This document shows, in pieces, positions 1 to 64,000 of a DNA stretch of 64,000 nt. The DNA is from Flavobacterium limicola (GTDB taxonomy: Bacteria; Bacteroidota; Bacteroidia; Flavobacteriales; Flavobacteriaceae). Within the stretch, counting starts at the first letter, position 1, and the number at the start of each line of letters is the position of its first letter. The DNA lies in the NCBI RefSeq assembly GCF_003634755.1, contig NZ_RBXA01000004.1, positions 1 through 64,000 of the forward strand, in the 5' to 3' direction. The notes beneath the pieces were generated by a model. That model did no database searches, was not told where the DNA came from, and saw nothing but the letters and a program-made list of their open reading frames with translations. A program made the position numbers and the translations under genes.

Positions 1-73
1 TAGGGATAGCAGCAAAAAGCCCACAGTCTCGTCTTTTCGGACGAGACGAGGACTTGTAGCAAATAGCCCGACT
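1..73. repeat. Dispersed palindromic repeat, copy A
   Basis: An imperfect palindromic element runs from the window edge. Flanks reading tagggatagcagc on the left and tagcaaatagcccgac on the right bracket a variable hairpin, with arms at 26-33 and 40-47 and a 6-nt loop. Related flanks with unrelated stems occur near 13436-13516 (inverted) and 40006-40072. A further half-copy (aatagcaggaaatagctc) lies near 162-179. The flanks are the conserved part and the stem varies, so this looks like a small non-coding dispersed repeat. The left end may extend outside the window. Confidence 0.55.
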
Positions 74-86
74 TATCAATACAAAA

Positions 87-114
87 AGGCGATTACCCTT
101 TACAATAATCGCCT
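87..114. terminator. Hairpin, probable terminator of a gene left of the window
   Basis: The 9-nt arms AGGCGATTA and TAATCGCCT (87-95 and 106-114) are perfectly complementary. The run of T after them is weak, so rho-independent termination is plausible but not clear. Nothing coding is seen between the window start and thrS. Confidence 0.4.
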
Positions 115-263
115 CTCTGTATTTTATAAGGAACGCCAAAATGATACTCTAATTGAAATGAATAGCAGGAAATAGCTCGCAATAGGAAAAAACCTCTTTA
201 CCTATACACAAGGAGTACTGACTTTGTATTTACATCTATATAGCAACAAACCTTACATATATA

Positions 264-294
264 TTGTATCTATTTCTGCAATGCTCTATATTTG
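264..294 (+). promoter_or_regulatory. Promoter of thrS
   Basis: A TTG at 264-266 and TATATTTG at 287-294, separated by 20 nt, match the Bacteroidota housekeeping promoter (TTG, 17-23 nt, TAnnTTTG). The -7 box ends 20 nt before the thrS ATG, leaving a very short leader and no room for a T-box or similar attenuator. Confidence 0.7.
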
Positions 295-314
295 CATTCT
301 TAAAATATTAAACG

Positions 315-2261
315 ATGATTAAGATTACTTTGCCCGACGGGTCAGTTAGAGAGTATGATTCAGGGGTAACTCCCATGGATGTTGCTAAAAGCATTAGTGA
401 AGGTTTTGCTAGAAATGTAATTTCGGCTTCTTTTGATGGTACAACAATTGAAACTTCAACTCAATTAACGACGGACGGGAGTCTTACATTATATACATGG
501 AATGATGCTGATGGTAAAAAAGCTTTCTGGCATTCAACTTCGCACGTGATGGCACAGGTTCTTGAGGAAATGTATCCTGGAATAAAACTAACTCTTGGAC
601 CAGCAATATCTAATGGATTTTATTACGATGTAGATTTTGAAGATCAGAAAATTACAGATGCTGACTTTAAAAAGATTGAAGATCGTGTTCTTGAAATTTC
701 AAGAGGAAAGCATGAATTCAAACTACGTCCTGTTTCTAAAGCAGAAGCTTTAGAACTATACAAGGACAACGTTTATAAAACTGAATTGATTACTAATCTT
801 GAGGACGGAACTATTACTTTTTGTGATCATGATACATTTACTGACTTGTGTCGTGGTGGTCATATTCCGAATACCGGAATTATCAAGGCGATGAAAGTTA
901 TGAGCGTTGCTGGAGCCTACTGGCGTGGCGACGAAAAGAACAAACAGTTAACTCGTGTTTACGGAACTTCGTTTCCTAAACAAAAAGATTTAACTGAATA
1001 CTTGGAATTACTGGAAGAAGCAAAACGTCGCGACCATAGAAAACTAGGAAAAGAATTGGAGTTGTTTGCTTTTTCTCAAAAAGTAGGTGCCGGTTTACCA
1101 TTGTGGCTACCGAAAGGTGCTGCTTTGAGAGATCGTTTAGAACAATTTTTGAAAAAAGCACAGAAAAAAGGTGGTTACGAGCAAGTGGTTACGCCACATA
1201 TTGGTCAGAAAGAATTATATGTAACTTCGGGTCATTATGCTAAATATGGTGCCGATAGCTTCCAACCGATAAGCACTCCTGCAGAAGGAGAGGAATTTTT
1301 ATTGAAACCAATGAACTGTCCTCATCACTGTGAAATTTATAATGTACGTCCATGGTCTTACAAGGATTTGCCAAAGCGTTATGCTGAATTTGGAACTGTT
1401 TACAGATACGAACAAAGTGGCGAACTACACGGCTTGACTCGTGTAAGAGGGTTTACTCAGGATGACGCACACATTTTTTGTACTCCGGAACAACTGGACG
1501 AAGAGTTCAAGAAAGTAATTGACTTGGTATTATATGTATTTGGTTCATTAGGATTCGAAAACTTTACTGCTCAGATTTCCTTGAGAGATAAAGAAAATAG
1601 AGATAAGTATATAGGTACAGATGAAAACTGGGAAAAAGCAGAAAATGCCATCATCAATGCTGCTGCAGATAAAGGTTTGAATACTGTAGTTGAATATGGC
1701 GAAGCGGCTTTCTATGGTCCAAAGTTGGATTTCATGGTGAAAGATGCTTTAGGAAGACAATGGCAGTTAGGAACCATTCAAGTAGATTATAACCTACCAG
1801 AACGTTTTGACTTGACCTACAAAGGATCTGATAACGAATTACATAGACCGGTGATGATTCATAGAGCTCCTTTTGGCTCAATGGAACGATTTATAGCTAT
1901 TTTACTAGAGCACACTGCAGGAAATTTCCCGCTTTGGTTAATGCCAGAACAAGCTATAATATTGTCTTTGAGCGAGAAATATGAAATATATGCGAAAAAA
2001 GTTTTAGATTTGCTAGAAAATCACGAAATTCGCGCCCTCATTGATAATAGAAACGAGACAATCGGGAAGAAAATCAGAGATGCCGAAATGCAAAAAACCC
2101 CGTTTATGTTGATCGTAGGCGAGGAAGAAGAGAAAAACGGAACCATCTCTATCCGTCGTCACGGACAAGAAGGAAAGGGAAATATCAGCGTTACAATAGA
2201 AGAATTTGTTGCTATTGTAAACGAGGAAATCAATAAAACATTAAAAGTATTCACAGTTTAA
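315..2261 (+). CDS. thrS: Threonyl-tRNA synthetase
   Basis: Charges tRNA-Thr with threonine in the cytoplasm. The 648-aa length is normal. Domains in order: TGS domain (about 1-62); the second additional (editing) domain with the HxxxH pair at H73/H77 and a CRGGH motif; the class II catalytic core from about 240, with MNCPHH, a QDDAHIF motif and [13 protein letters not shown] supplying the zinc Cys/His ligands and the motif 3 arginine; and a C-terminal anticodon-binding domain (about 545-640). The ATG at 315 lies just behind a clear promoter and opens the conserved TGS start. It is followed by infC 16 nt after the stop, the usual thrS-infC-rpmI-rplT arrangement, so co-transcription is likely. 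Confidence 0.98.
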
Positions 2262-2277
2262 CTTAAATTATAAAGTC

Positions 2278-2835
2278 ATAGCAATAAGAAGCAACAGAGG
2301 TTACCAACCTCGCGTAGAAAAAAAAGATGCCCACAGAATAAACAGCCTTATTCGTGGTGTACAAGAAGTGAGACTTGTAGGTGAAAATATTGAGCCTGGA
2401 GTTTTTAAACTTTCAGAAGCTTTAAGATTAGCTGACCAATTTGAATTGGATTTAGTTGAGATTTCCCCTAATGCTGAACCTCCGGTTTGCAAAATCATGG
2501 ATTACAAGAAATTTGTTTACGAGCAAAAGAAACGTGATAAAATCCTAAAAGCGAAATCTACACAAGTAGTCGTTAAGGAAATTCGTTTCGGACCTCAAAC
2601 AGATGAGCATGATTATGAATTTAAGAGAAAGAACGCAGAAAAATTCTTGAAAGAAGGAGCAAAATTGAAAGCTTTTGTTTTCTTTAAAGGGCGTTCTATT
2701 ATTTACAAAGATCAAGGTCAAATCTTATTATTAAGACTAGCAACAGATCTTGAGGAATTTGGAAAAGTAGAAGCGATGCCAGTTCTGGAAGGAAAGAGAA
2801 TGATTATGTTCATTGCTCCGAAGAAGAAGAAATAA
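2278..2835 (+). CDS. infC: Translation initiation factor IF-3 (non-canonical ATA start)
   Basis: Binds the 30S subunit and proofreads start codon and initiator tRNA choice. The first standard start in frame is GTG 2368, but it would remove conserved N-terminal sequence. Upstream and in frame, the codons from 2278 read [17 protein letters not shown], the normal IF-3 N-terminus, and no ATG, GTG or TTG precedes it. The start is therefore placed at ATA 2278 (185 aa); ATA 2284 is the alternative. The rare start fits the known autoregulation of infC in E. coli, where IF-3 discriminates against its own AUU codon. The IF-3 N domain spans about 1-80 and the C domain about 95-180, ending in a lysine tail. 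Confidence 0.9.
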
Positions 2836-2842
2836 ATACGTC

Positions 2843-2892
2843 CTAAGTTCAAAAGTCTTAACGTTAGATTTTATGACTTTTGACTTTAAGAC
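2843..2892. repeat. Imperfect inverted repeat between infC and rpmI
   Basis: The segment near 2846-2862 (aagttcaaaagtcttaa) is almost the reverse complement of that near 2873-2889 (ttatgacttttgacttt). It can form a long AT-rich hairpin in the infC-rpmI intergenic RNA. No T-tract follows, so it is more likely a processing or attenuation hairpin, or a dispersed palindrome, than a terminator. Confidence 0.45.
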
Positions 2893-2935
2893 AAAACGAT
2901 AAGTAAGTAAGAATAAATTAAAACACTAGGAAAAA

Positions 2936-3133
2936 ATGCCTAAAATGAAAACCAAATCTAGCGCCAAGAAACGTTTTAAAGTTACTGGTTCTGGAAAGAT
3001 TAAAAGAAAGCATGCTTTTAAAAGTCACATCTTGACTAAAAAATCTAAAAAACGTAAATTAGCATTGACACACTCTGCGCTAGTTCACAAAACAGATATG
3101 AAAAGCATCAAACAACAATTAAGAATTATTTAA
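2936..3133 (+). CDS. rpmI: 50S ribosomal protein L35
   Basis: A small basic component of the large ribosomal subunit. The 65-aa protein starts [18 protein letters not shown] and carries the typical [11 protein letters not shown] core of L35. It lies 100 nt after infC and 100 nt before rplT in the conserved infC-rpmI-rplT order. In other bacteria L20 represses this operon by binding its leader RNA; no such site could be assigned with confidence here. Confidence 0.97.
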
Positions 3134-3233
3134 TAATTCTTTAGGTTAAAACAATTTAAAATAACCTTGGAGTATGGCCATTAAGTGCTTTTGATTCAAT
3201 TCAAGCCGCCTACTACAAAAAAACAATAAAATT

Positions 3234-3578
3234 ATGCCAAGATCGGTAAATTCAGTTGCTAAAAGAGCAAGAAGAAAAAAAATAATGAAGCAAGCCAAAG
3301 GTTTCTTTGGTAGACGTAAAAACGTTTGGACAGTTGCTAAGAATGCGGTAGAGAAAGCAATGTGCTACGCTTACCGTGACAGAAAAGTGAACAAAAGAAA
3401 TTTCCGTGCTTTATGGATTCAACGTATCAACGCTGGAGCTAGATTGGAAGGAATGTCTTATTCACAATTCATGGGTAAAGTAAAAAAGCATAATATCGAA
3501 TTGAACCGTAAAGTTCTTGCCGATTTAGCGATGAACCACCCAGAAGCTTTCAAAGCAATACTTAATAAAGTAAAATAA
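3234..3578 (+). CDS. rplT: 50S ribosomal protein L20
   Basis: A 114-aa ribosomal protein needed for early 50S assembly and an operon repressor in other bacteria. The N-terminus [17 protein letters not shown] is the arginine/lysine-rich rRNA-binding tail, followed by KGFFGRRKN and [11 protein letters not shown], both hallmarks of L20. Last gene of the thrS-infC-rpmI-rplT group and followed by a strong terminator. Confidence 0.98.
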
Positions 3579-3615
3579 ACGTTTTATCAACTCAATTTAG
3601 CTTACTTACTTATAG

Positions 3616-3648
3616 AAAAACCTCAATCGAAAGATTGGGGTTTTTTGT
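3616..3648 (+). terminator. Terminator after rplT
   Basis: CCTCAATC, a GAAA tetraloop and GATTGGGG (3621-3640) are followed by six T residues: a textbook rho-independent terminator closing the translation-factor operon. Confidence 0.85.
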
Positions 3649-3680
3649 TTTTAATTCCATTTTAGAATTGAAACCATATA

Positions 3681-3718
3681 TACATCAAATAACTTTTGTA
3701 ATAAAGTTATTTGATGTA
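3681..3718. promoter_or_regulatory. Perfect 16-bp palindrome upstream of the TPR kinase gene
   Basis: The arms at 3681-3696 and 3703-3718 are perfect reverse complements around the 6-nt spacer TGTAAT. The right arm ends 10 nt before the ATG at 3729. It may be an operator for a dimeric regulator, or, if transcribed, a hairpin that occludes the ribosome landing region. It does not look like a terminator because it is followed by TTTCGGAAG and the start codon. Confidence 0.6.
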
Positions 3719-3728
3719 ATTTCGGAAG

Positions 3729-5450
3729 ATGGTTTTTAAAAAATTATACTTCCCCGCTTACATCGCCGTATTAATAGTCCTTACCTTTTTACAATCCTGT
3801 AATAAAAAGCCTAAAGACAGCACTCCAAAAAAATTTGATCGAGTAGAAATCAACCGACTCATAGATATTGGCCACAAACATTATGAAAACGAAGCATTTG
3901 ACAGTTCCTATTATTACTTTAATAAGGCTAAATATGCTGCAGAAATAAAAAAAGATACTTCCAGAATTATTCAGTCCTTAAGTTGGATGGCAGAAATACA
4001 GCGTAATCAAGGAGATTATTCCGGCAGTGAAACTACAAGCATTGAAGCTTTTCCCTTTATAGAGAATTCTAATAAATACTTGTATGGAGAGACTAATATA
4101 TATATTGGTCTAGGGAACAATTACCTAATCACATTCGATAATGAAAATGCAATATATTACTACAAAAAAGCAATCAATTCAAAAACTGATGCAGAAATAA
4201 AATCGGGTATTAAAAATAATATCGGGTTGGCTTACACTGAAAAGGGTGATTATCAAAAAGCAATACAACTTTTCTTGCCTTTGATTCTAAAAATGGAAAT
4301 CAAAAATAATCAAGAGACATTTGCTCGAATAAATGATAATTTGGGGCATACTTATGATAAATCCGGAAATTCAAAATCATTTTTTTATTTGAATACAGGA
4401 TTAAAAATAAGAGAAAAAATCAAAGACAACCGGGGATTAATCTCAAGCCATTTGAATTTATCTGAATATTATAAAAAAAGAAATTCCAATTTATCTAAAA
4501 AACATGCTCTACTCGCATACAAAAAAGCAACTATAGTGAAGGCTGTTGATGAACGTTTACAATCTTTAAAACTATTAATACAAAATAGCTCAACAGATGA
4601 ATTAAAAGAACATTCACTCGCTTTTATCCATATAAATGACAGCATCAACAAAGTTAGGCAAAAAGCCAAAAATCAATTTGCTAAAATCAAATACGATTTT
4701 AAGAAAGAAAAAGATGAGAATGTTAGATTAAAAGCGCAAAAAGAAATTGAATCCGAAAAACAAAAAAAGAAAAATATACTTCTATATGCTATAGTTGCAA
4801 TTATTACTGTGGTTAGTATCATGATAACAAATCTAATACTAATTAAAAACAGAAGAGAAAAAATAAAAGTCTCCTACAATACTGAGATTCGAATTGCAAA
4901 AAAATTACATGACGAATTGGCTAATGATGTATATCATACAATGGCTTTTGCTGAAACACAAGATTTATCGGACATTCACAATAAAGAAATACTAATTTCA
5001 AATCTCGATACCATTTATTCAAGAACACGAAATATTTCTCGAGAAAACGACACCATGGAAACCGGCCGATTCTTTATGTCTAATTTGAAAGAAATGATGT
5101 CTGGATTTAATACAGCCAATGTAAACGTGATATCAAACGGTATTGAAACAATTAATTGGAAAACCTTAGAACAAAATAAGAAAATAATCGTTTACAGGGT
5201 GCTCCAAGAAATACTCGTCAACATGAAAAAGCATAGCCAAGCTAGTTTAGTTGTATTAACTTTCAAAAAAAATAAAAATAAATTACAAATTGATTACACT
5301 GATAACGGGATTGGAGCAACGTTTGAACAATTAAATTCAAAAAATGGACTGCAAAATGTGGAAAACCGTATTAAATCTATAAAGGGAACAATTACTTTTG
5401 ATAGTAAATCCAATAAAGGATTTAGAATACATATTGTTTTCCCAATATAA
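3729..5450 (+). CDS. TPR-containing sensor histidine kinase
   Basis: A membrane sensor kinase of the Bacteroidota TPR type, 573 aa. An N-terminal signal segment ends in a lipobox-like LQSC (C24). TPR-like helical repeats follow from about 40 to 290 (for example the YYYKKAI and EKGDYQKAIQLF segments), then a charged coiled-coil stretch, one membrane helix (about 350-372) and a HisKA_3-type dimerisation helix with the phosphoacceptor H394 in KKLHDEL. A HATPase domain has an N-box-like EILVNMKKHS and DNGIG. The repeats would lie in the periplasm and the kinase in the cytoplasm. The response regulator starts 12 nt downstream and is presumably the partner. The signal is unknown. Confidence 0.88.
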   Translation: MVFKKLYFPAYIAVLIVLTFLQSCNKKPKDSTPKKFDRVEINRLIDIGHKHYENEAFDSSYYYFNKAKYAAEIKKDTSRIIQSLSWMAEIQRNQGDYSGSETTSIEAFPFIENSNKYLYGETNIYIGLGNNYLITFDNENAIYYYKKAINSKTDAEIKSGIKNNIGLAYTEKGDYQKAIQLFLPLILKMEIKNNQETFARINDNLGHTYDKSGNSKSFFYLNTGLKIREKIKDNRGLISSHLNLSEYYKKRNSNLSKKHALLAYKKATIVKAVDERLQSLKLLIQNSSTDELKEHSLAFIHINDSINKVRQKAKNQFAKIKYDFKKEKDENVRLKAQKEIESEKQKKKNILLYAIVAIITVVSIMITNLILIKNRREKIKVSYNTEIRIAKKLHDELANDVYHTMAFAETQDLSDIHNKEILISNLDTIYSRTRNISRENDTMETGRFFMSNLKEMMSGFNTANVNVISNGIETINWKTLEQNKKIIVYRVLQEILVNMKKHSQASLVVLTFKKNKNKLQIDYTDNGIGATFEQLNSKNGLQNVENRIKSIKGTITFDSKSNKGFRIHIVFPI

Positions 5451-5461
5451 CACCAATTTCT

Positions 5462-6130
5462 ATGTTCAAAAAAGTTTTAGTTGCCGAAGATTTAGACTCT
5501 ATAAGCATTGCCATAGTTAAAGCACTTGAAGAACTTGCTATCCTAGAAATTCATCATGCCAAATACTGTGATGACGCTTTTTTAAAAATAAAAAAAGGGC
5601 TACATACCAGTACACCTTATGACTTACTAATTAGTGATTTGTCATTTAAACCAGACCACCGAGAAAGTAGATTTTCATCTGGAGAAGAACTTATTGATGC
5701 TGCAAAAAAACTCCAGCCAGACCTCAAAACTATTGTATTTTCTATTGAAGATAAATCCTTTAGAATAAAATCTCTCTTTACAAACTTAGAAATAAATGCT
5801 TATGTTTCTAAAGGTAGAAATAGTATTCCCGCACTCAAAAAAACAATCCAACGTATTTATAATAATGAAGAAGTAAAACTATCTGCTGAATTATCTTTAG
5901 CTTTAAGAGATAATTCTCTTTTTGAAATTGAATCGTATGATATAGCGCTTTTGAAATCATTGTCAAAAGGATTTACTTTAGAGAATATCTCATCTGAATT
6001 TAAAGAATCAGGAATTGTACCTAATGGCAATAGTAGTTTGGAAAAACGCATCAATAAGCTCAAAATATATTTCAAGGCAAATAATAATGTTCATCTTATC
6101 GCAATAACAAAAGATTTAGGACTGGTCTAG
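5462..6130 (+). CDS. Response regulator, partner of the TPR kinase
   Basis: A 222-aa two-domain regulator. The receiver domain (about 1-125) shows the acidic pair E9/D10, the phosphoacceptor D59 in LLISDLSF and a lysine in YVSKG. The C-terminal part (about 150-222) reads like a diverged LuxR-type helix-turn-helix: KSLSKGFTLENISSEFK, then SSLEKRINKLKIYFKANN. It is co-directional with the kinase, 12 nt apart, so the two form one operon. The weak LuxR match means the DNA-binding role is inferred. Confidence 0.85.
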   Translation: MFKKVLVAEDLDSISIAIVKALEELAILEIHHAKYCDDAFLKIKKGLHTSTPYDLLISDLSFKPDHRESRFSSGEELIDAAKKLQPDLKTIVFSIEDKSFRIKSLFTNLEINAYVSKGRNSIPALKKTIQRIYNNEEVKLSAELSLALRDNSLFEIESYDIALLKSLSKGFTLENISSEFKESGIVPNGNSSLEKRINKLKIYFKANNNVHLIAITKDLGLV

Positions 6131-6291
6131 TCTACTTTTTATCTCTTCCTAAAGCGAAAGTCTTAAGAATAATTGAATTATTTCTGCCATTTTTTAATAT
6201 TTTTATTAAAAAAATAGTGCTTGTACGGTTTCCCGTAAGGATATGATTTATAAAGATCTTAGGTTTACCACATAAATTTAAATCACTATAA

Positions 6292-6579
6292 ATGGCCAAT
6301 TTTACAAGAGAAGATTTAGCATTCTCAGGATATTCTCAAACGATAAATCTGGAAAATAACACCAATCATATTGAAATTCTGGACCGAATTTATGTTGATA
6401 AAGTAGAAGAATGTGAAGTAATCCATTTTTGCAACCAGTTCTTGGAAAAATATAAAGTACCCCAAACAAAAGCAAGTTTTCAAAAAGTAGAAAGCTTTTT
6501 ACAACATTCCGCATTAGAAAACGAAGTCTACAGAACTCAATTACAAGATTGGATTGCAAGCAATTGGATAAAAATATAG
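6292..6579 (+). CDS. Hypothetical protein, 95 aa
   Basis: Not recognised. The protein is acidic and probably alpha-helical, with no signal peptide or membrane segment, two cysteines and a C-terminal DWIASNWIKI. It starts with ATG after a 160-nt spacer from the response regulator and is followed by three other small unknown genes on the same strand. Coding potential rests on an uninterrupted frame of normal amino-acid composition. It may be a regulon member of the preceding two-component system, but nothing in the sequence proves this. Confidence 0.55.
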   Translation: MANFTREDLAFSGYSQTINLENNTNHIEILDRIYVDKVEECEVIHFCNQFLEKYKVPQTKASFQKVESFLQHSALENEVYRTQLQDWIASNWIKI

Positions 6580-6615
6580 CAATTCCTTTATTTTTTATCA
6601 GGTTTAAAAATTGGA

Positions 6616-6957
6616 ATGAAATTAAAAATACGATACTTCTTAAAAATGAAAAAAAACATCTTGTTAAGTCTTCTACTTATAATATTGTTTTCTTTTCCTT
6701 CAAAACAATCGTTACAAATTCATTTAGAAAAGGTTCCTAAATATGAAGGTAATGGTTCATTGACTGACAAACCTGATAACAAAATTTTAATATCTGAACA
6801 AGATATTAATCTTGAAATTTTTGATAAATGGAATACAAAAAATACAGTTGACATTTTTATAAATCAAAAAACAATGAAATGTTCCTCAAGACAACGAAAA
6901 GGGAAAATTATTTATTCCAAATACTGTACAGAAAATTATAAAACAGAATTTGAATAA
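6616..6957 (+). CDS. Hypothetical exported protein, 113 aa
   Basis: Not recognised. A hydrophobic segment (about 14-27, ILLSLLLIILFSF) after MKKN looks like a signal peptide, so ATG 6646 (103 aa) is an equally good start. The mature part is lysine-rich with two cysteines (SSRQ and KYCTE regions) that could form a disulfide. It lies in a run of small AT-rich genes of unknown function. Confidence 0.5.
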   Translation: MKLKIRYFLKMKKNILLSLLLIILFSFPSKQSLQIHLEKVPKYEGNGSLTDKPDNKILISEQDINLEIFDKWNTKNTVDIFINQKTMKCSSRQRKGKIIYSKYCTENYKTEFE

Positions 6958-7039
6958 CATTTTATTGACAAATGAGGAAAACCGTAGACTAATGATTTTT
7001 TAAGATTGTAAGTTTGAAATCAATTACTAAACTAATCTA

Positions 7040-7156
7040 ATGCAATTATTACTTTTTTTCAATTTTGATCTATTATTTTCAATACAAATTGCTGTAATCC
7101 TAATAGGAACTGCTTGTCTCATTTATTTGGTATATCAAATTTGGAAAAACAAATAA
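7040..7156 (+). CDS. Very small membrane protein, 38 aa
   Basis: A short frame from ATG 7040 to TAA 7156 encodes 38 residues. A single hydrophobic helix (about 13-33, LFSIQIAVILIGTACLIYLV) is followed by a positively charged tail, WKNK. The positive end suggests N-out/C-in insertion. It sits 43 nt before the next membrane protein gene on the same strand. No homologue is recognised and random occurrence is possible in such AT-rich DNA. Confidence 0.35.
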   Translation: MQLLLFFNFDLLFSIQIAVILIGTACLIYLVYQIWKNK

Positions 7157-7199
7157 GATTATTGGACTGGAACAACAAAAAATACAGAATGACCAAATC

Positions 7200-7670
7200 A
7201 TGAAAATGAATAAAAATAAACTTTACAACAGAATAATTTTTAAAAATAAATTCAAGGAAATTACTTTAGCAGAACACGGAATAATTTTAAATAAAAGAGG
7301 AAAAATAAAAAAAGAAATATTATTTTCTGAATTGGATCAAATTTATATTTCTGTAAATAAAATGAAGCTCCGTGATAAATTTTTAATAATCTTAGTGCTA
7401 CTCTTTTCTGGACTATTTTCTCACTTATACCTACAAGTTGACATACCAATAATTCTCGCGTACTTGACAGTCATTATTTTCATTTTAAAAATGAATAAAT
7501 TCAGAAACTATACCTTACAAATACGTCTAAAAAACGGAACTGCTTTTGAAAAAAAAATAGCTGTAAAATTAAAACAAGAAGCTATAGATCTTATAAATGA
7601 AATTCGAAAAGAGATTTATGACTCTAAAATTAATAATGGTACTAAAATCTTAATTGAAATTTGTGCCTAA
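7200..7670 (+). CDS. Hypothetical membrane protein with PH-like layout, 156 aa
   Basis: Two adjacent hydrophobic helices (about 60-78 and 82-97) split a protein whose N-terminal part (residues 10-50, ending ILFSELDQIYIS) and C-terminal part (YTLQIRLKNGT, then a helix EAIDLINEIRKEI) resemble the bacterial PH-like membrane proteins. That assignment is by layout only. It is lysine-rich and AT-rich like its neighbours. No operon partner is clear. Confidence 0.55.
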   Translation: MKMNKNKLYNRIIFKNKFKEITLAEHGIILNKRGKIKKEILFSELDQIYISVNKMKLRDKFLIILVLLFSGLFSHLYLQVDIPIILAYLTVIIFILKMNKFRNYTLQIRLKNGTAFEKKIAVKLKQEAIDLINEIRKEIYDSKINNGTKILIEICA

Positions 7671-7907
7671 ATGATATATCCTCAAAACTGCTAATTCTTA
7701 ATCAAATAGGTACATTCAATACAATTCCGTTTTAAATTAAAATATATAATCTTCTTAACAAAACAAGAGACAGTTTATCATTAAAGTGAATCCTTACCTA
7801 TCTTTACATTCAAAATCTGAAATAAAAACTTGAACTTATCGTGTGGTTTTATATTTTATACAAAGTCATTTTAAAATAAATTCATTAAAATATTCTGTTA
7901 CTAATAA

Positions 7908-8711
7908 ATGAAATACAGCTACTCCTTCCTGTTCCTACTCATTACTACTTTTACTTTCTCTCAAACCAAACTCGTTTCATGGAATCTTGAAAATTTTGGT
8001 AAATCAAAATCCGAAGAATCGATCAACTATATTGCAAATTCGCTGAGAGAATATGATATTGTCGCCATACAGGAAGTCGTGGCAGGATATGGTGGCGCGC
8101 AGGCAGTAGCCAGATTAGCGGATGAACTGAATCGTAAAGGAGCAAAATGGGATTATGTGATTAGTGACCCTACCAGTAGCAGCGCTTATAAAACTGAACG
8201 ATATGCTTTTATCTGGAAAACGAGTAAAATTAAAAAAATAGGAAAAGCCTGGCTAGAAAAAAAATACCATTTAGAAATAGACAGAGAACCCTATTTCTGT
8301 ACGTTTCAATATGAAAACAAACAATTTACAATCGTTAATTTTCATGCGATAACAAAGAAAAGACAACCTGAAACCGAAATTAAATATTTTAAATTTCTAC
8401 CGGATGAATATCCCAATTTAAATTTAATTTTCGCGGGTGATTTCAATTGTCCGCAATCGCATACTGTTTTTAATCCTTTGAAAAAAATGGGCTATCAGTC
8501 AATTTTGGTTGACCAAAAAACATCGCTGAAACAGGAATGCAAAAACGATAATTGTCTGGCTTCGGAATTTGATAATATGTATTTTAAATCTTCGAAAATC
8601 AATACTATAAATTCAGGAATTATTCCGTTTTATAAAAACTTCAATTCTCTAAAAGAGGCCAGAATAATCTCTGACCACATTCCTATTTGGTTTGAATTTT
8701 CTTTGAATTAA
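7908..8711 (+). CDS. Secreted endonuclease/exonuclease/phosphatase family protein
   Basis: A 267-aa DNase I-fold enzyme, probably exported: an N-terminal signal peptide ends at FTFSQ (residue 19). Family motifs are visible in order: WNLENFG (metal-binding Asn), IVAIQEVV (metal-binding Glu), NFHAI, FAGDFNCP (catalytic Asp/Asn) and SDHIPIWFEF (catalytic His). It may degrade extracellular nucleic acid or hydrolyse a phosphodiester; the substrate is not decidable. It appears monocistronic, and the next gene is convergent. Confidence 0.88.
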   Translation: MKYSYSFLFLLITTFTFSQTKLVSWNLENFGKSKSEESINYIANSLREYDIVAIQEVVAGYGGAQAVARLADELNRKGAKWDYVISDPTSSSAYKTERYAFIWKTSKIKKIGKAWLEKKYHLEIDREPYFCTFQYENKQFTIVNFHAITKKRQPETEIKYFKFLPDEYPNLNLIFAGDFNCPQSHTVFNPLKKMGYQSILVDQKTSLKQECKNDNCLASEFDNMYFKSSKINTINSGIIPFYKNFNSLKEARIISDHIPIWFEFSLN

Positions 8712-8743
8712 TACTAAATAAATATCCCTTTAAACAGAGAATA

Positions 8744-9586
8744 TTAATCAAAAACTTTAAAATTATTGCCATCAAAACTGGCAAAAACCATACTTGGATG
8801 CGAATCCTGATGAAATATATTTCCTTGACTGTCAATGGCAATTGCTCCTGCAAAACCATCATAAGGTTTTAATTCATCAAATGTTTTGGAAAAAGCATCT
8901 TTTAGCGTAAAACCATCGGTAACCCGAGTGACGATTTTTGCCGCGGTGGCATTACTCACAATATCCTCTCCCACTCCGGTCAAACTCACTCCACAAAATG
9001 CATTTGCATAATTCCCGGCTACAGTAGCCGAATCAGAAATACGTCCCGGAATTTCAAATCCTTTTCCGCCTGTTGAAGTTGCGACAGCAATTTTTGCGTT
9101 ATGGTCCAAAGCAACACAACCTACGGTTCCTGTCCCCAATGATTTCAGTTTTGCTTCATACTCCGCTCTTCGTTGTGGAATTTCAGTTGAAAAAGGTTCA
9201 AAACCATGTTGTCTGGCAAAATTAGTTGCTCCACTTCCACCTAAAATTCTGTCGTCATATTGCATCAGTATTTGTGCAACCTGAACAGGGTTTTTCACTT
9301 CTTCGATATTGATAACGCCACTCATTTTCTGAGTTTCACCATCCATAACGGCGGCACTCATTCTGATTTTTCCGTCACTTTGTATTTGGGATCCAATTCC
9401 GGCATTGAATAATTCGTCATCTTCCAAAAGAGAAACGGCATAAACAACTGCTTCTAATGCGGAATGCGTTTGTAAAAAGGCATAGGAATCTTTTACAATT
9501 CTTTCTAAAGCCTTTTGCTTGGCCACTTTTGTTTCGTGATTGGTTGATGATTCCGAAAAAAAACCACCATGTATAATTAGTTTCAT
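8744..9586 (-). CDS. iaaA: Isoaspartyl peptidase / L-asparaginase (Ntn-hydrolase)
   Basis: An N-terminal nucleophile hydrolase that splits isoaspartyl dipeptides, including the beta-Asp-Arg released from cyanophycin. The start chosen is the ATG opening MKLIIHGG (280 aa); an upstream ATG at 9637 adds 17 residues not expected in the family. Autocleavage before T154 in GTGTVGC would give alpha and beta subunits; ATSTGGKGFEIPGRISDSA forms the substrate pocket. It lies 75 nt behind cphB on the same strand, so the two likely form the degradation operon. Confidence 0.93.
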   Translation of the reverse strand: MKLIIHGGFFSESSTNHETKVAKQKALERIVKDSYAFLQTHSALEAVVYAVSLLEDDELFNAGIGSQIQSDGKIRMSAAVMDGETQKMSGVINIEEVKNPVQVAQILMQYDDRILGGSGATNFARQHGFEPFSTEIPQRRAEYEAKLKSLGTGTVGCVALDHNAKIAVATSTGGKGFEIPGRISDSATVAGNYANAFCGVSLTGVGEDIVSNATAAKIVTRVTDGFTLKDAFSKTFDELKPYDGFAGAIAIDSQGNIFHQDSHPSMVFASFDGNNFKVFD

Positions 9587-9661
9587 ATTATTGGTTTCGA
9601 TTAATGGTGTTGCGTGATGAGATTTGGACGAAAGCATAAAACCTATTCTCCAAAACCTGAA

Positions 9662-10534
9662 TTATAGGTAATGGGAAGATTGAATGTGCATTTTATGCGT
9701 TTCAAGATTATAAGTATCAAATTTGCTCATAACGTGTGTTACCAAATGTGAAATGGATATTGGTTGTCCTAATTCTACTTTCGTTAAATTAGTATCTTTT
9801 ATTTCGCGACCGTCTACTAAAATAACCAAACCAGAACCTATCGCTTCCATTTCTTTATTATTGGTAATTAGCAATCCTGTATCTTCTCCAAGTCCTATTC
9901 CCAGTACTCTCGGATTTCCTACAACGGCTTGAAAAAGTCTACCGATTCTACCGCGTTGTACAAAATGAGTGTCGATAATAACGCCATCAATTAAACCCAA
10001 TCCGCTCGAAATTTTCACTTCGCCTTTCAGTAAAGCCTCTGAACTGCTTCCTTGATAAATCATGTTATTAGAGGCTGCTGCGGCTCCAGCCGAAGTTCCG
10101 GCATAAATAAATTCTTCATTATGGTATTTATCCAACAACATGTCATGAAATGGTGTTCCTCCAAGAATGGAACTCAATCGCAGTTGATCGCCTCCAGTGA
10201 ACATTACAATGTCTGCTGCTTTTAATCGAGATAAAACTGTTGCATCAGCAGCTTGTTCTCGTCTTTCGATATGCAATATATCTACATTTTTAGCATTCAA
10301 ATATTCAAATGCCTTAACATACTCAGGGCCAATTTCTCGTGGAATGACTGAAGCTGTTGTAATAATTTCTATGCGGGACTTCTCTTTGTGTTTTGATTCA
10401 TTAAGTATCCTTTTTAAAATTCCAGTTTCAAAAAAGTTTAAATTATTATTGGCATTTTTATCTAAATCGGTTTCGGTAAAACTTCCTTTATCTACAGCAC
10501 CGCCTATTATTATTAGTTTTCCTAGTATATTCAT
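9662..10534 (-). CDS. cphB: Cyanophycinase
   Basis: A serine exopeptidase of family S51 that cuts the arginine/aspartate storage polymer cyanophycin to beta-Asp-Arg. The 290-aa protein starts MNILGKLIIIGGAVDKG. The nucleophile is S148 in AGTSAGAAA, MFTGGDQLRL forms the oxyanion side, and the DTHFVQRGRIGRL motif carries a conserved His. There is no signal peptide, so the enzyme is intracellular. It is divergent from cphA across a 271-nt regulatory gap and upstream of iaaA. Confidence 0.95.
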   Translation of the reverse strand: MNILGKLIIIGGAVDKGSFTETDLDKNANNNLNFFETGILKRILNESKHKEKSRIEIITTASVIPREIGPEYVKAFEYLNAKNVDILHIERREQAADATVLSRLKAADIVMFTGGDQLRLSSILGGTPFHDMLLDKYHNEEFIYAGTSAGAAAASNNMIYQGSSSEALLKGEVKISSGLGLIDGVIIDTHFVQRGRIGRLFQAVVGNPRVLGIGLGEDTGLLITNNKEMEAIGSGLVILVDGREIKDTNLTKVELGQPISISHLVTHVMSKFDTYNLETHKMHIQSSHYL

Positions 10535-10805
10535 TTGGTAAAAATAACCAAAAAGATAAAAAAAAGAACCTTTGAAGTTCTATTTTTTTTCAATAGTTGC
10601 GAACAGAGATACTATTAATTAATTTTCAAAGAATTAATTTCAATTCGTATTGTAAAAAACTTTAATTTAGTTGCATTCTAATCTTATTTAGATTGAGTTG
10701 TTATATTGTACTTTACCTATTTTTTCCAAAACAACACTGGTCAAAAATGAAAATTAAGCCTTTGTATTCAACTTTTTTTACACAAAAAAATAATCTTCTG
10801 TTTCT
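10535..10805. other. Divergent cphB/cphA regulatory gap
   Basis: An AT-rich 271-nt spacer between the two divergent cyanophycin genes. It contains a small hairpin (AGAAC ... GTTCT near 10563-10580 with A and T runs on its sides) but no recognisable riboswitch and no convincing TAnnTTTG box close to cphA. The control elements remain unassigned. Confidence 0.4.
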
Positions 10806-13430
10806 ATGAAAATAATTAAAGTACAAGCCCTTCGTGGTCCGAATATCTGGAGTATTCAAAGAAAAAAATTAATTCAAATGCGTTTGGATTTGGAAGAAAT
10901 GGAGCAGTTCCCTACCAATAAAATTGACGGATTTAAAGAACGGATTGAAACTATGTTTCCTTCAATGATTGAACACCGTTGCTCTGAAGGTTGTCGTGGG
11001 GGATTTTTTTCCAGAGTAGAACGTGGAACCTGGATGGGACATGTCATCGAACATATTGCACTCGAAATTCAGTCTCTTGCCGGAATGGAAACCGGTTTTG
11101 GAAGAACAAGAGAAACTAAAACTCCAGGAACGTATAATGTAGTTTTTAGTTATACGGAAGAAAATGTAGGTCTTTTTGCTGCAGAATCCTCTGTTGCCAT
11201 TGCCGAAGCATTAATTGCGGGAACTGAATATGATGTGAATGCCGATCTTCAGAAAATGCGAGAAATACGCGAGCGCGTGAGACTTGGGCCAAGTACCGGA
11301 AGTATTGTAGAAGAAGCTGTCTCTAGAGATATCCCATGGATACGCCTTGGAACAAATTCTTTAGTACAACTTGGATATGGTATCAATCAAATGCGTTTTC
11401 AGGCAACTATTACCTGTAAAACCAGTAGTATCGCGGTAGATATTGCCTGCAATAAAGAACAGACTAAAAAAATGTTGGAGATGGCCTCTATCCCTGTGGC
11501 CAGCGGAAGCATTTGTGTAAACGAGGAGGATTTAACTGAAACTATAAAAAAAATCGGCTATCCCATAGTACTCAAACCATTAGATGGAAATCACGGAAAA
11601 GGTGCCTCCATAAATGTTAACAATTGGGAAGATGCTGTATCCGGCTTAGCATTTGCACAAGCATACGGCAAACGTGTCATTGTAGAAAAATTCATAACTG
11701 GTTTCGATTTTAGAATATTGGTTATCGATAATAAATTAGTAGCTGCCGCAAAAAGAGTTCCTGCTCACGTAGTAGGAAACGGAACGGATAGCATTCAGCA
11801 GTTAATTGATACCACAAATCTGGACCCAAGAAGAGGTTATGGCCATGAAAATGTGCTGACTCAAATTGATGTTGACCGTGATACCGAAGATTTATTAGAA
11901 AAACTGAACTATACTTTGGAAACTATTCCAAGAATTGGTGAAATTGTATTTTTAAAATCTACCGCAAATTTAAGCACCGGAGGAACTTCTGTAGACGTTA
12001 CTGATATGATGCACCCCGAAAATATCTTTCTTGCCGAAAGAATTTCAAGAGTCATTGGACTCGATGTTTGTGGAGTTGATATTATGGCCGAAAATTTAAC
12101 GCAACCATTAAAAGAAAATGGCGGTGTAATTCTGGAAGTCAATGCGGCTCCTGGTTTTAGAATGCACCTTGCTCCTTCTGAAGGATTGCCCAGAAACGTG
12201 GCTGCACCGGTAATTGACATGCTGTATCCTCCGGGAAAATCGTGTCGTATTCCTATAGTTGCCGTGACGGGAACAAATGGGAAAACCACCACTACCCGAC
12301 TATTGGCACATATTGTAAAAAATAATGGTTTCAAAGTAGGTTTCACCACATCAGATGGGATTTATGTTCAAAACCACATGATGGAAAAAGGAGATACAAC
12401 AGGACCTCTTAGTGCCGAATATATTTTGAGAGATCCAACTGTAGAATTCGCAGTTCTGGAAACTGCCAGAGGCGGAATTCTTCGTTCTGGTTTGGGCTTC
12501 AGTCGCTGTGATATCGGGGTAATCACGAATATTCAGGAAGACCATTTAGGTTTAAGTGACATTCATACTTTAGACGATTTGGCCAGAGTTAAAGCAACAG
12601 TGGTCAAAAGTATCAAGAAAAACGGCTGGGCTGTTCTAAATGGTGACGACGAACATTGTATAAAATTAGGAAAAGACCTAAATTGTAATGTAGCTTATTT
12701 CAGTTTGAGCGAAGACAGCGATTTTATCAAAAAACTTTGTGCCGAAGGAAAAACAGTTGCAGTCTACGAAAATGGCTATATCACTATCAAAAAAGGAGAA
12801 TGGAAAATCCGCATTGAACGTGCCACTCACGTTCCTTTAACATTAGGTGGAAAAGCGAAATTCATGATTGCCAATGTCCTTGCTGCTACTCTAGCGAGTT
12901 ATTTATGGGGTTTCAAGACTGAAGATATCAGTTTATCCCTTCAAACTTTCATTCCAAGTGCCGCTCAAACGCCAGGACGTATGAATATTTTTGAATTCAA
13001 AAAATTCAAAGTCCTAATTGATTTTGCTCACAATGCATCCGGTTACAAAGGTGTCGAAGAATACCTTCAAAGCGTAGATGCTACCAAGAAAATTGGAATT
13101 ATTGCAGGAGTTGGTGATCGCCGAGACGAAGACATCAGGGAATGTGCCACTATTGCGGCCCGAATGTTTGACCATATCATCATCCGACAAGAAAAATACC
13201 TGAGAGGAAGAACCGAAGATGAAATTATTAATTTAATCCTGGACGGGATAAAAACTTCAGGAAAAACTGTTACCTATGAAATTATTCCTAAAGAAACTGA
13301 AGCGATAAAACATGCTATAAATTGTGCCGAAGAAGGAAGCTTCATCACCGCCTTAAGTGACGTAGTGACAAACGCTATTGATATTGTACAAGAATATTTA
13401 GACAAAGAAAATGAACACGGAGTGGTGTAA
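10806..13430 (+). CDS. cphA: Cyanophycin synthetase
   Basis: Polymerises Asp and Arg into cyanophycin using two ATP-dependent active sites. The 874-aa length is typical. An N-terminal domain (1 to about 160) is followed by an ATP-grasp domain (about 210-480, with IVLKPLDGNHGKG, a VEKFITGFDFRILV stretch and ILEVNAAPGFRMH). The Mur-ligase-like domain has its P-loop VTGTNGKTTTTR near residue 486, NIQEDHLG and DFAHNASGYKGV. The ATG at 10806 opens the conserved MKIIKVQALRGPNIWS. Divergent from cphB-iaaA, and convergent with the secreted amidotransferase-like gene behind a shared terminator. Confidence 0.96.
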   Translation: MKIIKVQALRGPNIWSIQRKKLIQMRLDLEEMEQFPTNKIDGFKERIETMFPSMIEHRCSEGCRGGFFSRVERGTWMGHVIEHIALEIQSLAGMETGFGRTRETKTPGTYNVVFSYTEENVGLFAAESSVAIAEALIAGTEYDVNADLQKMREIRERVRLGPSTGSIVEEAVSRDIPWIRLGTNSLVQLGYGINQMRFQATITCKTSSIAVDIACNKEQTKKMLEMASIPVASGSICVNEEDLTETIKKIGYPIVLKPLDGNHGKGASINVNNWEDAVSGLAFAQAYGKRVIVEKFITGFDFRILVIDNKLVAAAKRVPAHVVGNGTDSIQQLIDTTNLDPRRGYGHENVLTQIDVDRDTEDLLEKLNYTLETIPRIGEIVFLKSTANLSTGGTSVDVTDMMHPENIFLAERISRVIGLDVCGVDIMAENLTQPLKENGGVILEVNAAPGFRMHLAPSEGLPRNVAAPVIDMLYPPGKSCRIPIVAVTGTNGKTTTTRLLAHIVKNNGFKVGFTTSDGIYVQNHMMEKGDTTGPLSAEYILRDPTVEFAVLETARGGILRSGLGFSRCDIGVITNIQEDHLGLSDIHTLDDLARVKATVVKSIKKNGWAVLNGDDEHCIKLGKDLNCNVAYFSLSEDSDFIKKLCAEGKTVAVYENGYITIKKGEWKIRIERATHVPLTLGGKAKFMIANVLAATLASYLWGFKTEDISLSLQTFIPSAAQTPGRMNIFEFKKFKVLIDFAHNASGYKGVEEYLQSVDATKKIGIIAGVGDRRDEDIRECATIAARMFDHIIIRQEKYLRGRTEDEIINLILDGIKTSGKTVTYEIIPKETEAIKHAINCAEEGSFITALSDVVTNAIDIVQEYLDKENEHGVV

Positions 13431-13435
13431 TTTTT

Positions 13436-13516
13436 TCAGGAGCTTATCCTGCTGTCCGTTATATCTTTCTTTGCCTAAAGAAGGCAAAGAAAGGATGCCA
13501 CTACCATCAGGGCTAA
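13436..13516. repeat. Dispersed palindromic repeat, copy B (inverted)
   Basis: The flanks read, on the plus strand, aggagcttatcctgctgtcc and ggatgccactaccatcaggg. They surround a hairpin, CTTTCTTTGCC and GGCAAAGAAAG around TAAAGAA. On the minus strand this matches the layout of copies near 1-73 and 40006-40072. It directly follows the cphA stop codon and precedes a terminator. Confidence 0.6.
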
Positions 13517-13521
13517 AAAAC

Positions 13522-13557
13522 AAAAGCCAATCGAATTTCGATTGGCTTTTATTTTTA
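13522..13557. terminator. Bidirectional terminator between cphA and the convergent gene
   Basis: AAAAGCCAATCGAA and TTCGATTGGCTTTT (13522-13535 and 13537-13550) are perfect reverse complements, with A and T runs on the two sides, so it can stop transcription from both directions. Its plus-side tail runs up to the last codons of the convergent gene at 13558. Confidence 0.8.
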
Positions 13558-14820
13558 CTATGTTTTCAATTTTTTCTTTCTTGCTGCCGGAAACAATACA
13601 TTATTCAAAATCAAACGATAACCCGGCGAATTAGAATGCAAGTCCAAAACCGTAGGTGGATCGCCTACTTGATGCTGAAAATCTTCCGGATCGTGACCAC
13701 CGTAGAATGTGAACATTCCTTTTCCTTTTTGACCATGAATGTAACGTGCCTCCCCATTCAACTCACAAGTTCCCATAACCAACACGTTTGATTTTATTAA
13801 AGATGCGTTAAATGCGGTAGTTTGTCCCATAAATCCTTTGACCAATTGGGTGTGATTTTGACAGAGCATACTAGGAATTGGATCCCATTTTGCTGAAAAT
13901 TCCATTAAAGTAAAATAATCTTTATCCATAGGAACTCGTCTTTTAGAAGTCATATCAATATCCGAAAATTCATATTGCTCGGGCCTTCTTTCCAAAGTAA
14001 AATCTTTGAAGGCAAAAGAATTACTGAAATTCATCTTCGATTGGTAATTGCCTTCGCTGGCATCACCATCAAACATGGCTTCACAAATATCCACTCCATC
14101 AGCCGCCAAAGCGATATCAAAACTATCCGTTGCAGAACACATAGCAAACATAAATCCACCTCCAATAACAAAATCCCTAATTTTATTAGCTACAGCACCC
14201 TTTTCTTGTGAAACTTTAGAATATCCTAATTTAGTAGCCATTGTTTCAGCATCTTTCTTTTGCTCAATGTACCAAGGTACATTTTTGTATGCACTATAAA
14301 ATTTACCATATTGTCCCGTAAAGTCCTCATGATGCAAGTGCAACCAATCGTAAAGCAAAAGTTGATCACTTAAGACTTCTTCATCATAAATTGCGGTAAA
14401 AGGGATTTCTGCATAGGTTAAAACTAGCGTTACAGCATCATCCCAAGGTTGTTTTCCTTTAGGTGTATAAACAGCGATTTTTGGCGCTTTTTCAAGCACT
14501 ACTGATTCCATATTCTGGGAAGGACTAGAGATTTCATTCAAGATAGCCAACTCTTCTCCATCAGAAATTATTTCAAAACTAACACCTCGAATCCGGCACT
14601 CTTTGCGGATTTCCTCTGCATCAGGGAGTAGAAAAGATCCTCCACGATAATTAAGTAACCAACTTGCCTTATAATTTTTGTCCAAACACCAAAATGTAAT
14701 TCCGTATGCTTTCAAATGGTTTTGCTGTGTAGTTTCGTCCATTGGTAGCAAAATAAAGGAAGCCTTTCCCGAAATAGAGAGCAGAAAGATAAAAATGTAT
14801 AAGAATCGTTTGTAAATCAT
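13558..14820 (-). CDS. Secreted amidotransferase-like protein (often labelled asparagine synthetase B)
   Basis: A 420-aa protein with an N-terminal signal peptide (IFIFLLSISGKASF). It lacks the N-terminal Cys and the synthetase domain of true AsnB, so that common label is doubtful. The middle and C-terminal part resembles a class I amidotransferase/ThuA-like fold: GGGFMFAMCSATDSFDIA holds a candidate nucleophile Cys, and the C-terminal FTFYGGHDPEDFQH and SPGYRLILNNVLFP look like the fold's end. It is convergent with cphA. I recall this family beside cyanophycin genes in other flavobacteria, which is recollection rather than proof. The function is unknown. Confidence 0.75.
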   Translation of the reverse strand: MIYKRFLYIFIFLLSISGKASFILLPMDETTQQNHLKAYGITFWCLDKNYKASWLLNYRGGSFLLPDAEEIRKECRIRGVSFEIISDGEELAILNEISSPSQNMESVVLEKAPKIAVYTPKGKQPWDDAVTLVLTYAEIPFTAIYDEEVLSDQLLLYDWLHLHHEDFTGQYGKFYSAYKNVPWYIEQKKDAETMATKLGYSKVSQEKGAVANKIRDFVIGGGFMFAMCSATDSFDIALAADGVDICEAMFDGDASEGNYQSKMNFSNSFAFKDFTLERRPEQYEFSDIDMTSKRRVPMDKDYFTLMEFSAKWDPIPSMLCQNHTQLVKGFMGQTTAFNASLIKSNVLVMGTCELNGEARYIHGQKGKGMFTFYGGHDPEDFQHQVGDPPTVLDLHSNSPGYRLILNNVLFPAARKKKLKT

Positions 14821-15049
14821 TTACTAATTTTTATACTTCAAAGATAGAAAGTAAGAGATTTAAATCACTACTGAAAAATTAAAAATTTGTTAATTTAATA
14901 TCTATTTTCAACAGAAAAAGGCAAAAAACTAAACATAAATAGCAATTTGTTCCTTTAAAAACAGGTAAAAATACGCATAGTCAACAACTTTGAATTAATT
15001 AAATTCGCAATAAGTCTTTAAGTAAAAAACTAAAAATATTTACGTTAAA

Positions 15050-15175
15050 ATGAAATTTGACGAAGATAATAATCAAACCAAGTTAATAATTATGATACGA
15101 AAAATTGGCTTCTACTTTCTGGTTGCAACCATTATTTTATATTACATCCTTGCCATTAAACTCCTTGGAAGTTAA
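15050..15175 (+). CDS. Small membrane protein, 41 aa
   Basis: An ATG at 15050 opens 41 codons ending with TAA at 15175. The first 15 residues are polar (KFDEDNNQTK) and the rest is one membrane helix with aromatic residues (GFYFLVATIILYYILAIKLL). Its stop lies 12 nt before the stop of the convergent response regulator. An internal ATG (MIRKIGFYF) could be the real start. No function is recognised. Confidence 0.45.
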   Translation: MKFDEDNNQTKLIIMIRKIGFYFLVATIILYYILAIKLLGS

Positions 15176-15186
15176 TTACTTCTTAG

Positions 15187-15849
15187 CTATTGAATCAATG
15201 TTATTTCATTTTGTATAGCGTAAACAACCAAACCAGCTATATTTTTGGATTCCGTTTTAAGTAGTAAATTATTCCTATGTCCTTCTACTGTTCTTGGGCT
15301 TATAAAAAGTTTTTCGGCAATTTCGACTGTGTTTTTTTGTTCACAAATCAACTTTAGTATTTCTAATTCCCTAGAAGTCAAAAAATTATTGTCTAGATAA
15401 CTTTTTATATTTTTACTAACGCACATATTCTCTTGAATATTCTTCATTACAAATTCATCATAATAAAATCCTTTCGCAGCTACTTCATTGATAGTCAGTA
15501 ATAATTCTTGTGGTGTTGCATTTTTGACCAAATAAGAAACAGCTCCCACACTAATCATATTGGCAACAAAAGATTTGGAATTATAACTTGTGAGAGCAAT
15601 AATTTTAATTTTTGGAAATTCATTACGTATTAATTTTGTGGCTTCCACTCCATTTAATATTGGCATTTTTAAATCCATTATGATAATATCGGGATGAATA
15701 CTACTTTCTTTTAAAAATGAAATTAGTTCACTTCCGTCTGAGGCTTCAAAAATAACTTTTATATTTTTTTCTTTTTCCAATAAAAAAGAAATTCCTTTTC
15801 TAAAAAGAATCTCATCATCTACTAATATAATTTTTATCGTTTTGCTCAT
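15187..15849 (-). CDS. LuxR/NarL-family response regulator
   Basis: A 220-aa transcription regulator. The receiver domain (1 to about 125) has the acidic pocket D11/D12, the phosphoacceptor D59 in IIMDLKMP, and a lysine in YLVKNATP. The LuxR HTH domain (about 150-212) contains LTSRELEILKLICE and ISPRTVEGHRNNLLLK. It is the last gene of a tight minus-strand operon and starts 3 nt after its cognate kinase. It probably controls its own operon or unlinked genes. Confidence 0.94.
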   Translation of the reverse strand: MSKTIKIILVDDEILFRKGISFLLEKEKNIKVIFEASDGSELISFLKESSIHPDIIIMDLKMPILNGVEATKLIRNEFPKIKIIALTSYNSKSFVANMISVGAVSYLVKNATPQELLLTINEVAAKGFYYDEFVMKNIQENMCVSKNIKSYLDNNFLTSRELEILKLICEQKNTVEIAEKLFISPRTVEGHRNNLLLKTESKNIAGLVVYAIQNEITLIQ

Positions 15850-15852
15850 TTT

Positions 15853-16644
15853 TTAAAAATTAAAAACTATCGAAATTCCTTTGTTTAATACTGATTCTAA
15901 TGTCATTTTACCATTTAAAAAAGTAATTCTGCTTTCTATATTTTTCATTCCTAAGCCTTTTTTATTTTCGTCGGATTTCATTTCAAAGCCAATTCCGTTA
16001 TCTGAATAATAACAGTTTTTTATTCCGTTTTTTTCTTCAAAAAGGACCGTTATAACAGTAGCTTTTCCGTGTCGAAGCGAATTATTCATTAGTTCTTGCA
16101 AAATTCTAAAAACATGTAAATGTTTATCAATGTCTCTGATATCAAACGCAGTTTTGTTTTCATAATTTACTTTCACGGCTTTGGAACTGCTAAATTCCAA
16201 ACATAATTCCTCGACTCCTGCATGAAGTCCAAATTTTTCTAAAACAGGAGGCAACAAACCGTGTGCAATTTTTCTTGAATTATCTAAAGCTTTCCCAGTA
16301 AGATTGATAATGTTTGCAGTAATTTCATGAATCTCGTTTTGAGATAAATTAGGTGTGGTCAACAAATGCGAGTTCAGCGAAACAATATTCAGTTTTGAAC
16401 TGATGTCATCATGCAAATCTTGTGCAATACGCTTGCGTTCCTCTTCCTGAGTAACAATTACGGCACTTAAAAGTTCTTTTTGATACTGAATTTCTAAATC
16501 CTTTTTTTCTAATTCCTTTTGAATAATTTTCTTTCTTGAAAAATAAAAAAAAAATATCAATACCAATCCCATCAGAAGGAAAGCGATAAAACTATACACT
16601 ATGATTTCAATTATTTCACTTTCCTGCAGCGTATTGACTTTCAT
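15853..16644 (-). CDS. Membrane sensor histidine kinase (HisKA_3 type)
   Basis: 263 aa with a single N-terminal membrane helix (about 11-35) and almost no periplasmic part, so it has no obvious sensing domain of its own. The phosphoacceptor is H78 in RKRIAQDLHDDI, and the HATPase domain shows ELMNNSLRHGKA (N box) and YSDNGIGFEM. It overlaps the upstream membrane protein gene by 4 nt and is 3 nt from the response regulator. Such NarL-type kinases usually depend on a partner for the stimulus, and the adjacent polytopic protein is the natural candidate. Confidence 0.92.
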   Translation of the reverse strand: MKVNTLQESEIIEIIVYSFIAFLLMGLVLIFFFYFSRKKIIQKELEKKDLEIQYQKELLSAVIVTQEEERKRIAQDLHDDISSKLNIVSLNSHLLTTPNLSQNEIHEITANIINLTGKALDNSRKIAHGLLPPVLEKFGLHAGVEELCLEFSSSKAVKVNYENKTAFDIRDIDKHLHVFRILQELMNNSLRHGKATVITVLFEEKNGIKNCYYSDNGIGFEMKSDENKKGLGMKNIESRITFLNGKMTLESVLNKGISIVFNF

Positions 16645-17282
16645 AAAATTGGTTTAAATTCTCTTTTTTTAGAAAAACTTTTTTTCCATTCTACCAATAT
16701 AAAAATCTGATACAAAACATACAATATACTGTTCAAAATCCACGTAATTTTACTCATTTTTGGACTTAAAACAATTGTTAGATTCCCTACGAGAAACAAA
16801 ATTGTACTGCCAAACAAATAGAACAAAATGCCCATATTTATGAAATAGAACTCTTTTTTTTCATTTAACATATTGTAAAAATGAAAAGTGGCATACAGAA
16901 TCAATAATATGGAAGTAATGAATATTTCGAAAAGATTAAATTTTAAAAACAAAGAAAGGTCATTCACATATTGTACTGCTAACGACAACAAGACTATGAT
17001 TAGACAAACTTTCACTATTTTTTTTTGTAATTCTCCTTTTAAAATATTTATGTAAAAAAGACTCAGAAGTATAAACTGGCCGATAAAATAAAAATGCGAG
17101 AGATATAAGTTATTAATATTGAATTTCTTCAAGGTCATTGAAGTAATTTGGACTAAAAAAATTACACCAAGATACCATGTAAAAATTGAGAACGCTTTCC
17201 CGTAATTTTGGGCGCTTTTAATAAATAGAATTAGGTTAAGGAATAAAATTAAGTAACCAATATTTGCAAATAAACTCCACAT
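16641..17282 (-). CDS. Polytopic membrane protein, putative sensor partner
   Basis: 213 aa with about six or seven hydrophobic helices, short loops and a basic C-terminal tail (KKSFSKKREFK) predicted to be cytoplasmic. No enzyme motif is visible. The gene overlaps the kinase by 4 nt and begins 5 nt after the preceding small-protein gene, so translation is coupled. It is inferred to supply the membrane sensing function that the kinase lacks. A transport role cannot be excluded. Confidence 0.7.
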   Translation of the reverse strand: MWSLFANIGYLILFLNLILFIKSAQNYGKAFSIFTWYLGVIFLVQITSMTLKKFNINNLYLSHFYFIGQFILLSLFYINILKGELQKKIVKVCLIIVLLSLAVQYVNDLSLFLKFNLFEIFITSILLILYATFHFYNMLNEKKEFYFINMGILFYLFGSTILFLVGNLTIVLSPKMSKITWILNSILYVLYQIFILVEWKKSFSKKREFKPIL

Positions 17283-17287
17283 GTCAA

Positions 17288-17683
17288 TTAGTAATTTAAA
17301 GGACTTTCAGGATCGCTCGCCGGCGGGCAAGGCTCTGTAAAATCGTATATATTATCTTCAACTCCTGCTGAATTTCCTAAAGAGTCAGAAATCATATCTA
17401 CATAAATTCCTGTTTCAGGATTGAATTTTGTTCCTACAATCATTAACTTTTCAACGCCTGCATCATCCACTCCAATATAAGCTCTCACTGCATCTACTCC
17501 TTCTGCTAAAACTTCAAGTAAATCAACTTTAGGGATTAGAAATGCATTCAAATTATGGTGTTTATTATAATGACCTTCTTTTTTAGCCCAACGTTTAGCC
17601 CATCTTTGTGCTTCTTTGAGCGGAATAATGTTTACTTTTTTTGATTTTGATTTATTGTTTGCTGTAATGGTTTTTTCAGACAT
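17288..17683 (-). CDS. Conserved-looking small protein with C-terminal PCPPASDP motif
   Basis: 131 aa from the ATG that opens MSEKTITANN; an ATG at 17713 would add ten residues. There is no signal peptide. A lysine-rich N-terminus is followed by PLKEAQRWAKRWAKKEG, LNAFLIPKVDLLEVL, a KLMIVGTKFNP stretch and an acidic tail ending EPCPPASDPESPLNY. I recall flavobacterial proteins with a similar central segment and Cys-Pro tail, but know no function. As first gene of the four-gene operon it may be the effector or ligand of the signalling pair. Confidence 0.65.
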   Translation of the reverse strand: MSEKTITANNKSKSKKVNIIPLKEAQRWAKRWAKKEGHYNKHHNLNAFLIPKVDLLEVLAEGVDAVRAYIGVDDAGVEKLMIVGTKFNPETGIYVDMISDSLGNSAGVEDNIYDFTEPCPPASDPESPLNY

Positions 17684-17713
17684 AGTTTTAGATTTTGGAT
17701 GTTGATTTTTCAA

Positions 17714-18036
17714 TAGTAGATTTATAATCTGAATGCTAAACTACTCTTTTTTTTTAAGATTTTTAACAAAAAAAAAATGCTTAAAATATAAAATCAACAA
17801 AGGTATTAGTAGCGAAAACAGCACTAATCACTTCTAAAGCAACAGTTAATCGATTATTCAAAACACTTAATCGATGAATTAAAAATTTCATTTATTTTTA
17901 ATTTAAATTAACACTTTTTTAGAATAAATAATTGTCCTCAAGTTTATCAACTTAGATGTTTAAATAAATTTAACTCTAACAATATTTTTTGGTTGCGCAA
18001 CTAAATTGATTTTAAATATTAAGAATATTAAAATTT
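17714..18036. other. Divergent regulatory region between signalling operon and AraC gene
   Basis: An AT-rich spacer without coding capacity. Two TTAATCGAT direct repeats start 21 bp apart (17846-17854 and 17867-17875), the spacing of two helical turns, and a perfect 10-bp palindrome GTTGCGCAAC lies at 17992-18001, 35 nt before the AraC start codon. These are candidate operator sites; which protein binds them is not known. Confidence 0.5.
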
Positions 18037-19101
18037 ATGTCCTTAAATAAATGGTCTAAACACCTTCAAAAATACCTTTTCCTGCTCAAAGATGATTTTT
18101 TTGAATTGCCTTATTTATCCAATTCCCCGGAAGTCATGTTTAATAGTGTAATAAAAACGCCAATAGCAAGGCATAAGCCCTTAGAACAAGCAATTTACAC
18201 TAACAATCCTTTTTGCAAAGGCATCATGCATTATCGCCAAATCGAAGATGGTTTTTGGCTCTTAGCCACCGATATAGAAATTAAACAAAATATAATTGCA
18301 AAAGCAATTTATACTGAAGATGAAGTTAGTGATTATTATTTTTTATCGTTTTCAGCTTTTGAATATGAGTTTCCTATAAAAGACTCTTTAAATAATAATG
18401 TAACACTATTAAGTGTTTGCTGGACATTTTACAAACCAAGAACAGAAGTAGCTACTTATTTTTATAAAAATACAAAAGGAAAATTTTACAACCTCATTTT
18501 TAACAAAAAATGGGCAGATAACAATCTTTTTTTTAAAGACTTACATAATAAAGAAAGTATCTATAAACTTCTGAACAATGATTTAGGGTTTTACACTTGG
18601 CTTGATATTGCTCCCAAAGCCAGTACGTTAGCAAAACAAATTTCGGAAATTTTGGAAAACGAAAATTCAGGGGTATTTAACACTGTTGATTTAAAAAAAC
18701 ATAGCTTGGATTTAATCACGGACTTCGTTAATAATGCCTTTAACGACAATCGTATGAAAAATGATGTTTCATTAAGTAATTTAGATTACTACAAAATTGC
18801 AAAAGCAGAAAAAATGATTTTGCATAATTTAAATGTTCCTTTTGTGGGTATTGAGCATATTGCCACTGAAGTGAACATGTCTCCAACAAAATTAAAATCT
18901 AATTTCAAAACAGTATTTGGACTATCGTTGTTACAATATCATAAAGAGAAAAATATGCGTTTGGCTTTACAGCTCATTCAAAAAACAAATGACCAAGTAA
19001 AAGTAATTATTACTTTGACAGGTTATAATAGCAATAGTAAATTTTCAAGTGCCTTTAAAAAAAGATTCGGTTTCCTTCCCTCTGAAACAGAAAAAAAATA
19101 G
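18037..19101 (+). CDS. AraC-family transcriptional regulator
   Basis: 354 aa. The C-terminal 110 residues hold the two helix-turn-helix motifs of AraC proteins: VGIEHIATEVNMSPTKLKSNF, then KVIITLTGYNSNSKFSSAFKKRFGF ending in LPSE. The N-terminal part (about 1-235) is a possible ligand-binding domain without recognisable family. Transcribed away from the four-gene signalling operon across a 320-nt gap that carries repeats, so it may control that operon. Confidence 0.87.
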   Translation: MSLNKWSKHLQKYLFLLKDDFFELPYLSNSPEVMFNSVIKTPIARHKPLEQAIYTNNPFCKGIMHYRQIEDGFWLLATDIEIKQNIIAKAIYTEDEVSDYYFLSFSAFEYEFPIKDSLNNNVTLLSVCWTFYKPRTEVATYFYKNTKGKFYNLIFNKKWADNNLFFKDLHNKESIYKLLNNDLGFYTWLDIAPKASTLAKQISEILENENSGVFNTVDLKKHSLDLITDFVNNAFNDNRMKNDVSLSNLDYYKIAKAEKMILHNLNVPFVGIEHIATEVNMSPTKLKSNFKTVFGLSLLQYHKEKNMRLALQLIQKTNDQVKVIITLTGYNSNSKFSSAFKKRFGFLPSETEKK

Positions 19102-19267
19102 CTTAGCGCTTTTATAATTCTCATATTAATAGTTAGCAATTTCACCATAATTTAATGCTGATTTTTGAGTTTTATATTCTCTTTTCAAGGCATTATTAGA
19201 ATTCAATCGAAGTAAATCCAAAAATTAAAAACGGATCATCCAAAAAAGTTCCTATTATTTTTAAATA

Positions 19268-19302
19268 AAAAAGCGGATGCCTTTTTATGGTATCCGCTTT
19301 CA
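19268..19302 (-). terminator. Terminator of the transketolase operon
   Basis: The arms AAAGCGGAT and ATCCGCTTT (19270-19278 and 19292-19300), with further pairing inside, are followed on the minus strand by a T-rich run. It lies 15 nt past the stop of the last transketolase gene. Confidence 0.75.
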
Positions 19303-19317
19303 ATTCCAGAAAAAAAA

Positions 19318-20271
19318 TTATTTTCTTTTCATTACTCTTTCTACAGCTTCAACAATCGCTTGATTGTTCAATTTGTATTTATCCATTAATTGTTCTGGTG
19401 TTCCAGATTCTCCAAAACTGTCATTAACCGCTACAAACTCTTGTGGAGCTGGACTGTTTAATGCTAATACTCGGGAAACACTTTCGCCAAGACCACCAAG
19501 AATATTGTGTTCTTCAGCAGTAACAATACATTTTGTTTTTGCCAATGATTTCAAAATCGCTTCTTCATCCAATGGTTTGATCGTATGAATATTGATTACC
19601 TCAGCAGAAATCCCTTGTGCTTCTAGTGCTTCCGCAGCAATTAAAGCCTCCCAAACTAAATGTCCGGTAGCTATAATAGTTACATCAGAACCTTCAGTTA
19701 AAACTATCGCTTTCCCAATTTCGAAAGGCTCATCAGCTGGCATAAAGTTAGGCACTACTGGACGACCAAAACGCAAATAAACAGGACCATGGTGATCTGC
19801 AATTGCTAATGTAGCGGCCTTAGTTTGATTGTAATCACAAGTGTTGATTACGGTCATTCCAGGTAACATTTTCATTAATCCAATATCTTCAAGAATTTGG
19901 TGTGTAGCTCCGTCTTCTCCTAAAGTTAAACCAGCGTGTGAAGCACAAATTTTTACATTTTTCTCTGAATATGCAACTGATTGACGAATTTGATCGTACA
20001 CTCTTCCTGTAGAAAAGTTAGCGAAAGTCCCTGTGAAAGGAATTTTTCCTCCAACAGTTAAACCTGCTGCAATTCCAATCATGTTCGCTTCCGCAATTCC
20101 AATTTGGAAAAAACGCTCCGGATGATTTTTCTTGAAATCATCAAATTTTAAGGAACCTATTAAATCAGCACAAAGTGCTACCACATTTTCGTTTTTTTGA
20201 CCTAATTCAGTCATTCCCGCTCCAAAACCTGAACGAGTATCTTTACTTCCTGTATTTGTATATTTTTTCAT
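19318..20271 (-). CDS. Transketolase, C-terminal subunit
   Basis: 317 aa, corresponding to the pyrimidine-binding and C-terminal domains of transketolase. It carries the catalytic Glu region in QIGIAEANMIGIAAGL, the SHAGLTLGEDGATHQ segment and a C-terminal domain with IINIHTIKPLD. With the partner subunit upstream it transfers two-carbon units in the pentose phosphate pathway. It starts 74 nt after the N-terminal subunit. The split form is common in Bacteroidota and in family relatives that act in sugar or isoprenoid routes. Confidence 0.93.
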   Translation of the reverse strand: MKKYTNTGSKDTRSGFGAGMTELGQKNENVVALCADLIGSLKFDDFKKNHPERFFQIGIAEANMIGIAAGLTVGGKIPFTGTFANFSTGRVYDQIRQSVAYSEKNVKICASHAGLTLGEDGATHQILEDIGLMKMLPGMTVINTCDYNQTKAATLAIADHHGPVYLRFGRPVVPNFMPADEPFEIGKAIVLTEGSDVTIIATGHLVWEALIAAEALEAQGISAEVINIHTIKPLDEEAILKSLAKTKCIVTAEEHNILGGLGESVSRVLALNSPAPQEFVAVNDSFGESGTPEQLMDKYKLNNQAIVEAVERVMKRK

Positions 20272-20345
20272 TTTCTTTAATTGAATGATTTTAAAATTAA
20301 ATGATTATGAGAATTCATAATTTATAATTCAAAATTCATAATTAT

Positions 20346-21197
20346 TTAGTAGTCGCTTTCTCCTTCAGTATAATTTTGACCTAAAGCAATTTCAAGTTGC
20401 GTATCATTAGGCGCTTTACCGTGCCAAGCATGACTGTACATCATAAAATCTACTCCGTTACCCATTTCAGTATGCAACAATACACAAACTGGTTTTCCTT
20501 TTCCGGTTCTTGATTTGGCGTCGTTCATACCAGCAATGATTGCTTCGATGTCATTTCCTTTTTCAATTTCTAAAACATCCCAATCAAAAGCTTCAAATTT
20601 AGCGCGGATACTTCCCATGGCTAAAACCTCATCGGTAGAACCATCAATTTGTTTTCCGTTTAAGTCTATTGTAGCAATAAGGTTGTCGACTTTTTTTGCA
20701 GAAGCATACATGATGGCTTCCCAGTTTTGACCTTCTTGCAATTCACCATCCCCGTGAAGCGTATAAATAATATGGCTGTCACCATTCAATTTTTTTGCTT
20801 GTGCCGCACCAATCCCTACAGATAATCCTTGTCCAAGGGAACCAGACGCAATACGCACACCCGGTAAACCGTCATGTGTAGTTGGGTGTCCTTGTAATCT
20901 TGAATTGATCAAACGGAAAGTAGCCAGTTCTGATACCGGAAAATAACCACTTCTTGCTAAAACGCTGTAAAATACAGGTGAAATATGCCCGTTTGAAAGG
21001 AAGAAAAGATCTTCTCCAATTCCGTCCATATCAAAACCTTCTTTGCGTTCCATGATATTTTGGTATAAAACTACCAGAAATTCAGCGCAACCTAAAGAAC
21101 CACCTGGGTGACCTGAGTTTACTGCGTGTACCATTCGAAGAATATCTCTTCTGACTTGGATTGTTAAATCGTTTAATTGTTGTGTGTTCGGTTTCAT
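20346..21197 (-). CDS. Transketolase, N-terminal (thiamine diphosphate-binding) subunit
   Basis: 283 aa, equivalent to the N-terminal half of transketolase. It shows NSGHPGGSLG near the start, GSLGQGLSVGIG, and the ThDP/Mg motif HGDGELQEGQNWEAIMYA followed by DLNGKQIDGS. The downstream gene supplies the other half of the active site, so both are needed for one alpha2beta2-type enzyme. It opens the operon and is divergent from a Crp-type regulator. Confidence 0.94.
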   Translation of the reverse strand: MKPNTQQLNDLTIQVRRDILRMVHAVNSGHPGGSLGCAEFLVVLYQNIMERKEGFDMDGIGEDLFFLSNGHISPVFYSVLARSGYFPVSELATFRLINSRLQGHPTTHDGLPGVRIASGSLGQGLSVGIGAAQAKKLNGDSHIIYTLHGDGELQEGQNWEAIMYASAKKVDNLIATIDLNGKQIDGSTDEVLAMGSIRAKFEAFDWDVLEIEKGNDIEAIIAGMNDAKSRTGKGKPVCVLLHTEMGNGVDFMMYSHAWHGKAPNDTQLEIALGQNYTEGESDY

Positions 21198-21347
21198 TTG
21201 TGTGTTAAAATTAGACTGCGCAAATATAATCAGATAATTTGATTAATAGAAGGTTCCATTTTTAGATTTATCAATAGTTATTAAGGATTCTATTTTTTGG
21301 CACCAACACTATTTCTCACTTTTAACACTATTTAGTATCTTGCAGCC

Positions 21348-21935
21348 ATGTTTCAACAATTATTCAAAAGCATTCAGGAAAAAGTGACACTAACCCCAGA
21401 AGAAATGGAGTTGTGTAAAACGTTTTTTATCCCAAAGAAGTTACGTAAAAAACAAACCTTATTGCAGGAAGGAGACATTTGTATCTACAATGCATTTGTT
21501 GAAAAAGGAATTCTCCGCTCTTTTTCCATGGATGAAAAAGGGAATGAACACATTGTACAATTTGCGATTGAAGGCTGGTGGATTACAGATTTGTCAAGTT
21601 TTCTGACCAACAGCAACTCTATTTATACCATTGAAGCGCTTGAGGATTCTGAATTGCTTTTGCTGACTACTGAAGCCAGAGAAGCATTGATGGATAGAAT
21701 CCCCATGTTTGAAAGATACCAACGCTTGCTTTTGCAAAATGCCTACATCGCAAATCAAGTTCGAATAAATTCGGCTTTAACTGAAACCGCCGAAGAAAAA
21801 TACACCAATCTAGGAATTGCATATCCCGGAATTGTTCAACGTGTACCCCAACACATGATTGCTTCTTACCTTGGACTGAAACCGGAAACATTGAGTCGGG
21901 TTCGCAAACAAATTAACAATCGTAGTTCTTTTTAA
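21348..21935 (+). CDS. Crp/Fnr-family transcriptional regulator
   Basis: 195 aa. The N-terminal cyclic-nucleotide-binding-like beta roll (about 15-120) carries KTLLQEGDIC and VEKGILRSF. The C-terminal helix-turn-helix reads QHMIASYLGLKPETLSRVRKQI. The phosphate-binding Arg-Ser pair of true cAMP receptors is not obvious, so cAMP is not assumed. It is 86 nt ahead of a nucleotide-binding-fold gene and an ene-reductase and may regulate them. Confidence 0.88.
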   Translation: MFQQLFKSIQEKVTLTPEEMELCKTFFIPKKLRKKQTLLQEGDICIYNAFVEKGILRSFSMDEKGNEHIVQFAIEGWWITDLSSFLTNSNSIYTIEALEDSELLLLTTEAREALMDRIPMFERYQRLLLQNAYIANQVRINSALTETAEEKYTNLGIAYPGIVQRVPQHMIASYLGLKPETLSRVRKQINNRSSF

Positions 21936-22021
21936 TTGACATAGATCAATAGAATTTCTTGTTTTACATCAACAGAAACTTCACCAGTACAGCCCTAAAT
22001 TTGCCAAGTAAATTAAAGTCG

Positions 22022-22522
22022 ATGTCAAACAAAATAACATTTGCAGTACTTGGTGTTTCAGAAACCAACAGTATTTTTCTAGCGAAGCAAATTGCCAAAA
22101 CCAATCCCGTTTTGCTGTTTGATCATGATGCTATTGTATTGAATACCGTTTATTCACAAATACTTTCAGAGTATTCAAACGTAAACGCGGAGATGATGAT
22201 TTGTCCAACCAATGCCAGTTGGGAAGCGGATGTTATTATACTTTCAAATGCTGCGGCATCTGACAGCAATCTTACTGAAAAAATCAGAAAAGTGGCTACA
22301 GGCAAGATTGTAATTTTCTTGGAAAACAAAAAGAATACAAATACTAGCGGAAATTCTGCTGAAAAATGGCAGGATTTGTTTCCTTATTCCAAAGTTGTTC
22401 AGAGTTTCGAATCAGCGGATGAATCTAACGATTCCTTTTTTTTGAACGGAAACGATAAGCAAGCCGTAAAGACTATTTTGACATTATTGACAAGTATTGG
22501 TTTGAAAGCCGATATTTTATAA
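22022..22522 (+). CDS. Hypothetical protein with Rossmann-like N-terminus
   Basis: 166 aa from the ATG opening MSNKITFAVLGVSETNS. An upstream in-frame ATG at 21959 would add 21 residues without family-like character. The start resembles a dinucleotide-binding fold (ITFAVLGVSETNSIFLAKQI), as in NADP-dependent oxidoreductases of the F420 type, but the glycine motif is incomplete. It probably belongs with the OYE gene 28 nt downstream. No catalytic residues can be named. Confidence 0.6.
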   Translation: MSNKITFAVLGVSETNSIFLAKQIAKTNPVLLFDHDAIVLNTVYSQILSEYSNVNAEMMICPTNASWEADVIILSNAAASDSNLTEKIRKVATGKIVIFLENKKNTNTSGNSAEKWQDLFPYSKVVQSFESADESNDSFFLNGNDKQAVKTILTLLTSIGLKADIL

Positions 22523-22550
22523 ACTAACATTAATTTAAAAAAAAAATCAA

Positions 22551-23645
22551 ATGAGCAAATCAATTTTATTTCAACCTTACACATTAGGAAGCAGTACTTT
22601 AAAAAACCGAATGGTGATGGCGCCAATGACACGAAGCCGTTCTAATAATGAAGGAAATGTTCCTACAACACTCACGGCAGAATATTATGCGCAAAGAGCT
22701 ACAGCAGGTTTAATTGTTTCCGAAGGAACTTTTGTGAGTACAAAAGCAGTTGGTTTTATCAACGTTCCAGGAATTTATAGTGCAGCTCAAACCGAAGGTT
22801 GGAAACTAGTTACAAAAGCAGTACACGAAAAAGAAGGAACTATATTCGCACAATTGTGGCACACGGGACGATTATCGCATCCGGATTTGCATAACGGTGA
22901 ATTGCCACACGCACCGTCAGCGTTAAATCCTTTTGCAAAAGCGTACACAAATGATGGTTTTGTTGATACAGTTGTTCCAAAAGAAATGACGATTGAAGAC
23001 ATCAAACAAACCGTTTTAGATTTTAAAAACGGAGCTAAAAATGCAATTGCTGCAGGTTTTGACGGAGTCGAATTGCACGCTGCAAATGGATATTTGTTGC
23101 AACAGTTTTTTAATGATTATTCCAATCATCGTTCGGATGAATACGGTGGTTCTATTGAAAACAAATCCCGAATCTTATTTGATATTCTAGATGCTTTAGA
23201 AGGAGTTATTGATTATAATAAAGTTGGTGTTCGATTGAATCCTTCGTTGCACAATGCGCAGGGAATGATGCTGGATGAACAGACAATTCCAACCTATGAG
23301 TACATTATCAATAAACTGAATGATTACGGATTGGCTTATATCCATTTAACGGAGCCTTTCACTGATGTAAGTGAGGTACCTTTTGCGGTTACTGAAGTAG
23401 CCAAACATTTCAGACCATTTTACAAAGGAACTTTAATCATCAATAAAAGTTTTAACAAAGAAACCGGTATCAAAGTTATCGAAGACGGATATGCTGATCT
23501 TGTATCTTATGGAGTTCCCTTTATTGCAAATCCAGATTTAGTGGCTCGTTTTAAAACTGATGCACCATTGAACACGCCAGATCAAACTACTTTTTATACT
23601 GATACCGTGAAAGGATACACTGATTATCCGGCAATGGCTGAATAA
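22551..23645 (+). CDS. nemA: Old yellow enzyme family alkene reductase
   Basis: An FMN-dependent ene-reductase, 364 aa, that reduces activated C=C bonds of electrophiles such as N-ethylmaleimide using NAD(P)H. It shows MVMAPMTRSRS, QLWHTGRLSHP, FDGVELHAANGYLLQQF (substrate His/Asn pair) and NHRSDEYGGSIENKSR, all OYE signatures, and a C-terminal GVPFIANPDLVARF. The gene symbol is by family likeness. It follows the Rossmann-like gene on the same strand and ends at a bidirectional terminator. Confidence 0.92.
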   Translation: MSKSILFQPYTLGSSTLKNRMVMAPMTRSRSNNEGNVPTTLTAEYYAQRATAGLIVSEGTFVSTKAVGFINVPGIYSAAQTEGWKLVTKAVHEKEGTIFAQLWHTGRLSHPDLHNGELPHAPSALNPFAKAYTNDGFVDTVVPKEMTIEDIKQTVLDFKNGAKNAIAAGFDGVELHAANGYLLQQFFNDYSNHRSDEYGGSIENKSRILFDILDALEGVIDYNKVGVRLNPSLHNAQGMMLDEQTIPTYEYIINKLNDYGLAYIHLTEPFTDVSEVPFAVTEVAKHFRPFYKGTLIINKSFNKETGIKVIEDGYADLVSYGVPFIANPDLVARFKTDAPLNTPDQTTFYTDTVKGYTDYPAMAE

Positions 23646-23707
23646 TTGAAAACTTTTATTAGCTATAAAAATAGATTACATTTTATTCAAGTCAGATTAT
23701 AATTCAC

Positions 23708-23736
23708 AGAAAAGCCCGCAAATGCGGGCTTTTTAA
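23708..23736. terminator. Bidirectional terminator
   Basis: AAAGCCCGCA and TGCGGGCTTT pair around AA, with an A run before and a T run after. It separates the ene-reductase gene from the convergent DUF892 gene. Confidence 0.85.
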
Positions 23737-23777
23737 GTAGTAGGAAAAACAGTTATTAGCTGTTTTAAGTATGAAAA

Positions 23778-24353
23778 TTATGCTTTAATGTTTGTAATCG
23801 CATCTGCTTTGTGAGCTTGATTGTTGATGGTTGACATTGCAATTCCGGTTAATGTTGCATCTGTTTTTTTCTTTTCATCGAGTGTCATTGCAAGCAAATT
23901 GGCAGCTTTGTTTTCTCCTAATGTTTTAGCAAAGGCGTGCAAAGTGCCATACGTTGCTATTTCGTAATGTTTCACTTTTTGTTCCGCAGCAATAATTCCT
24001 GCATCTCGTACTGCACCTAAATCAGTTTCTTTAATTAGACCATCGGCTTCTTTTAGAATACCTTCCATAGCATCACATTTTTTTGCAGTTGGTTTCATAC
24101 CATTCTCTTGAAAAATTTTCTCTAAGCGAGAAACATGTTCTTTGGATTCATTTAATTGGCTTTTTAATGAGTTTACTAATTCTGGTGTTGAAGCATTTTT
24201 CACCATATTTGGTAAGGTTTTAGTCAAAACTTTTTCAGACCAATAGATGTCTTTCAATCCATTTTCAAATAAATCTCTTAAGCCATGTGCGGCATTGCTT
24301 TTTGCTTGCATTGCACCTTTTACATTTTCGTTTTTACTAATTGCAGTTCTCAT
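23778..24353 (-). CDS. DUF892 ferritin-like protein (YciE/YciF family)
   Basis: 191 aa, a four-helix ferritin-like protein of the stress-related YciF group. It starts after a lysine/asparagine-rich 25-residue leader with GLRDLFENGLKDIYWSEKVL, then shows SKEHVSRLEKIF, DAGIIAAEQKVKHYEIATYGTL and LLAMTLDEKKKTDATL, with carboxylates and His placed for a di-metal site. The exact function is unknown; the family is linked to general stress. It appears to be a single-gene unit. Confidence 0.85.
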   Translation of the reverse strand: MRTAISKNENVKGAMQAKSNAAHGLRDLFENGLKDIYWSEKVLTKTLPNMVKNASTPELVNSLKSQLNESKEHVSRLEKIFQENGMKPTAKKCDAMEGILKEADGLIKETDLGAVRDAGIIAAEQKVKHYEIATYGTLHAFAKTLGENKAANLLAMTLDEKKKTDATLTGIAMSTINNQAHKADAITNIKA

Positions 24354-24527
24354 AACGCTAGTTTTTAAGATTAAATTGTATAGAAATAATAGATACTATT
24401 TTTTCTATCTAACTCATTCACTTAAATTTTTTAAGTGGAATAAAATTAAACAAATAATAATCTAATCAACTGTTAATTAACTAATTGTAAATACGAATAG
24501 TATTATTTACTGTTGCCAAAAAATCTT

Positions 24528-24848
24528 TTATCGTCCTATTTTATTTTTTAGACTGCTCCATACGCCACCATTGTATACTGCAGTATAGCCATTAGATTTC
24601 AAAATGCTTTTTGCCGAAGCGCTTCGCATTCCAGAAGCGCAACACGTAATGATAGGTTGGTTTTTATCTTTCAGTTTGAACAGGTTATTGCGTAGCGAAT
24701 CCACGGGAATATTTAGAGAATCCTTAATGTGTCCTGCCAGATATTCGGCTTTGCTGCGCACATCAACGACAATAGCTCCGTTCTGAATTAATTCCGGATA
24801 ATCCACTTTGGCGCCAAGCCCAAATATTTTTTTGAGTATGTTTATCAT
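24528..24848 (-). CDS. Rhodanese-like sulfurtransferase
   Basis: 106 aa, a single rhodanese domain. The active-site loop is CCASGMRSA, with the nucleophile Cys of the C-x4-R loop. The fold start VVDVRSKAEYLAGHI and the ending YNGGVWSSL are typical. No signal peptide is evident. It lies 1 nt behind a second, shorter rhodanese gene, and the two probably share an mRNA and have related sulfur carrier roles. Confidence 0.9.
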   Translation of the reverse strand: MINILKKIFGLGAKVDYPELIQNGAIVVDVRSKAEYLAGHIKDSLNIPVDSLRNNLFKLKDKNQPIITCCASGMRSASAKSILKSNGYTAVYNGGVWSSLKNKIGR

Positions 24849-24849
24849 G

Positions 24850-25134
24850 TTACACGATTTGGGATTGAAGATAATTCACATCCAGCCACGAACCACCATT
24901 GTAGCACTCGATTCCGTGCGCGGTCAGAAATACTTGCGCCTGTCCACTTCTATTTCCAGAGGCACAACACAGTACCAATGGTGCTTTAAGTTCTTGTATT
25001 TCCTGCATTCGATGTGGTATTTCATTCAACGGAATATTGATGGAGCCCGCAACATGACCGCCCATAAATTCATCATAAGAACGCACATCGACAATGGTTC
25101 CCAGTTTCTCTTTAATTATTTTTGCTACTTCCAT
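24850..25134 (-). CDS. Rhodanese-like sulfurtransferase
   Basis: 94 aa, a compact single-domain rhodanese: TIVDVRSYDEFMGGHVAGS, then an active loop CCASGNRSGQA and the end CYNGGSWLDV. First of a tandem rhodanese pair with a 1-nt gap. The two active loops share CCASG-RS, which suggests an old duplication. Likely cytoplasmic. Confidence 0.9.
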   Translation of the reverse strand: MEVAKIIKEKLGTIVDVRSYDEFMGGHVAGSINIPLNEIPHRMQEIQELKAPLVLCCASGNRSGQAQVFLTAHGIECYNGGSWLDVNYLQSQIV

Positions 25135-25255
25135 AGTATTACTTTTAAAATTAATAATTCCTGTATGTATGTTCTAGTGTTACAAAATTACAATTACACG
25201 GTCGATTTATCGTACTAATTATCACTTAACAAAAATTACATTTGGCATTAATACT

Positions 25256-26425
25256 CTAAAAACTCCATCGGCCTCTAATGTAAATCTCAGTTATTAAATT
25301 TTGGTACGTATTATTCTGTTCCGAAAAAAAAGACTGTGCCGTAAAGTCCAAATCAAAATTGGTCGCCACATTCCACGCATAAACAGGAACTAATATGACC
25401 GTATTTTTTTCGGGTGAGTAAATAAACGAAAAGTTGAACGATTTAATTGGAGAAATAGTTTTCAGAACTGTTGCATAAAAATTATAGCGAAAGGGAAACA
25501 AATTTTTAGCTGATAAATTAGAGTTATAAAAACTGCCGCTACTTACAAAGGCATTCGTAGGATTACTGTTGTACAAACCGGCTAAGGAAACATACCAATC
25601 GTTTTTAAAGGTTTGATCCGCCATAATAGAAATACTAAAGGTGTCGGATGTCTCCAAAGTGTTTCGTTTTGGAATAAAATAACTCAATTCCCCTTTAAAA
25701 CCTGCTTCTTTAATATTTCCTGCCCAACCGCCTCCAACGACATAATCAGTTTGATACATTCCGCCCAGGAACTGGAAATCGTATTTCCATTTGTTAATTT
25801 TATACAAGAAAGCAACAGTATGATCGTCTTTGTATTTTCCAGGTTTATAGGCGAGTTCCAGTGCCGAACTATTATTTAAATTCCTCTGAATCCGAATGGC
25901 ATCATTACCAGGTCGTTCTTCATAATCAAAATCCAGAAAATTATAAGCATTGAAAATATCATTGGGATTCCAGATGTTGTTAATCCCCCAATTAATGCGT
26001 TGCCTTCCTATTTTGATATCCCATTTTTCATCCGCATATTGAAGTAGCATTCTGTCAATAACGGAATGTGCCACGAAGGATTTTTCGTTGATCCACAAAT
26101 GGGAAAGATTCAATATACCGTTGTATTGGTTGATGGCTTTACCAAAATCAGAAATCTGTTTGACTTGCTCGCCATAAAAAATACGATTCCTGATTTCCAA
26201 TCGTCCGCTTATTTTGGGTGAAATAGTAAACTTAAAATTCAACCGATTATGAATCAGATTCATCGATGCATTCGAATCAATTTTTTGGATAAAATAAGTA
26301 CTTTGCATGTCCTTTATATATCCATTGAGCTCTATCCACGGCGTTTTTGTACTATACTTTTGCGCAAAAAATGTAGTGCAAATAAAGCATAAAATACAGG
26401 TTAATATGGATTTATAAAATTTCAC
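25256..26425 (-). CDS. Predicted outer-membrane beta-barrel of the Lol-like operon
   Basis: 389 aa with a signal peptide (ILTCILCFICTTFFAQ) and alternating hydrophobic/polar strands rich in aromatic residues, ending in a terminal Phe (IYIRGRWSF) as in barrels inserted by Bam. Segments such as KIGRQRINWGINNIWNPNDIFNAYNF resemble the DUF1302/alginate-export porin-like group. It starts 5 nt after the ABC ATPase gene, so an outer-membrane role in the same export path is inferred. The substrate is unknown. Confidence 0.75.
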   Translation of the reverse strand: MKFYKSILTCILCFICTTFFAQKYSTKTPWIELNGYIKDMQSTYFIQKIDSNASMNLIHNRLNFKFTISPKISGRLEIRNRIFYGEQVKQISDFGKAINQYNGILNLSHLWINEKSFVAHSVIDRMLLQYADEKWDIKIGRQRINWGINNIWNPNDIFNAYNFLDFDYEERPGNDAIRIQRNLNNSSALELAYKPGKYKDDHTVAFLYKINKWKYDFQFLGGMYQTDYVVGGGWAGNIKEAGFKGELSYFIPKRNTLETSDTFSISIMADQTFKNDWYVSLAGLYNSNPTNAFVSSGSFYNSNLSAKNLFPFRYNFYATVLKTISPIKSFNFSFIYSPEKNTVILVPVYAWNVATNFDLDFTAQSFFSEQNNTYQNLITEIYIRGRWSF

Positions 26426-26430
26426 AATGC

Positions 26431-27153
26431 TTATATTTTGGCTATTTGTTTATGTATAATGGAAGTTGGAGCCGTATCGGCAACAATTTTTCCGTCTTCG
26501 AGCGTAATGACTCTTCGGGCTCGGTTGATGACTCTTTGGTCGTGTGTCGAAAAAACAAAAGTCATATTTTCTTCCTGATTGAGTTTAAGCATCATGTCCA
26601 GTAAATTTTCAGCTGAAACCGAATCGAGATTTGCTGTGGGTTCGTCTGCCAGAATAAATTGTGGTTTTGGTGCCAATGCTCTCGCTACGGCCACACGCTG
26701 TTGTTGTCCACCGGATAATTCTCGTGGTCTTTTATTGATTTTGTCTTCTAATCCTATTTCTTTCAGCAATTCCAAAACGCGTTGCTCTGTTTCTTGCTTG
26801 GAACGCTTTTGCAACAGCATAATAAACTCGATGTTTTCTTTGGCGGTGAGCACTGGAATCAGGTTATAGGATTGAAACACAAAACCAATATTGTTCAATC
26901 TAAAGTCAATTAATTCATTGCCTTTTAGCTCCGTAATATTCGTTCCGTTGATTTCAACAAAACCTTCAGAAGGAATGTCTAACCCGCCAATCATGTTGAG
27001 CAAAGTGGTTTTCCCTGAACCCGATGGACCTTTAATTGCCGTAAATTCACCACGTGAAATATGAAGATGAACTTTATTCAACGCATAAACCGGAATGGTT
27101 TTTTCATCGTATATTTTCGATAAATTGTGCGCATCTATTACTGTTTCTTTCAT
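26431..27153 (-). CDS. ABC transporter ATPase, LolD/MacB type
   Basis: 240 aa. Walker A GPSGSGKTTLLNMIGG, Q-loop FVFQSYNLIP, signature LSGGQQQRVAVARAL, Walker B FILADEPTANLDS and H-loop STHDQRV are all intact. The length and sequence fit the LolD/MacB/FtsE class, which powers FtsX-type permeases that work on lipoproteins or envelope substrates rather than import. It lies 4 nt after the preceding permease gene and 5 nt before the barrel gene. Confidence 0.93.
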   Translation of the reverse strand: MKETVIDAHNLSKIYDEKTIPVYALNKVHLHISRGEFTAIKGPSGSGKTTLLNMIGGLDIPSEGFVEINGTNITELKGNELIDFRLNNIGFVFQSYNLIPVLTAKENIEFIMLLQKRSKQETEQRVLELLKEIGLEDKINKRPRELSGGQQQRVAVARALAPKPQFILADEPTANLDSVSAENLLDMMLKLNQEENMTFVFSTHDQRVINRARRVITLEDGKIVADTAPTSIIHKQIAKI

Positions 27154-27157
27154 GGTC

Positions 27158-28369
27158 TTATTTTTTTAAAGATTCTGCCGGATTCAATTTCAAAGCTCTT
27201 CTTGCCGGAAATAAAGCCGAAAATAAGGCCGTAATAAAAACCAGCAACATGATAATCCCGAACTGCCTTGCTGTCAAGCTGGGATAGATAATGGAACTAT
27301 AACCAAAACTGGAATACGCTTCTGAGAAATTACTAAAGTCAATTCCTGTTAGCTGCGTTATGCCAATAGAAACAAAGGCCAACAGAATCCCAACTGGACA
27401 ACCGGCAACTATCAGAAAAAGCGTTTCCAAGAGAATCATCATGAATATTTTAAATTTATTCATCCCTAAAGCCAGCAGCATCCCTATTTCCCGAGTGCGT
27501 TCCAGTACGGCCATCATCATTGTGTTGACAATTCCAAACGCCAGCGCCAGAAGAATAATTCCCATGAAAATAAAAACCATTTGGTCTCCCACAGAAATTG
27601 TCAGCCCAAGTTCCGGTGAAATTTCCATCCAGTTTTTTACTTCTGTTTTTGGAAATTTGTGTTTCAGTTTTTTTTGAATTTCTTCCAATTCTGCATTGGA
27701 TTTCAATAAAATGGCAATTTCATTAATGGCATTTGGAATTCCGGCGAGAGAATCAATATCCGTTATTTTTACAAAAACATTGCTGTCGTCGTAAGGCCCA
27801 TTTACGGTTTTGTAAATAGCGGTAATACGGAAAGCTCCTGACGCCAGATTGCCATCGATATCCTGAAAAGTCAAGATGGTTTTCTTGTTGAGGTTCAGTT
27901 TTAGTTTTTTGCTTAGCTTTTCACTCAGTATAATTTCGTTTGTCTTTTGGGGATTGAAATAGTTTCCTTTGATGATTTTTCCGTTCAGATTAGTGAGTAC
28001 TTGCTCTGCTTCAGGCATAATTCCGTTTATAGTTATGCCACTGCTTCCGGAGGCCGAAGCAATCATTCCTTTCAGGATTACACGACCTGCTACCGCTTTT
28101 ATTTTGCTGTCTTTTCTAATAGTTTCCACTACTTTTCTGCCTTCGGATAAACGGTATTTTATATCATATTCTTTTCTGAATTCGGGATGGTGTACTTGAA
28201 TATGAGAAAGTTCGTCTGTAATTGCAGAATTGATTCGTTGTTCAATCATGCCGTTGTAAAAAGCCATCATAAAAATTCCAGCCCATAAACCAATGCTTAC
28301 CGCCGCGATAATGATGAGACTTCGTTTCCTACTTCTCCAAATATTTCTGCTGGCGATTTTTGTCAACAT
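27158..28369 (-). CDS. FtsX-family ABC permease (LolC/E- or MacB-like)
   Basis: 403 aa. One N-terminal helix, a large periplasmic domain (about 45-270), then three C-terminal helices, the MacB_PCD/FtsX topology. MLTKIASRNIWRSRKRSLI is the usual cytoplasmic start, and the region around ERTREIGMLLALGMNKFKI is the coupling helix that contacts the ATPase. It is paired with a second permease in the same operon, as LolC and LolE are. Confidence 0.9.
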   Translation of the reverse strand: MLTKIASRNIWRSRKRSLIIIAAVSIGLWAGIFMMAFYNGMIEQRINSAITDELSHIQVHHPEFRKEYDIKYRLSEGRKVVETIRKDSKIKAVAGRVILKGMIASASGSSGITINGIMPEAEQVLTNLNGKIIKGNYFNPQKTNEIILSEKLSKKLKLNLNKKTILTFQDIDGNLASGAFRITAIYKTVNGPYDDSNVFVKITDIDSLAGIPNAINEIAILLKSNAELEEIQKKLKHKFPKTEVKNWMEISPELGLTISVGDQMVFIFMGIILLALAFGIVNTMMMAVLERTREIGMLLALGMNKFKIFMMILLETLFLIVAGCPVGILLAFVSIGITQLTGIDFSNFSEAYSSFGYSSIIYPSLTARQFGIIMLLVFITALFSALFPARRALKLNPAESLKK

Positions 28370-28498
28370 GATTTTTTCTTTAATATGAATTGTATCATTG
28401 TTTTTTTGATTAGAATCCCACTTTTCGGATATTAAAAAATTAGTGTGAATTGATGGGATTCGTGGCTCACTTTTTTTAAATTAGAAAGAAAGAGCACC

Positions 28499-29713
28499 TT
28501 ACTTTTTCATTGCATTCACAGGATCCAAACCGTGAATGTGCCAAAGCGGATATACACCAATCAGCACTGCCATTCCCAAGACAATTAGCGATTGGGTTAT
28601 AAAAATATTCGGATCAACGTTAGTGGGAAAGAGTGCTTCAAAACCAAATTGTTCATACGCTTTTGCTAATTCTCCCCCAAAACGGATTGGCTTTTCTTGT
28701 AAATAAAGTACTAATGGCAGACTCATCAAGATGCCTAACAGGACTCCAAAAAAAGTAATCAGTACCGTTTCACCAAATAATATCAGTTGCAATTTGGATT
28801 TTTTCATCCCGATAGCAATCAGCATTCCAAACTCATATTTGCGCTCTGCCGTCATCATTAATACCGTTCCAAAAAGTCCGAAGCCAATGATGAGGTATAA
28901 AATTCCTGAAAAGATGTAAAACGAAAAACCATCGGCTTTGATATGGTTCGCAACATCAGGTATCAGTTCCTGCCAAGGCATTACTTCGTATTGTTGTCCA
29001 ATTATTGCTTTTATGTTTTGAGCGATAGCATCCGTATTTTCAGGGTCATCAATCCCTATTGAAACAGAAGTAAGTCTGTTTTCAGCACTCAAAAAAGATT
29101 GGGTTGCAGTCAAAGGCAAATACACAAAAGCTGCATTCATTTCTGGAGAGGCCAAATGAATAATTCCTTTTATTTTATATTTTCCTGCAGCCATAACGCC
29201 ATGAAAACCCTGACCAAAAAGCACAATCGTATCACTTACACTAACCTCCAGCCGTTTAGCCAAACCTTCCGCAATAAGAACTGTTGCCTCATTGTTTTCG
29301 AAATAACTTCCTTTTATTAGTTTGCTTTTTAATTGAGTGAGCTTGTTTTCTCTTACGGCATCAGTTCCCACGAGCAGACATCCTTTGGTTGTATTTCCTT
29401 TGGAAGCCAAAACAAAAGTTTCTAATCGAGGAACAATTGCAGTTATTTGATGGTTTTGTTGCAGTTGATTATTTAATTCTTTTTTTAGTTCAAAGCTATT
29501 GTCCAGAATTTGTTCGTCCCAATAGCCTTTTTGGTGAATTTGAACATAACCGGAATAGTATCCTACGACATTTTTAATCAAATTATTAAAAACCCCATCC
29601 TGAAATGATTTCATCAAAACGGCAAATAAAACCGCAAACGCTATGGAAGCCATCGTGATTAGCGTGCGTCGGCTGTTGCGCCAAAGGTTTCTCCAAATTA
29701 ATTTCAGAATCAT
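28499..29713 (-). CDS. FtsX-family ABC permease (second subunit)
   Basis: 404 aa with the same layout as its neighbour: MILKLIWRNLWRNSRRTLI at the start, a periplasmic domain, and three late helices with the AERKYEFGMLIAIGMKKSKL coupling motif. The stop of the upstream LolA-like gene overlaps its start by 4 nt. A 129-nt gap separates it from the next permease, the only loose joint in this operon. A heterodimer with the 27158-28369 product is likely. Confidence 0.9.
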   Translation of the reverse strand: MILKLIWRNLWRNSRRTLITMASIAFAVLFAVLMKSFQDGVFNNLIKNVVGYYSGYVQIHQKGYWDEQILDNSFELKKELNNQLQQNHQITAIVPRLETFVLASKGNTTKGCLLVGTDAVRENKLTQLKSKLIKGSYFENNEATVLIAEGLAKRLEVSVSDTIVLFGQGFHGVMAAGKYKIKGIIHLASPEMNAAFVYLPLTATQSFLSAENRLTSVSIGIDDPENTDAIAQNIKAIIGQQYEVMPWQELIPDVANHIKADGFSFYIFSGILYLIIGFGLFGTVLMMTAERKYEFGMLIAIGMKKSKLQLILFGETVLITFFGVLLGILMSLPLVLYLQEKPIRFGGELAKAYEQFGFEALFPTNVDPNIFITQSLIVLGMAVLIGVYPLWHIHGLDPVNAMKK

Positions 29714-30456
29714 TTTACTTTGGTTATGTTTTGGATGTTGAAGAATGAATCATCCATTGGCGTATCAAAAACAAGTGAATTATAAAGCAATACTGTTTTA
29801 TTGCCTTTTTTGTTAGCAGGAACCATTTCCATTCTTGCGGGTAATAAGCGACCTCCCAGCATTTTGATATCGGTGCAATGCATCGTGTTTATGAGCACAC
29901 CATCTTCGTCATAGTACTCAACATGCAGCATCATAAAATCTTTTTTGTCTATCGCCATGATTATTTTGCCCCAAACTACTGCTGCTTTGGGTTTGGGCAG
30001 CAGTTGGATTTTATAACAAGTTCTTGCGTCAATAGTGACTTCTGCTAGAAACGAATGGTTGTAATCTTCCAGAATAGAAGCTTCCTTGACCAAATCATCA
30101 TTTGTAAAATCCGTCCCCATCCAACTCTGGCTCATCATCGAAGGCGGCATTTTGATGTTTCTTTCTATGGAAGGAATCCAGTTCCAAACTTCTTTTTTTC
30201 GCTTTAAATAGACTACGCCTTTTTCTTTGGCTGGAGCCAAAACCAAAATCAAAGTCAAATCATTTCCTTTTGTCCATCCTTTCACACTCATTTCCCGAGT
30301 CCATCCAGGACGAATTGTTTGAATCGTGATGGTAGCCATAGAGGTTTTTCCTTTTGCTTTTTCGTCTGCTTTTTTCACAATTTCTCTTGCCTCTTGCGCA
30401 AAAGCAAAAGGGAGAATCAATAAATGAAAAAAAAATAGGAAGAATATCTTTTTCAT
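29710..30456 (-). CDS. LolA-like outer-membrane lipoprotein-sorting protein
   Basis: 248 aa with a signal peptide ending at FAFAQ (residue 21). The family (COG2834) shares the LolA/LolB half-barrel fold; EIVKKADEKAKGKTSMATITI, WIPSIERNIKMPPSMM and DWMGTDFTNDDLV-like elements are characteristic. It should carry a hydrophobic substrate through the periplasm. First gene of the five-gene operon with two permeases, an ATPase and a barrel, which together mirror the Lol system but are dedicated to an unknown cargo. Confidence 0.85.
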   Translation of the reverse strand: MKKIFFLFFFHLLILPFAFAQEAREIVKKADEKAKGKTSMATITIQTIRPGWTREMSVKGWTKGNDLTLILVLAPAKEKGVVYLKRKKEVWNWIPSIERNIKMPPSMMSQSWMGTDFTNDDLVKEASILEDYNHSFLAEVTIDARTCYKIQLLPKPKAAVVWGKIIMAIDKKDFMMLHVEYYDEDGVLINTMHCTDIKMLGGRLLPARMEMVPANKKGNKTVLLYNSLVFDTPMDDSFFNIQNITKVK

Positions 30457-30788
30457 ACCTTCGATTTTAATAATTAGGTTGATTTAGCCCAATCGTGAAA
30501 ATAAGCAGGTTTCGATAAATAAAGATAAAAGGGGCGGTAATACAAATCTTAATCATAAGCACTTTTGAAATGATTTTAAAATTAAAATAAGAGTGCTAAA
30601 GCGGCTTGATTTAAACCTAAACCAAAGATAATAAAATATAAACAATTTAATTAAAATAATTGATAATCAGATATTTATAATTATTTTAATAGTTAAAATT
30701 TATCAAAAAAAACCCTCATCTGCCCTAAAAAATAGTGAGGCGGGATGAGGTTTTTTTGAACAATATTACTAAAATTTTCGATTAATAA
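30457..30788. other. Intergenic gap, AT-rich
   Basis: The upstream region of the LolA-like operon and the downstream region of the uraH-like gene. Apart from the terminator at 30705-30757, no gene, RNA or strong promoter motif is seen. The low-complexity stretch near 30640-30700 is nearly all A and T. Confidence 0.5.
30705..30757 (-). terminator. Terminator after the uraH-like gene
   Basis: A-rich AACCCTCATC at 30711-30720 pairs with GATGAGGTTT at 30744-30753, with runs of A and T outside. On the minus strand a T run follows the stem, so it ends the GlcG-uraH transcript. Confidence 0.75.
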
Positions 30789-31196
30789 TTAATTTCCACG
30801 GTACGTTGCATATCCATAGCTGGAAAGCGTAATGGGAACGTGATAATGGTTAGTATCTTTAATTTGGAAAACAACTTCAATAAAAGGATAAAAACTGTCT
30901 GTCTTTTTGCTTTTAAAATAGTCTGCTACCAAGAATCTAAGTTTATAAATTCCTTTTTTTGTTTCTTTATAATTCAGAAAATCGGTAATTCTACCATTTT
31001 TATCCGTTGTTTTTTCATCCACATACGACCATATTTTAGTTATTTCATCGAATTTTTCTAATGTAACCGGTACGTCACTTGCTGGAGCTCCGCTGGATAT
31101 GTCTAAAATATGGCTGGACAATTGGTATGTATTGTTTTGTGAATATGATACTGTTGCTAAAGCCGTAAAAAGTAAACTAAAAAGTAAATGTTTCAT
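30789..31196 (-). CDS. Exported hydroxyisourate hydrolase (transthyretin-like)
   Basis: Hydrolyses 5-hydroxyisourate, the product of urate oxidation. 135 aa; a signal peptide (residues 1-19, ends SYSQ) precedes a complete transthyretin-like domain: LSSHILDISSGAPASDVPV at the start, and YHVPITLSSYGYATYRGN at the end, close to the YRGS signature but with Asn as the last residue. Export to the periplasm is unusual compared with the cytoplasmic form. It lies 17 nt after a GlcG-like gene. No urate oxidase or OHCU decarboxylase gene is nearby. Confidence 0.9.
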   Translation of the reverse strand: MKHLLFSLLFTALATVSYSQNNTYQLSSHILDISSGAPASDVPVTLEKFDEITKIWSYVDEKTTDKNGRITDFLNYKETKKGIYKLRFLVADYFKSKKTDSFYPFIEVVFQIKDTNHYHVPITLSSYGYATYRGN

Positions 31197-31213
31197 TTTG
31201 TTTGTTTTTAAAA

Positions 31214-31756
31214 TTAATGAGTTGTGATTTGTGCGTCTATAATTTCTCCTGATTTAGCGATTATATCATCGTTTTCAGGACTTCCTCCACCAGCGATACC
31301 AATACTTCCAATAACTTTCCCGCTGTACCAAAGCGGATATCCACCAGCTAAAAGTAATAGTTCCGGGAGCGTGGCTAAATTTTGTGTGTCCGGATTTGAT
31401 CTTGCATTTCTGGATAAGAGCAACGTAGGGGTTTTAGTGGATAAGGCCGTGTAGGCTTTTCTTCTGGCCGCTTCCGTATTGTGCGGCCCCACTTCGTCGC
31501 CTCGAGTGAGTATGATGATTTGCCCCGATGCATCTAATACTGCGATGGTGACATTTTTACCCAATGCTATGGCTGCTGCTCGTGCTTGTTCTGTTATATG
31601 AAATGCAGTTTTGAGCGTCAGTTGTTGGGATGGTGTGGTATAATTTCCCTCCGTTCTTGCATTTGAATTGTTTATAACATCAGTTTTTTTACTGTTGATT
31701 TGTGCCAATGAAAATAAAGGAATGAGCAGTACTAAAAGATAAGAGTTGAATTTCAT
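31214..31756 (-). CDS. GlcG/HbpS-family protein, exported
   Basis: 180 aa with a signal peptide (LLVLLIPLFSLAQ). The domain shows ARAAAIALGKNVTIAVLDASG, ARRKAYTALSTKTPT, and GGYPLWYSGKVIGSIGIAGG, characteristic of the GlcG/HbpS/PduO-C fold, some members of which bind haem or cobalamin-related ligands. Co-transcribed with the uraH-like gene (17-nt gap). Its ligand here is unknown. It is downstream of a Crp-type regulator on the same strand. Confidence 0.85.
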   Translation of the reverse strand: MKFNSYLLVLLIPLFSLAQINSKKTDVINNSNARTEGNYTTPSQQLTLKTAFHITEQARAAAIALGKNVTIAVLDASGQIIILTRGDEVGPHNTEAARRKAYTALSTKTPTLLLSRNARSNPDTQNLATLPELLLLAGGYPLWYSGKVIGSIGIAGGGSPENDDIIAKSGEIIDAQITTH

Positions 31757-31819
31757 GATTAATTTTTTTTACAAAATTAAAAATGAAGTACGTCAAAAAG
31801 CTTGTCCTATGTCAACGTT

Positions 31820-32389
31820 TTAGAGTTTGGATTTTATTCTGCTTAAGGTCGAAGGAGAAATTCCTAAATAAGATGCTGCCATTTTATTAGAAACGCGTAA
31901 TAAAAAATGAGGTTGGTGGGTAATAATCCATTTTACTTTTTCCAAAGCATCAAATCCCTGAAAACCGTAGATGCGTTTTTGCGCCGTTATGAAACCTAAC
32001 TCGAGAATCTCTCTGTAGATTAACGCAAATTGAGGCATTGTTTCTACGAGCTGATAAAAGTCAGTTCTGGAAATTGCCAGTAATTCTGATTTTTCTATCG
32101 TTTGTAAATATTCGAATGCAGGCTGCTGATCGATAAAACTGGGTAAAGCCGTTCCAAAACCACCTTCAAAAGCAAAAAATCTTGAAGTTTCTGTTCCTTC
32201 TTTATTGATTGTAAAAAGCCTGATGCAACCTTTGTTTACAAAATAATACTGCTGGCAAATTTCCTCATAACGCACTAAAATTTCATTGCGTTTTGTCTTC
32301 AACGGTTTAAAATTAGAACAAATGAAATCCATTTCTTTGTCATTAATTTGCGTTCTGCTACTGATATACTTTTTCAGCAATTCGTACAT
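31820..32389 (-). CDS. Crp/Fnr-family transcriptional regulator
   Basis: 189 aa from the ATG opening MYELLKKYISSRT; an upstream ATG at 32434 would add 15 residues. The beta-roll sensor domain has EEICQQYYFVNKGCIRLF and the C-terminal helix-turn-helix is NKMAASYLGISPSTLSRIKSKL. Located 63 nt upstream of the GlcG-uraH pair and in the same orientation, so it may regulate them or be co-transcribed. No cAMP-binding signature is clear. Confidence 0.86.
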   Translation of the reverse strand: MYELLKKYISSRTQINDKEMDFICSNFKPLKTKRNEILVRYEEICQQYYFVNKGCIRLFTINKEGTETSRFFAFEGGFGTALPSFIDQQPAFEYLQTIEKSELLAISRTDFYQLVETMPQFALIYREILELGFITAQKRIYGFQGFDALEKVKWIITHQPHFLLRVSNKMAASYLGISPSTLSRIKSKL

Positions 32390-32735
32390 CTTATTGTGAT
32401 TTAGGCTTTTTTTGGAAAGTAAATGTACAAACAAATAATTGTAGACAAAAGAAACAGAATCACATAACCATAATTGACAAAATAGGTGAACTGTAATTTA
32501 TTGGATGTCAGTTAATTTTAAAAATATAAAAATAAGAGTGCTAACAAATTTTTATTAAAACATTTTGTTATTTAATGTATTTGTAATCAGTATTTTATAT
32601 TAATGAATTATTAAAGAATAACTGCCATTGTTTAAATAAAATTTCCTATTTTTAAAAGAAAAAGTATTTAGCCTCTCGCGGCATGCTTTTTGACGCTTTT
32701 TATAAAAGAAGTATTAATAAAATAAATATATTATA
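32390..32735. other. Intergenic gap, nothing recognised
   Basis: A 346-nt AT-rich spacer between divergent genes. I see no convincing gene, RNA structure or repeat. It must contain the promoters for the Crp-type gene and for the 32736 gene, but no clean TAnnTTTG box stood out. Confidence 0.4.
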
Positions 32736-33113
32736 ATGTCAGAAAAAGGTAAAAAACAATTTGGAGTTTGGATGGATTCACATCATGCAACTATTGTAGG
32801 AAGAGAAAATGTAGATTCAGGTGAGTTCGTAATATTAGGTCACGAAAAAGTTGACGGGCAAGGTGGTAACTCAAACGAAAATGCGGCTAACAATGCTGAA
32901 AGAGATTCATTGCATAAATTATTCAAAAGCATTACTGCTCACATGCAAAATGTAGATGAATTACACGTAACAGGTCCTGGAACTGCTCAAGAACAATTTA
33001 TTAAATATTTGAGTGAGACTCCACAATATAAAAATGTAGAGACTAAAGAAAGTACTTCTAATAAAATGAGCGATGAAAGTTTAATTGAATATGTGGCTTC
33101 ACAATTCAACTAA
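32736..33113 (+). CDS. Small conserved-looking protein, possible release-factor-like fold
   Basis: 125 aa, soluble and acidic, no signal peptide. KKQFGVWMDSHHATIVGRE at the start and HVTGPGTAQEQFIKYLSETPQYKNV near the end recall small bacterial proteins related to domain 3 of archaeal release factor eRF1. That is a pattern impression only. The gene stands alone and ends at a terminator. It could be a translation- or stress-related protein, but no catalytic motif supports a specific role. Confidence 0.6.
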   Translation: MSEKGKKQFGVWMDSHHATIVGRENVDSGEFVILGHEKVDGQGGNSNENAANNAERDSLHKLFKSITAHMQNVDELHVTGPGTAQEQFIKYLSETPQYKNVETKESTSNKMSDESLIEYVASQFN

Positions 33114-33133
33114 TCTTTCTGAGATAAATTATG

Positions 33134-33163
33134 ATAGGCTGTCCGTAAGGGCAGCCTATTTTG
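33134..33163 (+). terminator. Terminator
   Basis: ATAGGCTG and CAGCCTAT pair with a GC-rich loop region (TCCGTAAGGG) and are followed by TTTTG, 20 nt past the stop at 33113. Confidence 0.75.
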
Positions 33164-33225
33164 TTGGGTACAGTACCGTTTTGAAATTTAAAAGAAAAAT
33201 ATACTAGCCTTCCTTGCTCAATTTT

Positions 33226-33657
33226 TTATTTTTTTCTCCAAGAATGCCAAGCGCCAGTTGACCATAATGCTACTAGAATGAGAAGTGGTTGAAGTGGAAG
33301 TCTAAGCCATCTGGCTAGTTCTGTATTGAGTCCGAAAGCATTTCTATGTTCGACCAACTGCGCAATATTTCCCGGAAAGACAAGGACAAAAAAAGTAGCT
33401 ACAATCCATCCAACCTGGATGCGATACTTAAATAATAGAATTAGGGATAAACCCAAAACAATTTCGACTACTCCAGAAAGCAGAACCACTAAATCGGCGT
33501 TTACAGGAACCCATGGTGGAAATTACGCTAAAAATTCTATTCGACTCCAAGTAAGATGACTAATTCCAGCAGTTGTAAGGAATAGTCCTAAAATATTCCG
33601 ACTGATGTTTTGAGTTAAAGTCATTTTCTCGAGATTTTGAGCATTTGTAGTGTTCAT
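33226..33657 (-). pseudogene. DoxX-family gene with an internal stop codon
   Basis: Read from the ATG at 33657, the frame runs 44 codons (ending SRIEFLA) to TAA at 33525-33523, then continues in the same frame with FPPWVPVNADLVVLLSGVVE to a stop at 33226. Together this is the full 143-residue length of a DoxX-like membrane protein, with four helices and the usual HLTW and PPWVP motifs. The TAA stands where a sense codon (such as CAA, one base away) is expected. The gene is therefore broken by one nonsense change, or the base is a sequencing error. A short frame of 87 residues from 33489 is only the downstream half. Confidence 0.82.
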
Positions 33658-33858
33658 TTGTATTTAATTTTTTTTAAAATAGTAGAAATAGATGCTGGGA
33701 TTTTTGATAAAAGAAAAATTTCAGCAGCATTAATAAACGAAAATTTCATAGTAAATATAGGCGTATTAAAGGATATGAAAAACGTTTTACTTAAGAAAAC
33801 TACCTTTTAAAGCTAAATTAACTTTCTTGATTTTTTAAAATCTTATATTCGTAAAAAA

Positions 33859-34713
33859 ATGAATATGCGTTTCTCCTTTTTCATCATCGTCTTATTGAAT
33901 GCTTTTCTTTTGGTCAACTGCGGTTCAAAAAAAAATACTGATATTTCGTACCTCAATTCTACCGAAAAAAATACGGCAAAACCACCACAATTGAATGTTT
34001 TTGTTCCCCGAAAATCAAGTTTGACGCCGGTTCCCATTATAATTTTTGTTCACGGAGGAAATTGGAACAGCGGTCGGAAAGGCACTTATGATTTGTTGGG
34101 TAGAAATTTTGCCAGCAAAGGTGTGATTACAGTTATCCCGGATTATACGTTGAGTCCTGAGGCTTCTTATGATGATATGGCACGGCAAATTGTGTCTGTA
34201 ATTCAATGGACAAAAAAAAATATCAGTCAGTACAATGGTAATCCCAATTCGATTTATATCACGGGTCATTCGGCAGGCGGGCATCTTGGAGCTTTGGCAG
34301 TCATGAATCCGAAATATGGAATTGATTCTGGAACTATTGCCGGAATTATCCTGAATGATGCGGCAGGATTGGATATGAAAAATTATTTAGAGGGAAATCC
34401 ACCAACTGAAAAAGATGATTATTTAGCAACTTGGACCTCAAATCCAGAGCAATGGAAAGATGCTTCGCCCATTTATTTTTTAAATAAAAAAACGCCACCT
34501 TTTTTAATTTATGTTGGAGACAAAACATATAATTCTATTAAAATTGCCAACAGCCGTTTTGTAACTGCTTTGCAACCTTTCCAACCCGATGTGACACCAA
34601 TACGGTTGAATAAAAAGCACGTACCAATGGTGCTTCAGTATTTCTCGCCTTGGAGTAATCGTTTTGATGAAATTATTGCTTTTATGAAGTTGCACAATAA
34701 GAAAAAACCTTAA
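33859..34713 (+). CDS. Lipoprotein alpha/beta hydrolase (esterase)
   Basis: 284 aa with a lipoprotein signal (LNAFLLVNC, lipid Cys at residue 22). The fold shows the oxyanion loop FVHGGNWNSG, then nucleophile GHSAGGH, and a C-terminal His in NKKHVPMVLQY. This is the carboxylesterase/BD-FAE-like group. It is anchored to a membrane, probably facing the periplasm or cell surface. Substrate unknown. It ends at a terminator whose stem overlaps the last codons. Confidence 0.88.
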   Translation: MNMRFSFFIIVLLNAFLLVNCGSKKNTDISYLNSTEKNTAKPPQLNVFVPRKSSLTPVPIIIFVHGGNWNSGRKGTYDLLGRNFASKGVITVIPDYTLSPEASYDDMARQIVSVIQWTKKNISQYNGNPNSIYITGHSAGGHLGALAVMNPKYGIDSGTIAGIILNDAAGLDMKNYLEGNPPTEKDDYLATWTSNPEQWKDASPIYFLNKKTPPFLIYVGDKTYNSIKIANSRFVTALQPFQPDVTPIRLNKKHVPMVLQYFSPWSNRFDEIIAFMKLHNKKKP

Positions 34714-34746
34714 CCATACTGATAGGAGCAGCATGATTAAGGTTTT
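34704..34746. terminator. Terminator after the esterase gene
   Basis: AAAACCTTAA (34704-34713, including the stop codon) pairs with TTAAGGTTTT (34737-34746). It can act in either direction, toward the convergent DoxX gene as well. Confidence 0.65.
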
Positions 34747-34785
34747 GATATTTAAATCCTAAGAATAAGAAGAATTGGAGTAAGC

Positions 34786-35199
34786 TTATTTTTTCAAAAT
34801 CGCATCAACAGAATATTTACCACTTCCCAATAAAAACAATGCACAATAGGATAGTAAATACAATAATGCAGATTCCATAGTTCCTAAATCATCATTGATG
34901 TGAACAATAAATACGGCAACCGCCATGGTTATAATAAGTGGAATCAATGCCAGTCTGGTCCATAATCCAATTACTATTAATACGGAGCACAAAACTTCGG
35001 CAAAAACGGTCAATGCTAATGATGCCGGAACTCCAATACCTATTGGATCACCAAATTCCATGTTGCCATCCATTAACTTCATCAGTTTTGGAATACCATG
35101 ACTCAACATTAATAAACCAAATGTTAATCGTAAAATAAGCGAAGCCCAATCTGTTGCATTAGCGGACCATAAACTTGAGGAAAATAATTTTCGAATCAT
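34786..35199 (-). CDS. DoxX-family membrane protein
   Basis: 137 aa from the ATG that opens MIRKLFSSS; an ATG at 35232 would add 11 residues. Four hydrophobic helices; the LRLTFGLLMLSHGIPKL and FAEVLCSVLIVIGLWTRLALI segments are typical of the DoxX/SURF4-like family. Physiological role uncertain; some members are respiratory or oxidative-stress accessory proteins. Intact, unlike the broken DoxX-like gene 1.2 kb to the left. Confidence 0.87.
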   Translation of the reverse strand: MIRKLFSSSLWSANATDWASLILRLTFGLLMLSHGIPKLMKLMDGNMEFGDPIGIGVPASLALTVFAEVLCSVLIVIGLWTRLALIPLIITMAVAVFIVHINDDLGTMESALLYLLSYCALFLLGSGKYSVDAILKK

Positions 35200-35287
35200 A
35201 TTTTTTAAGTTTTTAAAATCGTGTTCAGACAAACATAAGAATTTTTTACAAGAGTTTGCTGTATGAAATACCGTATTTTAGAGAAAG

Positions 35288-35669
35288 TTACATCTGGTTA
35301 TGGGTTTTATTCTTTCGTTTTAAACGGAGTGTTTCAATGCCAATTGCGGTCAAAATTCCAAGAACGTAGGCAGGCAAATGAATTCCCGAGCACAACTCTT
35401 GCAATTTTAGAATGTTGAAGTCCCAGTTTTTCCACCATATTGAAATACTGCGCGATTTCGATCCCGAATGAAAAAACCAACACAAGACTTGCGGCTATTA
35501 AAACCGAGACTTTTACAAAGGATTTCACAAAACAATAGAGTAAAATAACCACTAAAAAATCTCCGAAATAAGGTCTTATAAAGTCATCATGAACATACAT
35601 GGCAATGGCGATTTCTGTCAGGAAAAGTAAAATTGTTAGTATAAAATAGTTGCGGTTGAATTGAAACAT
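35288..35669 (-). pseudogene. DUF2809/VanZ-like membrane protein gene, frameshifted
   Basis: The ATG at 35669 opens MFQFNRNYFIL and about 90 residues of a polytopic protein typical of DUF2809, including YVHDDFIRPYFGDFLVV and FSFGIEIAQYF. After ARVVLGNSFA the frame continues with unlike residues, while the neighbouring frame resumes the expected last helix (PAYVLGILTAIGIETL) and ends at 35288. The break is near 35370-35385, consistent with a small deletion. Neither frame alone makes the full protein. Confidence 0.75.
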
Positions 35670-35854
35670 TTTGGTGGTGTAATTATTTAGGATTTTACTT
35701 CTTAGAGCATTCGTTTTTGTTGTTCACTAATTTGTATCGTTTTTTCAATACTGATTTTTGTATTTCATCATTGGAAATTGTCTGTTTTTTATGTTCAGTA
35801 AGACAAAAGTATTCCTGAACATGAAAATAATTTTCGGTTCGTAACCTTAATACT

Positions 35855-36769
35855 TTAATTAAATGTTTGTCTGTACTCCATTGGTGTCAAATTGGTTTTA
35901 CTCTTGAATAGTTTGCTAAAAGACTGAGGATACTCAAAACCTAATTGGTAGGCAATTTCACTTACTGTCAGGCTTGTAGTTGTTAAAACTTCTTTCGCTT
36001 TTTCAATAAGCTTCTCGTGTATATGTTGCTGCGTATTTTGCCCTGTCAAGCTTCGCAACATATCGCTTAAATAGGAAGACGAAACATGGAGTTCATTTGC
36101 TAATTTTTCAACTGTTGGTATTGGCAAATCTGAATCGAGATTAAAATGTTTGTCTAATATGTTTTCAAAATTGGACAACAAATCGTTAGTGGCCATTTTT
36201 CTTGTAATAAATTGCCTGCTATAAAAACGATTGCAATAATTTAAAAGCAGTTCAAGGTTTGAAACAATTACATCTTGGCTAAAATTATCTAATCTTGAAC
36301 TTATTTCCGTTTGAATATTCTGAACGATTGCTTCAATTATTTTATCTTCTTCGTCTGAAAGATGAAGTGCTTCGTTTACTTCGTATGAAAAATATCCATA
36401 GTTTTTAATCGCTTTTCCTAATGGGTATTGCCTTATTAAATCGGGGTGAAATAATAATGACCAACCATCACTGTTTCTATTTTCTTCACTATCTACACTA
36501 ATTATTTGATTTGGCCCAATAAAAGACATTGTCCCATCGTCAAAATCATACTGATTTTTGCCATATTTTAATATCCCTTTAAAACTTCTTTTTAGTGTTA
36601 TGTTGTAAAAATCAAATAGTAATTTTCCATTTTGAGAATGATTAGTATTTGATTTTATAGAATGGTCAATAACTGTAATCAATGGATTCAACGGACTTTT
36701 CAATCCCATCAAAGAATGTAATGCTGCAACTGAATTCAGTTTTTTTATATGTTGCTCTTTGTTTTTCAT
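35855..36769 (-). CDS. AraC-family transcriptional regulator
   Basis: 304 aa. The N-terminal cupin-like part includes YDFDDGTMSFIGPNQ. The C-terminal double helix-turn-helix has VEKLANELHVSSSYLSDMLRS and SEIAYQLGFEYPQSFSKLFKS, ending in PMEYRQTF. It lies just downstream of an aldo/keto reductase gene on the same strand, with a hairpin between, a pairing often seen when the regulator controls the reductase. Confidence 0.92.
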   Translation of the reverse strand: MKNKEQHIKKLNSVAALHSLMGLKSPLNPLITVIDHSIKSNTNHSQNGKLLFDFYNITLKRSFKGILKYGKNQYDFDDGTMSFIGPNQIISVDSEENRNSDGWSLLFHPDLIRQYPLGKAIKNYGYFSYEVNEALHLSDEEDKIIEAIVQNIQTEISSRLDNFSQDVIVSNLELLLNYCNRFYSRQFITRKMATNDLLSNFENILDKHFNLDSDLPIPTVEKLANELHVSSSYLSDMLRSLTGQNTQQHIHEKLIEKAKEVLTTTSLTVSEIAYQLGFEYPQSFSKLFKSKTNLTPMEYRQTFN

Positions 36770-36778
36770 AAGTCAAAT

Positions 36779-36810
36779 AAGTAGGCAGTGGTTTTTACTG
36801 CCTACTTTGT
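36779..36810 (-). terminator. Hairpin between aldo/keto reductase and AraC genes
   Basis: AAGTAGGCAGT and ACTGCCTACTT (36780-36806) pair perfectly around GGTTTTT-type loop sequence. On the minus strand the stem is followed by ATTTG, a weak T run. It may attenuate read-through from the reductase gene into the regulator gene. Confidence 0.55.
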
Positions 36811-36823
36811 TATTTTAGTAAAG

Positions 36824-37861
36824 TTAAGCATTTTGAAAATCAACTCCTGCACTTCTGTCCATTGTCATTATTTCCAAAACATTTCCTGGATATTCAGCAG
36901 GCAATTTGCTTACTTCGTTCAGCTGATTTAATTCCTCTGGCGTAAATACAACAGCAACAGATTTTAAGTTATCCTGAAGTTGATGTATTTTGGTTGCACC
37001 AATAATAATACTGCTTACTACTGGCTGATGTATCAACCAAGCCAACGCTAATTGCGAAACTGACACTTGTTTTTTCTCAGCCATTGGTGTAAGCACATCC
37101 AAAACATCATATGCTCTTTCTTCGTGAAAAGGCGGAAACGGAAAATTATTTAGTCTTCCTTCTTCATTCTGTCCGTTTCTTTTATACTTTCCGGTAAGCA
37201 AACCACCACTTAAAGGACTCCAAACCATCATTCCTACTTTTTGGTCTTCTAGCATAGGTATAATTTCACGTTCTGCATCTCTTACATCCAAAGAGTAATT
37301 TGCTTGTAACGAAGCAAACCTGTCTAGATGATTGTACTGAGAATAAGCCAAGCCTTTCATTAATTGCCAAGCCATAATATTACTTGCGCCAAAATACCTA
37401 ATTTTTCCGCTTCGTACTAAATCATCTAATGTTCTGATAGTTTCTTCAATGGGCGTAAGTGGGTCTGCCGTGTGAATTTGGTACAAGTCAATATAATCTG
37501 TACCAAGCCTTTTTAAACTTCCTTCAACTTGTTGGATAATGTGCTTTTTTGAAAGCCCCAAGTCGTTTTGGCTTTTGCCCATAGTACCTCTCACTTTTGT
37601 TGACAAAACCAAGTCGTCCCTGTTAATTGAAAGGTTTTTGATTGCCTTGCCAATCATAATTTCCGAAAGTCCCTCTGAGTAAATGTTTGCTGTGTCAATA
37701 AAATTAACACCTGCTTCGGTTACAATTTTAATTTGTTCATCCACTGCATTTTGATCAAGGTTACCCATATAGCCGAAAAAACCTTTTCCGCCATAGTTCA
37801 TTGTCCCTAAACAAAGTGTTGAAACTTTCAAACCCGTATTTCCTAAAATTTTGTACTTCAT
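36824..37861 (-). CDS. Aldo/keto reductase
   Basis: 345 aa, an NADPH-dependent (beta/alpha)8 oxidoreductase of unknown aldehyde or ketone substrate. The catalytic tetrad appears in order: Asp and Tyr in FIDTANIYSEG, Lys in LSTKVRGT, and His in YQIHTADP. The C-terminal cofactor region SSIIIGATKIHQLQDNL is present. Start MKYKILGNTGLKVSTLCLG is typical. It lies next to the attC-like site at its 5' side but lacks any sign of being a cassette. Confidence 0.93.
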   Translation of the reverse strand: MKYKILGNTGLKVSTLCLGTMNYGGKGFFGYMGNLDQNAVDEQIKIVTEAGVNFIDTANIYSEGLSEIMIGKAIKNLSINRDDLVLSTKVRGTMGKSQNDLGLSKKHIIQQVEGSLKRLGTDYIDLYQIHTADPLTPIEETIRTLDDLVRSGKIRYFGASNIMAWQLMKGLAYSQYNHLDRFASLQANYSLDVRDAEREIIPMLEDQKVGMMVWSPLSGGLLTGKYKRNGQNEEGRLNNFPFPPFHEERAYDVLDVLTPMAEKKQVSVSQLALAWLIHQPVVSSIIIGATKIHQLQDNLKSVAVVFTPEELNQLNEVSKLPAEYPGNVLEIMTMDRSAGVDFQNA

Positions 37862-37984
37862 CTTTTTATGTATTAGTGAAGTGCAAAGGTTAGAACTTTA
37901 TCATATTTGAATGTGTCCAAAATGCAGTTGTTTGTGTTCAAAATGAGGTTTGATTTTTTTTTATTTGCTCACTTTTGTGGGCAC

Positions 37985-38100
37985 AGTTTGCAAAACTGCG
38001 TTAACGATTTTGGTATATCAGCGCGGTCTGGGAAACTTGATGCGAAACGATAATTCCAGTAAACTTCAGCTAGCTCAAAATGGCTGTTATGGGTTGTCAT
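37985..38100 (-). repeat. attC-like recombination site, second copy (probably partial)
   Basis: On the plus strand the block 38037-38088 matches 38752-38803 at 49 of 52 positions (TTGATGCGAAACG ... CAGCTAGCTCAAAATG). The other arm of this copy differs: 37985-38000 carries a different inverted motif (GCAGTTTTGCAAACTG on the minus strand). The site lies 36 nt past the stop of the 38137-38664 gene, as attC sites do in cassettes. Confidence is limited because the outer arm is not conserved. Confidence 0.5.
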
Positions 38101-38136
38101 TTCTTTTCCACTTTGCATTTATTCATATAATTTCGT

Positions 38137-38664
38137 CTAAATAAAAAAATCAGTGCGTTCTTTTCTGATTTCTTTTGACACATTTTCAATCAATTCAGCA
38201 CAATCCAAAACAAATTTGTCATTAACTTCAATTAAAGTCGAGACTTCTGAAACATCACCTTCATCAAAGAAATTTTCTCCAATTAATTTTATTTTGAAAG
38301 GTAATGTAGTTGATTTGGCAACTAAAACATTATAACTTTTTCCCTTTCCGTGCTTCAATACGTTAATAGCGCAAGTAAATTCTTCGAAACTATTTTTGAG
38401 GTTAATATTACCCGTTTGAACAAGTATTTTTTTTGCTTCTTCAAAACTATTTCTACACGATAAACCTTCTTGTAGCATTGATTCAAATAATGAAAACATT
38501 CCAACAGCAATAATTGCTTTTTGTAATTGAATCATTTGAAGATTCTTGACGGCAATTGTTGAACCTCCTGTTTGTAGCTCTTCTATAACTTTAGCACGAG
38601 TCTCTGCTAATACGTTTAAAGTAAATGCTGTGCTTCTGTATATTAAGTCGTCAAATAAGTGCAT
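38137..38664 (-). CDS. HEPN-like hypothetical protein in a cassette-like position
   Basis: 175 aa, mostly alpha-helical, no signal peptide. The segment INVLKHGKGKSYNVLV contains a K-H-G motif placed as in HEPN-like domains, and the C-terminus GDVSEVSTLIEVNDKFVLDC is distinctive. I have an impression of near relatives in distant phyla, which would suggest horizontal transfer, but cannot confirm it. The gene is tightly framed by two related inverted repeats (20 nt before its start and 36 nt after its stop). A toxin or defence role is possible, not shown. Confidence 0.6.
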   Translation of the reverse strand: MHLFDDLIYRSTAFTLNVLAETRAKVIEELQTGGSTIAVKNLQMIQLQKAIIAVGMFSLFESMLQEGLSCRNSFEEAKKILVQTGNINLKNSFEEFTCAINVLKHGKGKSYNVLVAKSTTLPFKIKLIGENFFDEGDVSEVSTLIEVNDKFVLDCAELIENVSKEIRKERTDFFI

Positions 38665-38683
38665 ATTTTTTGTTTATAATAAC

Positions 38684-38806
38684 CCATAACGTTATGTCAC
38701 TTTGAGATGGCTGGAAGTTCGTAACCGCTCAATTTTCGGCTTAATGAAAGTTTGATGCGAAACGATAATTCCACTAAACTCCAGCTAGCTCAAAATGCCT
38801 GTTGGC
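38684..38806 (-). repeat. attC-like recombination site, first copy
   Basis: A 123-nt imperfect palindrome. Inner arms near 38698-38715 (ACTTTGAGATGGCTGGA) and 38780-38798 (TCCAGCTAGCTCAAAATG) are inverted relative to each other, and the outer ends carry GTTATG and GTTGGC core-like sequences (ATAACGTTATG at one end, TGTTGGC at the other). This is the layout of an integron attC site: length, two arm pairs and gene-tight placement, 14 nt after one stop and 20 nt before the next start on the minus strand. Confidence 0.6.
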
Positions 38807-38820
38807 AAATCGGTTTTTTA

Positions 38821-39759
38821 TTATTTGATTTTGTTTTTTTCGTATTTTTTTAATGGAGAGTCGGTTTTGTATAATACTTTTCCAGAAGGCACGACTTTAC
38901 TTGAGCCTTCAAGATGGGTTTCTTGGTCGTCAAAAAAAATATGAGCTCCAAATGCTTTCAAAACTTTGTCTTTTGATAATCCACCCAAAAAATATGCTTC
39001 ATCGACATAAACACCCCAATGACGAAGCGTCTTAATTACTCTCATATGACTTGGAGCATTTCTAGCTGTTACAATTGCAATTCTTAGTGGTGTTAATTCT
39101 ATTGTTGTTGGTAAAAATTCTTGAATTTTAGATAATTTTCTTAACAATTCGGCAAATGGTCCATCGCTTAACGGAATATCTTCATTTTCGGTTTCGTGTT
39201 GATGGAAAGCTTCAATACCTTTTTCTTTATAAATCTGTTCGGATTCTTCTGAGAAAACAACAGCATCGGCATCAAACGCAAATTTCACTCTGTCAATCTC
39301 GGGAAGATAATCTGTAGGCGGTGCGTAAATTAATGCTGTGGCACAATTTGAAGTGTCACTTATCTTCTGTACTTCAACTTCGTCTTTTGATAAAAATAAA
39401 TCAATATCAAAAGCATCAATAAATGGAGAAAGTGGTTCGCCTCCCGAAAATGCCCATCTAGTAATAGGAAGATTAAAGTGTTTCATTGATTTTAAAACTC
39501 GGACTCCTGTTTCTGGGCTATTTCTAGACATTACGACAACTTCAATAATTTGTTTAGAGGCAATTTCGTTTAACTTTAATAGACTTTTAATTAAAGGAAA
39601 AGCTGTTCCTTCTGATAATAATTCATTTTCGTGGTCTAATTGATATTTTCTAAATCCTTCTATATTTTCATTTTTAAAAATTTCATTTTCTACTTCTAAA
39701 TTGAAAAGAGCTCTAGAAGAAACTCCAACTACTAATATTTTTGAAAAGTCTAATGCCAT
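38821..39759 (-). CDS. Cytosolic 5'-nucleotidase family protein (cN-I type)
   Basis: 312 aa, resembling the 5-nucleotidase family PF06189, which removes the 5'-phosphate of nucleoside monophosphates. The motif order fits: KILVVGVSSRALF with the N-terminal acidic region, VVMSRNSPETGVRVL, FAFDADAVVFSEESE (the DxD pair), and AYFLGGLSKDKVLKAF then FFDDQETHL. No signal peptide. The gene ends 14 nt before an attC-like site and is preceded by an inverted repeat, so it may itself be a mobile cassette. Catalytic residues not verified. Confidence 0.78.
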   Translation of the reverse strand: MALDFSKILVVGVSSRALFNLEVENEIFKNENIEGFRKYQLDHENELLSEGTAFPLIKSLLKLNEIASKQIIEVVVMSRNSPETGVRVLKSMKHFNLPITRWAFSGGEPLSPFIDAFDIDLFLSKDEVEVQKISDTSNCATALIYAPPTDYLPEIDRVKFAFDADAVVFSEESEQIYKEKGIEAFHQHETENEDIPLSDGPFAELLRKLSKIQEFLPTTIELTPLRIAIVTARNAPSHMRVIKTLRHWGVYVDEAYFLGGLSKDKVLKAFGAHIFFDDQETHLEGSSKVVPSGKVLYKTDSPLKKYEKNKIK

Positions 39760-39823
39760 ATTTTCTTGTGATTTCTAATGAGGTTTTTCGGTTTTTCCAA
39801 ACTGTTTTCCAACTTGTATATAG

Positions 39824-39883
39824 GCGAAACAAACCTTCTTGTATACACCTTAATATGGGTAGATTTGCGAAGGTTTGTTTCGC
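39824..39883 (-). repeat. Perfect 15-bp inverted repeat upstream of the nucleotidase gene
   Basis: GCGAAACAAACCTTC (39824-39838) and GAAGGTTTGTTTCGC (39869-39883) are exact reverse complements with a 30-nt spacer. On the minus strand this lies about 65 nt before the nucleotidase start and is followed by TATATACAAGTTGG. It may be a diverged attC-like site of a different stem sequence, or a regulatory hairpin. Confidence 0.5.
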
Positions 39884-40005
39884 TTTATTTATTTTCAAAT
39901 ATATTAAAATTTTCTTACAAATCATTAAAAGGACTTTTTATTAGCTAGATGTTTGTTTGAATAGTAATGGGAAGATTTTAGTTGTTATTACGACTTTTTA
40001 TGCGT

Positions 40006-40072
40006 GAGGGATAAAAGTGGAAATCCTTTTATAAAGCGCAGCGAAATAAAAGATTATAACGAATAGCCCGAC
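40006..40072. repeat. Dispersed palindromic repeat, copy C
   Basis: The flanks gagggataaaagtggaaatcc and aagattataacgaatagcccgac surround a short variable stem. They match copy A at 1-73 in the same orientation and copy B at 13436-13516 inverted. It lies in the 530-nt gap between the cassette-like genes and tgt. Confidence 0.6.
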
Positions 40073-40290
40073 CTTTTTAGGGCACGCCCAAAACCATTTA
40101 CTAAACGATACGTATATTTTTGAATGCTATAATTGTCTCATTTTTCTCTTAAAAAGCAGGTATATTTTAGTTGTTATCCTGATAGCTTTCGGGACACTTT
40201 TATACTTTAGAAAGTGAAAAACATTTTTTTGATGTAGATTTCAAATTAACCTATCTTTGCCAGCCGAACAATCGGGTGAAATACGTTACT
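40073..40290. promoter_or_regulatory. tgt upstream region with promoter
   Basis: TTG at 40229-40231 and TATCTTTG at 40252-40259, 20 nt apart, match the Bacteroidota promoter. The -7 box ends 31 nt before the ATG at 40291. The rest of the gap from 39884 carries repeat C and no gene. Confidence 0.7.
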
Positions 40291-41421
40291 ATGAAGTTTG
40301 ATTTATTAAAAAAAGATCCGCAGTCGAAAGCCAGAGCGGGAAGTATTACTACTGATCACGGGGTGATTGAAACTCCAATTTTTATGCCTGTGGGTACCGT
40401 AGCTTCGGTAAAAGGAGTGCATCAACGGGAACTGAAAGAAGACATTAACCCGGATATTATTCTGGGAAATACTTACCACTTATACTTGCGACCACAAACG
40501 GAAATCCTGGAGAAAGCCGGTGGTTTGCATAAATTCATGAACTGGGACCGTAATATTTTGACGGATTCTGGTGGGTACCAAGTGTATTCCCTTTCGGCCA
40601 ACAGAAAAATCAAGGAAGAAGGAGTGAAATTCAAATCGCATATTGATGGTTCGTACCACTTTTTTACGCCAGAGAATGTGATGGAAATTCAACGTACCAT
40701 TGGTGCTGATATTATCATGGCTTTTGATGAGTGTACGCCGTATCCTTGTGATTACAACTACGCAAAACGCTCCATGAAAATGACGCATCGTTGGTTAGAC
40801 CGTTGTATCAATCATTTAGATACGCAACCTGTAAAATACGGTTACGATCAAGCTTTTTTCCCAATTGTTCAGGGAAGTTGTTATAAGGATTTGCGTCAGC
40901 AATCAGCGGAATATATTGCAAATTCAAATCAAGTAGGAAACGCCATTGGAGGACTTTCAGTAGGGGAACCTGCGGAGGAAATGTACGCGATGACCGAAGT
41001 GGTTTGCGAAATTTTACCGGAAGACAAACCGCGTTACTTGATGGGCGTGGGAACTCCGATAAATATTTTGGAAAATATTGCCCTTGGAATCGACATGTTT
41101 GACTGTGTTATGCCAACGCGTAACGCCAGAAACGGAATGTTGTTTACCGCAAATGGTACTATCAATATCAAAAATAAAAAGTGGGAAGCTGATTTTTCTC
41201 CAATTGACGAAATGGCAATCACTTACGTGGATACAGAATACACGAAAGCGTATTTGCGCCACCTTTTTGCTGCCAATGAATACTTGGGAAAACAAATTGC
41301 CACGATACACAATCTTGGTTTTTATATGTGGTTGGTTCGTGAAGCCAGAAAACATATCTTAGCGGGCGATTTCAGACCTTGGAAAGAAATGATGGTGAAA
41401 AATATGAGCCAACGTTTGTAA
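40291..41421 (+). CDS. tgt: tRNA-guanine transglycosylase
   Basis: Exchanges G34 of tRNAs with GUN anticodons for the queuosine precursor. 376 aa from the ATG opening MKFDLLKKDP; a GTG at 40276 would add five residues. Core motifs are present: DSGGYQVYSLS, FDECTPYP, GGLSVGEPAEEM, and MFDCVMPTRNARNG with the catalytic Asp. The C-terminal zinc site is not canonical: where the family has CxCxxC, this protein reads MAITYVDTEYT without any Cys, although the HNLGFY histidine remains. It opens a group with lptF/G and an EamA transporter. Confidence 0.96.
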   Translation: MKFDLLKKDPQSKARAGSITTDHGVIETPIFMPVGTVASVKGVHQRELKEDINPDIILGNTYHLYLRPQTEILEKAGGLHKFMNWDRNILTDSGGYQVYSLSANRKIKEEGVKFKSHIDGSYHFFTPENVMEIQRTIGADIIMAFDECTPYPCDYNYAKRSMKMTHRWLDRCINHLDTQPVKYGYDQAFFPIVQGSCYKDLRQQSAEYIANSNQVGNAIGGLSVGEPAEEMYAMTEVVCEILPEDKPRYLMGVGTPINILENIALGIDMFDCVMPTRNARNGMLFTANGTINIKNKKWEADFSPIDEMAITYVDTEYTKAYLRHLFAANEYLGKQIATIHNLGFYMWLVREARKHILAGDFRPWKEMMVKNMSQRL

Positions 41422-41434
41422 AAAAAATGTTTAA

Positions 41435-41485
41435 GGTTTAAAGTTTAACGTTCCAGCGCTGACTTTAAACCTTAAACTTTAAACC
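41435..41485. repeat. Inverted repeat between tgt and the lptF/G gene
   Basis: GGTTTAAAGTTTAA (41435-41448) and TTAAACTTTAAACC (41472-41485) are perfect complements around CGTTCCAGCGCTGACTTTAAACC-like spacer sequence. The hairpin lies between two co-directional genes and lacks a T-tract. Similar AT-rich palindromes occur near 2843 and inside the riboswitch insertion near 56955-57032. Confidence 0.5.
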
Positions 41486-41496
41486 TAAACAAAAAC

Positions 41497-42585
41497 ATGC
41501 TAACAATAATAGACAAATACATCCTAAAAAGATATTTAGCCACATTTGCGGTGATGCTATTATTGTTTATCCCCATAGGAATCGTTGTGGATGTATCTGA
41601 GAAGATCAATAAAATGCTGGAAAATAAAGTTCCTTTTATGGAAATAGCACTTTATTATTACAACTTTACGGTTTATTTTGCGAATTCTCTTTTCCCGATA
41701 TTTTTGTTTTTATCGGTGATTTGGTTCACGTCAAAACTGGCGAATGATACGGAGATTATTGCTATTTTAAGTTCGGGAATTTCATTTACACGATTTTTAA
41801 GACCCTACATTATTGGCGCTTCCATCGTTTCAGTTTTTGTATTGTTAATGGGTTTCTTTGTCGTTCCGGCGGCTAGTGAGGGTTTTAATAATTTCAGGTA
41901 CACGTACTTGAAAGGAGGCGGAAAGGAAGCCATGCTCGGTGATAATACGGATGTGTACCGCCAGATTAATGACAATGAGTTTATTTATGTAAACAGTTTT
42001 AATGCTGAATCTAAAACGGCTTTTAGTTTCTCCTTAGAGAAATTTAAAAACGAGAAATTAGTCCATAAAATAACGGCCAGCAGAATCAAATGGAATAAAG
42101 AGGACAGCACCTACACGATGTATGATTACACAAAAAGAACGGTAGGTGAACTGAATGATAAAATTGAAAAGCTGCCGGAAAAAAAGGCTGTTTTTACTTT
42201 TGATTTAGAGGATTTAACCCCAGTAGTATATATTGCGGAAACGTTGAGCTTAGGAAAATTAAATGCTTTTATCGAAAAAGAAAGAGAAAGAGGTTCCTCT
42301 AATATCAACGTGTATTTAGTGGTGTTATATAAAAAATATAGTGTACCGGTATCTGCATTTATTCTTACCATTATTGCCGTAGCCGTTTCTTCGATGAAGC
42401 GAAGAGGTGGAATGGGAACGAATCTAGCCATTGGAATTGCACTTGCTTTTGCCTTTGTGTTTTTTGATAAAATCTTTGGAGTATTAGCCGAAAAATCCAG
42501 TATTCCTCCCATGTTAGCGGTTTGGTTGCCCAATATTGCTTTTGGAATTTTAGCCATTTATTTACTACGAAATGCAAAACGATAA
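41497..42585 (+). CDS. LptF/LptG-family permease
   Basis: 362 aa of the YjgP/YjgQ family, the membrane subunit of the lipopolysaccharide transport ABC complex LptB2FG that lifts LPS from the inner membrane. N-terminal helices include LTIIDKYILKRYLATFAVMLLL; a periplasmic beta-rich domain (about 130-260) and C-terminal helices (ISTIIAVAVSSMKRRGG-like coupling region) follow. In Bacteroidota this gene usually follows tgt, as here. Whether it is LptF or LptG cannot be decided. It overlaps the next gene by 14 nt. Confidence 0.9.
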   Translation: MLTIIDKYILKRYLATFAVMLLLFIPIGIVVDVSEKINKMLENKVPFMEIALYYYNFTVYFANSLFPIFLFLSVIWFTSKLANDTEIIAILSSGISFTRFLRPYIIGASIVSVFVLLMGFFVVPAASEGFNNFRYTYLKGGGKEAMLGDNTDVYRQINDNEFIYVNSFNAESKTAFSFSLEKFKNEKLVHKITASRIKWNKEDSTYTMYDYTKRTVGELNDKIEKLPEKKAVFTFDLEDLTPVVYIAETLSLGKLNAFIEKERERGSSNINVYLVVLYKKYSVPVSAFILTIIAVAVSSMKRRGGMGTNLAIGIALAFAFVFFDKIFGVLAEKSSIPPMLAVWLPNIAFGILAIYLLRNAKR

Positions 42586-43459
42586 TTTAAAAAGTTATTT
42601 AAACCTCCATTTGATTGTTTTTATTTGGGGTTTTACCGCCATTTTAGGCGCTTTAATCACCATAACAGCAGATGCTTTGGTTTGGTATCGCATGTTTTTT
42701 GCAGCTGTTTTTTTAGCGCTGTTTTTGGTTTTTCAGAAAAAATCGTTTCGAATTCCCTTAAAATCGTTCCTCAAATTGATTTTTGTAGGACTGCTTATTG
42801 CCTTACACTGGATCTTTTTTTTCAAAGCCATCCATGTATCAAATGTATCCATCACACTTTCCATTTTCTCGTTAGGTGCTTTTTTCGCATCGTTGTTAGA
42901 ACCACTTTTTTACGGTCGGAAGGTACTGTGGTACGAAGTCTTTTTTGGACTCATCATCATCGCAGGATTGGCACTGATTATGAAGGTCGAAATCAACTAT
43001 CTCGAAGGAATGCTGTACGCTTTGGCATCCATCATATTAGGTGTTTTGTTTACGTTGATGAACGGAAAACTGATTGCAGATCACGATCCTTCAGTTATCT
43101 CGTTTTATGAATTCTTGGCAGGTGTTATATTTATCACCATTTACTTTTTATTTCAAGGAAAATTTACATTGGACTTTTTCGTATTGACCGCTAACAATTG
43201 GATTTTGATCCTGATTTTAGCCTCGGTTTGTACCGCGTATGCTTTTACGGCATCGGTGAAAGTGATGCAAAAACTAACGCCGTATACGGTAATGCTGACT
43301 ACCAACTTAGAACCAGTTTACGGAATTATTTTGGCGTATTTCATCCTTGGCGGAAAAGAGAAAATGAGTTTTGAATTTTATATTGGTGCACTGATAATAG
43401 TAATCACAGTAATCCTAAATGGTGCGATTAAACACTACCAAAAGGGCAAAACAGTTTAA
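42572..43459 (+). CDS. EamA/DMT-family transporter
   Basis: 295 aa with ten predicted membrane helices arranged as two EamA repeats (helices 1-5 and 6-10); the repeats begin near LNLHLIVFIWGFTAILG and GMLYALASIILGVLF. This drug/metabolite transporter superfamily exports or imports small metabolites, and the substrate is not decidable. It starts inside the end of the lptF/G gene, 14 nt overlapping, so translational coupling is likely. Confidence 0.9.
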   Translation: MQNDNLKSYLNLHLIVFIWGFTAILGALITITADALVWYRMFFAAVFLALFLVFQKKSFRIPLKSFLKLIFVGLLIALHWIFFFKAIHVSNVSITLSIFSLGAFFASLLEPLFYGRKVLWYEVFFGLIIIAGLALIMKVEINYLEGMLYALASIILGVLFTLMNGKLIADHDPSVISFYEFLAGVIFITIYFLFQGKFTLDFFVLTANNWILILILASVCTAYAFTASVKVMQKLTPYTVMLTTNLEPVYGIILAYFILGGKEKMSFEFYIGALIIVITVILNGAIKHYQKGKTV

Positions 43460-43513
43460 GAATTTCCCGCTTTATTGAAGCAAACTTTTACACATAAATA
43501 GAATATTTACCTT

Positions 43514-43549
43514 TTCGAACGATTTAAAATTTTATATTTGCCGTTCGAA
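43514..43549 (+). promoter_or_regulatory. accA promoter region with a flanking palindrome
   Basis: The -7 box TATATTTG is at 43533-43540, 34 nt before the accA ATG. The 8-bp sequence TTCGAACG (43514-43521) and its inverse CGTTCGAA (43542-43549) flank it. A regulator bound there would cover the promoter. No recognisable TTG -33 box was seen. Confidence 0.55.
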
Positions 43550-43574
43550 ATAAAAACAAAAACGCAAAAATCCT

Positions 43575-44528
43575 ATGGAATATTTAGATTTTGAGCTTCC
43601 AATAAAAGAACTAGAAGAACAGTTAGACAAATGTCTCGTTATTGGTCAGGAATCAGATGTTGATGTAACGAATACTTGCAAACAAATCAACAAGAAACTA
43701 GAAGAGACTAAAAGGAATATTTATAAAAACCTGACTGCTTGGCAACGCGTTCAGCTTTCCAGACATCCTAGTCGTCCGTATACAATGGATCACGTTCGCG
43801 CTTTGTGCGGCGATACTTTTCTGGAACTTTTTGGAGACAGAGGTTTTAAAGACGACAAAGCCATGATTGGTGGTTTAGGAAAAATTGACGGACAATCTTT
43901 TATGATTGTGGGTCAACAAAAAGGATTCAATACCAAGACGCGTCAGTTCCGTAATTTCGGAATGGCCAATCCGGAAGGATATAGAAAAGCGTTGCGATTG
44001 ATGAAAATGGCAGAGAAATTTGGCATTCCTGTTTTGACTTTGATTGATACTCCGGGCGCTTATCCAGGATTAGAAGCAGAGGAACGCGGACAAGGAGAAG
44101 CTATTGCCAGAAACATATTTGAAATGATTCGCTTAAAAGTGCCTATTATCACCGTTATTGTTGGTGAAGGAGCTTCTGGTGGCGCATTAGGAATAGGAGT
44201 GGGGGACAAAGTATATATGATGGAAAACACTTGGTATTCCGTTATTTCGCCAGAATCATGTTCTTCTATTTTATGGAAAAGCTGGGAATACAAAGAACAG
44301 GCTGCTGAGGCTTTGAAATTGACTTCGGCTGATATGAAAAAGCAAAAGTTAGTAGATGATATTATTCCAGAACCGTTAGGTGGAGCACACTACGACAGAG
44401 AAACTGCTTTCAAAACCGTAGAGCAATATATTATGAAGGGTTTTAATGAGTTGAAAGACTTATCAACAGAACAATTAATTGCCCAAAGGATGGATAAATA
44501 CAGCAAAATGGGCGAATACAAAGAGTAA
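43575..44528 (+). CDS. accA: Acetyl-CoA carboxylase carboxyltransferase, alpha subunit
   Basis: 317 aa, subunit of the carboxyltransferase that makes malonyl-CoA for fatty acid synthesis; needs AccD encoded elsewhere. Signatures: [18 protein letters not shown] near 75, [25 protein letters not shown], and the active region [18 protein letters not shown] with [15 protein letters not shown], then [13 protein letters not shown]. Length and motifs match housekeeping AccA. Monocistronic, ending at a strong terminator, with dnaB following. Confidence 0.98.
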
Positions 44529-44550
44529 AATCTTACAATTTGATATTTAA

Positions 44551-44592
44551 TCCGTCTCGCGCTAGAACCTAGAACGAGACGGGTTTTTTTTG
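44551..44592 (+). terminator. Terminator after accA
   Basis: CCGTCTCG (44553-44560) pairs with CGAGACGG (44576-44583) and is followed by a run of eight T. Strong rho-independent terminator. Confidence 0.85.
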
Positions 44593-44679
44593 GGTTATAA
44601 ACAAAAAATAGTTAGTTATGAACAATTATTTATAACAACTCAACAACCATATTTTTTTAATTTTCGTTACTTTCGCTTT

Positions 44680-46224
44680 ATGGAAAACTTCAGAAATATT
44701 AATCCTGTGAAGGTTGATAAAACTACTATTATAAGCCTTGAAAAAGGAAAATTGCAACCGCAGGTTCTCGATTTAGAAGAGGCTGTGCTGGGTGCCATGA
44801 TGATCGATAAAAAAGGAGTTGATGATGTAATTGACATTTTACAACCTGATGCTTTTTACAAAGAGGCACACAAACATATATTTGAGGCTATCGTGCAACT
44901 GTTTACAGAAACGCAGCCTATTGACTTATTAACCGTTTCTGCCCAACTGAAGAAAAATGCAAAATTGGATTTGGCAGGCGGCGATTTTTACTTAATTCAA
45001 CTTACGCAAAAGATATCATCTTCGGCACACATTGAATTTCACTCCAGAATTATACTTCAAAAATTTATTCAGCGCAGTTTGATTCGGATTTCGACAGAAA
45101 TTATCGAAGATTCTTATGACGAAACCACTGATGTTTTTGATTTATTAGACAGAGCCGAATCTAAATTATACGAGGTTACACAAGGAAATATCAAACGAAG
45201 TTCCGAAACTGCACAAAGTTTAGTATTGCAAGCCAAAAAACGAATTGAGGAAATTGCCGGTCAAGAAGGATTGAGTGGTGTTGCTACTGGTTTTGACAAG
45301 TTAGACAAGATTACTTCTGGTTGGCAGCCGAGTGATTTAATTATTATAGCGGCAAGACCTGCAATGGGTAAAACTGCATTCGTATTATCGATGGCCAGAA
45401 ATATGGCAATTGATTTCGGAATGCCAGTTGCCTTATTTTCTCTGGAGATGGCATCCGTTCAGTTAATCACCCGTTTGATTTCTTCGGAAACAGGTTTGTC
45501 ATCGGAGAAATTGCGTACCGGAAAATTAGAAAAACACGAATGGGAACAGTTGAGTACTAAAGTTAAAAATTTAGAAAAAGCACCATTATTTATTGACGAC
45601 ACCCCTTCCCTATCGATTTTTGATTTACGGGCCAAAGCCAGACGTTTGGTTTCACAACACGGCATCCGAATCATCATTGTCGATTATTTGCAATTGATGA
45701 CGGCTGGAGGAAACGGAAAAGGCGGTGGAAATAGAGAGCAGGAAATTTCTACGATTTCCCGAAACTTAAAAGCTTTAGCCAAGGAATTGAACGTCCCTGT
45801 AATTGCCCTTTCGCAATTGTCGCGTGCGGTAGAAACCCGTGGATCCAGCAAAAGACCTTTATTATCTGATTTACGTGAATCGGGAGCGATTGAGCAAGAT
45901 GCCGATATTGTATCTTTTTTATATCGTCCCGAATATTACAAAATTGACGAATGGGATGATGATGAAGCATCACCTACAGCTGGTCAGGCAGAAATAATGA
46001 TTGCAAAACACCGTAACGGTAGTATTGAAAACGTTCGATTGAAGTTTATTGGACATTTAGGAAAATTTGATAATCTGGAAGATTACAGCGGTGGGTATGA
46101 TGATTTACCATCCAGCATGAATCAAGATGATAATCCTTTTATTACTAAAAATCTACCATCTGCCAATGATGCTTTTGGAAGTAATTTGAATGATCCTGAT
46201 GATGACAGCGACGTTCCTTTTTAG
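44680..46224 (+). CDS. dnaB: Replicative DNA helicase
   Basis: Unwinds DNA at the replication fork. 514 aa from the ATG opening MENFRNINPVKVDK; the upstream ATG at 44590 adds 30 residues lacking family character. N-terminal domain about 25-125 (AVLGAMMIDKKGVDDVIDIL), then RecA-like core with Walker A AARPAMGKTAFVLS, Walker B IIIVDYLQLM, a DLRESGAIEQDAD sensor region and AKHRNGS. The C-terminal tail is Asp-rich and Pro-rich, ending DSDVPF, as in Bacteroidota homologues. Confidence 0.97.
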   Translation: MENFRNINPVKVDKTTIISLEKGKLQPQVLDLEEAVLGAMMIDKKGVDDVIDILQPDAFYKEAHKHIFEAIVQLFTETQPIDLLTVSAQLKKNAKLDLAGGDFYLIQLTQKISSSAHIEFHSRIILQKFIQRSLIRISTEIIEDSYDETTDVFDLLDRAESKLYEVTQGNIKRSSETAQSLVLQAKKRIEEIAGQEGLSGVATGFDKLDKITSGWQPSDLIIIAARPAMGKTAFVLSMARNMAIDFGMPVALFSLEMASVQLITRLISSETGLSSEKLRTGKLEKHEWEQLSTKVKNLEKAPLFIDDTPSLSIFDLRAKARRLVSQHGIRIIIVDYLQLMTAGGNGKGGGNREQEISTISRNLKALAKELNVPVIALSQLSRAVETRGSSKRPLLSDLRESGAIEQDADIVSFLYRPEYYKIDEWDDDEASPTAGQAEIMIAKHRNGSIENVRLKFIGHLGKFDNLEDYSGGYDDLPSSMNQDDNPFITKNLPSANDAFGSNLNDPDDDSDVPF

Positions 46225-46558
46225 AAATACATTACACACAGTATCAGTCTAATCCACTGAATTTTTAACGACTCTATTCTAAAAAAATTCAACTAATTTA
46301 TCAAACACATAGTGAAAGTATACTTTTTGAATGACATTTTACTTTTAAAATCATTGTTGTTTTCTTTAACTTCTTCTTGTTATAACAGCAGGATTTATAA
46401 TCTGAATCCAAAAAAACTTATTCGTGGACAATGTAATTACTTACCATGTTTAACTATTGAGTAAGGAAACAATTATCAAGCTACAGATAAAGATTAAAAA
46501 AAATTCATAAAAAAACCAGTTCAATTGAACTGGTTTTTTTTATGAATTTTTTATCTAT
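46225..46558. other. Intergenic gap, mostly empty
   Basis: A 334-nt spacer after dnaB. Its only clear element is the palindromic terminator near 46500-46548. A 48-codon frame from GTG near 46310 has no recognisable product. Confidence 0.5.
46500..46548. terminator. Bidirectional terminator before the FKBP lipoprotein gene
   Basis: AAAAAACCAGTTCAATTGAACTGGTTTTTT (46511-46540) is a near-perfect palindrome, extended by AAATTCATAA and its inverse TTATGAATTT. It lies just after the minus-strand FKBP gene and can end that transcript; A and T runs on both sides allow either direction. Confidence 0.8.
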
Positions 46559-47527
46559 TTAATTACACTTTACTAGATGTCTTTTGACTCTGGCAGGATC
46601 AGTAGTATTACCATCACAACTCGGAATATCTGCAAAAGGAATTAATGCACCGTTAGCATCAGTTATTTCTAATTTTGTAGATTTCCCATCACCATCATCA
46701 TCAACATCTAAAAAATTTGGAATACCATCGCCATCTGTATCATCCGGATTTACAACTCCTGTTGCTAAAATACGCATGTAGTCATCTCCGTTAATATCTT
46801 CTTGAAAATTTAGAATGCCATCGCCATCAGAATCTAGTCTGTTGATTTCATATAATTTAAAACTAAAAACTAGAGGAGCGTAGGCCGGAATAGATGCACT
46901 TCCTGTATTATAATATCCTAATCCTGAAGGAATAAACATTACACCTGCTCCATAATCTTTATATGAAATTGTACCATCAGCATTAGAAGAATAAGTTCCA
47001 GTTTTAAATTCTGGAAAAGTTTCTCCCCATCCTGTTATTGTACCAAGCAAACTAAAGAATTGTTGTGGGTTTTTTACCACTTCAAATTGTGTCGCGGAAA
47101 ATGTTGTAACTTCAGATACCGTTTGGCGTGATAAATAGTCTCCTTTATAAGCAGCCAAAACAGCATCTGCATTTGAAGGAGAAACTCCAGTTCCTTCTCT
47201 TAGAACTAAGTAGTATAATTTATAAGTAATATCGTGAAAACTCACTTCTTTACTTAAAAGCTTAGGAAAAGTTGCGCTATTTAAATATGAAAAAATAGAC
47301 GGCTGTGTCCCTCCTGTTGGAATTTTAGAAATTTTAGTATCAACATCAGGTGAAACATCTTCTATATAATAGTTTTTTAAATATTCTTCAATATCAGTTA
47401 AATCAGTTGCATATTGCACTGCATAGTCTCTTGGTGGTGTGATTTCTGCTGCCGCATCATCCTTTGAACATGAAAATAAAGAGAGGGTTGTAATTGATAA
47501 AATAAAATAATACTTAAATTTGTTCAT
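46559..47527 (-). CDS. FKBP-type peptidyl-prolyl isomerase-like lipoprotein with Asp-rich repeats
   Basis: 322 aa from the ATG opening MNKFKYYFILS; an upstream ATG at 47635 is not needed. The signal ends in TLSLFSC, giving a lipid-modified Cys. An FKBP-like domain (about 95-230) includes LREGTGVSPSNADAVLAAYKG, TITGWGETF and YGAGVMFIPSGLGYYNTGS. Two calcium-type Asp repeats follow (DSDGDGILNFQEDINGDD, DTDGDGIPNFLDVDDDGDG), as in thrombospondin-type-3 or EF-like loops. It probably folds or anchors envelope proteins. The start is divergent from the S4 gene with 80 nt between. Confidence 0.88.
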   Translation of the reverse strand: MNKFKYYFILSITTLSLFSCSKDDAAAEITPPRDYAVQYATDLTDIEEYLKNYYIEDVSPDVDTKISKIPTGGTQPSIFSYLNSATFPKLLSKEVSFHDITYKLYYLVLREGTGVSPSNADAVLAAYKGDYLSRQTVSEVTTFSATQFEVVKNPQQFFSLLGTITGWGETFPEFKTGTYSSNADGTISYKDYGAGVMFIPSGLGYYNTGSASIPAYAPLVFSFKLYEINRLDSDGDGILNFQEDINGDDYMRILATGVVNPDDTDGDGIPNFLDVDDDGDGKSTKLEITDANGALIPFADIPSCDGNTTDPARVKRHLVKCN

Positions 47528-47606
47528 TATAGCTAATTTTTTAAGTGCGCAAGATACAATATTGATTGATTTTTGTAAACTATTTAACTCCGATTTTAGA
47601 AAATTT

Positions 47607-47996
47607 ATGAGAATAGATAAATATTTGTGGTGCATGCGGTATTACAAAACCCGAAATATGGTTACTGAAGCCTGCAAAAAAAACCATGTAACAGTAAACG
47701 GCCTTGTAGCCAAGCCCTCAAAGGAAGTCTTCCCTACTGATAAAATTACGTTCCGGAAAGACCAAATTACCCAAATCATTACTGTTTTAGACATTCCTGA
47801 GAATCGTGTTGGGGCAAAACTCGTTGATATGTATCGAAAAAACGAAACTCCGGCTGAAGCTTATGCACATTTGGAATTACTAAAATTATCCAAAGAACAT
47901 TACCGCAAAAATGGTACTGGAAGACCAACCAAAAAAGACAGGAGGGATATTGACGAATTTGGAAATGAAATAATTACTGATGGAGATGAAGATTAA
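47607..47996 (+). CDS. RNA-binding S4 domain protein (Hsp15-like)
   Basis: 129 aa from the ATG opening MRIDKYLWCMRYYKTRN; the frame is open further upstream to 47520 but lacks family sequence. The S4 domain (about 1-60) contains VTEACKKNHVTVNGLVAKPSKEV. Hsp15 relatives rescue stalled 50S-nascent chain complexes in E. coli; the same role here is by family. It leads into a phosphoribosyltransferase gene 69 nt downstream. Confidence 0.92.
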   Translation: MRIDKYLWCMRYYKTRNMVTEACKKNHVTVNGLVAKPSKEVFPTDKITFRKDQITQIITVLDIPENRVGAKLVDMYRKNETPAEAYAHLELLKLSKEHYRKNGTGRPTKKDRRDIDEFGNEIITDGDED

Positions 47997-48065
47997 AAAA
48001 AATAGGATTTAGTCTTTTAATCAAAAACCATAATTATGTATAACATTAAACTATAAATTAAAATA

Positions 48066-48566
48066 ATGAGCAAAAATATCATTTTAACAAATCAGGAAAT
48101 CGAGCATAAAATAAAAAGGATTGCTTACCAGATCTACGAAACTTTTGTTGATGAAGAAGAAATTGTCATTGCTGGAATTGCAAGTAATGGTTTTACTTTT
48201 GCAAAAAAAATAGCGGCAGTACTAGAAACCATTTCTCCGCTAAAGGTTTCGCTTTGCGAAGTTCAAATTAACAAACAAAATCCCCAATTACCTATTCATA
48301 CCTCTTTATCAAAAGAACAATATACCAATAAAGGTTTGATTCTTGTTGATGACGTATTAAATTCAGGCACCACATTAATCTATGCCGTAAGACATTTCAT
48401 AGACGTTCCTTTGAAAAAATTCAAAACGGCTGTACTTGTAGATAGAAACCACAAGAAATATCCCGTAAAAGCCGATTTCAAGGGAATATCTCTTTCAACA
48501 TCATTATTAGAGCATGTACAAGTAGTTTTTGATGAAGATGGAAACAGTTATGCTTATTTAAGCTAA
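48066..48566 (+). CDS. Phosphoribosyltransferase
   Basis: 166 aa, type I PRTase fold. The PRPP-binding signature GLILVDDVLNSGTTLIYAV is at about 95-115, and the flexible loop and hood are reduced. Similar proteins are called PyrR-like or purine/pyrimidine PRTase; the substrate is not evident. The stop overlaps the end of convergent aroK by 9 nt. Confidence 0.85.
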   Translation: MSKNIILTNQEIEHKIKRIAYQIYETFVDEEEIVIAGIASNGFTFAKKIAAVLETISPLKVSLCEVQINKQNPQLPIHTSLSKEQYTNKGLILVDDVLNSGTTLIYAVRHFIDVPLKKFKTAVLVDRNHKKYPVKADFKGISLSTSLLEHVQVVFDEDGNSYAYLS

Positions 48567-49076
48567 GAGGCTTACAATGTCCAGAACAACCTGATCAATT
48601 GTTTTATCATCAACACTCACTTTATACTGTGCCTGATTGTAATAAAAACTTCTTTCGAAGAGGTGCATTGCAATAAACTCTTTCATCTCCTCATCACTTT
48701 TGTTGGCGATGAGGGGTCTTTTGCTTTTATTAGCAGACAACCTGCTAAATAAAGTCTCAATTGAAGCTTTAAGATAAATGGAAACAACATTATCTGCTTT
48801 TAGCAGCTCATGATTATTGGCATAACAAGGTGTTCCTCCGCCCAAACCTATAATTAATCGCTCCGGCGAATTCAATAATTCAATAAAAACTTCGTGCTCT
48901 AACTTTCTAAAAAAAATTTCTCCATGCTTTTCAAAAATGGCATTTATGGACAAATTCACTTTTTCTTCTATCTTTATATCCAAATCCACAAATGGAATTC
49001 CGATATTTTTCGACAACTTATTTGCAATAGTGGACTTCCCGCATCCCATATAGCCTAATAATATAATTTTTCTCAT
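48558..49076 (-). CDS. aroK: Shikimate kinase
   Basis: Phosphorylates shikimate in the chorismate pathway. 172 aa with Walker A LLGYMGCGKSTIANKL, the shikimate-binding DxD (FVDLDIKIEE), FRKLEHEVF, GLGGGTPCY, and the LID region KSKRPLIANKS. Length and motifs are typical. The start is 126 nt from the tRNA block on the other strand. Confidence 0.96.
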   Translation of the reverse strand: MRKIILLGYMGCGKSTIANKLSKNIGIPFVDLDIKIEEKVNLSINAIFEKHGEIFFRKLEHEVFIELLNSPERLIIGLGGGTPCYANNHELLKADNVVSIYLKASIETLFSRLSANKSKRPLIANKSDEEMKEFIAMHLFERSFYYNQAQYKVSVDDKTIDQVVLDIVSLLA

Positions 49077-49146
49077 GAAATAAAACCTTATAAATTAAGG
49101 CGTTAAGATTTATTGTTAAAAAAAGACAAATTTATAATAAAATAGC

Positions 49147-49178
49147 TTGCAAAACTCCAAATAAAGTCCTTATATTTG
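49147..49178 (+). promoter_or_regulatory. Promoter of the tRNA cluster
   Basis: TTG at 49147-49149 and TATATTTG at 49171-49178, 21 nt apart, match the Bacteroidota promoter. The -7 box ends 24 nt before the first tRNA-Lys. Confidence 0.75.
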
Positions 49179-49202
49179 CACCCGCATTCAAGGAAAGAAT
49201 AT

Positions 49203-49275
49203 GACTCGATAGCTCAGTTGGTAGAGCACATCACTTTTAATGATGGGGTCCTGGGTTCGAGCCCCAGTCGGGTCA
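49203..49275 (+). tRNA. tRNA-Lys (TTT), first copy
   Basis: A 73-nt cloverleaf: acceptor GACTCGA pairs with TCGGGTC, the anticodon loop CTTTTAA holds anticodon TTT, the T arm is CTGGGTTCGAGCCCCAG, and the discriminator is A. CCA is not encoded. Followed 39 nt later by an identical second copy. Confidence 0.97.
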
Positions 49276-49314
49276 CAATTTTAGTGATCAACACATAATT
49301 TTCTTGAAAGCATT

Positions 49315-49387
49315 GACTCGATAGCTCAGTTGGTAGAGCACATCACTTTTAATGATGGGGTCCTGGGTTCGAGCCCCAGTCGGGTCA
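49315..49387 (+). tRNA. tRNA-Lys (TTT), second copy
   Basis: Identical in all 73 positions to the copy at 49203-49275, with the same anticodon TTT and discriminator A. The copies are separated by a 39-nt spacer, consistent with a recent tandem duplication or gene conversion. Confidence 0.97.
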
Positions 49388-49388
49388 C

Positions 49389-49428
49389 AAAAGGTCGAGT
49401 AATTTATTACTTGACCTTTTCTTTTTTA
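49389..49428 (+). terminator. Hairpin between tRNA-Lys and tRNA-Leu
   Basis: AAAAGGTC and GACCTTTT pair, with AGTAA/TTACT inner pairing, followed by a T-rich run. It may end the tRNA-Lys transcript or serve as a processing hairpin before tRNA-Leu. Confidence 0.65.
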
Positions 49429-49429
49429 A

Positions 49430-49512
49430 GGCCACGTGGAGAAACGGTAGACTTGCCAGCTTGAGGGGCTGGTGCTCGCAAGGGCGTGTGGGTTCAAATC
49501 CCACCGTGGTCA
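49430..49512 (+). tRNA. tRNA-Leu (GAG)
   Basis: An 83-nt tRNA with a class II long variable arm (GTGCTCGCAAGGGCGT region). Acceptor GGCCACG pairs with CGTGGTC, the anticodon loop TTGAGGG holds GAG, and the T arm is GTGGGTTCAAATCCCAC. Discriminator A; CCA not encoded. Confidence 0.95.
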
Positions 49513-49527
49513 CTTTTAAAACAAATA

Positions 49528-49567
49528 AAATCCTAATAACTTTTAAATAAGTGATTAGGATTTTTTG
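49528..49567 (+). terminator. Terminator after tRNA-Leu
   Basis: AAATCCTAAT (49528-49537) pairs with GTGATTAGGATTT near 49551-49563 and is followed by TTTTTT. Confidence 0.75.
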
Positions 49568-49694
49568 CTTTTATTATGTATACTATTCTCTATCTTTAAT
49601 TTTTGTATTCCTTTTAAATATCCCTTTTCATTGAAAAATATTTTGTTTTAGATTCACATTTGTTCATAAAACAAGACAGCACTTCAAATCTTTC

Positions 49695-49865
49695 TTAAAA
49701 CGTCGTAAAAAAATCATCAAGAGTATTTAAAAAAAACATACTCATCAAAATTACAACTGACACACCTCCTGTCATCAAGAAAAAAGTGCCAATGTATAAA
49801 AATGCTGTGTTATTTCTTTGTCCTAAAGATTTATAATTATGTTTTACTTGTGCTGCGCTTTTCAT
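49695..49865 (-). CDS. Small membrane protein, 56 aa
   Basis: An ATG at 49865 (minus strand) opens 56 codons ending with TAA at 49695. MKSAAQVKHNYKSLGQRNN is a basic cytoplasmic N-terminus, followed by one long hydrophobic helix (AFLYIGTFFLMTGGVSVVIL). No homologue is recognised. Gene length, start context and composition are plausible, but expression is not demonstrated. Confidence 0.45.
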   Translation of the reverse strand: MKSAAQVKHNYKSLGQRNNTAFLYIGTFFLMTGGVSVVILMSMFFLNTLDDFFTTF

Positions 49866-50014
49866 CTTCGATGCCGAATTAATTTGATAAATAGTTCAAA
49901 ATCTATTAGGTAGTAAAATTACAAGTATAAAAAAGCTCTTACAATACCCACTTTTAGTGATTTTTTAATGCTGCTATTAAACAAAGAATTCCCTGTAAAT
50001 TAATTTTTGAACAA

Positions 50015-50055
50015 TAAAAAAGCGTCTTGAAATAACATCAAGACGCTTTTTTATC
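50015..50055 (-). terminator. Terminator of the sigma-factor operon
   Basis: AAAGCGTCTTGA and TCAAGACGCTTT (50019-50030 and 50038-50049) form a perfect stem, with an A run on one side and a T run on the other. It follows the last gene of the minus-strand operon. Confidence 0.85.
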
Positions 50056-50069
50056 AAAACTAAGCTCGT

Positions 50070-50603
50070 TTATTTCATTAACTGCTGTAAGGGCTTCAAC
50101 TGTTCCAAATCAATATTAGATTGCTGTAAAACGCTCATCATAGTCATAATATTAGTAGGATTCATGTCCTTGCCTAAAATTCGAACAACCGCGAAACCGT
50201 TATCTTTTTTATTCGCATAAAAAATGAATTCTTCAATGTGTTCATCCGGACCTACAAAGCTTACCGAAGCACCTTCTTTACCTGAACTAAATTTCATCAG
50301 TTGCTGATACTTTTTGTCCTTTAAAATCAAATCAACTTTAGCGCGTTCTGTTTCAAACTCCGTTTTGTTGGTTTCATTCAATTTGAAAGCCAAAACATTC
50401 ATCTTATCAAACGATTTCAAAGCATCACTTTGTTCTATTGATAATTTTGTTTTATCAACATTCAAAATACTGGGAGAAACATCAAGTACTACAAAATTTT
50501 TATTCTCTGAATTTTCCACAAAATACTTTTGCAAACTGGGCTCTGAGTTGCAACTGATCAGGGACAAACTAAACAGTAGCGTAATTCCATAAATTGTTTT
50601 CAT
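50070..50603 (-). CDS. DUF4252 lipoprotein
   Basis: 177 aa, with a lipoprotein signal (ISC lipobox: LFSLSLISC, residue 19). DUF4252 proteins of Bacteroidota are small envelope proteins of unknown function. It includes VDLILKDKKYQQLMKFSSGKEG and a C-terminal LKPLQQLMK. It is last in an operon with a second DUF4252 gene, a membrane anti-sigma-like gene and an ECF sigma gene. It may respond to envelope stress. Confidence 0.8.
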   Translation of the reverse strand: MKTIYGITLLFSLSLISCNSEPSLQKYFVENSENKNFVVLDVSPSILNVDKTKLSIEQSDALKSFDKMNVLAFKLNETNKTEFETERAKVDLILKDKKYQQLMKFSSGKEGASVSFVGPDEHIEEFIFYANKKDNGFAVVRILGKDMNPTNIMTMMSVLQQSNIDLEQLKPLQQLMK

Positions 50604-50604
50604 C

Positions 50605-51180
50605 TTATTTTTTTCCTTTAGTTGCTTTCTTCAAGTCATCACCACCGGGAATTCTCATTTTGTCGGTAAGAACTGAGATTTCATTCAAATCGAAGTTTCC
50701 AGTCAAAGACATTAAAACGGTGTCATCATTTTTAGCACCTTCAATAAACATCAGTAACTCTCTAATTTGAGAATCTGTTGAACCTGATTTTACTAGAATT
50801 TTAATATTTCTGCCATTTTCATTCACACGCATCAGCTCTTCTAAACCGGCTGATTTAATGTACTTATCTGCAAGTACTTTCATTTCTCCTTCTACCCGAG
50901 TGCTTTTGGTGGTAAAAACTTTTAGATTATCCAGTTTTTTTATTAGACTCATATATTGTTGTGTTTCTTTATCAGAAGCATCTACTTTTACTTTACTCAT
51001 TAAGTCAAACATTTTTTTATTGACTATAATTGAGGTAACATCGTCTTGTCCGTCAAATTTATCAAATGCCGCTTGCGCAAAAAATGGACTGGAAACGAAT
51101 ACAAATACTAATGTGAGCATTATTTTTTTACTCCAACTTAAATTATTGCTCTTTTTGTTACTATTGATTGTTGATTTCAT
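50605..51180 (-). CDS. DUF4252 protein
   Basis: 191 aa. The N-terminal hydrophobic segment (IMLTLVFVFVSSPFFAQ) is a signal peptide without lipobox. The mature part contains VTSIIVNKKMFDLMSKV, RVEGEMKVLADKYIKSAG and GRNIKILVKSG. It is 1 nt from the second DUF4252 gene, and the two are likely a duplicated pair. Function unknown. It is probably a member of the sigma-factor operon upstream. Confidence 0.8.
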   Translation of the reverse strand: MKSTINSNKKSNNLSWSKKIMLTLVFVFVSSPFFAQAAFDKFDGQDDVTSIIVNKKMFDLMSKVKVDASDKETQQYMSLIKKLDNLKVFTTKSTRVEGEMKVLADKYIKSAGLEELMRVNENGRNIKILVKSGSTDSQIRELLMFIEGAKNDDTVLMSLTGNFDLNEISVLTDKMRIPGGDDLKKATKGKK

Positions 51181-51243
51181 TTTTTTGTTTTTTAATGTTT
51201 ATTTAAATTATTTTTTTTATTTTTTACTGTTTATTCAAAGCAA

Positions 51244-51717
51244 TCAAGAACCTCCTGAGTTTTTTTTGGTCTCGATAAAAACTTTTTCTTTTGCAATTTG
51301 ATATTCTTGAATATACAATACACTTTCTATGCCAACATTTACATTATCTGACAATAGAGACAATGCTTTTTGGGTTGCTCTGAAAGCCTTCTCAGGATCA
51401 TCATATGTTCCTAAATCCTGACTTTTATTTGCAACATCCAAATTATAATAGGCATAGGTTCCAATTCCCAGCAAAACAACAACCGAAGCTGCAATTGATA
51501 ACCACGCTACAGTACGTTTTTTAGATTGTAGTGGAATCTCATGCTTAAACTGAGGCTCTTTTGCAAGAGAGAAATAACCAAATAACGGCTTGTATTGTTC
51601 CAAATGCTGCGCAACATTTAGTGAAGAAAAATAATTACGTAATTCATTTTCTTCGGCAATACTGGTTTCTCCCTGAAAGTATTTTTCTAATAAATTTTCT
51701 ATTTTAACTGATTCCAT
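51244..51717 (-). CDS. Putative anti-sigma factor membrane protein
   Basis: 157 aa with one membrane helix (about 70-92, VAWLSIAASVVVLLGIGTYAYY). The N-terminal cytoplasmic part (MESVKIENLLEKYFQGETSIAEENELRNYF) matches the short ZnF-less regulatory segment of many Bacteroidota anti-sigma partners. It overlaps the sigma gene by 14 nt. The C-terminus is periplasmic and could sense envelope state. The anti-sigma role is inferred from the arrangement. Confidence 0.65.
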   Translation of the reverse strand: MESVKIENLLEKYFQGETSIAEENELRNYFSSLNVAQHLEQYKPLFGYFSLAKEPQFKHEIPLQSKKRTVAWLSIAASVVVLLGIGTYAYYNLDVANKSQDLGTYDDPEKAFRATQKALSLLSDNVNVGIESVLYIQEYQIAKEKVFIETKKNSGGS

Positions 51718-52213
51718 ATTTGTGTGTTTCTGTCATATAATCCCGTACCGTTTTCCTTGCTCTTGAGAGTGCCACCCGAATTGCACTCTCCTTCATATCG
51801 AGTATTTCAGCAATTTCTTCAAATTCATATTGTTCAATATCCCGCATCTGAATAATTAATCGTTGCTGAACCGGCAATTGATCCATTATTTTTTCGACCC
51901 AATTCAAACTATCAAGATCTTCCATTTTCTTCTCTAGTCCCGGCTCCTTATCCTCGTAATTGGTATGGACAATTTTGAGATTTCCAGTTCTTTTGGATTT
52001 TAGCTGATCCAAACAATAATTTTTTGTCATTGTCATCGCAAATGCCTCAATACTATTATAACCCGTCAAGTTTCCGTTTTTACTCCATAATTTTACCAAA
52101 ACTTCCTGAGTAGCATCTTCAGCTTCCTCTGTACTCACAAGCAACCGCTTGGCCAGTCTAAAGACTTTGTCTTTAAAAGGAGTTATAAGAAGAACAAACT
52201 CATTTTGGTTCAT
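51704..52213 (-). CDS. ECF-family RNA polymerase sigma factor
   Basis: 169 aa, group IV sigma. Region 2 (about 15-80): DKVFRLAKRLLVSTEEAEDATQEVLVKLW. Region 4 (about 110-160): LPVQQRLIIQMRDIEQYEFEEIAEILDMKESAIRVALSRARKTV. It directs transcription of an envelope-related regulon, probably including its own operon, with the following anti-sigma-like gene overlapping by 14 nt. The gene is divergent from the S41 protease gene. Confidence 0.93.
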   Translation of the reverse strand: MNQNEFVLLITPFKDKVFRLAKRLLVSTEEAEDATQEVLVKLWSKNGNLTGYNSIEAFAMTMTKNYCLDQLKSKRTGNLKIVHTNYEDKEPGLEKKMEDLDSLNWVEKIMDQLPVQQRLIIQMRDIEQYEFEEIAEILDMKESAIRVALSRARKTVRDYMTETHKYGIS

Positions 52214-52333
52214 AAAAATTGGTTTTTAAACTGGTTATATAATCTAGACGATTCATTTTTATTTTTGTAACAAAAAACATAAAATAAAACTAAAGTTAGT
52301 ATTTTTACGTTAATAAAGTATTAAAACAAATTT

Positions 52334-53788
52334 ATGAGAACAGCATTCAAACTTACGCTTTTATTATTTATAGCTGCTTTAACTTTCCAAAGCTGTCAAG
52401 ACAATGACGATATTCCGCCACCAGCCACTTTGGAAATCCAAGATTTTATTTGGAAAGGAATGAATTTATATTATTTATGGCAGGCTGACGTTCCTAATTT
52501 AAGTGATGATCGATTTGCAAACCAAACGGAATTAAATACTTTCCTGGCTAGCTATCCTGTTCCTGAAGATTTGTTTGATGAATTAAGAGTGAACAATACT
52601 ATTGATCGATTCAGTTGGATTGTAGATGATTATTTAGAACTCGAAGGACAACTTCAGGGAACTACTAAAAACAATGGCGTAGAATTTGGTTTAAGTTACA
52701 AGCCAGGAAGTACCACCGAAATATTTGGTCGTGTTCGTTATATAATTGCAGGATCAGACGCTTCTAACAAAAACATCAAACGGGGTGATTTTTTCACTGC
52801 CGTAAACGGGATTCAGCTAACGATTAGTAATTACCAATCTTTACTGTTTGGCGCCAATGAAACTTACACACTAAATCTTGCAGATTACAATGGAACAACA
52901 ATTGTTGCAAATGGAAAATCTGTAGATTTAACAAAAACGGTTCTATCCGAAAATCCGATTTTGATTAATAAAGTAATCACTTCCGGCTCTCATAAAATAG
53001 GATATTTAATGTATAATGGTTTTTACGCTAATTACGACAATGAATTGAATGATGCTTTTGGCACATTAAAATCTCAAGGAGTTACGGACTTAGTTCTAGA
53101 TTTAAGATACAACGGAGGCGGTTCTGTTCAAACTGCTACACGATTAGCAAGTATGATAACAGGTCAATTTACTGGACAGGTTTTTGCAAAACAACAATGG
53201 AATGCAAAAATTAATGCTTATTTCGAAGCTGATAATCCGGATGCCTTATTTAATTACTTCACGGATAAAATTGGAGATAAAGAAATAAATAGTTTAAAAC
53301 TGACTAAAGTTTATATCTTGACTAGTGCAAGCACCGCATCAGCAAGCGAATTAGTAATCAACGGATTAGAACCACACATTCAAGTTATACAAATTGGCGA
53401 TAAAACTGTCGGGAAAAATGTAGGTTCTGTTACGCTTTATGACTCCCCAAGTTTTGGTAGTGAGAACAGGAATCCAAAACACAGATATGCCATGCAGCCT
53501 ATCGTGTTAAAAATTGTAAATTCAGTTGGATTTGGAGATTACTTCAATGGATTACAGCCTGATTATTTATTAAAAGAAACGTCGTTCATTGCCTTAGGTG
53601 TCCTTGGTGAAACTGATGAACCATTATTAAGCTCAGCCATTGGGAAAATAACCGGTACTGGCAGAATGTTGAGACAAGACCTTGGAAAGGATTTTGAATT
53701 TTTTAAAGATTCTAAATCAATGCGAAGATTTCAAAATGAAATGTATATTGAGAAAGCACCAGAAGGACTTTTGAAAGCATTGGAATAA
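52334..53788 (+). CDS. S41-family (C-terminal processing) peptidase lipoprotein
   Basis: 484 aa with a lipoprotein signal ending TLFQSC-like (FIAALTFQSC, residue 21). A short PDZ-like segment (about 110-190) is followed by the S41 peptidase fold: DLVLDLRYNGGGSVQTATRLA, the catalytic Ser in LTSASTASASELVINGL and Lys in QIGDKTVGKNVGSV. Anchored in the envelope. Physiological substrate unknown. Divergent from the ECF sigma operon and possibly in its regulon. Confidence 0.9.
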   Translation: MRTAFKLTLLLFIAALTFQSCQDNDDIPPPATLEIQDFIWKGMNLYYLWQADVPNLSDDRFANQTELNTFLASYPVPEDLFDELRVNNTIDRFSWIVDDYLELEGQLQGTTKNNGVEFGLSYKPGSTTEIFGRVRYIIAGSDASNKNIKRGDFFTAVNGIQLTISNYQSLLFGANETYTLNLADYNGTTIVANGKSVDLTKTVLSENPILINKVITSGSHKIGYLMYNGFYANYDNELNDAFGTLKSQGVTDLVLDLRYNGGGSVQTATRLASMITGQFTGQVFAKQQWNAKINAYFEADNPDALFNYFTDKIGDKEINSLKLTKVYILTSASTASASELVINGLEPHIQVIQIGDKTVGKNVGSVTLYDSPSFGSENRNPKHRYAMQPIVLKIVNSVGFGDYFNGLQPDYLLKETSFIALGVLGETDEPLLSSAIGKITGTGRMLRQDLGKDFEFFKDSKSMRRFQNEMYIEKAPEGLLKALE

Positions 53789-53844
53789 AACCCAAAAAGC
53801 ATTTCTAGCACTAATTCTAAGAAAAGCTATTCCTAATTTTTTAC

Positions 53845-53884
53845 AAAAAAAGAGGCTATCCGATAAAGATAGCCTCTTTTTTTA
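53845..53884. terminator. Bidirectional terminator
   Basis: AAAAAGAGGCTATC and GATAGCCTCTTTTT (53847-53860 and 53868-53881) are perfect complements with A and T runs outside. It separates the S41 gene from the convergent cobalamin genes. Confidence 0.85.
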
Positions 53885-53901
53885 AAATTTATTTTTACCT
53901 A

Positions 53902-54960
53902 TTAATTATTGAAATAAAAGCCATTAGGAGTTACACCAACAGTGCTATTGTTTTTCAAAACTCCGTTTGTGTCATAAATAGCAACTTTACCATTCGAACT
54001 ATAATCCGCTGCATCAGCCAAGTAAACTATATTATTGTTTACAGCAAAACCATAGACACTAAAACTAGTCGTAAAAAGAGCTTTTGAAGGCAAAACAGTA
54101 TCCGATGTATTCATCACAAATACATTTTTAGCTTGTGTGAAATACAATTTATTATTTTCTATATCCATTTGACCAGGATGAGAAGTCAAGGCGAAATCTA
54201 AAGTTGTACTAACCATATTTGTAGTAGGATTGATTTTTTGCAACTTCCCAGCAGTTTCATCACCAGTCCAAGAAGCTTTACCACTACTTAGAACATAGAT
54301 AACACCTTGATTTTCTTCAATACTTGCCGGCTTATCTCCTACTGAAATAGTAGCTGTCACTTTAGAAGTCAAAACATCAACCACTGAAACCGTATTTCCT
54401 GAACCATATCCGCCTAAATGTGCTACATATAATTTATTATTATAAACGATCAGCTTTTCTGGACCTTCAGCTACTGGAATTTTGCTTTCTATTACATTTG
54501 AAGTCAAATTCACAACAGCAATATAATCGTCCGTTGCATCACTTCCATCTCCCCAGTTTGTAACATATCCTTTTCCATTTGCAAAAACAATATATCTTGG
54601 ATTTTTCAAATCTTTATCAATAGTCGCAATACTTTTGAAAGAATATCTGTTTACAATTTGAATTGTATTAGAACCATTCATTACTATATAACCAAACTCT
54701 CCATTAGCATTAAAATCCTGTGCCGTATCACCTAATAATTTCCCTTGATTAATCGTGGAATAAAGCGAGTTTTGTTGCGTCACAAAATCATTGGTGATAA
54801 AAGAAATTTCAGCATTGGCTTTCCCAAAACCTCCTTCATTGATTATAAAAAAGCCATTGTCGTAAGCTCCTAATGATTTTTCCTCATTTGTATCATTCGT
54901 ACAAGATCCTAAAAACAAAGTGGAAACCAAGACTGCGATTGTAAAAATTTTAAATTTCAT
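53902..54960 (-). CDS. BtuG-like surface cobalamin-binding lipoprotein (DUF5074/YncE propeller)
   Basis: 352 aa. The signal ends VSTLFLGSC, giving a lipid-anchored Cys. The rest is repeated beta-propeller blades: FFIINEGGFGKANAEISFI, IVMNGSNTIQIVNRYSFKSIATI, PRYIVFANGKGYVTNWG and similar units. It lies 3 nt after btuB, as BtuG does in Bacteroides, where this protein caps BtuB at the cell surface and captures B12 with very high affinity. The same role is inferred from position and propeller architecture. Under the same riboswitch as btuB. Confidence 0.85.
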   Translation of the reverse strand: MKFKIFTIAVLVSTLFLGSCTNDTNEEKSLGAYDNGFFIINEGGFGKANAEISFITNDFVTQQNSLYSTINQGKLLGDTAQDFNANGEFGYIVMNGSNTIQIVNRYSFKSIATIDKDLKNPRYIVFANGKGYVTNWGDGSDATDDYIAVVNLTSNVIESKIPVAEGPEKLIVYNNKLYVAHLGGYGSGNTVSVVDVLTSKVTATISVGDKPASIEENQGVIYVLSSGKASWTGDETAGKLQKINPTTNMVSTTLDFALTSHPGQMDIENNKLYFTQAKNVFVMNTSDTVLPSKALFTTSFSVYGFAVNNNIVYLADAADYSSNGKVAIYDTNGVLKNNSTVGVTPNGFYFNN

Positions 54961-54963
54961 GTG

Positions 54964-56793
54964 TTAATATTTAATTGTTAGAGTTAAATTATAGTTGCTA
55001 CCAGGCATTGGTCTTACCTCAACGGTTTGGTAGTTTTCATTAAATAAATTCAGTGCTTGAATTCCTATTTTATAATGGTCCAATTCCCCTATTTTGTAAT
55101 AGACACTAAGATTTGAAACCTGATATTCTTTCAATCTGTAATAATTATCCGCAGAGGTAAAAACTGCACCATTGAATAAATATTGATAATTTAAGGACCA
55201 ATTTTTATAGGAGTAATCTGCATTCACGGTCATTTTATGATACGGAACATAAATCAGTTGTTTCTGATTACTTTGATCCACAGACGAAGTATAGCCGTAT
55301 GCCAAACTGATATTAAAATTATGTCCCTTGAAATTTTTAAAATAACTTCCTGTTACCTCTACCCCTTTATTTACAACACTTGCTGTGTTAATAGGCATCC
55401 ATTGTCCTGTCTCATTAGGAATCCAACGAATCATTCCTTTGGTTTGAATATAAAAACCTGTCAATGAAAATTTCAAAGCATTGATTTTTAATTCCTGACC
55501 CAATTCCATTTGATTGGAAAGTTCCGGAATGAGTTCATGGTTACCGCTTCCTTCCCAGTATAAATCATTGAAAGAAGGCAGTCTGAAATTTTTAGATGTG
55601 TTCAATTTGATGCTGTACATTTCAAATGGCTGGTAAACTAACCCAAAAGAATATAAAAAGGGATTTCTATAATTTGTGGCAACTTCCTGTCTTACGCTTG
55701 CTTCATATTGCATAGCGGGACTTAATGTATGTTTAACTAACAGGCTTGCAGCGCCTATACTTCTTTTGGCATTATTAATTGAGGTCCCAAAACCATTAAT
55801 TTGCGTGAAATCAACAACTGAATTGACGGTGAAGTTTTTAGTTGGAGAATAATCTAAATCATATTTTATTATTTTAGTTTTGGCGCCACCTTCACTAAAA
55901 ATATCTTTATCCTTATTCTCATAATACTTATAATTTTCAGTTACATACGCTAATTTCAACTTAGAAGTGAAATCTTTATGTAATCCAACCCACTCCAGCA
56001 AATTTCTTGTGTTCAAATCATAATATTTACTCACAGAAATGGAAGCTAAAGTTCCGGAAAAATGCCGTAAACCGTCATATACCTGACTATAAAAATTAAT
56101 TTTATGATTCAAATTGATTTTATAACCAAAACTTCCATTTAAACTGGTATTGTAATAATCTCCATTTTGATTTTTTTGATTTGAATTGGGATAACCATAA
56201 TCGTTATCCGAGCTATTTCTGGAGATACTAAACTGAGAAGCAACTTTCTCATCAGAGGCAATAAGCTGATAATAATACCCTTGCGTATTAAAACTTCCAA
56301 AATTCATTCGTAAAAGATTCTGAAATTGTTTTTTAAAATGTAGCTCATTGTTCAAATGAATGCTCCCACCTATAGCTGAACTACCATAAATTCCGCTACC
56401 ACCACCAGTTCTTACAGAAACATTAGTATAACCCAAAGGGGTTATGGTATTAAAATCCGTTTGTCCCAGAAGCTGTGAATTTATGTTAATCCCATTCCAA
56501 ATCACTGCTGTTTGTGCTGCAGTTGTACCTCTGAAGGAAACAGAAGAAGTCATTCCGTTTCCATATTCTTTCAGATAGAGCAAGCTATTGTATCGCAATA
56601 AATTGGTCAATGAACTGTAATTCCTCTGAATCACAGAATCATTTAATACCTGAACCTGTAGTGTTTTTGAATATTTTTTTAAAGCGCCGTCAGTTACAAT
56701 TACTTCGTTTAAAGAAATTGCAGGTTTATTTTGAGCCAAAACACATTGGCACACACTTAAAAAACAAAATAAAAGTATTTTTTTTGTAGTCAT
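54964..56793 (-). CDS. btuB: TonB-dependent outer-membrane vitamin B12 receptor
   Basis: 609 aa from the ATG that opens MTTKKILLFCFL. A longer frame from 56889 would start inside the riboswitch and is rejected. Signal peptide to about residue 22; the plug domain (NEVIVTDGALKKYSKTLQ, YGNGMTSSVSFRGTTAAQTAVIWNGI, GSGIYGSSAIGGSIHLNN) fits BtuB, and the barrel ends in a typical C-terminal NLTLTIKY. It takes up cobalamin across the outer membrane using TonB energy. Expression is controlled by the cobalamin riboswitch just upstream. Confidence 0.95.
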   Translation of the reverse strand: MTTKKILLFCFLSVCQCVLAQNKPAISLNEVIVTDGALKKYSKTLQVQVLNDSVIQRNYSSLTNLLRYNSLLYLKEYGNGMTSSVSFRGTTAAQTAVIWNGININSQLLGQTDFNTITPLGYTNVSVRTGGGSGIYGSSAIGGSIHLNNELHFKKQFQNLLRMNFGSFNTQGYYYQLIASDEKVASQFSISRNSSDNDYGYPNSNQKNQNGDYYNTSLNGSFGYKINLNHKINFYSQVYDGLRHFSGTLASISVSKYYDLNTRNLLEWVGLHKDFTSKLKLAYVTENYKYYENKDKDIFSEGGAKTKIIKYDLDYSPTKNFTVNSVVDFTQINGFGTSINNAKRSIGAASLLVKHTLSPAMQYEASVRQEVATNYRNPFLYSFGLVYQPFEMYSIKLNTSKNFRLPSFNDLYWEGSGNHELIPELSNQMELGQELKINALKFSLTGFYIQTKGMIRWIPNETGQWMPINTASVVNKGVEVTGSYFKNFKGHNFNISLAYGYTSSVDQSNQKQLIYVPYHKMTVNADYSYKNWSLNYQYLFNGAVFTSADNYYRLKEYQVSNLSVYYKIGELDHYKIGIQALNLFNENYQTVEVRPMPGSNYNLTLTIKY

Positions 56794-56837
56794 AATTTCT
56801 GAACTCTTTTTCCCGAGAGTTCGATATTTGTTACGTA

Positions 56838-57095
56838 AAAAGGCAGGTCTCCTGGCTTGCGTCTTGTTGTTAACCTTCCCATCCAACAAGCGGACAGTGG
56901 TTTTGTAGATAACAACAAGCTTATTAGCTTACAGTTGCGGGTACAGCCCAGGATTTTGATTTAGAAATTAGAAATTTTGACTTAAGATTTATTTAAAAAC
57001 CTGTAATCTATAATCTAATATCTACAATCAGTCACCTGATTCCCTTTTAATGCTGAATTGAAAAACAAAAACAGCAACCTCAATACGGTGGCAAA
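56838..57095 (-). promoter_or_regulatory. Cobalamin (B12) riboswitch with a large insertion
   Basis: Read on the minus strand the leader contains GCCACCGT, GAGGTTG, TTAAAAGGGAATCAGGTG, CCTGGGCTGTACCCGCAACTGTAAGC, CCACTGTCCGCTTG and the B12 box CAAGCCAGGAGACCTGCC at 56839-56856. These are the conserved elements of the class. Between CAGGTG (57033-57038) and CCTGGGCTG (56943-56951), where the loop is normally a few nucleotides, about 78 nt of AT-rich palindromic sequence (56955-57032) is inserted. It would turn off btuB-btuG when cobalamin is abundant. Confidence 0.95.
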
Positions 57096-57123
57096 GATAG
57101 CGCTTTAATCAACTAAAAATCAA
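57092..57123 (-). promoter_or_regulatory. Promoter of the btuB riboswitch transcript
   Basis: On the minus strand, TTG at 57123-57121 and TATCTTTG at 57099-57092 are 21 nt apart, the Bacteroidota spacing. The box lies directly before the riboswitch, so btuB-btuG can be transcribed apart from the cob genes. Confidence 0.7.
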
Positions 57124-57195
57124 TTTTTAATTTCAATTAAAATAAATTTGAAAACAAAATACATTGAATCAACAACTTACGTTAAAATAAAAAAC

Positions 57196-57720
57196 TTACC
57201 ATTCTATTTTCAGTACTGAGCCATAATCGACTTTATTTTGAAAAGCATCTTTTAACGGTAAGCTTGCTATTTTGCATAAGACACTTCGAATTACTCCTGC
57301 ATGGGCAACAATAACAACTGGTTTTAAAGTATCTTTTTGAAATTCGTTCGTCATAAAGTCAACAACTCGATTGTATAAATCAACAAATGACTCACCGTTA
57401 GGAACCCGAACGTTTACAAAATCATTCATCCAAGGTGTAAAATCATTCACAGGAATGTCATCCCAATTTTTCAATTCCCAATTCCCAAAATTCATCTCCA
57501 TCAAGCGATGATCTGTAATTACAGGCGTTGTTGCTATATAATTAGCTAATTGTGTACAACGAATCAATGGACTAGAGAACACCTTTGCCTGGTCAGGAAT
57601 TTGCGCTTTTATAGTTTCAAAATGTTGCAGATAAGGTTCCAAAATCCCCACATCTGATTGTCCATAACAAATGCCTTTTTCACAAACCGTTTCGGTATGA
57701 CGCACTAAATAAATTTCCAT
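57196..57720 (-). CDS. cobC: Alpha-ribazole phosphatase (CobC-type histidine phosphatase)
   Basis: Dephosphorylates alpha-ribazole-phosphate, or the 5'-phosphate of cobalamin, late in the lower-ligand pathway. 174 aa from the ATG opening MEIYLVRHTE; an ATG at 57780 adds 20 residues and overlaps cobS further. The phosphoglycerate mutase-like signature is LVRHTETVCEKGICYGQSDV, with SSPLIRCTQLA and a later VIVAHAGVIR holding the second catalytic His. It overlaps cobS by 16 nt, so it is in the cob operon. Confidence 0.9.
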   Translation of the reverse strand: MEIYLVRHTETVCEKGICYGQSDVGILEPYLQHFETIKAQIPDQAKVFSSPLIRCTQLANYIATTPVITDHRLMEMNFGNWELKNWDDIPVNDFTPWMNDFVNVRVPNGESFVDLYNRVVDFMTNEFQKDTLKPVVIVAHAGVIRSVLCKIASLPLKDAFQNKVDYGSVLKIEW

Positions 57721-58502
57721 AAAGCTAGTATTGATATATAAAATACGACTTCGCAAACCTGTTGTGCAGCTCCCAGACAATCTCCGGTATACCCATCAAT
57801 CCATTTATAAAAATAACGAGCCAGAAAAAATCGAGTTAAAAAAACGGGTATTAAAACCAATACTATTTGCCATTGAAAAAAAGACAATATAACGAGTGGC
57901 AATAACCCAAAAGATAAGGAACCGACTACTTCTTGCCAAGCATACGTTTTTGCGATAGGTTTACTTTTGCTTGTTTCATCATCTCTGGAATAGGAATAAG
58001 TGAATATAATGGTGATTGCCACAAAACGACTTACTGATTGTGCCGCAACAAATAAAAGAAAAATCGTCAATGTAGCATTAGGAGTCAGCATCGAGGATTC
58101 AGTAATCATCTCGCTTATTACTTTAAACTTAAGTACTAAAAGCAGTAAAATACCAATTGCTCCATACGCTCCAATAGCGCTGTCTTTCATTATCAAAAGA
58201 ATTCTTTCTTTGGTCCAACCTCCACCAAAACCATCACAAACATCAGCAAATCCATCTTCATGAAAGGCACCAGTAGTTAGAATTCCAGCAATAATTCCCA
58301 AAATAACGGCTGTTTCAGTTTCTAAAAATAACGAAGCCAGATAGTAGGCTACAAATGAAATAGTACCAACTATCCAACCAATCAGCGGAAAGTAACGCGT
58401 TGCTTTGTTTAAATAATCAGGATTGTGGTCTATGTTTTTAGGACACGGAATTCGGGTGTAAAACATCAAGGCTGTAAAAAACAGGTGTATTTCTCTTTTC
58501 AT
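57705..58502 (-). CDS. cobS: Adenosylcobinamide-GDP ribazoletransferase (cobalamin synthase)
   Basis: Joins adenosylcobinamide-GDP to alpha-ribazole (phosphate), completing the nucleotide loop at the membrane. 265 aa with several membrane helices. The catalytic Asp-rich motif is HEDGFADVCDGFGGGWTKER, followed by GAYGAIGILLLLVLKF, characteristic of CobS. It has the next gene overlapping by 16 nt and the bluB-cobT fusion 57 nt upstream. Confidence 0.95.
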   Translation of the reverse strand: MKREIHLFFTALMFYTRIPCPKNIDHNPDYLNKATRYFPLIGWIVGTISFVAYYLASLFLETETAVILGIIAGILTTGAFHEDGFADVCDGFGGGWTKERILLIMKDSAIGAYGAIGILLLLVLKFKVISEMITESSMLTPNATLTIFLLFVAAQSVSRFVAITIIFTYSYSRDDETSKSKPIAKTYAWQEVVGSLSFGLLPLVILSFFQWQIVLVLIPVFLTRFFLARYFYKWIDGYTGDCLGAAQQVCEVVFYISILALWKFI

Positions 58503-58559
58503 ATTTTGTTGAACGCAGATAAACTTATCGTCGTTTTTATTTTAAATTTATATTTAAGA

Positions 58560-60236
58560 TTACTCTTGATCGACACCGGCACTTTCGAAACTTGCCATTT
58601 TATTCAAAAAAACAACCGCTGATTGAATTATAGGAAAGGCGACAGCACAACCAGTTCCTTCGCCTAAACGCAAATCTAATTGTAAAATAGGTTGTACTCC
58701 CAGATAATCCAACAATTTTCGGTGTGCTTGCTCTGCAGAACAATGACAAAAAATTGCATTTTTTTTGACTCCAGGATTTATTTTAAAGGCTATCAAATAC
58801 GCTACACTACAAATGAAACCATCAACCAGAATAAGCATATTGCTTTGATAGGCAGATAACATTCCAGCTGCCATCTGCAGAATTTCAAACCCTCCAAAAT
58901 GAGCCAGTTTTGAATTTAAATCGGGCTCTCCTGAATAATTTTCAATTGCTTTTTTTAGAATTTCATTTTTTTTAATTAATTTTTTATCGCCAACTCCTGT
59001 TCCCCTACCCACACAATCCGCAATAGATAATCCAGTGATTACGCTCATTAAAACAGAGGCTGTAGCAGTATTTCCTATACCCATTTCTCCAAAACCTATG
59101 CAATTGCTACCTTTTTTTGCAAGCACAGCAACGATTTCTTTTCCTTTACTAAAACACAATTGCAATTCCGTTTGGCTCATTGCCGGACCATGCAAGAACG
59201 ATTGTGTTCCTTTTCCAATTTTTGCAGAAATCAGATTAGCATTTGTTGGAAAATCATAATTAACACCCGCATCAACAATAGATAACGCAATACCATGCTG
59301 TTTACAGAACACATTTATAGCTGCTCCACCTTCCAGAAAATTTAGCACCATTTGTCGCGTTACGTCTTGCGGATAAGCGCTTACACCATGATTTGCAATT
59401 CCGTGATCAGCGGCAAAGGTCACTATGTTTGGGTTTATTATTTGGGGTTCTAAACTTTGAAAAACTTCCCCAATTTGTTTGGCTATAGATTCTAGTACTC
59501 CCAAAGAGCCTTTTGGTTTTGACTTATGATCAATTTTATATTGTAATGCATTTGAAAAATCAGTGGAAACGATTTGATCATTAAAATTCGGAATTTCCAT
59601 TTTATAATGGGATAAATTAGTGATTTCTGTCACCGAAGGCACCTCCGATTTTTGCTTCCAATTTAATTGTTGCAACATGGGCTGGTTTTCATAATTTGTA
59701 GCGGGTTTGCCCACACAGAAATATCCCAAAGGCTCCATGTAATCCGGAAACCCTAATAAATGCTTGAACTTATAATAGTTCAAAATAGAAACCCAACCCA
59801 TCGAATATCCTTGTTCAGTAAGCGACAGCCAAATATTTTGCGCCGCACAAACCGAACTAAACTTCACGGCTTCATTGCTTCCTACGGTTCCAATTGTGAA
59901 ATTATTGAGTACCGAACGATCGTAACAAATCACTAATCCAAGTGGCGCTTCCTCAATAGCTTCTAATTTCAAGGATTTGTAACTTGCTTTTTGATCTTCA
60001 TTATCGGTCAGGTTTACGGCTTTTTTATCATATTCCAAAAATAATTCTTTGACCGCTGACTTAATTTCAGCTGACTTAATGGTATAAAATCTTGTCGCAT
60101 CCGTTAATCCTACTGAGGGAGCCCAATGTCCGGCTTGAAGTGCTTTTTTAATGACAGCATCTGGGACTTCATCATTTGTAAAATGACGGGTATCACGACG
60201 GGATTTTATAATTTCATCTAAATAAGTCATTTGCAA
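58560..60236 (-). CDS. Fusion of BluB (dimethylbenzimidazole synthase) and CobT
   Basis: 558 aa in one unbroken frame. Residues 1 to about 215 are a BluB-type flavin-dependent nitroreductase-fold enzyme that makes 5,6-dimethylbenzimidazole: KSRRDTRHFTNDEVPD, HWAPSVGLTDATRF, and NYENQPMLQQLNW at the end. Residues about 220-558 are nicotinate-nucleotide-dimethylbenzimidazole phosphoribosyltransferase: GEMGIGNTATASVL and LRLGEGTGCAVAFPI with the catalytic Glu. The fusion would channel DMB into alpha-ribazole phosphate. It is joined to cobU with no gap. Confidence 0.93.
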   Translation of the reverse strand: MQMTYLDEIIKSRRDTRHFTNDEVPDAVIKKALQAGHWAPSVGLTDATRFYTIKSAEIKSAVKELFLEYDKKAVNLTDNEDQKASYKSLKLEAIEEAPLGLVICYDRSVLNNFTIGTVGSNEAVKFSSVCAAQNIWLSLTEQGYSMGWVSILNYYKFKHLLGFPDYMEPLGYFCVGKPATNYENQPMLQQLNWKQKSEVPSVTEITNLSHYKMEIPNFNDQIVSTDFSNALQYKIDHKSKPKGSLGVLESIAKQIGEVFQSLEPQIINPNIVTFAADHGIANHGVSAYPQDVTRQMVLNFLEGGAAINVFCKQHGIALSIVDAGVNYDFPTNANLISAKIGKGTQSFLHGPAMSQTELQLCFSKGKEIVAVLAKKGSNCIGFGEMGIGNTATASVLMSVITGLSIADCVGRGTGVGDKKLIKKNEILKKAIENYSGEPDLNSKLAHFGGFEILQMAAGMLSAYQSNMLILVDGFICSVAYLIAFKINPGVKKNAIFCHCSAEQAHRKLLDYLGVQPILQLDLRLGEGTGCAVAFPIIQSAVVFLNKMASFESAGVDQE

Positions 60237-60743
60237 TTATTTGATTTTAACTGGAATTCCGGAGACCATCAACACAACATTATCGGCAGTTGCAGCTAAA
60301 TATTGGTTCATCCAACCTTGTAATTCGGTAAATTTCCTACCAATGTGAGTATCCGCATGAACGCCCATCCCTATTTCATTGGTTACAATAATTATTGTCG
60401 CATTTTCATGATTGACTATCGCATCAAATTCAGCTTTAGCTTGTTCTAAGCACAAGCGAACATCATTTTTAGTATCTACAAAAAAGTTCGTTAACCAAAG
60501 CGTAACGCAATCGATAATGGCTACTTCCCCCGAAAAATTAATTTCACTCAAGTGTTTTTCTTTTTCGATATTAATCCATCGTTCGTCACGGTCTTTTTGA
60601 TGGCGATCGATTCTCTTTTGGAAATCATCATCCCATTTTCGGGCTGTAGCCACATACATTGGTTTATCCGACAATCCTTTTGCTAAATTTTCGGCATAGC
60701 TACTCTTACCGGAGCGTTCCCCGCCAGTTATTAAATATATCAT
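60237..60743 (-). CDS. cobU: Adenosylcobinamide kinase / adenosylcobinamide-phosphate guanylyltransferase
   Basis: 168 aa bifunctional enzyme that phosphorylates cobinamide and transfers GMP. The P-loop is TGGERSGKSSYAENL, with YVATARKWDDDFQKRIDRHQ containing the guanylylated His region, RWINIEKEKHL and VTNEIGMGVHADTHIGRKF. The length is typical. It directly precedes the bluB-cobT fusion (stop and start adjacent) and follows a cysteine-rich gene by 2 nt. Confidence 0.96.
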   Translation of the reverse strand: MIYLITGGERSGKSSYAENLAKGLSDKPMYVATARKWDDDFQKRIDRHQKDRDERWINIEKEKHLSEINFSGEVAIIDCVTLWLTNFFVDTKNDVRLCLEQAKAEFDAIVNHENATIIIVTNEIGMGVHADTHIGRKFTELQGWMNQYLAATADNVVLMVSGIPVKIK

Positions 60744-60745
60744 TT

Positions 60746-61123
60746 TTATATTTTTTTAAATCCATACGGACAATGTCGACATCCATTGTTACAACAATGT
60801 CCTCTTTTAAGATGAAACCAAGCCTTGAAAACATAATTCCCATTTTCTAAATAATAGTCTATTCCTTCTATGAGATTCGTAGCTTTGAGTAAATCTTTGG
60901 CTTTGTTATCCGTTGCAGTTTCAGGAGACAGAGTTGCAACATATTCGTCAATTTTAGTGGAGCAAGCAATTGTAAAACAATTGGAACAGAGACAATCCAA
61001 CACTTCTGACGGAGAAAAAATGGACGGAAAATTGTTGCACCAGCATTTACTTCCTTCAGGGGTGTCCCCGCAATTAAAAGGAGTTCCGCAAGTAGAACAG
61101 TTTTTTACTTTAATGCTATTCAT
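60746..61123 (-). CDS. Cysteine-rich CWC/DUF5522-type protein at the head of the cob operon
   Basis: 125 aa from the ATG that opens MNSIKVKNCSTCGTP; an ATG at 61171 would add 16 residues. Thirteen cysteines are present. An N-terminal cysteine-rich segment (CSTCGTPFNCGD, CWCNNF, CLCSNCFTIAC) is followed by a C-terminal HLKRGHCCNNGCRHCPYGFKK. The spacing suggests two metal or Fe-S sites. Its link to cobalamin salvage is its place: 2 nt before cobU. Function unknown. Confidence 0.7.
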   Translation of the reverse strand: MNSIKVKNCSTCGTPFNCGDTPEGSKCWCNNFPSIFSPSEVLDCLCSNCFTIACSTKIDEYVATLSPETATDNKAKDLLKATNLIEGIDYYLENGNYVFKAWFHLKRGHCCNNGCRHCPYGFKKI

Positions 61124-61191
61124 TTTGTAAAGATAGTATTTGTTCAATTTTTTACTACTAAAAATAAACAAGAAATTTTATAAATTTGGTA

Positions 61192-61199
61192 TACCTTTG
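61192..61199 (+). promoter_or_regulatory. Probable -7 box of the btuFCD operon
   Basis: TACCTTTG matches the TAnnTTTG consensus and ends 21 nt before the btuF ATG at 61221. No clear TTG at the expected distance. No B12 riboswitch is seen here, unlike upstream of btuB. Confidence 0.5.
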
Positions 61200-61220
61200 T
61201 TGCTATCGAAAAATTAAACC

Positions 61221-62363
61221 ATGAAGTTCTCCATTAGATTAATCCTTTTTATTTTGTCTTTTTCAACTTTCGTTGGATGTAAAAAAAGCGAAACCTTAAA
61301 GGTAAAAGAACCCAAAAATTCAAAAAATGCAATCGAATATGCCTCGGGCTTTTCTATAAATAAATATGAAGGATATTCAATAGTGACGGTTTCAAATCCT
61401 TGGCCCGAAGCCAATAAAAACTTCACGTATATACTAAAAGAAAAAAACGGCAGCATTCCTGACAGCCTAAAAAAATATACTACAATTCCAGTTCCTTTAC
61501 AATCGATTGTGGTTACCTCAACAACTATAATCCCTTTTTTGGAAATGCTGGGAGTTGAAAAATCACTGGTGGGTTTTCCTCATACCGATTATGTTTCTTC
61601 TGAAAAAACCAGGAAACTAATTGATGCCGGCACTGTTAAAAACATAGGGCAAAACGAAAAATTAAATATGGAGCAGCTCATTGAATTGGAGCCTAACTTA
61701 ATCGTAACCTTTGGCATTGACAACAACAATCCAATGCTTGATAATTTACAAAAAAGTGGTCTTAAAGTACTCATTCAAGCGGATTGGATGGAACAAACTC
61801 CACTTGGCAAAGCAGAATGGATTAAGCTTTACGGCGCTTTATTTGGAAAAGAAAAAGAGGCAAAAACACTTTTTGACGGAATTGTTAAAAATTATAATGA
61901 CGCGATACAATTGGTTGCAACCAAAAAACCTACAGCTACAGTTTTATACGGATCAATGTATCAAGATCAATGGTATGTAGCAAAAGGAAATAGCTGGGTA
62001 GCGCAATTTATGAAGGACGCCAAAGCAAATTATTTGTGGGCAAATGTTGCAGGAACAGGAAGTCTTAGTTTGCCTTTTGAAAAAATATTAGAGAAAGCAA
62101 AAACGGCAAAATATTGGATTGCAACAGGTTCTTTCAAAAGTATTGCTGAATTTAAAAATAGCAATACGCATTACAGTCAATTTGATGCTGCAAAATCTAA
62201 AAATGTGTATACTTTTGAAAGTAAATTAGGCGCAACGGGAGGAACCATTTACTATGAATTGGCAGCAAGCAGACCAGATTTAGTATTGAAAGATTACATT
62301 AAAATCTTCCATCCGGAACTGCTTCCAAATTATACTTTTACTTTTGCACAAAAACTAAACTAA
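61221..62363 (+). CDS. btuF: Cobalamin ABC transporter substrate-binding lipoprotein
   Basis: 380 aa. The signal ends FSTFVGC, so it is lipid-anchored in the periplasm. The ligand-binding fold has two lobes (about 85-200 and 230-370) with the helical backbone of BtuF/FhuD-type proteins: VVTSTTIIPFLEMLGVEKSLVGF, EQLIELEPNLIVTF and GSLSLPFEKILEKAKTAKYW. It is followed 1 nt later by btuC. Binding of vitamin B12 is inferred from the locus; iron-siderophore binding is the alternative for this fold. Confidence 0.85.
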   Translation: MKFSIRLILFILSFSTFVGCKKSETLKVKEPKNSKNAIEYASGFSINKYEGYSIVTVSNPWPEANKNFTYILKEKNGSIPDSLKKYTTIPVPLQSIVVTSTTIIPFLEMLGVEKSLVGFPHTDYVSSEKTRKLIDAGTVKNIGQNEKLNMEQLIELEPNLIVTFGIDNNNPMLDNLQKSGLKVLIQADWMEQTPLGKAEWIKLYGALFGKEKEAKTLFDGIVKNYNDAIQLVATKKPTATVLYGSMYQDQWYVAKGNSWVAQFMKDAKANYLWANVAGTGSLSLPFEKILEKAKTAKYWIATGSFKSIAEFKNSNTHYSQFDAAKSKNVYTFESKLGATGGTIYYELAASRPDLVLKDYIKIFHPELLPNYTFTFAQKLN

Positions 62364-62364
62364 A

Positions 62365-63396
62365 TTGGCGAATCAAAAACGAAATACTTTTCTATTTTTC
62401 TTATTTACTTTTGGGCTTGTTCTTTTGTTTTTTGTAAACATTAGTTTTGGTTCCATAACGATACCTTTTAAAGAAATTTATACTAGTTTAACTGGTGGTC
62501 AAGCGAGTAAATCCACCTGGGAATATATCATCATCAATTATCGTTTACCCAAGGCCATTACAGCAATTCTTGTTGGAATGGGATTATCCATAAGTGGTTT
62601 GTTGATGCAAACTTTGTTTCGGAATCCATTGGCAGGACCTTATGTTTTAGGACTGAGTTCCGGAGCCAGTTTAGGTGTCGCTTTTGTAATATTAGGAGCG
62701 AGCTTACTTCCTCCTTTTTTAAGTACAATTTTACTATCCTCTTATGGAGTGGTTTTAGCCTCAACTATGGGAAGTTCTGTTGTATTACTTGCCGTTTTGA
62801 TGGTTTCCCAAAAGCTTCGCGATACCATGGCCATCTTAATTGTGGGGCTAATGTTTGGTAGTTTTACCAGTGCAATAGTAGGCGTTCTTGCGTACTTTAG
62901 CTCGGCTGAACAATTACAGAAATTTACGTTTTGGTCCATGGGAAATTTAGGAAATTTGTCTTGGTCTTCTGTGTTAATTCTAACCGTTTGTGTGGGGATT
63001 GGTTTGTTATTAAGTCTATTTAGCATCAAGCCGCTTAATGCGTTGCTGCTTGGTGAAAATTACGCTCGCAGTTTAGGTTTGAATTTCAAAAAAACACGAT
63101 TGATTATTATTTTTGCAACGAGTATTTTAGCAGGAAGCATCACGGCGTATGCAGGTCCGATTGCTTTTATAGGACTGGCAGTTCCACATATAGCAAAATT
63201 AGTATTTCAAACCAGTAATCATTCTGTTTTGTATTGGAGTACGTTACTTTTAGGAGCTTCGATTATGCTTATTTGTGATGTACTTTCAGAATTGCCCGGA
63301 TTGGAAATCACTTTGCCAATCAATGCTGTTACTTCAATTATTGGTGCTCCGGTCGTAATTTGGTTATTGGTTAGAAAACGAAAAATGATTGCCTAA
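62365..63396 (+). CDS. btuC: Cobalamin ABC transporter permease, FecCD family
   Basis: 343 aa with about ten membrane helices, typical of the BtuC/FecCD family. Hallmarks: RLPKAITAILVGMGLSISGLLMQTLFRNPLAGPYVLG, then GAISIPFALLGL-type conserved AGPIAFIGLAVPHIAKLVF and the C-terminal LPGLEITLPINAVTSIIGAPVVIWLL. The start codon is TTG at 62365 in the frame shown as valid by the family alignment (ANQKRNTFLFFLFTF). It overlaps btuD by 1 nt. Confidence 0.93.
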   Translation: MANQKRNTFLFFLFTFGLVLLFFVNISFGSITIPFKEIYTSLTGGQASKSTWEYIIINYRLPKAITAILVGMGLSISGLLMQTLFRNPLAGPYVLGLSSGASLGVAFVILGASLLPPFLSTILLSSYGVVLASTMGSSVVLLAVLMVSQKLRDTMAILIVGLMFGSFTSAIVGVLAYFSSAEQLQKFTFWSMGNLGNLSWSSVLILTVCVGIGLLLSLFSIKPLNALLLGENYARSLGLNFKKTRLIIIFATSILAGSITAYAGPIAFIGLAVPHIAKLVFQTSNHSVLYWSTLLLGASIMLICDVLSELPGLEITLPINAVTSIIGAPVVIWLLVRKRKMIA

Positions 63397-64000
63397 TGGA
63401 AAACAAAATTATCTTACAAGCGTCTCAAATCAGCATCGGTTATTCTCATAAAAAAGAAGAAATCGTAGTGGCTTCGGATATTTCTATTTCTTTAAAAAAA
63501 GGAAAACTGATTGCTTTAATTGGTGCGAATGGTATTGGAAAATCCACGCTTTTAAAAACGATAACTGGAATCCAAAAACCGCTTTTAGGTACCGTTTTCT
63601 TGAATGAAAAGAAAATTACTGATTATGAACCTTTGGACTTGGCACAAAACCTAAGTATCGTTTTAACCGAAAAATTACCACCTAGTAATTTAACCGTTTT
63701 TGAACTCATTGCTTTAGGAAGACAACCGTACACCAATTGGATCGGAACTTTATCTGATATTGATATTGTTAAAGTGAATGAAGCGATGGTGTTGACACAA
63801 ATCAGTCATTTAGCCACAAAAAAACATTATGAGATTAGTGACGGGCAATTACAGAAAGTATTGATTGCGCGAGCTTTGGCACAGGATACTCCATTAATAA
63901 TTTTGGACGAACCTACTACCCATTTGGATTTATTGCACAAAGTAGCCTTATTCAAACTTTTGAAAAAGCTTACTCATGAAACCGGAAAATGCATTTTATT
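63396..64000 (+). CDS. btuD: Cobalamin ABC transporter ATPase, cut by window end
   Basis: The ATG at 63396 overlaps the btuC stop (TAATG). The 201 codons visible contain Walker A GANGIGKSTLLK, a FELIALGRQPYTNW Q-region, a signature read as ISDGQLQK (instead of LSGGQ), Walker B PLIILDEPTTHLD and no stop. The 3' end is outside. The signature variant with SDG is seen in FecE/BtuD-like proteins of Bacteroidota as I recall. It energises the btuC permease. Confidence 0.92.
   Translation, partial: MENKIILQASQISIGYSHKKEEIVVASDISISLKKGKLIALIGANGIGKSTLLKTITGIQKPLLGTVFLNEKKITDYEPLDLAQNLSIVLTEKLPPSNLTVFELIALGRQPYTNWIGTLSDIDIVKVNEAMVLTQISHLATKKHYEISDGQLQKVLIARALAQDTPLIILDEPTTHLDLLHKVALFKLLKKLTHETGKCIL

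Follow-up and report, generated by a model that had tools for sequence, protein, structure and literature searches.

A 7-nt-periodic hairpin insert in the L4 loop of a cobalamin riboswitch of Flavobacterium limicola

A cobalamin riboswitch of Flavobacterium limicola carries a long palindromic sequence within a hairpin loop of its core that is normally very short, which raises the questions of what this sequence is, where it came from and whether the RNA could still switch around it. We used covariance models, fold prediction and comparison with related genomes to address these questions. Positions refer to the window, the whole stretch of DNA analysed (64,000 nucleotides, the first of contig NZ_RBXA01000004.1).

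The riboswitch and its locus

The riboswitch lies on the minus strand at 57097-56825, where cmscan matched all of the cobalamin model RF00174 (positions 1-189) with 96.8 bits (E 6.9e-23), above the gathering threshold of 31.5 bits. It was the single RF00174 match across the whole 3.3-Mb genome, and the region had no match in a plasmid collection. All consensus elements are present and the gene context is that of the class. Upstream, on the same strand, are cobU (60237-60743; NF004469), a bluB-cobT fusion in a single frame (58560-60236; TIGR02476 and TIGR03160), cobS (adenosylcobinamide-GDP ribazoletransferase, 57705-58502; NF001277) and, directly before the riboswitch, cobC (alpha-ribazole phosphatase, 57196-57720; TIGR03162), all matched above the model cut-offs. 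The fusion joins a BluB (5,6-dimethylbenzimidazole synthase) domain and CobT in one gene. Downstream is the probable regulated gene (54964-56793, minus strand, ATG at 56793), a TonB-dependent receptor with Pfam barrel and plug domains, which we call only btuB-like because its best NCBIfam match, TIGR01779 (TonB-B12, E 2e-34), falls under the model cut-off. The order cobS, cobC, riboswitch, receptor is shared by many congeners, and a cobalamin riboswitch in an equivalent context is expressed in F. psychrophilum (PMC9723704). Judged by its sequence, the F. limicola riboswitch is an ordinary member of class I (the adenosylcobalamin type). Other RNA genes in the window include two Flavo-1 RNAs (RF01705; 13441-13518, minus, and 39996-40077, plus) and identical tandem tRNA genes (49203-49275 and 49315-49387, plus) followed by a third tRNA gene (49430-49512). 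Together with L4 inserts of the kind described below in named species of the genus, the Flavo-1 RNAs assign the window to Flavobacterium.

The start of the RF00174 match is overlapped by a probable promoter -7 box, TATCTTTG (57090-57097, minus strand, approximate to a base or two), with a TTG upstream at 21-nt spacing. The box follows the published flavobacterial consensus TAnnTTTG (PMC9723704), which recurs close to the start of the model match in 73 of 81 congeneric riboswitches (approximately 0.026 expected per slot). The riboswitch probably has a promoter of its own within the cob cluster. At the other end, a P13-like hairpin, GAACUCU-CGGGAAAA-AGAGUUC (approximately 56797-56823, minus strand), is predicted directly 5' of the AUG. 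Class I cobalamin riboswitches act through a kissing loop between L5 and L13. In the predicted fold, L5 carries CCCG and the loop of the pre-AUG hairpin carries CGGG; both motifs are conserved among congeners, some of which have CGCG at both positions, and the pair fits this mechanism. Binding of B12 would favor the kissing loop, and since this would stabilize the hairpin before the AUG, initiation would be hindered and translation of the btuB-like receptor probably repressed. The complementary loops and the hairpin position suggest such kissing-loop switching and translational control in F. limicola. The promoter box, the kissing-loop complement and the start-codon hairpin, i.e., the whole platform, are intact in the sequence.

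An insert at the tip of P4

The alignment and fold place the P4 helix at 57035-57039 (5' strand, UCAGG) and 56948-56952 (3' strand, CCUGG), both on the minus strand. In the RF00174 alignment, the extra nucleotides form a single insertion in the P4 loop. The region from GGGAA to GCUG spans 92 nt here and 16-18 nt in most congeners, giving an insert of about 75 nt in L4 (56957-57032, minus strand). The flanks of the T-loop are kept: GGUG (57036-57033) and AAAUCC (56956-56951), which border the insert, are about 1 nt apart in the class norm and have about 75 nt more between them in this RNA. The preliminary description, made from the sequence alone, had reported a palindromic insertion of roughly 78 nt in the core hairpin loop at 56955-57032 and had proposed a covariance-model search; that search confirmed the insertion, with the full-length match and one block of extra sequence, and moved one boundary by two bases.

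On the transcribed strand, P4 with the insert has a predicted folding energy of -23.2 kcal/mol (z = -4.0), and none of 200 shuffled sequences was as stable; folded as single-stranded DNA, the same sequence was unremarkable (z = -1.55). The insert is therefore predicted, from the fold, to form an imperfect, 7-nt-periodic hairpin on top of P4, inside the T-loop. We also considered a transcription terminator in the L4 loop and rejected it, as the sequence has no U-run 3' of the hairpin.

An interrupted L4 is known from the class: Barrick and Breaker (2007; PMC2258182) noted that a helix sometimes breaks up this T-loop. The F. limicola riboswitch shares this property and differs in the helix itself, which at about 75 nt is long, and which is AT-rich and periodic at 7 nt. 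L4 is a published variable site, so the insertion, though real, is not a new kind of insertion.

Recurrence and heptad composition of the inserts

We compared L4 among 68 riboswitches from the F. limicola genome and 54 congeners, in which genomes were sampled independently of loop length. The L4 region measured 16-18 nt in 47 and 25-92 nt in the other 21, which come from 21 different genomes; one further riboswitch outside this set could not be parsed and has a normal L4 by eye. Extended loops retain the GGUG and AAAUCC flanks of the T-loop. The preliminary description had reasoned that a single loop length carried by all related genomes would make the feature an ordinary subclass. The spread from 25 to 92 nt, beside loops of 16-18 nt, is not such a uniform length, and we rejected a conserved long-loop subclass on this ground. 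On a tree of the downstream receptor, BtuB (34 rows, 6 of them from genomes picked for a long riboswitch), the L4 state requires eight changes, at least four of which are forced by well-supported branches.

A scan of GTDB extended the comparison. Among the matches listed, L4 helices were found in Alphaproteobacteria and other groups with flanks of a similar kind to those in Flavobacterium; these helices are mostly about 36 nt and GC-rich, without a 7-nt period. Among the same matches, a MAG contig titled Rhizobium sp. (L237) has an AT-rich heptad insert of the Flavobacterium type in L4, although its bin or title may be wrong. Some congeners carry similar inserts at a second site, in the terminal hairpin flanked by CCACUGU and AUGGGAAGG, which we label P11. 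The second-site heptad inserts are 45-75 nt long (L113, L123, L129, L139, L152 and others) and sometimes occur alongside an L4 insert.

Close relatives show how the insert changes. In G215, the closest of the genomes found, whose receptor is 98% identical, the riboswitch outside the insert is nearly identical to that of F. limicola, and the same insert has six aligned columns fewer on one arm and seven fewer on the other. Likewise, F. ranwuense has 7 nt fewer on each arm than related species. Heptad changes that are paired in this way suggest one of two routes: template switching from one arm to the other, or slippage with subsequent selection for pairing. From them we infer how the insert grows: the helix probably lengthens and shortens by 7 nt on both arms through one of these two routes.

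Since L4 takes part in a tertiary contact of the core, the insertion might have broken the riboswitch, leaving it to decay. We consider this very improbable, given that the core scores as it does, the platform elements are intact, the G215 core is nearly identical despite a differing insert, and inserts recur across many species. The earlier suggestion that the core may tolerate the insertion has instead gained ground from the published variability of the site, the intact flanks and platform, and the extension of about one-third of the riboswitches measured in the genus.

The inserts have a common composition. Among 26 Flavobacterium L4 inserts, identity at a lag of 7 nt was 0.523, compared with 0.322 for dinucleotide shuffles (z 16), and the signal recurred at lags of 14 and 21; seven second-site inserts had the same periodicity (z 9), although these genus-wide z values overstate the evidence because related species are not independent. 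The F. limicola insert itself has a lag-7 identity of 0.55, against 0.33 in shuffles (z 4.3). In the Flavobacterium inserts, GATT units fall in the 5' half over the 3' half by 69:1, and AATC units fall in the 3' half over the 5' half by 66:3, an inverted arrangement that allows the repeats to fold back. Strict GAT/ATC heptad pairs occur on both arms in only 11 of 30 inserts (about one-third to one-half). This heptad composition of the L4 inserts looks undescribed.

The hairpin layout is regular, and the inserts of most species fold better than shuffled sequences, with a mean z of -2.7 and values below -2 in 21 of 30; this could mean that the hairpin was recruited for a function of its own, as a protein or RNase site or as a modulator of switching, e.g., one stabilizing the L4-L6 T-loop contact. 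Folding better than shuffles is, however, expected of any inverted repeat. Sequence and length vary widely between species, the inserted state is repeatedly gained and lost, and RNAalifold found zero compensatory double changes among six orthologous inserts. Folding had no strand bias in the Flavobacterium inserts, nor in the GC-rich helices chosen as a positive control, so this comparison does not separate selection on the RNA from a palindrome in the DNA. We regard a recruited function as unlikely, and the separate RNase or protein site offered in the preliminary description found no support, as the inserts differ freely in sequence and length from species to species and the extended state comes and goes.

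Dispersed repeats and the origin of the hairpin

Repeats of this type are not confined to the riboswitch. Genome pattern searches and 464 kb of sampled genome DNA were used to count heptads. The pattern GATTN3GATTN3GATT has 72 matches in the F. limicola genome, whereas its reverse has 2 and a version with 8-nt spacing has 11. Sequences matching the L4 insert of one congener (G007) occur in 54 of 81 genomes, often at several places in each. Of the 11 distinct AATC-heptad arrays in the 464 kb, five stop 2-14 nt short of the ATG of a frame of at least 100 codons (L311:12277, L311:17718, L321:1302, L312 at offset 3169 and L308 at offset 18519, the last two on the minus strand), an arrangement reminiscent of Beggiatoaceae, where TAACTGA repeats precede start codons (PMC4679880). 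Within the window, the preliminary description had likened the insert to two intergenic palindromes (2843-2892 and 41435-41485). The likeness held for architecture, i.e., AT-rich inverted repeats with 7-nt self-similarity (lag-7 z of 2.9 and 4.3, respectively), but did not extend to sequence identity. The second of these lies in a near-perfect 7-nt-periodic palindrome of TTTAAGG/TTTAAAG units (41426-41489), unlike the unit of the riboswitch insert.

Heptanucleotide repeats are known from cyanobacteria, Xanthomonas (GGGAATC) and Beggiatoaceae (TAACTGA), and DNA polymerase slippage has been proposed to account for their abundance (PMC4692102; PMC4679880). The Flavobacterium repeats resemble them in having a 7-nt unit, a mostly intergenic location and variable length, but the units are degenerate (GATTNNN/NNNAATC) and often inverted, which lets them pair with each other, and one of the repeats sits within the loop of a riboswitch. 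They also share with REP elements their shortness, multiple copies and often palindromic form. In contrast to REP elements, the copies are degenerate and many consist of one arm, and nothing close to the F. limicola insert was found elsewhere in its genome (best other match E = 0.08), so that it lacks the several highly similar copies per genome that define a REP element; some congener inserts do have similar copies.

These comparisons bear on whether the hairpin arose when a mobile palindromic element of REP or MITE type placed a copy in L4 as a unit. In favor of this, some congener inserts are at least 90% identical over 35-50 nt to other loci in several genomes, and many loops are either normal or long. 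The missing close copy in F. limicola, the intermediate loop lengths of 25-50 nt and the heptad length changes on both arms speak against such an event, which we judge improbable. A broader possibility, which we put forward tentatively, is that a genus-wide family of degenerate GATT/AATC heptads colonizes RNA leaders, repeatedly entering or growing in two B12-riboswitch loops as hairpins and standing as single arms immediately before start codons, with the loops as landing sites for the spreading repeat.

Our favored explanation, which is probably correct, is an ordinary riboswitch with a repeat-derived passenger hairpin on its tolerant L4 loop, built from degenerate GATT/AATC heptads. The helix of about 75 nt would project from the T-loop at its tip, and since this tip accepts helices, the aptamer core could fold around it. 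The helix would consist of heptad inverted repeats of the type dispersed through Flavobacterium genomes. For F. limicola, descent from the dispersed family is suggested by the repeat pattern and by canonical relatives, as the insert is degenerate and without a close copy in its own genome. The insert would persist because a self-folding sequence at the L4 tip causes little harm. We infer a near-neutral passenger hairpin under a weak requirement to self-fold, because sequence and length are free, the state flips between species, and compensatory changes were not seen among the orthologous inserts.

We found no description of heptad or palindromic repeats of this dispersed type in Flavobacterium, including the string GATTAACGATT, in the literature searched, which consisted mostly of papers available without subscription. 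The L4 loop may illustrate how a structured regulatory RNA gains a peripheral domain: a loop that tolerates helices is repeatedly filled by genomic repeat DNA, and its length shifts quickly between close species.

Follow-up and report, generated by a model that had tools for sequence, protein, structure and literature searches.

A BluB–CobT fusion protein with a diverged BluB half in the cobinamide-salvage operon of Flavobacterium

The characterised precedent for a protein joining BluB to CobT is BluB/CobT2 of P. freudenreichii (Deptula 2015, PMC4657239), which makes 5,6-dimethylbenzimidazole (DMB) and alpha-ribazole phosphate, with free DMB left over in traces only. Isolated Flavobacteria records of the fusion are already mentioned there, and a 2023 paper (PMC10038948) searched for B12 producers by means of such fusions. 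A literature search for a Flavobacterium bluB/cobT gene returned nothing beyond one sentence in PMC4657239, and the papers searched contained no report on the activity of any Bacteroidota fusion. Stand-alone counterparts are known for both halves: S. meliloti BluB (2isj) is the closest solved structure to the first half described here, and Thermus thermophilus CobT (1j33) and Salmonella enterica CobT share the fold of the second. CbiY of Bacillus megaterium is likewise a BluB-like flavoprotein of a cobalamin operon, although it is not a DMB synthase (PMC3573010) and is only 18-20% identical to BluBs.

We analysed a window of 64,000 nucleotides from Flavobacterium limicola (contig NZ_RBXA01000004.1, positions 1 to 64,000). 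A first-pass annotation of this DNA had placed BluB and CobT in one polypeptide of 558 residues at 58560-60236. Both domains are indeed encoded by a single open frame, which lies on the minus strand (60230→58560) and comprises a BluB domain, a linker of about 28 residues and a CobT domain. The coordinates of that annotation were right, but its length counts from a TTG at 60236, directly after the cobU stop; translation likely begins at the ATG at 60230, six bases past that TTG, which gives 556 residues and matches the genus-wide alignment. The features of the locus are as follows.

53902..54960, minus strand: DUF5074 lipoprotein (Pfam, conserved locus, structure similarity)
54964..56889, minus strand: btuB-like TonB-dependent receptor, start probably downstream of the riboswitch (Pfam; TIGR01779 119 bits, below cut-off; conserved locus)
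56825..57097, minus strand: cobalamin riboswitch before btuB (96.8 bits)
57196..57780, minus strand: cobC, alpha-ribazole phosphatase (Pfam, NCBIfam, conserved locus)
57705..58502, minus strand: cobS, cobalamin-phosphate synthase (Pfam, NCBIfam, CobS survey, conserved locus)
58560..60230, minus strand: bluB-cobT fusion gene, 556 aa from ATG, 558 from TTG 60236 (Pfam, NCBIfam, relatives' loci)
58563..59555, minus strand: CobT domain, residues 226-556; E382/E524 correspond to Salmonella E174/E317 (NCBIfam, alignment, fold match)
59556..59639, minus strand: interdomain linker, about 28 residues, nearly unconstrained (pN/pS)
59640..60230, minus strand: BluB domain, residues 1-197 in ATG numbering; D13/S148 correspond to S. 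meliloti BluB D32/S167 (NCBIfam, alignment, fold match)
60093..60122, minus strand: altered FMN-pocket segment APSVGLTDAT, canonical APSVGxxQPW (alignments)
60237..60743, minus strand: cobU, cobinamide kinase/guanylyltransferase (Pfam, NCBIfam, conserved locus)
60746..61171, minus strand: DUF5522 cysteine-rich protein, first operon gene (Pfam, conserved locus)
61221..62363, plus strand: btuF-like periplasmic binding protein (Pfam, conserved locus)
62365..63396, plus strand: btuC-like permease (Pfam, NCBIfam, conserved locus)
63396..64000, plus strand: btuD-like ABC ATPase, continuing beyond the window end (read from the sequence, L042 397-1179)

The same join is present in every relative that was fetched. 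Among the loci fetched for the 80 best of 183 relatives in the GTDB genome collection, both domains occupied one open frame in 80/80, and their titles read Flavobacterium, Flavobacteria or Flavobacteriaceae with the sole exception of '[Flexibacter] sp.'; the remaining 103 relatives may include outliers from other genera. An assembly artefact that had joined two adjoining genes is therefore refuted, since the identical join recurs in all 80 loci and in 29/29 same-genus matches. A survey of domain architectures across Bacteroidota, which the first-pass annotation had proposed, found the fusion in Flavobacterium only, among the matches listed. Within an order sample of 395 genomes, a match spanning both domains occurred in 29/37 Flavobacterium genomes and, among the matches listed, in 0/358 genomes of other genera. 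The corresponding counts from a phylum sample of 395 Bacteroidota genomes, which overlaps the order sample, were 19/23 and, again among the matches listed, 0/372, with CobT and BluB matched separately in the other genera. Restriction of the fusion to Flavobacterium among these sampled Bacteroidota is new here, and shows the 'isolated entries' to be part of a genus-wide trait of cobinamide salvagers, embedded in an operon. In Sphingomonas, BluB and CobT are encoded by nearby yet separate genes. A 627-aa CobT frame from Nonomuraea was rejected as a fusion, its N-terminal part having no family match, and a search of viral contigs for a BluB of the fused clade found none.

The surroundings of the fused gene are equally stable. 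The order cobU–bluB/cobT–cobS–cobC is conserved across the fetched loci, and the complete arrangement (btuC, btuF / DUF5522, cobU, bluB-cobT, cobS, cobC, btuB, DUF5074) is found in 57/80 of them (best 80 of 183). Of the 74 loci that exceed 12 kb, all carry cobU, cobS, cobC, btuF and btuC (74/74 each), 71 carry DUF5522, 66 btuB and 58 DUF5074. The cobalamin riboswitch precedes btuB only, and no Rfam match at E<=1 was obtained over the cob operon (57000-64000). The DUF5522 gene lies upstream of cobU in 74/80 loci; a literature search by this name found no paper. The DUF5074 lipoprotein after btuB resembles solved 'surface layer'/YncE-family proteins and is presumably BtuG-like.

Both halves were recognised by family profiles. 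Pfam places Nitroreductase at residues 10-177 and DBI_PRT (CobT) at residues 224-555, and both NCBIfam models exceed their cut-offs, CobT (TIGR03160) with 413.5 bits against 319.3 and BluB (TIGR02476) with 156.5 bits against 150. An AlphaFold model of the fusion (mean pLDDT 74.8, pTM 0.66, 32-sequence alignment) has a CobT part that matches CobT structures with a Z of 38.6 and a first part whose best match is BluB 2isj (Z 18.6, rmsd 1.9, 162 residues, 32% identity), followed by FbiB (Z 17.4, rmsd 3.2); as a single chain built from a shallow alignment, it is not reliable on the relative placement of the two active sites.

Domain order is that of P. freudenreichii BluB/CobT2, with BluB N-terminal and CobT C-terminal in one chain, and the Flavobacterium protein is similarly predicted to make and activate DMB and to need oxygen for it. 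The two differ in build: the P. freudenreichii protein has 626 aa with a spacer of about 34 aa containing 23% proline, whereas the Flavobacterium protein has 556 aa and a linker of about 28 aa with two prolines. Against S. meliloti BluB, the BluB part of the former shows 40% identity and that of the latter 33% (62 of 187 aligned positions); the latter also lacks Gln-Pro-Trp (QPW). The hosts differ too, P. freudenreichii being a de novo producer and the Flavobacterium carrier a cobinamide salvager.

Divergence of the BluB half is seen throughout the genus. Its TIGR02476 score is 152.7-168.7 bits across 29/29 carriers (cut-off 150), compared with 235-269 bits for five canonical Bacteroidota BluBs, and the fused copy is the sole BluB over the cut-off in 29/29 carriers. 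We aligned 109 fused rows (80 + 29; 104 distinct rows, with some genomes probably shared by the two sets). The Asp and Ser at the positions of D32 and S167 in S. meliloti BluB, which we take to be its catalytic residues, are kept in 109/109 rows, as are the motifs RRD, GW[VI]SI, GEMG and LGEG. The QPW that follows APSVGxx in 13/13 canonical BluBs (Proteobacteria, Thermus, Nocardia, an archaeon and Bacteroidota genomes), and that the stand-alone S. meliloti enzyme has, is found in 0/109 fused rows, all of which read APSVGL[TA][DEN]AT at this segment. SRRDTRHF and LRLGEGTG are both there, as the first-pass annotation said, but its description of the active-site motifs as intact was too strong for BluB, where Asp-Ala-Thr replaces Gln-Pro-Trp in F. 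limicola.

In a BluB tree, which carries a long-branch warning, the fused BluBs form one clade (98/96) on a long stem (1.92); 14 canonical BluBs stand next to them (70/82), and six nitroreductases branch separately (100/99). The possibility that the half is a nitroreductase with no relation to BluB was rejected on the BluB score, the fold ranking and, subject to that long-branch warning, this separation. Selection was estimated from 91 pairs of 14 fused sequences, hand-picked from 81: pN/pS was 0.20 for BluB, 0.28 for CobT and 0.91 for the linker, ratios that are rough because synonymous sites are near saturation, and amino-acid identity over the same pairs was 0.776, 0.706 and 0.193, respectively. 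The BluB half is hence under strong constraint, more so than CobT, and is not decaying. A BluB half that is deeply diverged and barely over the family cut-off, with Asp-Ala-Thr for Gln-Pro-Trp, yet constrained, is a new observation.

The low score, the loss of QPW in every row and the long stem could also mean that the BluB half no longer makes DMB and serves as a CbiY-like or regulatory FMN-binding domain, leaving CobT to use DMB or other bases from outside. CbiY offers a precedent (PMC3573010), although the Flavobacterium half, at 33% identity to S. meliloti BluB, stands closer to BluB than CbiY does. Another genus (f5/g34) includes 18 genomes with stand-alone CobT but, among the matches listed, none to BluB; these may depend on outside lower ligands. 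We consider loss of DMB synthesis distinctly unlikely: the presumed catalytic Asp and Ser are invariant, the constraint on BluB exceeds that on CobT, and none of the 29 carriers has a BluB candidate besides the fused copy, while a Flavobacterium releases DMB in an oxygen-dependent manner. This last point comes from a 2025 paper (PMC12747077), in which the exometabolome of Flavobacterium sp. 98 contains DMB in air, with none detected at 100 ppm O2; the text examined names no DMB gene for the strain.

The CobT half is a clear member of its family. Glutamates at the positions of Salmonella CobT E174 and E317 are present in 109/109 fused rows, as they are in the stand-alone Thermus and Salmonella enzymes. 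Its base pocket has Tyr/Met/Met where Salmonella has S80/Q88/L175, the combination also found in ArsA and, judging from structure titles and sequence, in the Salmonella S80Y/Q88M/L175M variant crystallised with p-cresol. Tyr/Met/Met also occurs in most stand-alone CobT relatives and in Thermus, and is therefore no sign of phenol use. No ArsAB-type tandem of cobT paralogues was found; the genome has one CobT match, and none adjoins it among the named operon genes. With a pocket like that of the p-cresol variant, a preference for DMB over other lower ligands, as proposed in the first-pass annotation, cannot be read from the sequence. It can be concluded, though, that DMB alone among lower ligands was found to be within the biosynthetic capacity of this genome.

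In a CobT tree, built without L049 and the truncated L146 and without any actinobacterial fusion sequence, the fused CobTs group as a single clade (100/98) that branches from within the stand-alone CobTs of Bacteroidota, and the Nonomuraea CobT falls outside. This nesting points to a fusion made inside Bacteroidota and, indirectly, makes it likely that the actinobacterial fusion had a separate origin. Descent by gene transfer from an actinobacterial BluB/CobT2 would account for the identical domain order and for the distribution in a 2015 BLAST survey (PMC4657239), where the fusion was widespread in Actinobacteria and isolated elsewhere, including Flavobacteria. Given where the fused clade falls, albeit in a tree drawn without actinobacterial fusions, we regard such a transfer as very improbable.

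The carriers are nearly all cobinamide salvagers, which is new here. The F. limicola genome has cobU, cobT, cobS and cobC and lacks the de novo markers sought: CbiB was not found, and the best CbiL match reached only 54.2 bits (cut-off 163). CbiB is present in 1/37 Flavobacterium genomes and CbiZ in 0/29 carriers. Cobinamide salvagers are described as common among Bacteroidetes (PMC6461909), in keeping with this setting. CobS occurs in 29/29 fusion carriers versus 0/8 non-carriers among the 37 Flavobacterium genomes, which means that the pathway is retained or lost as a whole. A PF01923 adenosyltransferase and three B12-binding domains, in frames of 713, 892 and 1160 aa, show that the cell has uses for the cofactor. 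An anaerobic benzimidazole route was sought in the genome and not found, the single ThiC-family gene being a true ThiC (1087 bits) and not BzaB (409.7 against a cut-off of 700); the earlier view that only aerobic synthesis of the lower ligand is encoded at this locus thus extends genome-wide. One Flavobacterium genome (G119, L156 12810-19592) carries cobyric acid synthase, cobD-like, cbiB and cbiL genes and is likely to make B12 de novo, as few members of this phylum do. A genome from another genus of the same family (G072) has a stand-alone canonical BluB (L044 2402-3073, 235 bits) and a separate CobT.

Taken with the characterised precedent, a bifunctional enzyme appears to be the best reading. 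We put at roughly 0.85 the probability that the gene encodes a nucleotide-loop enzyme combining DMB synthase and DMB phosphoribosyltransferase in a cobinamide-salvaging Flavobacterium, fused once in the genus. The N-terminal BluB domain would use FMNH2 and O2 to break the flavin down to DMB, and the C-terminal CobT domain, held on a flexible linker, would convert DMB and nicotinate mononucleotide to alpha-ribazole phosphate. With flux presumably in this direction, CobU, CobS and CobC of the operon would then attach the alpha-ribazole phosphate product to imported cobinamide, corrinoids probably entering via the neighbouring Btu-type transport genes. The fusion would have arisen in a single event in Flavobacterium, with a divergent BluB joined to a CobT native to Bacteroidota. 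Salvagers equipped in this way would bring their own lower ligand, turning scavenged corrinoid into cobalamin.

The direct handover of DMB assumed in the first-pass annotation does not find support here. The linker is almost unconstrained and free DMB is extracellular in strain 98 (PMC12747077), which together suggest a simple tether and argue against a sealed channel. That a Flavobacterium releases free DMB in an oxygen-dependent way supports activity of the enzyme, and the likely benefit of the fusion would be co-production and tethering, not a sealed tunnel. If the genome of strain 98 resembles those of the 29 carriers, the fused enzyme would be its DMB source. The fusion is also a candidate for the gene behind the antifungal DMB reported from a plant-associated Flavobacterium. 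A bolder proposal, which we think unlikely, is that Flavobacterium has a separate BluB lineage, known only as a CobT fusion, in which Asp-Ala-Thr for Gln-Pro-Trp alters how the product is held or released, so that DMB is overproduced, spilled and also secreted as an antifungal, or alters the product itself. Should the bifunctional enzyme be active, the QPW segment would be dispensable for flavin destruction, and the protein would directly test what defines a BluB. The F. limicola gene is thus a real, intact fusion of an already known architecture, and the Flavobacterium form is a distinct variant in its diverged BluB, its genus-wide presence and, probably, its separate origin.

Elsewhere in the window, two Flavo-1 RNAs were detected, at 13441-13518 on the minus strand (78.7 bits) and 39996-40077 on the plus strand (53.7 bits), and three consecutive tRNA genes lie at 49203-49512 on the plus strand.
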